A DNA stretch of 32,553 nt, from the NCBI GenBank assembly GCA_026414185.1, contig JAOAJL010000003.1, positions 66,896 to 99,448 on the forward strand, read 5' to 3'. This stretch comes from Microcaldota archaeon (GTDB taxonomy: Archaea > Micrarchaeota > Micrarchaeia > Anstonellales > Anstonellaceae). Below are positions 1-32,553 of this stretch, in pieces. Under the pieces are notes generated by a model. That model ran no database searches, was not told the DNA's origin, and worked only from the letters and a program-made list of their open reading frames with translations. Numbering within the stretch: the stretch's first letter is position 1; each line of letters starts with the position of its first letter. Both the position numbers and the translations under genes were made by a program.

Positions 1-204
1 GCCGTCATCAATCCTGAAAAGCTGGCCCCTAATCTCCTCGCCGCATTTTTTCTCAAGCACCTCAACGCTCTCAAGGGCAGGGGTTTCCATGGGGACAAAG
101 CCGAAGCTGCGATAAACCTCCTTGATCGCCTCAATTACCTCTTCTCTCTGCCGCATCTCGTCGGGCAGAAAGTCGCGCATCCCTTTTGGTGGCAGGTAGT
201 CCAT
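1..204 (-). CDS. hisS: Histidyl-tRNA synthetase, N-terminal part (continues past window start)
   Basis: Reverse-strand translation from ATG at 204: MDYLPPKGMRDFLPDEMRQREEVIEAIKEVYRSFGFVPMETPALESVEVLEKKCGEEIRGQLFRIDDG, typical HisRS N-terminus; open to window edge. Not in supplied ORF track because it is truncated. Confidence 0.88.
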   Translation of the reverse strand, partial: MDYLPPKGMRDFLPDEMRQREEVIEAIKEVYRSFGFVPMETPALESVEVLEKKCGEEIRGQLFRIDDG

Positions 205-224
205 GTGAGGTTGATGCCAAAAAG

Positions 225-234
225 CCTATTTATC
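225..234 (-). promoter_or_regulatory. Putative TATA box for hisS
   Basis: Reverse complement reads GATAAATAGG about 21-30 nt upstream of the hisS ATG, suggesting a leaderless or near-leaderless transcript. Confidence 0.45.
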
Positions 235-243
235 CTTATCCCC

Positions 244-552
244 TCACTTCACGTTGGCGCTCACCCACTCGCGCAGTGCCTCCTTCGTCGCCGCCCCTAC
301 CCGCCGCGCAACCTCTCTTCCGTCTTTGAGGAGAACAAGAGTCGGTATGGATGAAACCTCAAAGCGCTCAGCCAATTGGGGCTCCTGGTCAACGTTGACC
401 TTGGCAAACTTCACCCCCTTTATCTCGCCTGAGAGGGACTCAAAGACAGGCGCAAGCATCCTGCATGGACCGCACCATTCCGCCCAGAAATCAACAAGAA
501 CCGCCCCGGACCTTGTTTCCTTGTCAAAGTTTTCTCCGCTGAGCGCCAGCAT
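244..552 (-). CDS. Thioredoxin
   Basis: MLALSGENFDKETRSGAVLVDFWAEWCGPCRMLAPVFESL...SSIPTLVLLKDGREV; WCGPC active site and cis-Pro. Internal ATG at 552 chosen; upstream ORF extension overlaps scpB and is not thioredoxin-like. Confidence 0.92.
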   Translation of the reverse strand: MLALSGENFDKETRSGAVLVDFWAEWCGPCRMLAPVFESLSGEIKGVKFAKVNVDQEPQLAERFEVSSIPTLVLLKDGREVARRVGAATKEALREWVSANVK

Positions 553-598
553 GCAAAACACCTCCCAAACAAAGTGAAATAAAGAATAATAAACGCTC

Positions 599-1060
599 CT
601 ACTGCTGCCCGAAGTATTCCTTGAATTTCGCCGTGGTGCTAAGCGCGCTTGTCCTGCCAGCCTTTTTCTGCTGGACAAAGCCCTTTTCAACAAGCTCGGC
701 GACATCCTCGTATATCCCTCCGCCCAGCTTCAAAAAAAGCTGGCGTTTTGTTATGCCCTCATTCTTTGCGATGTAGGCGAGAGTGCGGAGCGCATGCCTG
801 CTTATCTCCGCGGCTGAGGCAAATTCCTTCACCGCAGGGACATAGCGTAGCCTAACGCGCATGTAGTACTTTCCGTCCTCATCCACAATCTCAATCGCGC
901 TTCCCCCGCGCTCATAGGCGTCCTGCACTGCCCTGATTCTCTGCTGCACAAAGCCAGGCGCGGCAACCCCTATCAGCCTGCCAAGCTCCTGCAGCGAAAG
1001 CGGCCTGCTGGACATGAAAAGCGCCGCCTCAATAATCCGCTCCGCCTCTTCGTTTTCCAT
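599..1060 (-). CDS. scpB: Segregation and condensation protein ScpB
   Basis: MENEEAERIIEAALFMSSRPLSLQELGRLIGV...RHALRTLAYIAKNEGITKRQL..., ScpB winged-helix pattern; adjacent to scpA. Start may be 1105. Confidence 0.82.
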   Translation of the reverse strand: MENEEAERIIEAALFMSSRPLSLQELGRLIGVAAPGFVQQRIRAVQDAYERGGSAIEIVDEDGKYYMRVRLRYVPAVKEFASAAEISRHALRTLAYIAKNEGITKRQLFLKLGGGIYEDVAELVEKGFVQQKKAGRTSALSTTAKFKEYFGQQ

Positions 1061-1101
1061 GCTCCCATCCCGAAGGTCTGGCTGCACCTGTCGCTGAAAG
1101 C

Positions 1102-1905
1102 TCAATCCCCTTCCTTCTTTCCGCCACTTGTTTCCTCGCGCACCCTTATGAATATTTCGCCGAAGAACTTTTCCTGGAACAGCGAAATCTTCCTGTCCTG
1201 CGCAAGATGAAGCAGGGGAAGGAGGACATCTATAATCTCCACAGGGGTGCGGCTGGAAAGGAGGGAAGAAAAAAGCACAAGCCCCTCAGAATCCTTTTTT
1301 TCAAGCACGCGCTGATAAAGCTCAGCCATCTTCTTTTCAATGCTGACCTCCGGAAGCTGTATGTTCATAACAGAGGGAATCTCTATTTTCTGCGCCCTCT
1401 CCTCGCGCTTTTTCTGCTCCTCAAAGACCTTCTCCATGGCAAGCAGAAGCTCGTCAAGAGTCACCATCCTTTTGGGCGGTATGCGCGTTTTTAGCTCCAA
1501 GACAGGTATTACCTCGGGCGCCGCATCCTCCGCCACATAGGTCTCCTCCACGACCTCCTGCGCCTGCTCCTCAAAGCGCAGCGCCTCCGACTTGAATCGG
1601 ATGAGTATGGCTGCGGCGAGGATGAGGTTGGCAGGGATGCGCAAGTCCAGCATCTCCATCCTGCGTATCCTCTCCAAGTAGCCTGTCGCTATCTCGGTTA
1701 TGTCAATGTTCCACGGGTCAAGCCTCTTGGCGGCTACAAGGTCAAGAAGCATCTCGCGCCAGGTGGGGAATTCCACAAGCTTCTCAAGCTTCAAATCCTC
1801 GTCTTTGAGTCTGTCCAGGCTTACCCTGCCTTCGGAGTCCCCTATGCTTTCCGCCTCCTCCCCGCCTGCTGAAAGCCCGCCCTCCTCTTCGCCAAGCCCG
1901 CCCAT
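1102..1905 (-). CDS. scpA: Segregation and condensation protein ScpA
   Basis: KLEKLVEFPTWREMLLDLVAAKRLDPWNIDITEIATGYLERIRRMEMLDLRIPANLILAAAILIRFKSEAL, kleisin N-terminal pattern. Start at 1905 chosen over 2109, which overlaps the divergent gene. Confidence 0.9.
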   Translation of the reverse strand: MGGLGEEEGGLSAGGEEAESIGDSEGRVSLDRLKDEDLKLEKLVEFPTWREMLLDLVAAKRLDPWNIDITEIATGYLERIRRMEMLDLRIPANLILAAAILIRFKSEALRFEEQAQEVVEETYVAEDAAPEVIPVLELKTRIPPKRMVTLDELLLAMEKVFEEQKKREERAQKIEIPSVMNIQLPEVSIEKKMAELYQRVLEKKDSEGLVLFSSLLSSRTPVEIIDVLLPLLHLAQDRKISLFQEKFFGEIFIRVREETSGGKKEGD

Positions 1906-2016
1906 GGAACCGTATTTTCCTCCCTGCCTTTTTATTGGTGAGCCTGCGCCCCAAAATAGATTAAAAAGACCTTGCTGGCTATATCCCTCGGAAGAGCCAG
2001 CCGCCCTCCGGAGAAG

Positions 2017-2517
2017 ATGGACATGGAAAAAACAAAGTCCGTTGATGAGCTTACAGATGAGACGATAAAGGCAGGCGGCTACCTTGCCAATCTTTACTTT
2101 GACCTGCATTCCAAGTCCGCAGAGGAGGTAAAGGCGCTCATGGTGGGCTTCATTGGCAAGCTCACAAAAGAGCGGGGCGTGGTCTATGCGGTGGGGGAGA
2201 TTGACCAGCCGCAGGAGAAGGACGGAATTTGGTCAACTTGGGCGGAAGTCAAGCTTCTGGCAGAGGATTTTTCCACCCTGGTGCGCCTTGCCGCCCAATA
2301 CTCGCCGATAGGCGTTGAAATACTCAGGCCCGACGCGGTGCGCCTGAGCAACGGCGAGGCGCAGGGGATACTGCTTGACATCTCGCAGACATCGCAGAAC
2401 TTCACGCGGCTGATAATGGAGCGGGTCCTGTCAAAAGAGGAGGCAGAGCAGTTCAGGAAAAAGATGCAAAGCAGGGCGGAGCTTGGAAGGAAGATTTTGG
2501 AAAGGAAGGGCAAATAG
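2017..2517 (+). CDS. Conserved-looking protein of unknown function
   Basis: 166-aa ORF with coherent composition, 12 bp upstream of the KaiC-like gene; no family recognised. Confidence 0.75.
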   Translation: MDMEKTKSVDELTDETIKAGGYLANLYFDLHSKSAEEVKALMVGFIGKLTKERGVVYAVGEIDQPQEKDGIWSTWAEVKLLAEDFSTLVRLAAQYSPIGVEILRPDAVRLSNGEAQGILLDISQTSQNFTRLIMERVLSKEEAEQFRKKMQSRAELGRKILERKGK

Positions 2518-2528
2518 CAGGTGCTTTC

Positions 2529-3269
2529 ATGGAAAGCCAAAGGGTGAAGTCTGGCATAGACGGGCTTGACAGGATGCTTTCCGGCGGCTTCATAAGAAAC
2601 AGCGTTGTTGCCGTCGCAGGCGGGACGGGCTGCGGAAGGACCACCTTCGTCTCCCAGTTCCTTGTGAAAGGCGCGACTGATTTCGGCGAGCCAGGGCTTT
2701 TCCTTTCATTTGACGAGCAGAAGGAAACCCTGTTTTCCAACCTGATGCAGTTTGGCTGGGACCTGCACAAGCTTGAGCGCGAACAGAAGATTGTCTTCAT
2801 TGAGTATCCGCAAAGCGAGCTTGCCGAGTTTGCAGACCAGGAGTCCGCAATCCAGGACCTAATAGACTCGCTTGGAATCAGGCGCGTGGTCATTGACTCA
2901 ATAACCCCCTATGCTCTTCTTTTTTCCAATCCGGAGGAAAGGAGGCTCAACACCCTCAAGCTTGTCAGCGCCGTGAAGAAGTGGAGGGTGACTGCTCTGA
3001 TTTCGGCAGAGGTGGCGCCTGGATATGAAAGCGGCTTTCCTCACACGGTTTCAGGGGTGGAGTCATTTTCCGACGGCTTCATCCACATACTTTTCGCCTC
3101 AAAGGGCGGAAGGCGCAGGCGCATGATTGAGATAATCAAGATGCGCGGAAGCAGCCACGAGCATGAGCTTCGCGAGGCGAACATAACCTCAAAGGGCTTC
3201 TCAGTGGGCTCTGTGTCGGAGGATGCGGAAAAAAAGCGCAAGAGGGCGGAACAGGATGAACAGCATTGA
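2529..3269 (+). CDS. KaiC/RecA-superfamily ATPase-like protein with variant Walker A (GGTGCGRTT)
   Basis: SGIDGLDRMLSGGFIRNSVVAVAGGTGCGRTTFVSQFL...FLSFDEQKETLFSNLMQFGWDL...RRVVIDSITPYALLF, single KaiC-like domain. Confidence 0.85.
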   Translation: MESQRVKSGIDGLDRMLSGGFIRNSVVAVAGGTGCGRTTFVSQFLVKGATDFGEPGLFLSFDEQKETLFSNLMQFGWDLHKLEREQKIVFIEYPQSELAEFADQESAIQDLIDSLGIRRVVIDSITPYALLFSNPEERRLNTLKLVSAVKKWRVTALISAEVAPGYESGFPHTVSGVESFSDGFIHILFASKGGRRRRMIEIIKMRGSSHEHELREANITSKGFSVGSVSEDAEKKRKRAEQDEQH

Positions 3270-4338
3270 CCCTTGGGCAGCCGAGCAGTCAATTGACTAC
3301 TCCAAGCTTTTTGACGAGTTTGGGATGTCCAGGCTCACTCCCGAGATTGTCCGCAAGCTTGACTTTTATCTGGCGCGCCGAGGCATACTCTTTGCGCACC
3401 GCGACTTGGATTTGTGGCTTAGGGATGCCGAGGAGGGAAAGCCGGTTGCGGTTATGTCCGGCATAAAGCCATCCTCCGAATTCCACCTCGGAAGCAAGCT
3501 GACCGCAGAGGAGCTTGTCTTCTTCCAGAAGAAGTTCGGCGCCAAGGTTTTCTTCTGCGTGGCTGACCTGGAGGCATACGCGGACAACGGGCTGCCCCTT
3601 GAGCAGACGCACGAAACCGCAGTTTCAAACGTCGCCGACCTGCTTGCTCTGGGGCTTGACGAAAAGAACGCATACATCTACAAGCAGTCGCAGGAGAGGC
3701 GGGTGATGCAGATGGCATACATCTTCTCAAGGCGCGCGACTCCCGCCATGCTCCGCGCAATCTACGGGGAGCGCAACTACTCGCTTTATTTCGCCGCCCT
3801 CACGCAGGTGGGCGACATCCTCCTTCCACAGCACGAGGATTTCGGGGGGCAGAAGCGGACCATAGTCCCCGTCGGGGTGGACCAGGACCCGCACATACGC
3901 TTTGCGCGCGACATCGCATTCAAGGAGAAGTTCCTTCTTCCGGGGGCGACTTATCACCGCATAATGCGCTCGCTTCGGGGCGAAAGCAAGATGAGCAAGC
4001 GCGAGCCGGATTCCACCCTGATGCTTTCCGATTCGCCCGAAGTGGCAAAAAAGAAGCTGATGAACGCATTCTCAGGCGGGCGCGCCACGGCAGAGGAGCA
4101 AAGAAGGCTTGGGGGGGAGATTGAAAAAGACATGCTCTACGAGGTGATGCGCTTCCACTTCATCCAGGACGACAGGCTTCTGCAGGAGATGTCGGATGAC
4201 ATGACATCAGGCAGGATGCTGACTGGGGAATACAAGGAGAAGTGGATTCCCTATGCCTTGAATTGGCTTAAGGCGCACCAGGAAAAGAAGAGGCAGATGC
4301 TCCCCAAGGCGCGCAAGATTTTGCAGCAGATGGGCTAA
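3256..4338 (+). CDS. trpS: Tryptophanyl-tRNA synthetase
   Basis: HIGH-like motif SSEFHLGSK, GVDQDPHIRFARDIA, KMSKREPDS; ATG at 3256 overlaps the upstream gene by 14 bp. Confidence 0.88.
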   Translation: MNSIDPWAAEQSIDYSKLFDEFGMSRLTPEIVRKLDFYLARRGILFAHRDLDLWLRDAEEGKPVAVMSGIKPSSEFHLGSKLTAEELVFFQKKFGAKVFFCVADLEAYADNGLPLEQTHETAVSNVADLLALGLDEKNAYIYKQSQERRVMQMAYIFSRRATPAMLRAIYGERNYSLYFAALTQVGDILLPQHEDFGGQKRTIVPVGVDQDPHIRFARDIAFKEKFLLPGATYHRIMRSLRGESKMSKREPDSTLMLSDSPEVAKKKLMNAFSGGRATAEEQRRLGGEIEKDMLYEVMRFHFIQDDRLLQEMSDDMTSGRMLTGEYKEKWIPYALNWLKAHQEKKRQMLPKARKILQQMG

Positions 4339-4352
4339 TTCCGCTGTTTTTT

Positions 4353-4366
4353 GTTTCACCTGAAAC
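4353..4366. promoter_or_regulatory. Perfect inverted repeat GTTTCA-CC-TGAAAC
   Basis: 6-2-6 palindrome ending 4 bp before the TATA-like CTTTAAATAG; could be an operator or part of the trpS terminator. Confidence 0.4.
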
Positions 4367-4370
4367 AGAG

Positions 4371-4380
4371 CTTTAAATAG
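4371..4380 (+). promoter_or_regulatory. Putative TATA box for the gene at 4425
   Basis: CTTTAAATAG about 45 nt upstream of ATG 4425. Confidence 0.5.
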
Positions 4381-4424
4381 CAAAAGCCGCCTCTCCATTT
4401 GCCGGATTTTGCGGGGTGAGTGGC

Positions 4425-4892
4425 ATGAATGCTCTGAACCAAAAAATAGGGCAAAGCGCGGAAAGCGCTGCTTATTTTGGGAAAACCAAGGCAAACCAAG
4501 AGCTGGTAAGACGCATGTTTATGCACCTGAAAGAGAGGAACTACGCAGCATTGGAGGAGATGCACAAGAAGGGGCTCCTTCCGAAAGATTACCTTCTGCA
4601 CATTACCGTGAAATTCCTTGCCGACACAAATGAAAGAAACAGCGACGCGAGCCACGTCCGCGAGCTTATGAGAATAGGCGGAATCTCGGAACGCGAAATA
4701 TACGAGCATGCCAAGCAGCTTGCAAATCTCAAGCTGGAGCGCGGCAAGCCGCAGCGAGCACTGGAGTATCTGCAGGTGGTTTTCAAGTATGCCGACACGG
4801 AAAGCCACCAGGTAAGCTGCGATGCGCAGAAAATGCATGCCGATGCCATAGAATTGCGCGACAAGATAGAATACTGCCTTTCGCAAAAATAA
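4425..4892 (+). CDS. Helical protein of unknown function
   Basis: 155-aa ORF; SD-like GGGGTGA 5-6 nt upstream of the ATG; predicted mostly helical (TPR-like flavour: ALEYLQVVFKYADTESHQ). Confidence 0.75.
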   Translation: MNALNQKIGQSAESAAYFGKTKANQELVRRMFMHLKERNYAALEEMHKKGLLPKDYLLHITVKFLADTNERNSDASHVRELMRIGGISEREIYEHAKQLANLKLERGKPQRALEYLQVVFKYADTESHQVSCDAQKMHADAIELRDKIEYCLSQK

Positions 4893-4908
4893 GCCGTGCC
4901 CGCGGCTT

Positions 4909-5910
4909 TCAGTATTTTACCGCAAGCTTTGCCCTGGCGATTCTTGGCACGAAGGCGCAGCAGACCGCCGCCTCCACCTGCTCGCTTCTGTGCATCCTGC
5001 CGTGCGAAAACCAGCCAAGCGCCCCCTGCTTCCAGCCGATTTTTTCAATGCCCGTAAGCTGCCTTAGGGCTTCCGACAAGTCGCTTGAATCTCGCTTTAT
5101 CTTCTCTGCGATTGCGTTTGGGACTGCAAAACCCATCCCCGTTCCATAAGTGGCTTCTTCTCCGTCATATACGCAAGCCACCGTTATGTCAATGTGAAGC
5201 CCCCTTTTGAGCCTTGAAAACAGCCCCGATTCAATACCGATGGCATAATCGCATTTTCCCTTCGCCCTCTTCCATGCCGCCTTCGCCCGATTCTCCGCCC
5301 CCCTGAAAGTTTGGCCGTCAAAGGGGTGCGCAGGCACGCCCGACTTTTCAGAGTGATGGAAAATTGCAAACTTGCCGCCAAATATCCTTTTGATTGCCCT
5401 TTCAGCCCCCTGCCTCTTTGTCGGGTTGTCGGTCGCAAGCTGCAGGCGAAGCGGCAAGAGAAGGCGGCCGCAAAGGTCTGTCCTGCCCTCGTAAATAGCG
5501 GCGCAGGATATCTTCTTCAAGTCCTCTCCGTAAAGAAGAGGCAGGCGGATTATTTCAAGGGGCAAGAGGCGCCTTTTGATTCGCCTGGCGTTTATCCTCT
5601 CCGCAACAGACGCCGTCTCCTCGCTTACAACTATGGCATCCGCCTCCATGTTTTCATCAGCCCCCCCAAACTCATCTTCTATCTGCACTATCCTGCAGCG
5701 CGAAAGGATGCCGAGCTTTTTCAAAGCCGCGCGAAGCCCTGCGAGCCTGCGCCGGTAAGGGAACGAGGGATAAAGCTTGTGGCTTCGGACGTAGCTGTCT
5801 GAGGTGAGGCCGACTGTTATCCTGCTGAACTTCCCGCACTCCGAAAGGAGCCTAAGATGCCCGCTGTGCACGTAGGTGAAAGTGCCTCCGATTATGCAGT
5901 GCCTGCCCAT
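4909..5910 (-). CDS. Fused archaeal phosphopantetheine adenylyltransferase + DUF84-type (non-canonical purine NTPase) domain
   Basis: N-terminus GGTFTYVHSGHLRLL nucleotidyltransferase motif; C-terminus LATDNPTKRQGAERAI...YAIGIESGLF...VACVYDGEEATYGTGMGFAVP, DUF84/YjjX-like. Confidence 0.82.
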   Translation of the reverse strand: MGRHCIIGGTFTYVHSGHLRLLSECGKFSRITVGLTSDSYVRSHKLYPSFPYRRRLAGLRAALKKLGILSRCRIVQIEDEFGGADENMEADAIVVSEETASVAERINARRIKRRLLPLEIIRLPLLYGEDLKKISCAAIYEGRTDLCGRLLLPLRLQLATDNPTKRQGAERAIKRIFGGKFAIFHHSEKSGVPAHPFDGQTFRGAENRAKAAWKRAKGKCDYAIGIESGLFSRLKRGLHIDITVACVYDGEEATYGTGMGFAVPNAIAEKIKRDSSDLSEALRQLTGIEKIGWKQGALGWFSHGRMHRSEQVEAAVCCAFVPRIARAKLAVKY

Positions 5911-5915
5911 CCAAT

Positions 5916-7256
5916 CTACCAGGTGTATTTAACCCCAAAAAGCTCGTAAAGATAGCTGACCAAAAAGACAAACCCGATGAAAAACGGATAGACCCACAAA
6001 AGAAGGAGCAGCGGCAGCAGGTGCCTCGCCCTTATCTTCTCATCGGCTATCTCAAAGCTTTTGACCAAAAAGTAGGTCCATATCGCCATTGAGAAAATTC
6101 CCAGTATCCATGCGGACTGGAAAGTCAAAAGCCCGTATGCTATGCCGGTCGCCCCTGCGGCAAGCCCGCCGGAGAGATTGAAAAAGAAAGGCGAAATCCA
6201 GTCAAGCAAGTTCCTGCCCCAGAAAAAGAGGGTCCAGGCGGTAAAAAGCGCGGCAAAAAACCCGCTCCCGAGCATCGTCGGAAGGACAAAGAAGCCAAAG
6301 TCGCCGTGCTTCGGGTTGAAAAACAGGTCTGAATAGCGCAGCATGTTCATGATGCCGCCGCGATACCAGCGAAGCCTCTGCCTGTAAAGGCGGTAGAGGT
6401 CCGAGGGCACCTCTGTCCACACGCGCGCATCATGGCAGGCGGCTATGCGGTAGCCCATCTTTTGCATGCGCAGGGCTATCTCCAGGTCCTCGCTTAGGTT
6501 CTTCTCGTCAAATCCACCAAGCTTCTCCAGCACAGACTTGCGGTAGAAGGCAGTGGGGCCCGGCGTGACGTATATCCCGTCTATGTGCGCAATCACCCTG
6601 AAAAAGAAGCCGAACGAAACCCAGTATTCTATCTCCTGGATGCGCTGGAGTATCGTCTTGGGCTCATTGACGCAGATGAAAACCACCACCGCCCCCACAT
6701 TTTCCTTCTCATAAAAATGCTTCATTGCCTTCAGCAGTGTGTCTTTCTCAGGGTAGGTGTCCGAATCCACGCAGCCTATCACTTCGCCTTTTGCGGCGGC
6801 AATCCCGCAGTTGAGGGCGCAGGACTTTCCCATGTTGCGCGGGTTTTTGAGGAGCCGTATCCCCTTCTCCTTTTTCAAAAGCTCATACGAGCCATCGGTT
6901 GAGCCGTCCTCCACGACAATTATCTCAAAAGGGCTCGGGTATTCCATCTTCTTGCAGGCATCTATGCACCGGAAGATGGTCGCCTTGCTGTTGTAGGAGG
7001 GGATTACTATGCTTACAGAAGGATAGCGCTTTGGGGCAGGAAGGTGCTTTTCATCCCCAGCCCCCTCGCTCCAAATCACAAGGTAAGACGAGAAGATGAA
7101 AATGGAAAGAACCGCATAAATGGTGAAGACCAGCTGATAGGATATGGAGAGAAAAAGAAAAACGCAGAATGCCACCACCACAAGCCCGGCAAAGGCAAGG
7201 TCCCTTCTTGCCTCAAGCTCAAGCCGAGTTCGGGCAAACTCTTTTTTGCCAATCAT
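5916..7256 (-). CDS. Membrane glycosyltransferase family 2 (processive GT2-like)
   Basis: PSVSIVIPSYNSKATIFRCIDACKKMEYP, VDSDTYPEKDTL, LSEDLEIALRMQKMGYRI, RQRLRWYRGG, with TM segments at both ends. Start 7256 has a GGTGG SD; 7274 is an alternative. Confidence 0.9.
   Translation of the reverse strand: MIGKKEFARTRLELEARRDLAFAGLVVVAFCVFLFLSISYQLVFTIYAVLSIFIFSSYLVIWSEGAGDEKHLPAPKRYPSVSIVIPSYNSKATIFRCIDACKKMEYPSPFEIIVVEDGSTDGSYELLKKEKGIRLLKNPRNMGKSCALNCGIAAAKGEVIGCVDSDTYPEKDTLLKAMKHFYEKENVGAVVVFICVNEPKTILQRIQEIEYWVSFGFFFRVIAHIDGIYVTPGPTAFYRKSVLEKLGGFDEKNLSEDLEIALRMQKMGYRIAACHDARVWTEVPSDLYRLYRQRLRWYRGGIMNMLRYSDLFFNPKHGDFGFFVLPTMLGSGFFAALFTAWTLFFWGRNLLDWISPFFFNLSGGLAAGATGIAYGLLTFQSAWILGIFSMAIWTYFLVKSFEIADEKIRARHLLPLLLLLWVYPFFIGFVFLVSYLYELFGVKYTW
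5925..5934 (-). promoter_or_regulatory. Putative TATA box for the PPAT-DUF84 gene
   Basis: Reverse complement GGTTAAATAC just upstream of ATG 5910, overlapping the 3' end of the upstream glycosyltransferase gene. Confidence 0.4.
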
Positions 7257-7274
7257 CTTGCCGCCACCGGCCAT

Positions 7275-7940
7275 TCAGCCAGATGCGCCCGCAGAATCAT
7301 CAAGGTAGCGCTCTATTTCCGCCTCGTCACGCAGCCCCCGCAGAACAGTCTTGTCGTTTATCACTACCGCAGGGACCTCTGTTATGCCGTGCCTTCTTGC
7401 GAATACATCTATGAACTCATAGCCGGTGTCTATGGGGAATGCAAACACCCTAACGTTGGGGTTGCGCGCAACAACGGAGTCAAGAAGCTCTCCCTGCGCG
7501 CGGCATGGCGGGCAGTCCTCCTTCACCTTGTAAAAGAAAAGCACCGTCGCGTAAGGGCTTGAGCCGCAGTATTTCGCAGCTGCCCTCGCATTTAGGTAGA
7601 GCTCCGCGTTTGAGAGATAATACTGGTCGCGTATGCGGCGGTAGTTGGAGTTGACAAGGTTGCTCTTTTCATAATAGCGTATTTTGTCGGCAAGCTCGTA
7701 TATCCTGCTTGTCTTTTCCTGCCCAACCCCGTAGATGTATTTGCAGTATTCGGAAGTGGAGTTCTCCATAGTCTGAAAATAAGAATGCATCAGCCTTTCA
7801 GACTGCGCCTGAAAAAGAAGGCGGTCAATGTCCGCGCGAAGCTCGTCTGCGCGCATATAGTCAAGCTGGCTTATGAAGAAAAAACCCAAAGCCGCTATAG
7901 CCACTGTTATCAGCGCAGCCTTCAGATAGGGGCTTGCCAT
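7275..7940 (-). CDS. Membrane-anchored thioredoxin-fold protein (CPPC)
   Basis: N-terminal TM helix (AALITVAIAALGFFFI), helical region, then ATVLFFYKVKEDCPPCRAQGELLDS...HGITEVPAVVINDKTVLRGL. Confidence 0.82.
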   Translation of the reverse strand: MASPYLKAALITVAIAALGFFFISQLDYMRADELRADIDRLLFQAQSERLMHSYFQTMENSTSEYCKYIYGVGQEKTSRIYELADKIRYYEKSNLVNSNYRRIRDQYYLSNAELYLNARAAAKYCGSSPYATVLFFYKVKEDCPPCRAQGELLDSVVARNPNVRVFAFPIDTGYEFIDVFARRHGITEVPAVVINDKTVLRGLRDEAEIERYLDDSAGASG

Positions 7941-7991
7941 GCATTCACCACGACACTCATCAAGCCAGTCTGGCTTAAAAGCGCACCTGCC

Positions 7992-9437
7992 TCAGCCCTG
8001 ACCCTTTGACTCCTCCCACATCCTGCGAATCAGAGCGCGAAGCTCATCGCGCTTGCGCTCAAACTCCTCTTCCTCCTCTGCTGAAAGCTTTATCCTTTCT
8101 ACAAAAGTGCCTGCCTCTCCTCCCTCCTCCACCTGCGGAGCCGCGGCCCCTTCCGCCGCCTGCCCCTCAACCCCGAATATCTCCGCCTCCTTCAAAAGGA
8201 GCTTCACTTTCTCTTCAAGGAGTATCTGCTCCCGCTTCAGCTCGCGCAGAAGGAAAGAAACCTTCTCAATCTCCTCGCGGGCTATCTTTGCCTTGCCATC
8301 CCTTGCGCTGTCAAGAGCCTCAAGCTGGGAAGTCAGCCGAAGCGCCACTTCCTTCTGCTTTGCAGAAAGCTCCTCCCCAGCCCTTGCGACTTCCTCGGAT
8401 ATGTCAACATACTCCTCCTTGAGCTTTTCCATCTCAGCTTCAATTTCGCTTTTGGACCGCGCCATCCCCTCAAACTTGGCAAGCTGCTTTTTGACCTGCA
8501 GGAGGGTTGATTGGAGCTGTGCCGTGATGTTTTCCTTCTGCTTCCTGCCCTCCTCTTCCATCTTGCGAAGTTCGGCAAGCTTCTTCTTAGCCTCCGAAAG
8601 GGAGAGTTCTTTTGAGGACTGCGCCTCAGAAACTTTCCTGTCAAGTTCAGAAATCCTTCCGCTTATGCTCTTGTATTCTTCTGCGATGGCTTCAATGGCA
8701 CCGGCAAGCTCGTTCCTGAGCCTTTTCAGCTCCTCTGCCTCCTGCCTTATCTGCTCAAGATTCTCATCCTCTTTCCTTCCCTCAATCGCCGACCCAATCT
8801 CGTCCAGCCGCGCCTTGAATGCTCCAAAAAAGGCGTCAACATCATCAAGCTGCGCCTGCAGGGTAGATTCAAACTTTTTTAGAACCGCAATCTCCTTCTC
8901 AATGTTCTTTCCACCCGCCTTCTCTTCCTTTGGCTCAAATTCCTTCTTGAGCGCATCCACCTTTTTCTTCAGCTTTTCAAGCTTCGCAAGCGAGGAGTCC
9001 ACAGCCACGTCGTATTTCCTTTTCAGCACTGCAAGCTCAGACTTTATCTTCTGGGCTTCCGCCCCGCTTGGCGGTTGCGCGCTTGCGAGGCGGGCAACTT
9101 CCTCCTGCATGCTTTCAAGCTCCTTGCCCCCCTCCTTCACCTTTGAAAGAAGCTCCGTGATTTCCGCCTGGGTGTCATCCGCCTTTGCCTTAAGCTCGCT
9201 TTTTTTCTGCGCGACATACTCGGCAGTGGGCTTGCGCCACACCAGATATATCTTCGTCAGCTTGTACTCTATGGCGATCAGGCCCTCCTCCTCAAGCACG
9301 TGCGCCCAATCTTCAACAGTGCGGATGGGCAGCCTCAAATCCGAGGCTGCTGCGCCTATCTCAGCCCTCCCCTTCTCCTTGAGGTATTTGATGAGCTGGT
9401 CCACCCCTGTAGATATTAGGAGGTCGTCCAAAGCCAT
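7992..9437 (-). CDS. N-terminal winged-helix-like domain + long coiled coil protein
   Basis: MALDDLLISTGVDQLIKYLKEKGRAEIGAAASDLRLPIRTVEDWAHVLEEEGLIAIEYKLTKIYLVWRK, then roughly 350 aa of E/K/L heptad-like sequence. Confidence 0.85.
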   Translation of the reverse strand: MALDDLLISTGVDQLIKYLKEKGRAEIGAAASDLRLPIRTVEDWAHVLEEEGLIAIEYKLTKIYLVWRKPTAEYVAQKKSELKAKADDTQAEITELLSKVKEGGKELESMQEEVARLASAQPPSGAEAQKIKSELAVLKRKYDVAVDSSLAKLEKLKKKVDALKKEFEPKEEKAGGKNIEKEIAVLKKFESTLQAQLDDVDAFFGAFKARLDEIGSAIEGRKEDENLEQIRQEAEELKRLRNELAGAIEAIAEEYKSISGRISELDRKVSEAQSSKELSLSEAKKKLAELRKMEEEGRKQKENITAQLQSTLLQVKKQLAKFEGMARSKSEIEAEMEKLKEEYVDISEEVARAGEELSAKQKEVALRLTSQLEALDSARDGKAKIAREEIEKVSFLLRELKREQILLEEKVKLLLKEAEIFGVEGQAAEGAAAPQVEEGGEAGTFVERIKLSAEEEEEFERKRDELRALIRRMWEESKGQG

Positions 9438-9448
9438 GCTTTTGTGTG

Positions 9449-9473
9449 CAAATCCAATCTTTATAAGGATTTG
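9449..9473. promoter_or_regulatory. Inverted repeat CAAATCC-N11-GGATTTG enclosing a TATA-like CTTTATAA, in the divergent intergenic region
   Basis: Perfect 7-bp arms (9449-9455 / 9467-9473) between divergent genes starting at 9437 and 9527. Confidence 0.5.
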
Positions 9474-9526
9474 TGCCGAAGTGCTACTGGCTGCAACGAC
9501 GGAATTTTGCGCCAAAAGTGGTCCTA

Positions 9527-10762
9527 ATGGGCACTACAGATTTTGAAATCAAGCTCCAAAAAGAAGCAAAGACGGGCCTGCAGCTCTACCGCGACCAGTC
9601 CCTGCTGCGCCGCAAGTTCGGAGAGGAGGCAGTCAGGCTCTACGACATGATTGACAGCGAAAAGACTGCCGCCGAGATAATGGCGGAGCTTGGCATGGAT
9701 GAAAAGAAGTTCATGGAAATACTTGAATTCATGAACAACAACGGCATAGTCAGCGTGGTTCCGGCATCAGGGCAACAGGAGGCTCAGACGCCTGCCGCGG
9801 CACAGCCACCTGACGCAGAAAAGAAAGAAGGCGAGGAAAGCACGGCAGAACCCCCTGCAAAAAAGCCGGTTTCAGAGGAGCTTCTTTCCCCCCTTGAAAA
9901 GCTTCTTTATCAAAAGTTCGGTCCGACGGGGGTCCAAATATACAACCTGATAGACGGCGAAAAGACGGCTGAGGAGATATTGCGCGAAACCGGCATCTCA
10001 GAAACAAAGCTTGTAGAAATCCTGGAATTCATGGATGAGCAGGGCATAATAAAGCTTGAAAAGCCGCAAGAAAAGGAAGAGGATGAAAGCGAAGAGGAAG
10101 AAACAGAGGAGGAAGAGGAGGAGAAGGAAAAAGAAGGGGAGTCAAAGCCGCCTGCGCGGGAGCCGCGCTTCAAGCCGATGCTTGAGGAAGAGCCTGAAGA
10201 AACCCCATTCACGCCGCCAAAACCGCCTCCAAAAAAAGAGGAAAAAAAGGAGCAGAAGCCGGAGGAAAAGCAGGAGTTTGAGGACCTGATACCTGTGGAT
10301 GTGCCTTCCATGTCCAATCTAACCCTCGTTCAGAAGGCGGTGATGTTCGCCGAGCTTGCAACCAAGTTCGGAAAAAGCGGCAGGGCGCTTATTGACCTTG
10401 TGGATGGCAAGCGAGATTTTGTAGAGCTTGCCCTGCTGACCGGCCTTTCTTTTTTTGAGATAGACGCGATAATGGCTTATTTCGGCAAGAAAGGGTTTAT
10501 CACCTTCCGCCAGCTTTCCCGCGAGGAGATAAAGAAGAAATACGGAGAGGACGGCTTTGCCATCTACAAAAAAGCTGGCAGGGACGGCATTCTCCTGTAT
10601 GAGATGATAGGCAAGGAAACCTCGCTTAAGGACATAATCCTCAAAAGCAAGCTTGACCCAGACAGGGCGATAGACATATTCGTGTTCATCCACAAGGTGC
10701 TGGGCTTGGACATCCCAATTGACCGAAACGTCATATACCGGCAGCTTGGGCTGAAAAAGTGA
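9527..10762 (+). CDS. Protein with four winged-helix-like repeats and an acidic/proline-rich linker
   Basis: Repeats of form KFGEEAVRLYDMIDSEKTAAEIMAELGMDEKKFMEILEFMNNNGIVSV / KFGPTGVQIYNLIDGEKTAEEILRETGISETKLVEILEFMDEQGIIKL, plus two more divergent copies. Confidence 0.85.
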   Translation: MGTTDFEIKLQKEAKTGLQLYRDQSLLRRKFGEEAVRLYDMIDSEKTAAEIMAELGMDEKKFMEILEFMNNNGIVSVVPASGQQEAQTPAAAQPPDAEKKEGEESTAEPPAKKPVSEELLSPLEKLLYQKFGPTGVQIYNLIDGEKTAEEILRETGISETKLVEILEFMDEQGIIKLEKPQEKEEDESEEEETEEEEEEKEKEGESKPPAREPRFKPMLEEEPEETPFTPPKPPPKKEEKKEQKPEEKQEFEDLIPVDVPSMSNLTLVQKAVMFAELATKFGKSGRALIDLVDGKRDFVELALLTGLSFFEIDAIMAYFGKKGFITFRQLSREEIKKKYGEDGFAIYKKAGRDGILLYEMIGKETSLKDIILKSKLDPDRAIDIFVFIHKVLGLDIPIDRNVIYRQLGLKK

Positions 10763-10769
10763 CCGCCTG

Positions 10770-11207
10770 CTAGTTTCTTATTCTGCCCAAAGCCATGCCT
10801 TCAATCTCAAGCTCCCCCTCAAAGTATCCGCCCAGCTTTTTTCCCATCCTTGAAAGCGCAAGCCTTCTGCATGCCGTCAGTTTCAGCAGACAAGCAAGCT
10901 TTTTTGGAGGAATCTTCCTTTGGCTTACAAAGACAAAGTCCGAAGGGTCCGCAGCCCCTACCTTGCGGAGCGCAGAGCCAAAATTCATCCCGCAGGAAAG
11001 GAAAAGCATCGCCTCATTTGAAAGTTTTTCAGAGGCATTCTGCCTGCGCCTTGCTGCTCTTTTCGCAAGCTCAAAGGCTGCTTCAAGCCCAAGACCGGTT
11101 TTGATCGCTTTTGGTGAGAGAAGCAGGCAGTGCCCGCCAATGCGCGATGCCGCCTTGACAAGCTCGGGCATGCTGCCAAGCGATGAGCGGCAGCGGAGAA
11201 TCTGCAT
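10770..11207 (-). CDS. KEOPS complex subunit Cgi121-like
   Basis: GLEAAFELAKRAARRRQNASEKLSNEAMLFLSCGMNFGSALRKVGA matches the Cgi121 pattern. Confidence 0.72.
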   Translation of the reverse strand: MQILRCRSSLGSMPELVKAASRIGGHCLLLSPKAIKTGLGLEAAFELAKRAARRRQNASEKLSNEAMLFLSCGMNFGSALRKVGAADPSDFVFVSQRKIPPKKLACLLKLTACRRLALSRMGKKLGGYFEGELEIEGMALGRIRN

Positions 11208-11230
11208 GGTCTTAGGTGGGCTGGTGAAAC

Positions 11231-11240
11231 CTTTAAAAAC
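11231..11240 (+). promoter_or_regulatory. Putative TATA box for rps8e
   Basis: CTTTAAAAAC about 47-56 nt upstream of ATG 11287. Confidence 0.4.
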
Positions 11241-11286
11241 ACCTCACAGAATATACTGCCTGCATTTTGTCTTCCGGAGGATTCTG

Positions 11287-11670
11287 ATGGAAAACTACCA
11301 CGGCGCATCGCGCTCCACAATAAAAGGGACCGGTGCAAAGTCCGGCAAAAGAAGCGACAAAAAGCTTCGCTTCGCAGGAGGACCTTTTACCGCCACAAAG
11401 GTTGGCAAAAGCGAGGTTCGCTTCCTCAAGCGCAGCCGCGGCACCTCTGCCAAGGTTAAGCTAAAGTCCGCCAGGTTTGCAAATATCCTCACAAAAGACG
11501 GCAAGGTCAAGAAGGTGGAAATCCGAACGGTGCTTGAAACCCCTGACAACCGCCACCACGCAAGGCAGAACATCATAACCAAGGGCGCGATAATAGACAC
11601 TGAGCTTGGCAAGGCGAAGGTCACAAACCGCGTGGGACAAGACGGAGTAGTCAACGGCAGGCTTCTGTAA
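11287..11670 (+). CDS. rps8e: 30S ribosomal protein S8e
   Basis: HGASRSTIKGTGAKSGKRSDKKLRF...NIITKGAIIDTELGKAKVTNRVGQDGVVNGRLL; SD GGAGG upstream. Confidence 0.94.
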   Translation: MENYHGASRSTIKGTGAKSGKRSDKKLRFAGGPFTATKVGKSEVRFLKRSRGTSAKVKLKSARFANILTKDGKVKKVEIRTVLETPDNRHHARQNIITKGAIIDTELGKAKVTNRVGQDGVVNGRLL

Positions 11671-11675
11671 GGCGT

Positions 11676-12181
11676 ATGGATGTTGATAAACCATTGGAAC
11701 GCGCAAGGTTTCCGAAAAGCTTCTTGCCCTTGACGATTCTACAGGCTTTCTTGTCGCAGTGCTGCTTGGGGCGCTGCTCGCGATTGCTGGCCTCTATTAG
11801 CTTGCGGTTCCAGTGGGTTTTCCCTGGTTCGCCTCGCTCTTTTTCCTAATATTCCGCATCCCGCTTCTTTTCTTTGCCAAAAAATCCGAGGTCCGGCTGG
11901 ACATCGTGTCGGGCTCTACCGCCATTTCGCGCTCCTTGCTTTTTGGGAGATCCGTCCAGAGCTTCCCTCATGAAAGCATAGCCAGGGTGGAGATGAGGCA
12001 GAGCAGGACCGCAAGCAACAGAGGGCCCCAAGTTCAGGAGGAGCCTGTCTTCTGCTTCAAGGACGGCTATGAGCAGTCGTTCCCGAACGTCCTTGACGGC
12101 TCGCTTATGAGTATCTGAGGAATGCTCATAGGGGAAAACAGCTCAATTTCCCAAGCGCAGGAGGGAAAGAAGGAGGAATAA
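11676..12181 (+). pseudogene. Decayed small membrane protein gene (frameshift plus in-frame TAG and TGA)
   Basis: Reading MDVDKPLER(frameshift)RKVSEKLLALDDSTGFLVAVLLGALLAIAGLY*LAVPVGFPWFASLFFLIFRIPLLFFAKKSEVRLDIVSGSTAISRSLLFGRSVQSFPHESIARVEMRQ...SLMSI*GMLIGENSSISQAQEGKKEE*; coherent two-TM plus soluble domain across stops. Confidence 0.55.
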
Positions 12182-12186
12182 TTGCA

Positions 12187-12300
12187 ATGGGCAATATTGA
12201 AGGCTGGGCAGTGGGTAATTTCACCGCCTCTTCGGAGGACTGGCAAACACACGAATGCATTGGTAACGCCAACGACCCCTCAGGCATACCTGCGGAATAG
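12187..12300 (+). CDS. Possible small protein (37 aa)
   Basis: MGNIEGWAVGNFTASSEDWQTHECIGNANDPSGIPAE with GGAGG at 12172-12176; ends exactly where the convergent gene ends. Weak. Confidence 0.25.
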   Translation: MGNIEGWAVGNFTASSEDWQTHECIGNANDPSGIPAE

Positions 12301-13473
12301 TCAGCCTGCAAGCGAAAGAGCAATTGCAGGCACGATAATCAGCCCCATCACATGGGTTCTTCTTATCCCCAGAAGCGGCGGCAGCAGCCCAACTGCCGTT
12401 GAAGTGGCAAACAAAAGAAGCCCTCCCGCGCCAGAAACAATCGCAACCGCGCAGGTAAGATAGGAAAGTATCCCAAAGTTCAGCACCCTCATATCAAGCG
12501 ACTGCAGCCTGTTTGCGTGCTTGGCAAGCCTCATGAGCAAGAAGACAGAGATGCCAAGGGAAAGAAGAAACGCTCCAATCAGAACAGGCAAATCCGGCGC
12601 AAGCACGGGCTTGATTTCGTTCATTATCGCAAGCGCCCCTTCCCTTGCCTTCCCGATTGACACAAGCGCTCCGAATGCAAATACCGCGTGCGAAGCGGCA
12701 ATCGCGGCGACAAGGGCAAGGAACTTGCGCGGCTCTTCGGTTGGAAGCAGCAGAGAGGCAAAAACCGCAATCTGCGCCGGCGCGGCAATGCCGGGCAGAA
12801 GGTCTGAGAGCATCCCGAAAAGCACGCCTGCCGCCACATAGGGAAGGAAATCCAGTTTTGTTTTCTGGCTTTTCTGGCTCGGAAGCGGCTGTGCCGAGGC
12901 GAAGGAAAGCAATATGCCCGAGGCGGCAAAAAGTCCGCAAAAGGCGGGGAAAAGCGGGTCGTTTATCGGGGCGCGCATGCTTGCCAGCCCAAGCGCGCCT
13001 GAAAGCGCAAAGACAAAACCAGCAAGCATTATTTTGCGCACCTGCCTTTCGCTTGCAAGAAGGAAAAGCGAGGCGCAGGCAAGCACAAGCGCCATATTCG
13101 GCTCTATGGCCGGGTAGATTGCTGGAAGGATTGCAAGGGCGGCAGGAAGCAGAACTGCGGATGCGCCAGAAGCAATCATAGCAGAGCTTGCGCATACTGC
13201 CAATGCCTCCCTGCCCCTGCCTTCAAGGGCAAGCCGGTGCCCCGGCAGCACGCTTACCACTACCGTCTCATCAGGTATGGAAAGAAAGATAGCTGGGAAA
13301 AATGAAAAGACGATGTGGGCAGCAAGCACAGCCGCCACAACGACCGCAAAGGCGTCCGGCGCAATTGGCATGGTGGCAAGCACAGAAGCAACGGTGTTGG
13401 AGTGTATTCCGGGAACAAGCCCAGAAAAAGCCCCCAAAAGCAAGCCGGCAAGCACAGCCGCCAAAGGATGCAT
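12301..13473 (-). CDS. TctA/DUF112-type polytopic membrane protein (archaeal TctA-like family)
   Basis: Many TM segments with duplicated motif GLVPGIHSNT / DLLPGIAAPAQ. Confidence 0.75.
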   Translation of the reverse strand: MHPLAAVLAGLLLGAFSGLVPGIHSNTVASVLATMPIAPDAFAVVVAAVLAAHIVFSFFPAIFLSIPDETVVVSVLPGHRLALEGRGREALAVCASSAMIASGASAVLLPAALAILPAIYPAIEPNMALVLACASLFLLASERQVRKIMLAGFVFALSGALGLASMRAPINDPLFPAFCGLFAASGILLSFASAQPLPSQKSQKTKLDFLPYVAAGVLFGMLSDLLPGIAAPAQIAVFASLLLPTEEPRKFLALVAAIAASHAVFAFGALVSIGKAREGALAIMNEIKPVLAPDLPVLIGAFLLSLGISVFLLMRLAKHANRLQSLDMRVLNFGILSYLTCAVAIVSGAGGLLLFATSTAVGLLPPLLGIRRTHVMGLIIVPAIALSLAG

Positions 13474-13476
13474 AAT

Positions 13477-13812
13477 TCATCCGACCTCTATCTTTTCAGC
13501 TTCCAGATAGCGGCTGCCCCTGAATTGCCTCACCCTTCCGGTCACAGCTGCGCTCCTTCCGCTGAAAAGCAAGTGTGAGGACGGGATGTTGCCAGCCCTT
13601 ACTAAGATGCAGAGCCTGTCGCAAAGCATGAACTTTCCAAATGTTGCGTTTTGCGCAGTTCCGTAGATGACAAGAAGCGAGTTTTCCTCCGCAATCATCG
13701 CCTCGGCAACCGTCGCCTTTCGCGGCGTTTCAGCCATAAGAAAAAGCAGGGCTATGCCGGCTGCCGCCAAAGACGCCGCCCCAAGCACTATGCTCCGCTG
13801 GTCAAGCCCCAT
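13477..13812 (-). CDS. Membrane-anchored OB-fold-like protein
   Basis: N-terminal TM (SIVLGAASLAAAGIALLFLM) followed by LLVIYGTAQNATFGKFMLCDRLCILVRAG...AAVTGRVRQFRGSRYLEAEKIEV, OB-fold pattern. Confidence 0.65.
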   Translation of the reverse strand: MGLDQRSIVLGAASLAAAGIALLFLMAETPRKATVAEAMIAEENSLLVIYGTAQNATFGKFMLCDRLCILVRAGNIPSSHLLFSGRSAAVTGRVRQFRGSRYLEAEKIEVG

Positions 13813-13862
13813 CCGCTCCCCACTGCTACACTTAAAAATCACAAGAATATAAGCCCTACCGT

Positions 13863-15125
13863 ATGGCGATTCTGATAAAAGGTGCAACGCTTCTTTCAGG
13901 CAGGAAGGCGGACATTCTGGTGGAAGGCAATCTCATCTCCAAAATCCGGCCCTTCGTTTCCGCCTCCGGCGCAGAGCGCATCAACGCCTCAGGCAAGCTG
14001 CTTGTCCCCGGCTTTGTCAACACGCACACGCACGCGGCAATGTCGCTTCTGCGCGGCTTTGCCGAGGACATGCAGCTTTACGACTGGCTTGCCAAGGTCA
14101 GACAGGCAGAGAAGAAAATGAAGCCATCGGCGGTTTTTGCAGGGGCTCTCCTCGCCTGCGCCGAGATGCTCAAAAGCGGCACCACTTGCTTTTGCGACAT
14201 GTACTTCCATATGGACAGCGTCGCGGCTGCGGTTGCGCGGTCCGGCATAAGGGCGACCCTTGGCTACGGGATGGCGGACATGGGCGAAAAGAAGAGGTGC
14301 AAGCAGGAGCTTCGCATCGGGGAAAAGTTCGTAAAGGCCTGGCACGGCAGGGAGAATGGCAGGATACGCTGCAGCATAGCCCCCCACTCCATTTATCTTT
14401 GCTCAGCAGAGCTTCTTGCGCAAGCCAACGGGCTTTCTGAAAAATACGGCGTGCCATATCATATCCACCTTTCAGAGACAAGAAAGGAGGTTTTTGACTG
14501 CCTGCTGGCGCACAAGAAGCGGCCGGCTTATTATCTTGATTCCCTCGGAGTGCTTTCCTGCCGGACGGTTGCGGCGCACTGCACCTGGCTGACAAAAGAG
14601 GAGGTGCGGCTCCTTGCCCTGCGCAAAGCCTCTGCTTCGCTTTGCCCAGTTTCAAACATGAAGCTTGCTGGCGGCGGCTGCGCCCCCATGCCCGAGATGG
14701 AGCAGTTCGGCATGAACGTCTCGCTTGGAACGGACGGGGCGGCTTCCAACAACTCCCTCTCCATGTTTGAAACCGCAAAGACGCTTGGGCTTGTGCAAAA
14801 AAACGCCCGCTGGAACGCCGCTGTGGCAAAGGACAGCGCTATATTCAGCGCCGCCACGGCAGGAGGCGCGCGCGCCCTTGGCATAGCTGCAGGCGAAATA
14901 AGGGAGGGTAGCCTTGCCGACATTGTGCTTCTTGATTTGAAGGCAGCCAACATGGCTCCCTATCATTCCCCTGTTGCCAACGTCATCTATTCCGCCAATG
15001 CGGGCAACGTGACTGATGTAATCGTGGATGGAAGGCAGGTCGTTGAGGACGGAAGGCTCCTTGTGCTTGACGAGGAAAAGATAGTCCAGCAGGCGCGAAA
15101 AGAAGCGCAGAGGCTCATTTCTTGA
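13863..15125 (+). CDS. Amidohydrolase, SAH/MTA/5'-deoxyadenosine deaminase-like
   Basis: VNTHTHAAMSLLRGFAEDMQLYDWL, HIHLSET, VAAHCTWL, SLGTDGAASNNSLSMF. Confidence 0.88.
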   Translation: MAILIKGATLLSGRKADILVEGNLISKIRPFVSASGAERINASGKLLVPGFVNTHTHAAMSLLRGFAEDMQLYDWLAKVRQAEKKMKPSAVFAGALLACAEMLKSGTTCFCDMYFHMDSVAAAVARSGIRATLGYGMADMGEKKRCKQELRIGEKFVKAWHGRENGRIRCSIAPHSIYLCSAELLAQANGLSEKYGVPYHIHLSETRKEVFDCLLAHKKRPAYYLDSLGVLSCRTVAAHCTWLTKEEVRLLALRKASASLCPVSNMKLAGGGCAPMPEMEQFGMNVSLGTDGAASNNSLSMFETAKTLGLVQKNARWNAAVAKDSAIFSAATAGGARALGIAAGEIREGSLADIVLLDLKAANMAPYHSPVANVIYSANAGNVTDVIVDGRQVVEDGRLLVLDEEKIVQQARKEAQRLIS

Positions 15126-16080
15126 TTTTCGCCCTTCGCTCCGCATGCAAAGAAGGCAAGCCTGCCCCAACCCTCTGCACGACCATTCCAGCAAGCATGC
15201 TGCCAAGTCTTGCGCTTCGCAGGGGCGGATAGCCTCTTGACAAACCGCAAAGCACTCCTGCGGCGTAGGCATCCCCTGCTCCTGTGGTGTCAGCCGCCTT
15301 TGCCGCAATCGCCCTTATTTTCCATTTTTTTCCCTTGTAAAAAAGCTCAGAGCCAAGCCGCCCTTTTTTGAGGCAGATGATGGCTGAGGGCTTGAGCTGA
15401 GGCAGAGCCTTCTCAAAACCTCGCCCCAAAAGCGCGCAAGCCTCCTGCTGGTTCAAGAAAAGCACGTCAGCATACCTTTCCAGAATTTCCAGGAGCATCC
15501 TGCGCCTTCTTGCCACGAGGGGATAGGACTCAAGAGAAATTGCAACCCTCTTGCCCGACCTTTTGGCTTCTGAGAGGTATCTTTTGGCAAGTGCTGCGGT
15601 TGGGCAGGGCAGGCACAGGGTTATTGAGGAAAGAAAAAGCATCCTTGCGGCTCCAAAATGCCTCTTATCAAAAAAGCCGCACTTCTTCCCCGCGCCCAGA
15701 TAAGCGCAAAAAGTCCTCTGCGAGTCTTCCGTTATAAGCACGACTATCCTGCCGGTCCTTCCGCTGACCTTATGGAGCAGCGGGGTTATTCCGCAGTCGG
15801 CAAGATTCTTCTCAAACCTCCGCCCGTCCCTGTCTTTTCCGACTGCGCCCTGGAAACAGCATGAGCCCCCAAGCGCCGCAAAGCCCTCGCAGACGTTGCG
15901 CGCATTGTCGCCAGGGTATTCTCGGAGCAGCCTCCTCTTAACAAAAGCCTCAATCCTTCTGAGCCTTGGCAGCCCGAAATGGTTGGTGGCGCCCTTTTTC
16001 AGCCCAAGTCTCTCCAAATCGGCATCAGAGGCTTTCGCGAACCGGTCAATGACCGGCGTGCCAAGCGCAAAAAGGTCCAT
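15115..16080 (-). CDS. PfkB/ribokinase-family carbohydrate or nucleoside kinase
   Basis: DNARNVCEGFAALGGSCCFQGAVGKDRDGRRFEKNL and ADTTGAGDAYAAGVLCGLSRG signature. Confidence 0.88.
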   Translation of the reverse strand: MDLFALGTPVIDRFAKASDADLERLGLKKGATNHFGLPRLRRIEAFVKRRLLREYPGDNARNVCEGFAALGGSCCFQGAVGKDRDGRRFEKNLADCGITPLLHKVSGRTGRIVVLITEDSQRTFCAYLGAGKKCGFFDKRHFGAARMLFLSSITLCLPCPTAALAKRYLSEAKRSGKRVAISLESYPLVARRRRMLLEILERYADVLFLNQQEACALLGRGFEKALPQLKPSAIICLKKGRLGSELFYKGKKWKIRAIAAKAADTTGAGDAYAAGVLCGLSRGYPPLRSARLGSMLAGMVVQRVGAGLPSLHAERRAKIKK

Positions 16081-16100
16081 GAAGGGCTTGCGGGGGTAGC

Positions 16101-16110
16101 ATTTTAAATA
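16101..16110. promoter_or_regulatory. Putative TATA box (ATTTTAAATA) in the pfkB-like / secretion ATPase divergent region
   Basis: AT-rich TTTTAAAT element about 20-30 nt from the pfkB-like ATG and about 65-70 nt from the ATPase ATG; near-palindromic, so could serve either strand. Confidence 0.4.
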
Positions 16111-16129
16111 ATCCCGCCGAAGAGTTTGC

Positions 16130-16149
16130 TTGGGCGGTTTTCCGCCCAA
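16130..16149 (+). repeat. Inverted repeat TTGGGCGG-TTTT-CCGCCCAA (leader hairpin)
   Basis: Perfect 8-bp stem and 4-nt loop, 24 nt upstream of ATG 16174. Confidence 0.6.
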
Positions 16150-16173
16150 AACTTTCGGTCAGGAGGTTTTCAT

Positions 16174-17688
16174 ATGGCGGAAGCAAGGCGGCGTCCAGTA
16201 GATAAGGAGGGCACGATTGACTCCTATGTTTATGACAACGAAGGAATACAGGTGCTTGCCAAGATAGTGGCAAAGCCGGGCGAATACGTTCCATCCTACG
16301 AGGTGAATGTGCGCGAGCTTTCAGAGGGCACGCGGCTGGTGCTAAACCAGCTTCGCGGCGAGCTTATCACCACGGTGAAGCTTGACATAACAGAGATAAT
16401 GGACCCAAAAAAGCGGGACGAGGTGAAAAGGAAGTTTGAAAGCCGCGCCAACTACCTTCTCGGCAAGCACTTCCCCACCCTTTCCGAGTCAGACAAGAAG
16501 GTGCTGACTGCCTACCTTCTGCAAAACTCGCTTGGATTGGGCGAGCTTGAGCCGCTGATGCATGATGAGAACCTTGAAGAAGTCGCCATAAACTCTTCCA
16601 CCGAGCCAGTCTGGGTCTATCACAAAAAATACGGCTGGTGCAAAACCAACGTCACCCTCAAATCCGAGGAATCCATCTACGACATAGCCGCGATGATTGG
16701 AAGGCGGATTGGAAAGCAGATAAACGTCCTAAATCCGGTGATGGATGCGCACCTTTCCACAGGCGACCGGGTGAATGCCACCCTCTTTCCAGTCTCCTCG
16801 TTCGGCAACACGATAACAATACGCAAATTCTCCCGCAACCCCTGGACAATACCCTACCTTATTGAGCTCAACTGCATCTCGCCGCAGGTGGCGGGCTTGA
16901 TTTGGCTTTGCATTCAAAACGAGCTTTCCATCCTTGTTTCAGGAGGGACCGGATCAGGAAAAACCTCATTTCTCAACGCAATCTCCTGCCTCATACCCGC
17001 AAACCAGAGGATAATCTCCATAGAGGATACGCGCGAGCTTACCCTGCCGTCCTTCCTGCAGTGGATTCCGCTTGTCACCCGCGAGCCCAACGCAGAGGGG
17101 AAAGGCGAGGTGACCATGCTTGATTTGCTTGTCAATTCGTTGCGCATGAGGCCCGACAGGATAATCATGGGTGAGGTAAGAAAGCAGCGCGAAGCGGAGA
17201 TTCTTTTTGAGGCGATGCACACAGGGCATTCCGTCTATGCCACCTTGCACGCAGACAACGCGTCTGAGACAATCACTCGCCTCACCACCCCGCCAATCAG
17301 CATGCCGAAAGAAACGCTTTCAGCCCTTGCCGGCATAGTGGTCCAGTTCCGCCACCGGAGGCTGAATGTGAGGCGCACCCTTGAATTCGCAGAGGTCCAG
17401 AAGGGCGGAGACATAAACGTCCTTTACCGCTGGGATATCAAGACGGACAGGATAGGCGAAGTCGGCAAGATGGTTTCGCTTTCCTCCACCCTCTCGCTTT
17501 ACTCAGGTCTTACCCAAAAGGAGATAGAGGCAGACGTTGCCGACAAGGCAAGAATATTCTCCTGGATGGTGAAGAAAGGGCTCAAATCAGTCAATACGGT
17601 CGGCACCATAGTTTCGGAATACTACAAAAACCCAGATGAAATCGTCCAGATTGCAGCCAAGAACCAGGAGTGGCACGGCGCCGACTGA
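16174..17688 (+). CDS. Type II/IV secretion / archaeal type IV pilus assembly ATPase (GspE/TadA family)
   Basis: LGLGELEPLMHDENLEEVAINSS, SGGTGSGKTSFLNAIS, SIEDTRELTL, MRPDRIIMGEVRKQREAEILFEAMHTGHSVYATLHADNASETITRL; SD AGGAGG. Confidence 0.95.
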   Translation: MAEARRRPVDKEGTIDSYVYDNEGIQVLAKIVAKPGEYVPSYEVNVRELSEGTRLVLNQLRGELITTVKLDITEIMDPKKRDEVKRKFESRANYLLGKHFPTLSESDKKVLTAYLLQNSLGLGELEPLMHDENLEEVAINSSTEPVWVYHKKYGWCKTNVTLKSEESIYDIAAMIGRRIGKQINVLNPVMDAHLSTGDRVNATLFPVSSFGNTITIRKFSRNPWTIPYLIELNCISPQVAGLIWLCIQNELSILVSGGTGSGKTSFLNAISCLIPANQRIISIEDTRELTLPSFLQWIPLVTREPNAEGKGEVTMLDLLVNSLRMRPDRIIMGEVRKQREAEILFEAMHTGHSVYATLHADNASETITRLTTPPISMPKETLSALAGIVVQFRHRRLNVRRTLEFAEVQKGGDINVLYRWDIKTDRIGEVGKMVSLSSTLSLYSGLTQKEIEADVADKARIFSWMVKKGLKSVNTVGTIVSEYYKNPDEIVQIAAKNQEWHGAD

Positions 17689-17703
17689 GCAAGTGGTATT
17701 GCG

Positions 17704-20256
17704 ATGGCGACCTCCTCTGACTTGCCCAGTTTTTCGGATATCTGCCGGCTTGCAAGGGAGATGGAAAAGCGCGCGCTTGCGCCGAAAGGAGAAAACCTCT
17801 CAGGCAATATTCCGCCAGCAGGCTCGGAGATATTCCCAAAGGAGTTTCAAGAATTCACCTATGCCTACCTTTTGTCCGAGGCGCACAAGATTGAGCGCAG
17901 GCTTTTTGCTACAAGCTACCAGTCCGCTTTGCAACAGCCTTCCGCCGCGGAGAAGGCGCCAAGCGAGGAAAAAATAGAGGCGGAGCTGGCAAGGCTTTAC
18001 TCCACAGAGCCAAAAGCCCAGCCAGAGGCGCAGCCCACGCCGATAACCGAGAGGATAAAGCCGCCTGACATACTTTCTTCCGTCCTTCCGTTTGGTGCGA
18101 AAAAACAGCAGGAAAAAAGCGCGCAGCAGGCAGAGCCTTCTGCCACATTTTCGCCTGGCTTGCAGGAAACCCCGCAAGTGCAGCAAGCCGCGCCTGCGCC
18201 GCCGCAGAGGCAAGAAAGCGAAAGAGCCTGGCAAGAGGCAGGCATAAAGCCGCCTCAAGTGCCTTCGCCCAAGCCAAAGCCGCAGGAAAGCTTTGAGCAG
18301 GAAGCTAATGCTGAAAACCCGCCGATTCCGCCTGTCAAGGAGCCTCCGCAGGCGGAGGTTGAGCAGGAGCAGGAGGCAGCTGCAGAAGCCGCCAGCGAGG
18401 AAAAGCCGACTTCCGCCCAAGAAGCAAAATCTCCCCTTTCCTCCCAGAGAATTTCCCCACGCCTGCGCGCGATAATAGAGGAGAAAATAAGGCGGGAGGA
18501 GGAGAAGGCGGCGGCAGAGGCAAAGATGCTTCAGCAAAAGCAGCAACAGCAGGCACAGGCGCCCCCTTCGCCCGAGCAGGCGCAGGAGGAAGAGGAAATA
18601 GTCCTTTCAGCACGCGAAAGGCTGCTTAAAAAGCTGCAGAAAGGGGCGGAAGCCAAAAAAGAGGCTGGGCAAAAGCAGGAGGAGCCGCCGCAAGAGGCAA
18701 AGCAGATTCAAAAGGAGGGCGAGCCTGCCTTGCAGGAAAAAGCTTTGGAAGAGCCAGCCGCACCAAAAATAGTCCCGATAAAGCCTGAGGAAGAACCCAA
18801 GGAAGAAGCCGCGCCCTCGGTGCTTGATCTCGGAAAGAAAAAGGCGCCCTCGCCCCAAAAGGAGCCGGAAAGCCCGCTGTCCATCCCAGCCCCCTCCTTT
18901 GTGCCAGGAGCCCCAACAATAAAGCCGATATTTTCCGATGAGCAGAAGGCAGAGCCGGTTTCAGATGAGAGCCGCGCAAGCCGCATCCAGAGGATAATTG
19001 AGGAGCTTGCAGCAGACAGGGAAAAATCAAAGGTGCTTGCCTCCAAAAAGCAGGCGCAAGAGGCAAAGCAGGACAAGGAAGCTCAAATCAGCAAAGCCGA
19101 AAGCCAAAAAGCCAAACAGAAAAAGCCAGGGAGGAAAAAAGAGGCTCAGGCTTCAACTTCGGGCGCAAAGGCGGCAGAGGAAAAAAGCAAGCGGCAACCG
19201 CAGCGGCAAGGGCAAGAAAGCACCCAGGACAACCAAACCCCGCCTCCTGCGCCGCCACCCGCCCAGCTGCCTTTGCGAAACGCCAAAGCACAAGCAGAAT
19301 CTGAAGCCAGCCAAGAAGCCCCAAAGGCAGTGGAGGAGGCGCAGCCTCAAAAGCGCGCAGCCGCCTTGCCAAAGCCCTCTGCAAGCAAGCCGCAAAAGAA
19401 GGCGTTGGGGCAACAGGAGAGCCAACCAGCCCCCCGCAGGCGCATTCTTCCAAAGATGCCTCAAAAGCAGCAGCCCAAGCCGCTGCCAAGGGCAGCTTCA
19501 CAGCCTCCAAAAGAGCAAGCCAGTCCCCAAGCCTCCGCACAGTCTTCTTCCGGAGGCAGGGTGAGAATTTTGCCAGGAGGCAAAGTCCAGCAAAGCCAGC
19601 CTGCCGCCGCACCGTCCGCACCCATCACCTACATTCCTCCAGCACGGCAAAAGCCACAAGTTCCGCAGATGCAGGCAAAAAAACAGGAGCTGCAGGCGGA
19701 GAGGCAAAAAGACGAGTTGCAACAGGAAAAACCGCAGCCTGAAAAAGCAGAAGAAAAAAAGCCGCAGGCTCCCGCATTTCCGCAGGCTGCCCAAGCAGAA
19801 GATGCCGCGTTGCATTCGCGGCTTGAGCAGCTGAAAAAAACCCGCGAGATTGCAGGCGAGGCATCCATGCCAGAAAAGGAAGAAGAGGAAGAGCTTGAGG
19901 CACCTCCGCCCCCTCCGCCGGAGGAAGAAGAGCCAAAGCCAGATGCTTATGAGGAAAAAAAGCAGGAGTTTAAGCTGAAAATGCAGCTTGAAGACAAAAA
20001 AACGAAGGCAAGGCAGGAAAGCGAGGAGATGCTGGAGCAGTATGCAAAGGAAAACATCGTCTGGCTTTATGAGATTTACAAGATGGGCGGCATGTCGCGC
20101 GAGGACTTCCTTGCCAAAGTCAAGGAAAAAATGGCAGAGTCGCAGCAAGCCGCGGCTGAAGAGAGGAAGGAGCCGCAAGCCCCGCAAAATCCAGCTTTGG
20201 AGTCTCTTGAAAAGGAGGTAGGCAAAAAGATGAAAAAGCGCTTCCCATGGGAGTAG
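17704..20256 (+). CDS. Large low-complexity (K/E/P/Q/A-rich) protein in the pilus cluster, with apparently ordered N- and C-terminal segments
   Basis: 850 aa; N-term SFSDICRLAREMEKRALAPKGENLSGNIPPAGSEIFPKEFQEFTYAYLLSEAHKIERRLFATSYQSAL; C-term EMLEQYAKENIVWLYEIYKMGGMSREDFLAKVKEKM; no TM segment seen. Confidence 0.85.
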   Translation: MATSSDLPSFSDICRLAREMEKRALAPKGENLSGNIPPAGSEIFPKEFQEFTYAYLLSEAHKIERRLFATSYQSALQQPSAAEKAPSEEKIEAELARLYSTEPKAQPEAQPTPITERIKPPDILSSVLPFGAKKQQEKSAQQAEPSATFSPGLQETPQVQQAAPAPPQRQESERAWQEAGIKPPQVPSPKPKPQESFEQEANAENPPIPPVKEPPQAEVEQEQEAAAEAASEEKPTSAQEAKSPLSSQRISPRLRAIIEEKIRREEEKAAAEAKMLQQKQQQQAQAPPSPEQAQEEEEIVLSARERLLKKLQKGAEAKKEAGQKQEEPPQEAKQIQKEGEPALQEKALEEPAAPKIVPIKPEEEPKEEAAPSVLDLGKKKAPSPQKEPESPLSIPAPSFVPGAPTIKPIFSDEQKAEPVSDESRASRIQRIIEELAADREKSKVLASKKQAQEAKQDKEAQISKAESQKAKQKKPGRKKEAQASTSGAKAAEEKSKRQPQRQGQESTQDNQTPPPAPPPAQLPLRNAKAQAESEASQEAPKAVEEAQPQKRAAALPKPSASKPQKKALGQQESQPAPRRRILPKMPQKQQPKPLPRAASQPPKEQASPQASAQSSSGGRVRILPGGKVQQSQPAAAPSAPITYIPPARQKPQVPQMQAKKQELQAERQKDELQQEKPQPEKAEEKKPQAPAFPQAAQAEDAALHSRLEQLKKTREIAGEASMPEKEEEEELEAPPPPPPEEEEPKPDAYEEKKQEFKLKMQLEDKKTKARQESEEMLEQYAKENIVWLYEIYKMGGMSREDFLAKVKEKMAESQQAAAEERKEPQAPQNPALESLEKEVGKKMKKRFPWE

Positions 20257-20274
20257 CCATGCCGGCTATCACGA

Positions 20275-20284
20275 GTTATAAAAA
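20275..20284 (+). promoter_or_regulatory. Putative TATA box upstream of first TadC/FlaJ-like gene
   Basis: GTTATAAAAA in the AT-rich intergenic region, 33-42 nt before ATG 20317. Confidence 0.45.
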
Positions 20285-20316
20285 TTAATATGGTGTATAA
20301 TTAGCAGTGTGGTGCG

Positions 20317-21258
20317 ATGGCTGAAGAGAAAAAGCCCCTTCTGAAAACCGAGGGCAAGATCCGTTCAAAAGCCCCGCAGCCTTTCATTGCCCACCCTCTC
20401 AGAGAGGCAGAGCCTGTCTCAGAGCCCCAGTCCTTCCGGGGCTTCTACAGCGCAATTGCTTCCCATTTTCCCTCACTGCGAAGGCAGCTTGTGGAGGCGG
20501 ACATGCGCTACACGCCGGCTGGCTTTGTGCGCCACTCGCTGCTGACTGCGCTTTACATAACCTCCGCACTGCTTTTGATAACCTACCTTCTCGTCCGCTC
20601 AGAGGAGCTTTGGCTCCTCATCCTCCTTTTGCTTCTTCCTCTTTACTATGCGGGCTCATTCTTCTATGCAATGCAGTTCCCACGCATCAAGGCAAGGATT
20701 CGCGCAAAGCGCATTGAGCAGGAGCTTGTCTTTGCTGGCAGGCACATGCTGATTGAGCTGAAAGGAGGCGTGCCTCTTTTTGACGCGATGCTCGGCATAA
20801 GCAGGGACTACGGAGAGGTTTCAACGGAGTTCAACAAGGTGGTTGAGAAAGTCACCCTTGGCGTTCCCCTCGGCGTTGCCCTCCATGATGTTGCGGAAAC
20901 CAACCCCTCGCCCTACTTCAAGCGCGTGGTTTTGCAGATTGCAAACTCGCTTGCCTCAGGCTCGGATGTCACCTCATCCCTTGAGGCGGTCCTTGACCAA
21001 ATCTCAAAGGAGCAGGTGATTGAGCTGAAAGCTTACGGGCAGAAGCTTAACCCAATAGTGATGTTCTTCATGATATTCGGCATAATCCTGCCTTCGCTGG
21101 GGGTGGCATTCGTCATCATCCTCTCCTCGTTTCTTGGGGGAGCCTCATTCGCATTCGGCTCATCCGCGCTGTTTGGCATCCTTGTGGCAGTGGGGCTGAT
21201 ACAGTTTATCTTCCTGTCAATGGTGGAGTCGTCAAGACCAAAGTTTGACATCGTTTGA
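20317..21258 (+). CDS. Type II secretion F-domain membrane protein (TadC/FlaJ-like)
   Basis: ELVFAGRHMLIELKGGVPLFDAMLGISRDYGEVSTEFNKVVEKVTLGVPLGVALHDVAETNPSPYFKRVVLQIANSLASGSDVTSSLEAVL and TM segments. Confidence 0.88.
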   Translation: MAEEKKPLLKTEGKIRSKAPQPFIAHPLREAEPVSEPQSFRGFYSAIASHFPSLRRQLVEADMRYTPAGFVRHSLLTALYITSALLLITYLLVRSEELWLLILLLLLPLYYAGSFFYAMQFPRIKARIRAKRIEQELVFAGRHMLIELKGGVPLFDAMLGISRDYGEVSTEFNKVVEKVTLGVPLGVALHDVAETNPSPYFKRVVLQIANSLASGSDVTSSLEAVLDQISKEQVIELKAYGQKLNPIVMFFMIFGIILPSLGVAFVIILSSFLGGASFAFGSSALFGILVAVGLIQFIFLSMVESSRPKFDIV

Positions 21259-21267
21259 GTGGTTGGG

Positions 21268-22344
21268 ATGGAAGGAAAGATGTTTTACGAAACAATCGGG
21301 CGCCTTTTTTCACGCCAGCAGATGCGCAGGCTGGGGCTGCTTTTGGAGTCCGCCGGCATGGATTTCGTGCCAGAGGCATTTGCCGGCTTTGTGGTGGTGG
21401 TCTGCTTTCTCGCCTCCCTCCTGACTTATCTCATATTCGCTTCAATCGCTCCGCTGCGCGGATTTCTTTTCAAGCTCTCCTTCTTCATTTCCCCTGATGC
21501 CACGCTTTCCTCCCCTGACTTTTTCATTTTGGTTTCAGCCCTCTTCAGCATCATCTTGGCATCCGGAGTAATCCTGCTTTCGGTCTATGTCATGCTTTTC
21601 CTGATGGCAGATGCGCGAAGGAGGCGCGTGGAGGAGGTTCTGCCCGACTTCCTTTCGCTGTCGGCGGCAAACGTGCGGGCGGGCATGACCATAGACCAGG
21701 CGCTTTGGTATGCCGCAAAGCCAGAGTTTGGCATACTTTCAGACGAGGTTGCGATAGTGGCAAAGAAGACTTTCGGAGGCGTGCCTTTCAACACGGCGAT
21801 AGACTACCTGACAGAGCGCTTCAACTCAAAGCCTGTGCGGCGCGCAGTCGCCCTAATAAAGCAGGCGATAGCGTCAGGCGGCAAGCTCGCAGACATACTT
21901 GAGAAGACAGCGGAGGATTCGCGCGAAATGATGACGCTTCGCAAGGAAATATCCACCTCCCTTCTGATGTATGTGATTTTCATCGTCTTTGCCGGCGCAA
22001 TAGGCACTCCATTCCTCTTCGCCATCTCAGGCAAGCTCGTTTCCCTTCTTGAAGGGGTCTTCACCACTCTTCCCACGCAGTCCAGCACCTCCTTTGCCGC
22101 CTCGGTCCAAGGACCGTTCATCATGCCCTCAAAGCCATCGGTTTCAAGCTCGGACTTCTGGCTTTTCACCATACTGACCGCAGTGATGACTGCCATATTC
22201 TCCTCGCTCATAATCGGCGTCATCTCAAAAGGAACCAAGCGGGACGGAGTCCCCTATGTGCCTTTCCTGCTGGCAGTTTCGCTTGCGGTTTATTTCCTCA
22301 CAAGCCATCTCCTGGGGGGCTTCCTGTCAAACATTTATTTCTGA
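21268..22344 (+). CDS. Second type II secretion F-domain membrane protein (TadC/FlaJ-like)
   Basis: EEVLPDFLSLSAANVRAGMTIDQALWYAAKPEFGILSDEVAIVAKKTFGGVPFNTAIDYLTERFNSKPVRRAVALIKQAIASGGKLADILEKTAEDSREM; multiple TM. Confidence 0.88.
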   Translation: MEGKMFYETIGRLFSRQQMRRLGLLLESAGMDFVPEAFAGFVVVVCFLASLLTYLIFASIAPLRGFLFKLSFFISPDATLSSPDFFILVSALFSIILASGVILLSVYVMLFLMADARRRRVEEVLPDFLSLSAANVRAGMTIDQALWYAAKPEFGILSDEVAIVAKKTFGGVPFNTAIDYLTERFNSKPVRRAVALIKQAIASGGKLADILEKTAEDSREMMTLRKEISTSLLMYVIFIVFAGAIGTPFLFAISGKLVSLLEGVFTTLPTQSSTSFAASVQGPFIMPSKPSVSSSDFWLFTILTAVMTAIFSSLIIGVISKGTKRDGVPYVPFLLAVSLAVYFLTSHLLGGFLSNIYF

Positions 22345-22370
22345 ACGGAAAAAAATAGAGGTGATTATGT

Positions 22371-22943
22371 ATGAAAAAGAGTGAGGCTGCGGCAAGGTGC
22401 GCCTTGCGCCCTGCCTGCGGCTTGCGCGGCCAAGCTGCCATGGAATACTTGATGACTTACGGCTGGGCATTGCTGGTGATAGTCATAGTGATAGCCATAC
22501 TTCTCATCATCAATCCCTTCTCCCCTCCTCAGGGATGCCGCTTTGATGACGCGGCGTTCACCTGCAACAACCCGGTGGTCAGCACCAACGGCGGCATTTT
22601 CATGCAGATAACAAACGGCAAGAACAACGCAATAAACATCTACCAAATCCACTGCACCTCGGACAAGTCGCCAAATCCGCCAAAGCAGACCTCTTTTACG
22701 CTGCTCAAGAAGCTTGAAAGGCAGGAAACATACGAGGTCAGCCCAGACGGCAACAACCCCCTGCAGTGCGTTGATGCATACGGAGTCAGGCTTCGCCCCT
22801 CAGCCGGCTCCGAGTTTTCAGGGAAGGTCTGGGTATTCTACCGCAATGAAGAGGATGGGCCGTCCTACCCCTACAGGACCGTAAGCGCAAACGTGGTGAC
22901 CAAGGTGGTTGCGGCAACCACGGCAAGCCCAGGTCCGTCCTGA
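22371..22943 (+). CDS. Class III signal peptide / pilin-like protein
   Basis: LRGQAAMEYLMTYGWALLVIVIVIAILLIINPF, then a Cys-containing soluble domain; SD GAGGTGAT upstream. Confidence 0.88.
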   Translation: MKKSEAAARCALRPACGLRGQAAMEYLMTYGWALLVIVIVIAILLIINPFSPPQGCRFDDAAFTCNNPVVSTNGGIFMQITNGKNNAINIYQIHCTSDKSPNPPKQTSFTLLKKLERQETYEVSPDGNNPLQCVDAYGVRLRPSAGSEFSGKVWVFYRNEEDGPSYPYRTVSANVVTKVVAATTASPGPS

Positions 22944-22980
22944 TTTTTCCCTTTTCCCATTTTTCAGCCCAGGTTTTTCC

Positions 22981-24408
22981 ATGGGATTCAGGACAGAAGC
23001 GGACTTTCTTGGGAAAGTGCGGGTTCCTTCTTCCGCCTATTACGGCATATTCACGGTGCGCGCCTCATCCAACTTCCGGCTCTCGCAATCCAAGCCAGAC
23101 CGCAACTTTATCCGCATGCTTGCTTTGGTGAAAAAAAGCTGCGCAGAGGCAAACATGGCGACAGGCGAGCTTGAAGCCAAGGCGGGAAGGGCAATCATCC
23201 AGGCAGCCTCAGAAGTGGCGGCGGGGAAATTTGACTCGCAGTTCATACTTGATTCTTTCACAGCAGGCGCAGGCACCCCTTTCAACATGAACATGAACGA
23301 GGTCATCGCCAACCGCGCAAATGAGATTCTGGGCGCGCCGCTTGGCTCCTACCGCTTTGTCCACCCAAACAATTCAGCCAATATGTCGCAGTCTTCAAAC
23401 GACGTCATACCGACCGCAATTCGCCTCACCCTGCTGGAGGAGTCCGGTGAGCTTTTGGAGCAGGCTGGAAGGCTGGCGGATGCCATAGAGGCAAAGGCGA
23501 GGAAATTCCGCTCAGTCATCAAGGCTGGCAGGACGCACCTGATGGACGCAGTCCCCCTTACAGTCGGAGACGAGCTCTCCGCGCACTTCGCCTCAATAAG
23601 GCAGGACATGGCATCCATCCGCTTTGCAGCCGGGCTTCTGCGCGAGCTTCCGATTGGCGCAACCGCCCTTGGAAGCGGAATAAACACCCACCCAGATTAC
23701 CGCAGAATCGCAGTTGAGCGCATAGCCGCCAACACCCGCATCAGGGTGCGGCAGGGGAAAAACCTCTTCCGCCTTCTGTCCTCGGCAAATGATTTCCTTG
23801 CCTACTCCTCGGCACAGCGCTTGCTGGCAGTCTCAATCCTCAAGCTCTCCAACGACCTCAAGCTCTTATCTTCAGGTCCAGCCACGATGGTTGGAGAATA
23901 TCTGCTGCCGGAAGTTGAGCCGGGCTCCTCCATCATGCCGGGCAAGGTCAACCCATCCATCCCAGAGGCGGCGGAAATGGTCGCAAACCGCGTGCTTGGC
24001 AATGACCAGTCAGTTCTTCTTGCGGCGGCAGGAGGGCAGCTGCAGCTGAATGTGCAAACGCCGCTGATTCTGCACTGCCTATCCTCTTCCAACAGGCTTC
24101 TTGCAAACTGCTGCAGGATGCTCCGAGAAAAATGCATAGAGGGCTTGCGGATTGACCCGGCGCGCATCCAGAAGAACCTTGACTCCTCGCTTATCGCCCT
24201 CACCGCCCTTGCCCCCTATTTTGGCTACGCAAAAATGAGCGAAGTGGTCAAAAAGGCGCAAAAAGACGGCTTGGGCATAAAAGAGGCGGTGCTTCGCGAA
24301 GGGCTGCTTTCTGAGGCGGAATACGAAGAGCTGATGTCTCCCCGTCGGCTCACAAGACCGGCAAAAAGGAAGAGGCTGGCAGGCAAAAGGCGATTCAGCC
24401 GCAAATGA
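22981..24408 (+). CDS. Fumarase/aspartase superfamily lyase (class II fumarate hydratase or aspartate ammonia-lyase)
   Basis: NMNMNEVIANRANEILG, NMSQSSNDVIPTAIRL, GRTHLMDAVPLTVGDEL, GSSIMPGKVNPSIPEAAEMV. Confidence 0.9.
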   Translation: MGFRTEADFLGKVRVPSSAYYGIFTVRASSNFRLSQSKPDRNFIRMLALVKKSCAEANMATGELEAKAGRAIIQAASEVAAGKFDSQFILDSFTAGAGTPFNMNMNEVIANRANEILGAPLGSYRFVHPNNSANMSQSSNDVIPTAIRLTLLEESGELLEQAGRLADAIEAKARKFRSVIKAGRTHLMDAVPLTVGDELSAHFASIRQDMASIRFAAGLLRELPIGATALGSGINTHPDYRRIAVERIAANTRIRVRQGKNLFRLLSSANDFLAYSSAQRLLAVSILKLSNDLKLLSSGPATMVGEYLLPEVEPGSSIMPGKVNPSIPEAAEMVANRVLGNDQSVLLAAAGGQLQLNVQTPLILHCLSSSNRLLANCCRMLREKCIEGLRIDPARIQKNLDSSLIALTALAPYFGYAKMSEVVKKAQKDGLGIKEAVLREGLLSEAEYEELMSPRRLTRPAKRKRLAGKRRFSRK

Positions 24409-24413
24409 CAATC

Positions 24414-24422
24414 CTTTTAAAC
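24414..24422 (+). promoter_or_regulatory. Putative TATA box of the proteasome/exosome operon
   Basis: CTTTTAAAC upstream of psmA, about 86 nt before the ATG. Confidence 0.5.
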
Positions 24423-24507
24423 CCTCTACTCATGAATAGAGGCGTAAGCAGAAAAGGGGGAAGACGACTTATAGCGGTCTTCTGAGAATTGATTAGGGGT
24501 GAGGATT

Positions 24508-25215
24508 ATGTACCCTCCGCAACAGCAGGCATATGACAGGGCAATCACGGTCTTCTCGCCAGACGGCAGGCTCTTTCAGGTGGAATACGCAAAGGAGGCT
24601 GTCAAGCGAGGGGCAACTGCGATAGGGATGATATTTGACGGCGGCGTGCTTCTGATGGCATACAAGAACGCCCCCTCAAAGCTTCTCGTGCCCGAATCAA
24701 TGCGGAAGGTCTTTGAGATAGACAAGCACATAGCGGCAACGGCATCAGGGCTCATCGCAGATGCGCGCAGACTTGTGGATTTGGCAAGGCTTGAGTCCCA
24801 GCGCCACAGGCTTGCCTACTCCGAGCCGGCAACTGTGGAAGCCATCTCCAAGGAGCTTTGCGACCTTATGCAGGTCTATACCCAATATGGCGGAATACGC
24901 CCGTTTGGCGTTTCGCTTTTGGTGGCGGGGATAGACACCGAGCCGAGGCTTTACGAGGCTGAGCCCTCTGGCGCGCTGACCGGCTACCTTGCCGACGCTG
25001 TGGGGGCGGGCAAGAAGGAAGTGGAGGAATTCTTTGAGAAGGAATACAAGCCAAACCTTTCGCAGGACGAGGCAGTCGCCCTTGCGATAAAAGCACTCAA
25101 AAAATCCGGCGACGTGCAAATACGCGCCGAAACCCTTGAAATCGCGATTGCAACAATGAAGAAAAAGGAGTTTGCCATACTTTCGCAAAAGGAGATAGAA
25201 AGATACCTCAAATAG
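24508..25215 (+). CDS. psmA: Proteasome subunit alpha
   Basis: QQAYDRAITVFSPDGRLFQVEYAKEAVKRGATAIGM signature. Confidence 0.96.
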   Translation: MYPPQQQAYDRAITVFSPDGRLFQVEYAKEAVKRGATAIGMIFDGGVLLMAYKNAPSKLLVPESMRKVFEIDKHIAATASGLIADARRLVDLARLESQRHRLAYSEPATVEAISKELCDLMQVYTQYGGIRPFGVSLLVAGIDTEPRLYEAEPSGALTGYLADAVGAGKKEVEEFFEKEYKPNLSQDEAVALAIKALKKSGDVQIRAETLEIAIATMKKKEFAILSQKEIERYLK

Positions 25216-25291
25216 GCTGAGGATGCGCCGCAGCTTGCTTGCATTCGCACTGCGAGGGCGCTGTTGCCTTTTGGGATTCAGAGGAAATTGC

Positions 25292-25984
25292 ATGGCTTCT
25301 CTTGAGCGCTCAATAACAGCGCATATTGACATAGGCGGGGAGCGCTTTGAAATACTGGTTGACCCGGACCTTGCGCAAGCATACAGGAGAGGGCAGAAAA
25401 AGGAGCTCAACAACGTCCTGACGGTGGAGGAGGTTTTCAAGAATTTCCGGAAAGGCGAGCGGCACACAAGCTCCGCGCTGCAGAAGGCGTTCGGAACAAC
25501 CGACGTTTGGCAGATTGCGGACCGCATACTCAAAAACGGAGAAATCCAGCTCACAACCGAGCAGAAGCGCAAGATGCTTGAGGAAAAAAAGAGGCAGATA
25601 ATAGCCATGCTTCTGCGGGAGGCGATTGACCCGAGAACAGGCGCGCCGCACACGCAGCTTAGGCTTGAGCAGGCTCTTGAGCAGTCGCGCGTGCATATTG
25701 ATGCGTTCGCGGATGCCGCCTCGCAGCTTGACAAGGTCATCGCCGCCCTCCGCCCCATAATACCGCTGAAGTTTGAGCGGGTGAAGGTGGCGGCAAAAAT
25801 ACCCGCCCAGTTTGCGCAGAGGATTTATGGAATGCTGAAAGGATACGGCATACAAAAGGAGGAGTGGGCTTCTGACGGGAGCCTGATTGTCGTAATAGAG
25901 ATGCCTGCTGGCCTGCAAGGGGAATTCTACGACCGGCTCAACAAGGCAACAGCCGGGCAGGCGGAAACCAGGCTGATAAAGTGA
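25292..25984 (+). CDS. Ribosome maturation protein SBDS
   Basis: ILVDPDLAQAYRRGQKKELNNVLTVEEVFKNFRKGERHTSSALQKAFGTTDVWQIADRILKNGEIQLTTEQKRKM. Confidence 0.94.
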   Translation: MASLERSITAHIDIGGERFEILVDPDLAQAYRRGQKKELNNVLTVEEVFKNFRKGERHTSSALQKAFGTTDVWQIADRILKNGEIQLTTEQKRKMLEEKKRQIIAMLLREAIDPRTGAPHTQLRLEQALEQSRVHIDAFADAASQLDKVIAALRPIIPLKFERVKVAAKIPAQFAQRIYGMLKGYGIQKEEWASDGSLIVVIEMPAGLQGEFYDRLNKATAGQAETRLIK

Positions 25985-26002
25985 TGCAGGAAGAGTGATT
26001 AG

Positions 26003-26659
26003 ATGACTGAGGAAAAGGCGCACAGCCCAACGCACCATAGCCACTCGCACCAGCCGGAGTCAAGAATAGTCATGCCGGGCGAGCTTCTTTTTGACAGGCC
26101 GGAGAGGATAAGCTATGCCTTCATAGACGGCGGAAAGACCTACTCCACGGTGGTGGGGCTTTTTTCCGAGGGCAAGCTTGTGCCGCTTGAAGGACCCTAC
26201 GAGCCTCTTGTTGACGATTTGGTGGTGGGGCTTGTGACAGAGGTGAAGTTTGCCGGCTACAGCGTGGATATAAACACCGCATACCCTGCCTTTCTCTCCT
26301 CGCGGGAGACGCGCGAGCGCTTTGAGATGGGCGACACGATATTTGCGCGGATAACAATGATCGACGAAGTGCGCTCAATAGAGCTTGGCGAGGCAAGAAA
26401 GCTGCCTGCCGGCAGGCTCGTCAAGGTCTCGTCAGTGAAGGTGCCCCGCATAATCGGCAAGAAAAACTCCATGCTTGAGATGCTTTCCAAGCAGACCGGA
26501 TGCGAAATCTACGTAGGCAGGAACGGATATGTCTGGATAGCCGGCAAAGGGAACGCAAGCCTGGCTGAGAAGGCGATAAGGATGATTGAGGTGCAGGCGC
26601 ACACACGCGGGCTTACCGACAGGGTTGCAGCCTTCCTCAAGGAGGAGCACGGGAGATAA
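26003..26659 (+). CDS. rrp4: Exosome subunit Rrp4 (S1 + KH)
   Basis: VMPGELLF..., VGLVTEVKFAGYSVDINTAYPAFL, KVPRIIGKKNSMLEMLSKQTGCEIYVGRNGYVWIAGK; between SBDS and rrp41. Confidence 0.93.
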   Translation: MTEEKAHSPTHHSHSHQPESRIVMPGELLFDRPERISYAFIDGGKTYSTVVGLFSEGKLVPLEGPYEPLVDDLVVGLVTEVKFAGYSVDINTAYPAFLSSRETRERFEMGDTIFARITMIDEVRSIELGEARKLPAGRLVKVSSVKVPRIIGKKNSMLEMLSKQTGCEIYVGRNGYVWIAGKGNASLAEKAIRMIEVQAHTRGLTDRVAAFLKEEHGR

Positions 26660-26677
26660 TTTTCATCGGTGGTTTTG

Positions 26678-27448
26678 ATGAGCCAAGCAGAATCAAACAA
26701 GCCAAAACTTCTTGTTGACGGCAAGCGCATAGACGGAAGAGCGACCGACGAGCTTCGGCCCATAAGGATTGTGGCGCGCGTGCTCAACGACGCAGACGGT
26801 TCCGCCTATGTGGAGTGGGGAAAAAACAAGGTCCTTGCAGGCGTATACGGGCCTTCAGAGTGCATCCCGCGGCACGACCAGTCGCTTTACCGCTCCGTGG
26901 TGCGCTGCCGCTACAACATGGCGCCGTTTTCCGGCGCAGAAGAGCATGGAAGAAGCGGCCCAAGCAGGCGCAGCCGCGAGCTTTCCAAGGTCATAAAGGA
27001 GGCATTTGAAAACGTCATAATATCCGAGAACTTCCCCCGCACGCAAATTGAAATCTTCGTTGAGGTTCTCCAATCCGACGGGGGGACAAGGTGCGCGGCG
27101 ATAACCGCCGCCTCTGTCGCCCTCGCGGACGCAGGCATCCCTATGAAAGACCTGATAACCGCCGTCGCAGTCGGCAAGATTGACGGACAGATGGCAATAG
27201 ACCTTGGCAAAGAGGAGGACAACTTCGGCGAATCCGACATGCCGCTTGCCTTCTCGCTTCGCACGGGCGAGCTCCTTCTCTTCCAGATGGACGGGCTTCT
27301 GACAAGGGAAGAGCTCCAGAAGGGCATAGCAATGGCGAAGGCTGCGGCGCAGAAGGTCCATAAGCTTCAGGTGGAGGCGATACGCAAGGTCTATGAGGAG
27401 CCGCGCGAGGAGCGCTTCCTTCCTGTCAAAGGGGCATTAGAAAAGTGA
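26678..27448 (+). CDS. rrp41: Exosome subunit Rrp41 (RNase PH fold)
   Basis: RIDGRATDELRPIRI, RCRYNMAPFSGAEEHGRSGPSRRSRELSKVI, DGGTRCAAITAASVALADAGIPM, ESDMPLAFSLRTGELLLFQMDG. Confidence 0.95.
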   Translation: MSQAESNKPKLLVDGKRIDGRATDELRPIRIVARVLNDADGSAYVEWGKNKVLAGVYGPSECIPRHDQSLYRSVVRCRYNMAPFSGAEEHGRSGPSRRSRELSKVIKEAFENVIISENFPRTQIEIFVEVLQSDGGTRCAAITAASVALADAGIPMKDLITAVAVGKIDGQMAIDLGKEEDNFGESDMPLAFSLRTGELLLFQMDGLLTREELQKGIAMAKAAAQKVHKLQVEAIRKVYEEPREERFLPVKGALEK

Positions 27449-27452
27449 TTTT

Positions 27453-28223
27453 ATGGAAACGATAAACGAAATCAAGCGCGACATCCTTTCCAGCCTGCTT
27501 TCCCAGGGAAAGAGGGCGGATGGCCGCGGGATGTTTGACTACCGCCAGATAGCGGTGCACAGCGCGCCTTTGCAGAACGCAGAGGGCTCGGCGCTTGCCA
27601 CGATAGGAAAAACACAGGTGATGGCAGGCATCAAATTTGACGTAGCCGCGCCGTTCCCCGACAGGCCGACGGAAGGCGTGCTTTCCACCTCGGCAGACCT
27701 GCTTCCTCTTGCTTCCCATCTTTTTGAAACAGGCCCGCCAGGTGATGATTCAATAGAGCTTGCGCGCGTGGTTGACAGGGGCATCCGCTCGGCAAACGTG
27801 GTGGATTTGAATTCCTTTTTCATAGAGGATGAGAAAGTCCTGGCGCTTTACCTTGACATCTACGTCCTTGACCACGACGGCAACCTGATTGATGCAAGCA
27901 CGCTTGCCGCCATGGCTGCCTTGCTTTCAGCCCGCATGCCGAAGATAGAGGAAGGGAAGATAGTTCGCGGCGAATTCACGGGGAAGCTGCCGGTAAAAGA
28001 TAAGGTCGTCAGCTGCACGTTCGGAAAGCTCGGCTCGCGCCTCTTTCTTGACCCGTCCCTTGACGAAGAGAAGGGGATGGACTGCCGCCTGACGCTCTCA
28101 ACGACCGACTCGCATCTTTGCGCAGGGCAAAAGGGCGGCTGGGGCGCGATTTCGGAAAGGGATTTAATGGAGATGGTGGATATCTCGCTGCAGAAAGGAA
28201 AGGAGCTTCGCAGGCTTCTGTGA
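27453..28223 (+). CDS. rrp42: Exosome subunit Rrp42
   Basis: RADGRGMFDYRQIAV, TQVMAGIKFDVAAPFPDRPTEGVLSTSADLLPLASHLFETGPPGDDSIELARVVDRGIRSANVVDL. Confidence 0.95.
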   Translation: METINEIKRDILSSLLSQGKRADGRGMFDYRQIAVHSAPLQNAEGSALATIGKTQVMAGIKFDVAAPFPDRPTEGVLSTSADLLPLASHLFETGPPGDDSIELARVVDRGIRSANVVDLNSFFIEDEKVLALYLDIYVLDHDGNLIDASTLAAMAALLSARMPKIEEGKIVRGEFTGKLPVKDKVVSCTFGKLGSRLFLDPSLDEEKGMDCRLTLSTTDSHLCAGQKGGWGAISERDLMEMVDISLQKGKELRRLL

Positions 28224-28238
28224 AATCTGGTGGTTTTG

Positions 28239-28478
28239 ATGTCAAAGCACTCGGTAAGGTTCGGCGCCGAGCTGAGAAAGCGCGCCGGCAAGATAGACCA
28301 GCTTCGCCGCTCCCTCTTCATCTGTCCGCGTTGCGGAAAGAAGAAAGTAAGGAGAGCAGGCAACTCTCTTTTTGAGTGCCGCTCCTGCGGTAGCCTGTTT
28401 GCAGGCGGGGCATATTCCCTTTCAACCCCCTCAGGGGAGGTCGCCTCACGGATTATAGGTGAGATGAAAAAGAGGTAG
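28239..28478 (+). CDS. rpl37ae: 50S ribosomal protein L37Ae
   Basis: VRFGAELRKRAGKIDQLRRSLFICPRCGKKKVRRAGNSLFECRSCGSLFAGGAYSLST, zinc ribbon. Confidence 0.9.
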   Translation: MSKHSVRFGAELRKRAGKIDQLRRSLFICPRCGKKKVRRAGNSLFECRSCGSLFAGGAYSLSTPSGEVASRIIGEMKKR

Positions 28479-28484
28479 GTGCAA

Positions 28485-28622
28485 ATGTTTGTCTGCTCAA
28501 ACCCCAAATGCCACAAGGACATAGCCTCTCTTGACACCAAATTCACGCGTTGCCCCTATTGCGGGCACCGCATCCTCTACAAGAAGCGCGAGCCTGTCGC
28601 CCGCGAGGTCTCAACAGATTAG
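28485..28622 (+). CDS. rpoP: DNA-directed RNA polymerase subunit P (Rpo12/RpoP)
   Basis: 45 aa, absent from the ORF track: MFVCSNPKCHKDIASLDTKFTRCPYCGHRILYKKREPVAREVSTD; CPYCG-RILYK signature and conserved position after L37Ae. Confidence 0.88.
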   Translation: MFVCSNPKCHKDIASLDTKFTRCPYCGHRILYKKREPVAREVSTD

Positions 28623-28920
28623 CAGAAAGGAAAAGGGCGCTTGGGGTAAGAAGGGGGCTGGTTCCATCCAAAAAGGTTCTGTCCGCGGCAGCGCAACGCT
28701 TTCCCTTAGCTTCCCCTCGGCGCAGTCTGCCAAGGCGGCATATGACGCCCTTGCAGCAGAGGCGGACTTCAAGCGCCGCGGCGGCTCAGCAGTGTCTCTG
28801 AAAGGAAAATCCGTAGTTGTCAGGATAGAGGCAGAAGACCCTGTAAGCCTTCGGGCGTCTTTAAACTCCTATCTGCGCCTTATGCATATTATTAAAACCC
28901 TTGAGCAAGAAAGCCAGTGA
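28618..28920 (+). CDS. KEOPS complex subunit Pcc1 (start codon uncertain, possibly non-canonical ATT)
   Basis: ATLSLSFPSAQSAKAAYDALAAEADFKRRGGSAVSLKGKSVVVRIEAEDPVSLRASLNSYLRLMHIIKTLEQ, Pcc1 pattern; frame has no ATG/GTG/TTG between the rpoP stop and the Pcc1 domain. Confidence 0.8.
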   Translation: MSRKEKGAWGKKGAGSIQKGSVRGSATLSLSFPSAQSAKAAYDALAAEADFKRRGGSAVSLKGKSVVVRIEAEDPVSLRASLNSYLRLMHIIKTLEQESQ

Positions 28921-28930
28921 GGTGGTGCTT

Positions 28931-29293
28931 ATGGCAACAGAGCCGCTTCGCGACCCGCAAAAGCTCCAAAAGCAGCTTGCCGAATTCCAGGAAGTGCAGC
29001 GGCAGCTTCAGCTGATAAACATCCAGAGGCAGCAGCTCACGTTCCAGCTTGAGGAGGTCAAGGCGGCGCAAGAGGAGCTTGCAAAGACCGACAAGAAGGT
29101 CTATCGCGCAATCGGACCACTTATTGTGGAAGGCACGAAAGAGGAGATAGCCGAGGACTTGAAGCAGCGCAGGGAAATCTTTGAGGTGAGGCTTTCAGCC
29201 CTCGCAAAGCAAGGCGAGAAGCTCCAGCCAAAGTTTGACGAGCTTCGCGCAAGCATTGAGAAGATGATTTCGCAGGGCGGACAGAGCCAATAA
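28931..29293 (+). CDS. pfdB: Prefoldin subunit beta
   Basis: LQKQLAEFQEVQRQLQLINIQRQQLTFQLEEVKAAQEELAKTDKKVYRAIGPLIVEGTKEEIAEDLKQRRE. Confidence 0.93.
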   Translation: MATEPLRDPQKLQKQLAEFQEVQRQLQLINIQRQQLTFQLEEVKAAQEELAKTDKKVYRAIGPLIVEGTKEEIAEDLKQRREIFEVRLSALAKQGEKLQPKFDELRASIEKMISQGGQSQ

Positions 29294-29314
29294 GCCCTCT
29301 ATGCAGGCGGGGTT

Positions 29315-30322
29315 ATGGCTTCTTCTGCCTCTTCAAAAAAGCGCCCTGCTTCTCCCGCCGCAGCCCTCTTTCTCAAAAAGCTGCGCGGCAAGCGCGTTGT
29401 GATAACCTTTCATGTCCTTGGCGACCTTGACGCAGCCGGCTCGGCAATTGCGCTTGCGCGCTTCATCGGGCAGAAAGCCGTCATCGCGCCTCCTGACGCG
29501 ATGAGCGCATCCGCAAGGCGCCTTTTTGCCTACACAGGGACAAAAACCGAGCCGTTTTCTCCAGACTTGCTTGCAAAGCGCGGCTTTCTGGCGGTCCTTG
29601 ACTCCTCCTCTCCCTCCTTGCTTCCGCACTTGGCCGGGCTGAGTGCGGATTTGGCAATTGACCACCATATAAGAAGCCCTGATTCCGTCCCAGCCAAACT
29701 GCTGATAAACGACCCGCAGGCATGCTCAACCTCCGAAATGCTCTATTTCCTGCTGCGGCCCTCGGACAAAATCTCCTCAATTGCCCTCCTGCTTGGAATA
29801 ATCTCCGACAGCGCGGGCTTCCAGAATGCCACAAGCAGGACATTTGAGGCGGTTTCCGCTCTTCTTTCCGCCTCCTCAATTTCGTATTCCGCAATAAAGC
29901 AGCTTGCTTTCGCGCCGCAGTCCCTTTCCGAAAGGATTGAAGCCCTCCGCTCCTGCCAGTCCGTCCGTGCGGAGCGCATAGGCGAGCACCTGATTGCCGC
30001 CGCGATGGCAAAAAGCCATGAGGGGCATTTTGCGGAGATGCTTGTGCGGATGGGCGCGGACATCGCCTTCGTAGGTTGCGAAGGGAGCGAAGGCGTCATC
30101 TGCGCCCGCATGCGCCAGTGCATGAAAGGCAAAGTTTCGCTTGGGCGCATAATGTCCGAAGCAGGAAAGGTGCTTGGCGGCTCTGGGGGAGGGCATGAGC
30201 TTGCCGCCGCCGCGTCAGGCTCGCCGGAGGCGGTCCGCGAAGCCCTGGCAGTATGCACCAAGCTTGCCGAGCAGCAGATTCTGTCAGCAGAAAGCGGCAG
30301 GGTGAAGAAAATAGAGTGGTGA
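29315..30322 (+). CDS. DHH-family phosphoesterase (NrnA/RecJ-like, DHHA1 C-terminus)
   Basis: TFHVLGDLDAAGSAIAL, VLDSSSPSLLPHL, LAIDHHIRSP, LLGIISDSAGFQNATSRTFEAV, LGGSGGGHELAAAASG. Confidence 0.88.
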   Translation: MASSASSKKRPASPAAALFLKKLRGKRVVITFHVLGDLDAAGSAIALARFIGQKAVIAPPDAMSASARRLFAYTGTKTEPFSPDLLAKRGFLAVLDSSSPSLLPHLAGLSADLAIDHHIRSPDSVPAKLLINDPQACSTSEMLYFLLRPSDKISSIALLLGIISDSAGFQNATSRTFEAVSALLSASSISYSAIKQLAFAPQSLSERIEALRSCQSVRAERIGEHLIAAAMAKSHEGHFAEMLVRMGADIAFVGCEGSEGVICARMRQCMKGKVSLGRIMSEAGKVLGGSGGGHELAAAASGSPEAVREALAVCTKLAEQQILSAESGRVKKIEW

Positions 30323-30377
30323 GCCGCCCATTCGGCAACCATTAAGAAGCTTGGCACAAAGTCATTAGGGGGGTTCC

Positions 30378-31688
30378 ATGCCAGTCGCCGTCATAGTGGG
30401 AACGCAGTGGGGGGATGAAGGAAAGGGCAAAGTGGTGGACTATTATGCCTCCCGCGCGCAAGTCATAGTCCGCTTCAACGGCGGGGCGAATGCAGGGCAC
30501 ACCGTCGTGCTGAAAGGGAAGTCCTACAAGCTGCACCACATACCATCAGGAGTGCTCTACCCAAACAAGATTAACATAATCGGCAACGGCATGGCAGTTG
30601 ACCCCAAAAAGCTCATCCAAGAGATTGAAATGCTCAAGGGAGCTGGTATAAAGCCGTCCCTTGCAATCTCCCCGCGGGCGCACGTGGTCCTGCCCTACCA
30701 TTTCGTCTTGGACGGCGCAGAGGAGGAAAGAAAAGGCGGGCTTGCGGCAGGCACCACAAAGCGCGGAATAGGGCCATGCTATTCGGACAAGGCATCCCGC
30801 TTCGGCGTCCGCTTCTGCGAATTCATAGACAGCGGCGCGTTCAGGGAAAAGCTTGCCATCCTCCATCCGCTCAAGCTCCGCATTATAGAGGGGGCATACG
30901 GGCTTTCATTTTCACGCACCCAAGAGGACATATTCCGCGAATATTCGCAATACGCCTCCGTGCTTGCGCCGTATGTCAAGGACACCGTTGAGATAATCCA
31001 CTCTGCGATAGAAGCCAAAAAGCGCATTCTTCTTGAAGGGGCGCAGGCGACGATGCTTGACATAGACCACGGTCTTTATCCTTTCGGCACCTCAAGCAAC
31101 ACCACCGCCGGCGGAGCCTGCACGGGCGCAGGCATAGGCCCGACTCAGGTAGATGAAGTGGTGGGAGTGGTCAAAGCCTACACCTCGCGCGTCGGCTCCG
31201 GTCCCCTTCCCACGGAGATAACAGATTCCACTGCCGATTTCATCAGAAACAAAGGAGGGGAATACGGCACGACCACCGGCAGACCGCGCAGGATTGGATG
31301 GCTTGACATGGTGACCCTGCGCTATTCAGCAAGGATAAACGGGCTGACAGGGCTTGCCTTCACCCGCATTGACACTCTTGCAGGAGTCAAAAAGGTGAAG
31401 CTCTGCACGCACTACACACTTGACGGCAAAAAAACTCTCCTTATGCCCGCCTCGCACAGGGATTTTGCGCGCTGCAAGCCAGTCTACCGGGAATTTCCGG
31501 GGTGGAAAGACGCTGGGATTGACGGATGGCGCAAGTGCGCAAAGGGGGGCTTCAAAGCCCTGCCTGCGCAAGCTCGCGCCTACCTCTCCTTCATCTCAAA
31601 ATCCGTCGGCGTCCCGATTTACTTTGTAAGCGTGGGCGCAGGCAGGGAAGACAGCATCGTTTTAAAAGACGTCTTTGGAAGAAGATGA
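30378..31688 (+). CDS. purA: Adenylosuccinate synthetase
   Basis: VIVGTQWGDEGKGKVVDYYA, RFNGGANAGHTVV, GTTKRGIGPCYSDKASR, LLEGAQATMLDIDHGLYPFGTSSNTTAGG, PLPTEI, TTTGRPRRIGWLD. Confidence 0.97.
   Translation: MPVAVIVGTQWGDEGKGKVVDYYASRAQVIVRFNGGANAGHTVVLKGKSYKLHHIPSGVLYPNKINIIGNGMAVDPKKLIQEIEMLKGAGIKPSLAISPRAHVVLPYHFVLDGAEEERKGGLAAGTTKRGIGPCYSDKASRFGVRFCEFIDSGAFREKLAILHPLKLRIIEGAYGLSFSRTQEDIFREYSQYASVLAPYVKDTVEIIHSAIEAKKRILLEGAQATMLDIDHGLYPFGTSSNTTAGGACTGAGIGPTQVDEVVGVVKAYTSRVGSGPLPTEITDSTADFIRNKGGEYGTTTGRPRRIGWLDMVTLRYSARINGLTGLAFTRIDTLAGVKKVKLCTHYTLDGKKTLLMPASHRDFARCKPVYREFPGWKDAGIDGWRKCAKGGFKALPAQARAYLSFISKSVGVPIYFVSVGAGREDSIVLKDVFGRR
31670..31678 (+). promoter_or_regulatory. Putative TATA box for tRNA-Thr, inside the purA 3' end
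   Basis: TTTTAAAAG about 27-35 nt upstream of tRNA position 1. Confidence 0.4.
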
Positions 31689-31704
31689 TGCATCCTGAAC
31701 GCAA

Positions 31705-31855
31705 GCCCCTGTAGCTCAGCGGTAGAGCGCGTGCATGGTACGAGAAACCCATTCGAATTCCCATCGGCGGGTTTCTACGTTACTTCCTCCGAGGGTTTCC
31801 CGGAGGGGTAACAACCATAAAGCACGAGGTCCCGAGTTCAATCCTCGGCGGGGGC
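31705..31855 (+). tRNA. tRNA-Thr (GGT) with intron at 37/38 (intron about 31741-31820, 80 nt); discriminator T at 31856, no encoded CCA
   Basis: Acceptor GCCCCTG/CGGGGGC, D stem GCTC/GAGC, anticodon stem CGTGC/GCACG, loop AT-GGT-A|A, T arm CCGAG-TTCAATC-CTCGG. Bulge-helix-bulge: ATGG/CCAT central helix with TAC and AAA bulges. Confidence 0.9.
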
Positions 31856-31897
31856 TTTCCAGCCGAATCAAGAAGCTCCAGCCAGCCTGCATCTGCC

Positions 31898-31946
31898 CAG
31901 CCTTCCGCCACCATGCCAATCCGCCAAGAAGGCTGCAGTTCTTTTT
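31898..31946 (+). terminator. Possible terminator: CAGCCTTC-N22-GAAGGCTG followed by TTCTTTTT
   Basis: 8-bp inverted repeat then T-run, about 45 nt after tRNA-Thr. Confidence 0.35.
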
Positions 31947-31990
31947 CCTGAAAAGCCAATGGCGCATAAGCAAGGCTTTTTTGCGCCAGC

Positions 31991-32553
31991 CTAAACCTCC
32001 ACAGTCTCGCCCATCGCGGGGGCGTATGCCTCAAAGCCCTCCAATTTCAGCTCCTCGGCAAAATCGGCGCACTTCTCGCCGTGCACCACGAAAATCCTGT
32101 CCGGCTTGAGCTTCTCAGCAAGCTCAAAAAGCTCGCGCCTGCCCGCGTGCGCAGAGAAGTCAAGGTAGGAATACTGCGCCTTGGGGTGAAGCTTCACCCC
32201 GTCGTATTCCACAAAGCCCAGATTAAGAAGGTTGTAGCCGTTTGTGTCAGGCACGCAGTAGCCAGTGAAGATAGCCCTGCTTTCCGGTCCGAGCCGAAGA
32301 AGATAGGAAAGCGCAGGCCCCCCTTGCAGCATGCCGGCAGTGGCGATTATCACGCAGGGCTTGTGAAGCAGCTTTTCCCTCTCCTTGCTGTGCCTCACCT
32401 GCCTGCAGGAGCCAAAGTCCTCACGGAACCTCTTGAATTCCTTTATGTAGGCAGAGTAGTGCGAAAGAATCTTGCTCATCTGCCAACCCATCCCGTCAAT
32501 GTAAATGTCCACATCCTTGTTTTGCGAGCGGATTATCCTGACAAGCTCCTGCG
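31991..32553 (-). CDS. Beta-CASP metallo-beta-lactamase-family ribonuclease (CPSF-like), C-terminal part (5' end outside window)
   Basis: Open frame to window edge: QELVRIIRSQNKDVDIYIDGMGWQM...PCVIIATAGMLQGGPALSYLLRLGPESRAIFTGYCVPDTNGYNLL...YLDFSAHAGRRELFELAEKLKPDRIFVVHGE. Confidence 0.9.
   Translation of the reverse strand, partial: QELVRIIRSQNKDVDIYIDGMGWQMSKILSHYSAYIKEFKRFREDFGSCRQVRHSKEREKLLHKPCVIIATAGMLQGGPALSYLLRLGPESRAIFTGYCVPDTNGYNLLNLGFVEYDGVKLHPKAQYSYLDFSAHAGRRELFELAEKLKPDRIFVVHGEKCADFAEELKLEGFEAYAPAMGETVEV

Follow-up and report, generated by a model that had tools for sequence, protein, structure and literature searches.

Gene content of the pilus locus

The window analysed here, a stretch of 32,553 nucleotides, belongs to a genome of 0.96 Mb in 35 contigs, and the closest named relatives of its pilus ATPase were found in Micrarchaeota. 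Genes for one T2SSE protein and two T2SSF proteins, all over the cut-off and on the same strand, identify an archaeal type IV pilus locus, and a type III-like pilin signal peptide was recognised further downstream from its sequence only. The gene between the ATPase and the platform proteins is named the slot gene, and its product the slot protein. The features of the locus are as follows.

16174..17688, + strand: type II/IV secretion (pilus assembly) ATPase, T2SSE (PF00437, 4.8e-39), predicted partner of the slot protein N-terminal domain
17704-20256, + strand: slot protein gene, the main finding, ATG start, 850 aa
17704..17943, + strand: N-terminal domain (NTD), aa 1-80, conserved throughout the Micrarchaeota as a domain of two helices, always adjoining the ATPase
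17944..19908, + strand: disordered spacer, aa 81-735, from pLDDT (mostly < 50) and composition
19939..20163, + strand: C-terminal domain (CTD), aa 746-820 (YAKENIVWLYEIYKMGGMSREDFLAKVKEKM), pLDDT up to 97, adjoining TadC1
20317..21258, + strand: TadC1, T2SSF platform protein (PF00482, 1.1e-15)
20377..20403, + strand: TadC1 cytoplasmic tail motif QPFIAHPLR, TadC1 aa 21-29, predicted CTD docking site from its co-occurrence with the CTD
21259..22344, + strand: TadC2, T2SSF platform protein (PF00482, 8.5e-16)
22371..22943, + strand: pilin-like protein, archaeal class III-type signal peptide read from the residues (RGQAAMEYLMTYGWALL)

The initial annotation had placed the slot gene between a secretion ATPase and TadC-like genes on the same strand, which is borne out by PF00437 upstream and the two PF00482 matches downstream. 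We confirmed that the 850-aa open reading frame is a real gene: a stop-free run of 850 codons has a chance of about 1e-13 at the local base composition, codon usage is similar to that of the neighbour genes, and both ends of the protein stay in frame in homologues. The slot gene starts 15 bases after the ATPase stop codon. For the ATPase itself, ATG 16174 with AGGAGG just upstream was preferred over TTG 16126 and is probably the true start. The pilin-like protein (N-terminus RG/QAAMEYLMTYGWALL) had no Pfam match, and its gene occupies the same place in most related loci. A TATA-like sequence (TTATAAAAAT, 20276-20285, + strand) lies about 30 bases 5' of the TadC1 start, and could give the platform genes a promoter of their own.

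Elsewhere in the window, an Rfam tRNA match of 47.6 bits was found at 31705-31856 (+), where ARAGORN reported none; as the match spans 152 bases, it probably includes an intron of about 80 bases. A 507-aa open reading frame at 7992-9515 (-), without Pfam match at 1e-3, likely has a winged-helix-like start followed by a long coiled coil, and the opposite-strand frame at 8053-9546 is probably spurious. The gene at 4909-5910 (-) encodes a cytidylyltransferase-like domain fused to a DUF84 NTPase. In the 291-aa frame at 10795-11670 (+), ribosomal protein S8e makes up the last 120 aa, and the true start is probably a Met near residue 164.

Architecture of the slot protein

An AlphaFold model of the slot protein was built on an alignment of 18 homologue sequences. 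Two N-terminal helices (10-24 and 53-77) were predicted with pLDDT of about 82-88 per block, and the C-terminal helices within 746-820 reached pLDDT 84-97, followed by a helix at 831-846 of about 74. Between them only weak helices (252-283, 291-319 and 421-467) were modelled, and pLDDT was below 50 for 502 of the 850 residues. The middle of about 650 residues is a polyampholyte with a fraction of charged residues (FCR) of 0.32, net charge of about zero, 14% Pro and few aromatics; tandem repeats were sought in the protein and none was found. The highest 19-residue Kyte-Doolittle mean was 0.85, which indicates that the protein has no transmembrane segment. The model and the hydropathy thus agree with the initial annotation, in which an ordered N-terminus and a helical C-terminus flanked a disordered middle lacking transmembrane segments.

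Slot protein family in Micrarchaeota

A separate search for each end at E 0.1 gave N-terminal matches in 16 and C-terminal matches in 22 of 59 related genomes, so that the ends do have homologues in other pilus loci. Strong N-terminal matches always adjoined the ATPase, and strong C-terminal matches always adjoined TadC1. We surveyed 80 ATPase loci, among which 65 contained both ATPase and TadC1. The interval between these two genes held an open reading frame of at least 150 aa in 57 of the 65 loci, just a 71-74-aa NTD-like gene in three (L068, L086 and L104), and no gene at all in five.

The slot proteins could be divided into three types. Type A, the family of the window protein, is long and disordered (476-1,243 aa), type B has about 400-610 aa and is conserved in its central part, which is helical, and type C has about 140-300 aa. 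The middle of type B was predicted as a helical bundle with long helices of pLDDT about 90, so that here the connecting part is predicted to be folded. The connector ranges from none through a short linker or a helical bundle to a disordered chain that can reach about 1,000 residues. Profile comparison with hhalign, made on small alignments and with group C partly gathered by position, gave NTD homology of 96% between A and B (E 2.8e-9) and 96% between A and C (E 1.3e-9). The CTD homology between A and B was weaker (62%, E 7e-5, with L074 and L091 as bridges) and is moderately supported by these profiles.

A phylum-wide search with the NTD profile found matches in 61 of 295 genomes, a single match in each except one genome; the window protein scored E 4e-24 against this profile, which includes the window protein itself. 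The type A CTD profile matched in 25 of the 295 genomes, single-copy and always in the slot. The window protein has both family marks, the NTD just downstream of the ATPase and the CTD just upstream of TadC1. Outside the phylum, Aenigmatarchaeota gave weak matches in 2 of 156 genomes and thus no evidence for the family there. Two irregular genes are probably errors of metagenome-bin assembly: in L051 (the same locus as L030/L173) the slot gene is split across two frames, and in L056 (the same locus as L029/L174) it contains runs of N.

ATPases with a slot gene group together in the ATPase tree (support 85), and the slot types track this tree, with type A needing 2 changes against 15.6 in shuffles. 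The three other pilus ATPases of the host have no slot gene and fall outside the slot-bearing clade. These results bear on the idea that the slot gene is a passenger, unrelated to the pilus and in the operon by chance. No family member has a known function, as would suit a passenger, but the gene holds the same slot in many Micrarchaeota families, nearly always as one copy per genome, is absent at the host's other pilus loci and follows the ATPase in its types; we consider chance residence extremely improbable. The slot proteins make up a pilus accessory family that is new and restricted to the phylum, with the nearest arCOG candidates compared by description only.

Candidate partners of the two ends

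All 25 NTD loci examined (20/20 and 5/5) have the NTD directly downstream of the ATPase. The initial annotation had named frequent occurrence away from pilus genes as a finding that would refute its proposal, and no strong match was found away from a pilus ATPase. L115 and L117-L120 have no TadC near the ATPase, yet an NTD-like gene of 62-77 aa comes after it, and the next gene is metabolic, HMG-CoA reductase by eye; L086 and L104 have a small NTD-like gene of the same kind. Several of these NTD-only matches are individually weak (E 2e-5 to 0.1 against all open reading frames of the loci), though their position, length and pattern are concordant. The NTD-only genomes imply that bridging between motor and platform is not always needed.

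In type B loci (L078, L079, L080, L089, L092 and L095, also L083, L084, L105 and L108) the ATPase often carries an extra N-terminal tail, in which a short motif (for example KKTVRDIVKRIKESQ or KDIVKKI) precedes a linker that is acidic and looks disordered. This motif could be a second docking motif.

At the other end, TadC1 proteins of the window family have an N-terminal cytoplasmic tail with the motif [QHSA]P[LFMY][VI][AST]xP[LIM]R. A 9-residue motif profile was trained on the tails of this family (f1) and tested on other loci. A window-type CTD also occurs in five loci that do not belong to this family, and three of them (f2 L182, f4 L074 and f9 L180) had the motif, with the lowest possible shuffle p. 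A fourth (f5 L181) has a window-type CTD with a degenerate motif one residue shorter, and f10 L091 has a recognisable but diverged CTD and no motif. The motif was found in none of 48 loci without a window-type CTD (Fisher p 4e-4, a value that ignores relatedness). Most type B loci keep a CTD homologue and have no motif, and the tail of one type B subgroup, VTPVALPVR, may be a divergent version of it.

Shared ancestry alone may be the source of this association, and descent does account for it partly, as there were few independent events. The case of L071 argues against ancestry as the whole explanation. This locus is nested in the window clade (support 89 in the ATPase tree; 98/84 for the enclosing set in the TadC1 tree), and it has no slot gene at the locus, no CTD in the genome and no TadC1 motif; slot gene, CTD and motif were thus lost jointly, in the only lineage of the clade where the slot gene has gone. 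The co-occurrence of CTD and motif suggests the TadC1 platform as the second partner. The genome of L071 also has an unlinked 368-aa open reading frame (L184, 595-1701, - strand) that begins with a weakly NTD-like stretch (E 0.04) and ends in what looks like a coiled coil. The NTD-like stretch may be the remnant of a relocated gene or a chance match.

The slot protein might instead be an ATPase regulator, an assembly factor or an ArlX-like ring or stator, in which the NTD is the working part and acts on the ATPase alone, while whatever is added at the C-terminus serves for oligomerisation or has an accessory role. The NTD-only genes after the ATPase and the confidently predicted type B bundle are consistent with this, and ArlX rings surround the archaellum motor (PMC8978795). 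It leaves the conserved CTD and its co-occurrence with the TadC1 motif unexplained, and the slot protein is without the transmembrane helix of ArlX; we regard such a role as unlikely.

Composition and motifs of the spacer

Two helical motifs in the spacer passed a threshold set with shuffled relatives.

18430..18528, + strand: spacer motif aa 243-275 (ISPRLRAIIEEKIRREEEK), passed in up to 7 relatives, modelled as a weak helix
18964..19035, + strand: spacer motif aa 421-444 (RIQRIIEEL), passed in 4 relatives, modelled as a weak helix

Both were conserved within the genus only, and sister genera showed no spacer conservation above the shuffled threshold. Weaker conserved islands were seen at 293-313 and 712-729. 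RILPGG, YIPPAR and LPxEEELE were among the motifs spotted by eye; no region other than aa 243-275 and 421-444 exceeded the threshold in at least 4 relatives.

The initial annotation had also suggested a condensate-forming linker. As a scaffold of this kind, the protein would concentrate pilus components through phase separation of its K/E/P/Q-rich middle. A disordered polyampholyte stretch of about 650 residues that includes several helical stickers could act so, but a phase-separating composition is not conserved: charge and residues differ between genera, the spacer being K/E-rich in the window genus and P/Q/S-rich and weakly charged in L061-L063. This variation disfavours a condensate, such a region is small or missing in types B and C, and the near-zero net charge with few aromatics also speaks against it. 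The suggestion gained no specific support and we think it very unlikely; the genus-limited motifs are better matched by a spacer that carries a small number of docking helices peculiar to the lineage than by a condensate driven by composition.

Such helices could also make the protein a signalling or localisation hub, whose ends dock on the motor while the spacer would serve mainly to recruit, through its motifs, another cytoplasmic partner such as a polar organiser, switch or regulator. Conservation of the two motifs within the genus is in keeping with a hub, and ArlCDE, which link the archaellum motor to CheF, are a precedent (PMC8978795). The motifs are missing in sister genera and in types B and C, so that no function common to the whole family can rest on them, and no partner gene was identified. 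A hub seems to us rather improbable.

Proposed role as a tether between motor and platform

We favour, tentatively and at a little less than even confidence, a dedicated cytoplasmic subunit of one micrarchaeal type IV pilus machine, here in the form found in the window species, that tethers the ATPase to TadC1 through its two ends and a flexible spacer, where we infer both contacts and the leash function. The two-helix NTD would bind the assembly ATPase, and the helical CTD would bind the N-terminal cytoplasmic tail of TadC1. The disordered spacer would act as a flexible leash joining motor and platform at a geometry that is not fixed, so that the hexamer could be free to rotate or to alter its conformation. 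A helical bundle or a short linker takes the place of the spacer in sister lineages, and some retain the ATPase-side NTD alone. The two genus-only helical motifs may bring a lineage-specific partner. A cytoplasmic tether or scaffold joining ATPase/platform to another partner had been proposed in the initial annotation; the end homologues, the ATPase linkage and the co-occurrence of CTD and tail motif strengthen the tether part, and the contacts themselves stay predicted.

More broadly, a phylum-specific subunit may bridge the ATPase and the platform tail by conserved ends while its connector was exchanged freely in evolution, a view we hold possible and rather doubtful. The mechanics that keep ATPase and platform coupled in type IV filaments are an open question, and knowledge of the archaeal machines comes mainly from a few cultured lineages. 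If true, the family would be a natural experiment on how tight the coupling of motor and platform must be, since conserved ends with a folded, disordered or absent connector would give a direct handle on the need for rigid coupling. A tether with a variable middle would be an unusual means of holding a molecular motor together. The finding would also name a widespread, unannotated component of Micrarchaeota, and the predicted TadC1 docking motif is short enough for peptide testing.

Comparison with known systems

Pfam scans of the window protein, all type A (18) and type B (25) proteins and the end fragments gave no credible match, and the ArlC, ArlD and ArlE families had no match beyond chance in the window protein or in these 18 and 25 proteins. 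PDB sequence search with the NTD, CTD and type B profiles gave chance-level matches only. Foldseek of both models against PDB gave nothing below E 0.3, and its helical-bundle matches were judged meaningless. A SHOCT-like appearance of the type A CTD was dropped for lack of Pfam support, and a phage origin found no match. A literature search of partial coverage found no description of the family.

The best understood accessories of the archaellum motor are the cytosolic ArlX in Crenarchaeota and ArlCDE in Euryarchaeota (PMC8978795). Like the slot protein they are cytoplasmic, limited to particular lineages and part of a homologous archaeal motor, where they are believed to lie around the ATPase or give it a scaffold and to link it to other proteins (PMC8978795). 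The slot protein differs in having no Pfam relationship with them, in its long disordered spacer, and in its gene lying between pilus ATPase and platform genes rather than in an archaellum locus; ArlX also has a single transmembrane helix, whereas the slot protein has none.

A census of archaeal pili in 2016 reported cytoplasmic proteins tied to single clades with functions unknown, among them coiled-coil arCOG07564 (subclade 4F) and helical arCOG05610 and arCOG07479 (subclade 4G) (PMC4858521). They resemble slot proteins as uncharacterised cytoplasmic helical proteins restricted to one pilus ATPase clade; however, in this comparison by description only, they come from other archaeal groups, and the census text is without DPANN (PMC4858521).

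In the bacterial Tad system, truncation of the N-terminal disordered region of CpaF gave less extension and retraction with ATPase activity not reduced (PMC12019362). It is a precedent for disorder linked to a pilus ATPase mattering in the motor, although that region lies within the ATPase itself and has no conserved domain at its far end (PMC12019362). The slot protein can also be likened, by gene context and not by sequence, to AapX of the Sulfolobus Aap pilus, an additional, functionally uncharacterised protein encoded in one operon with the ATPase and platform protein of an archaeal pilus, in another phylum and another pilus (PMC11607397).
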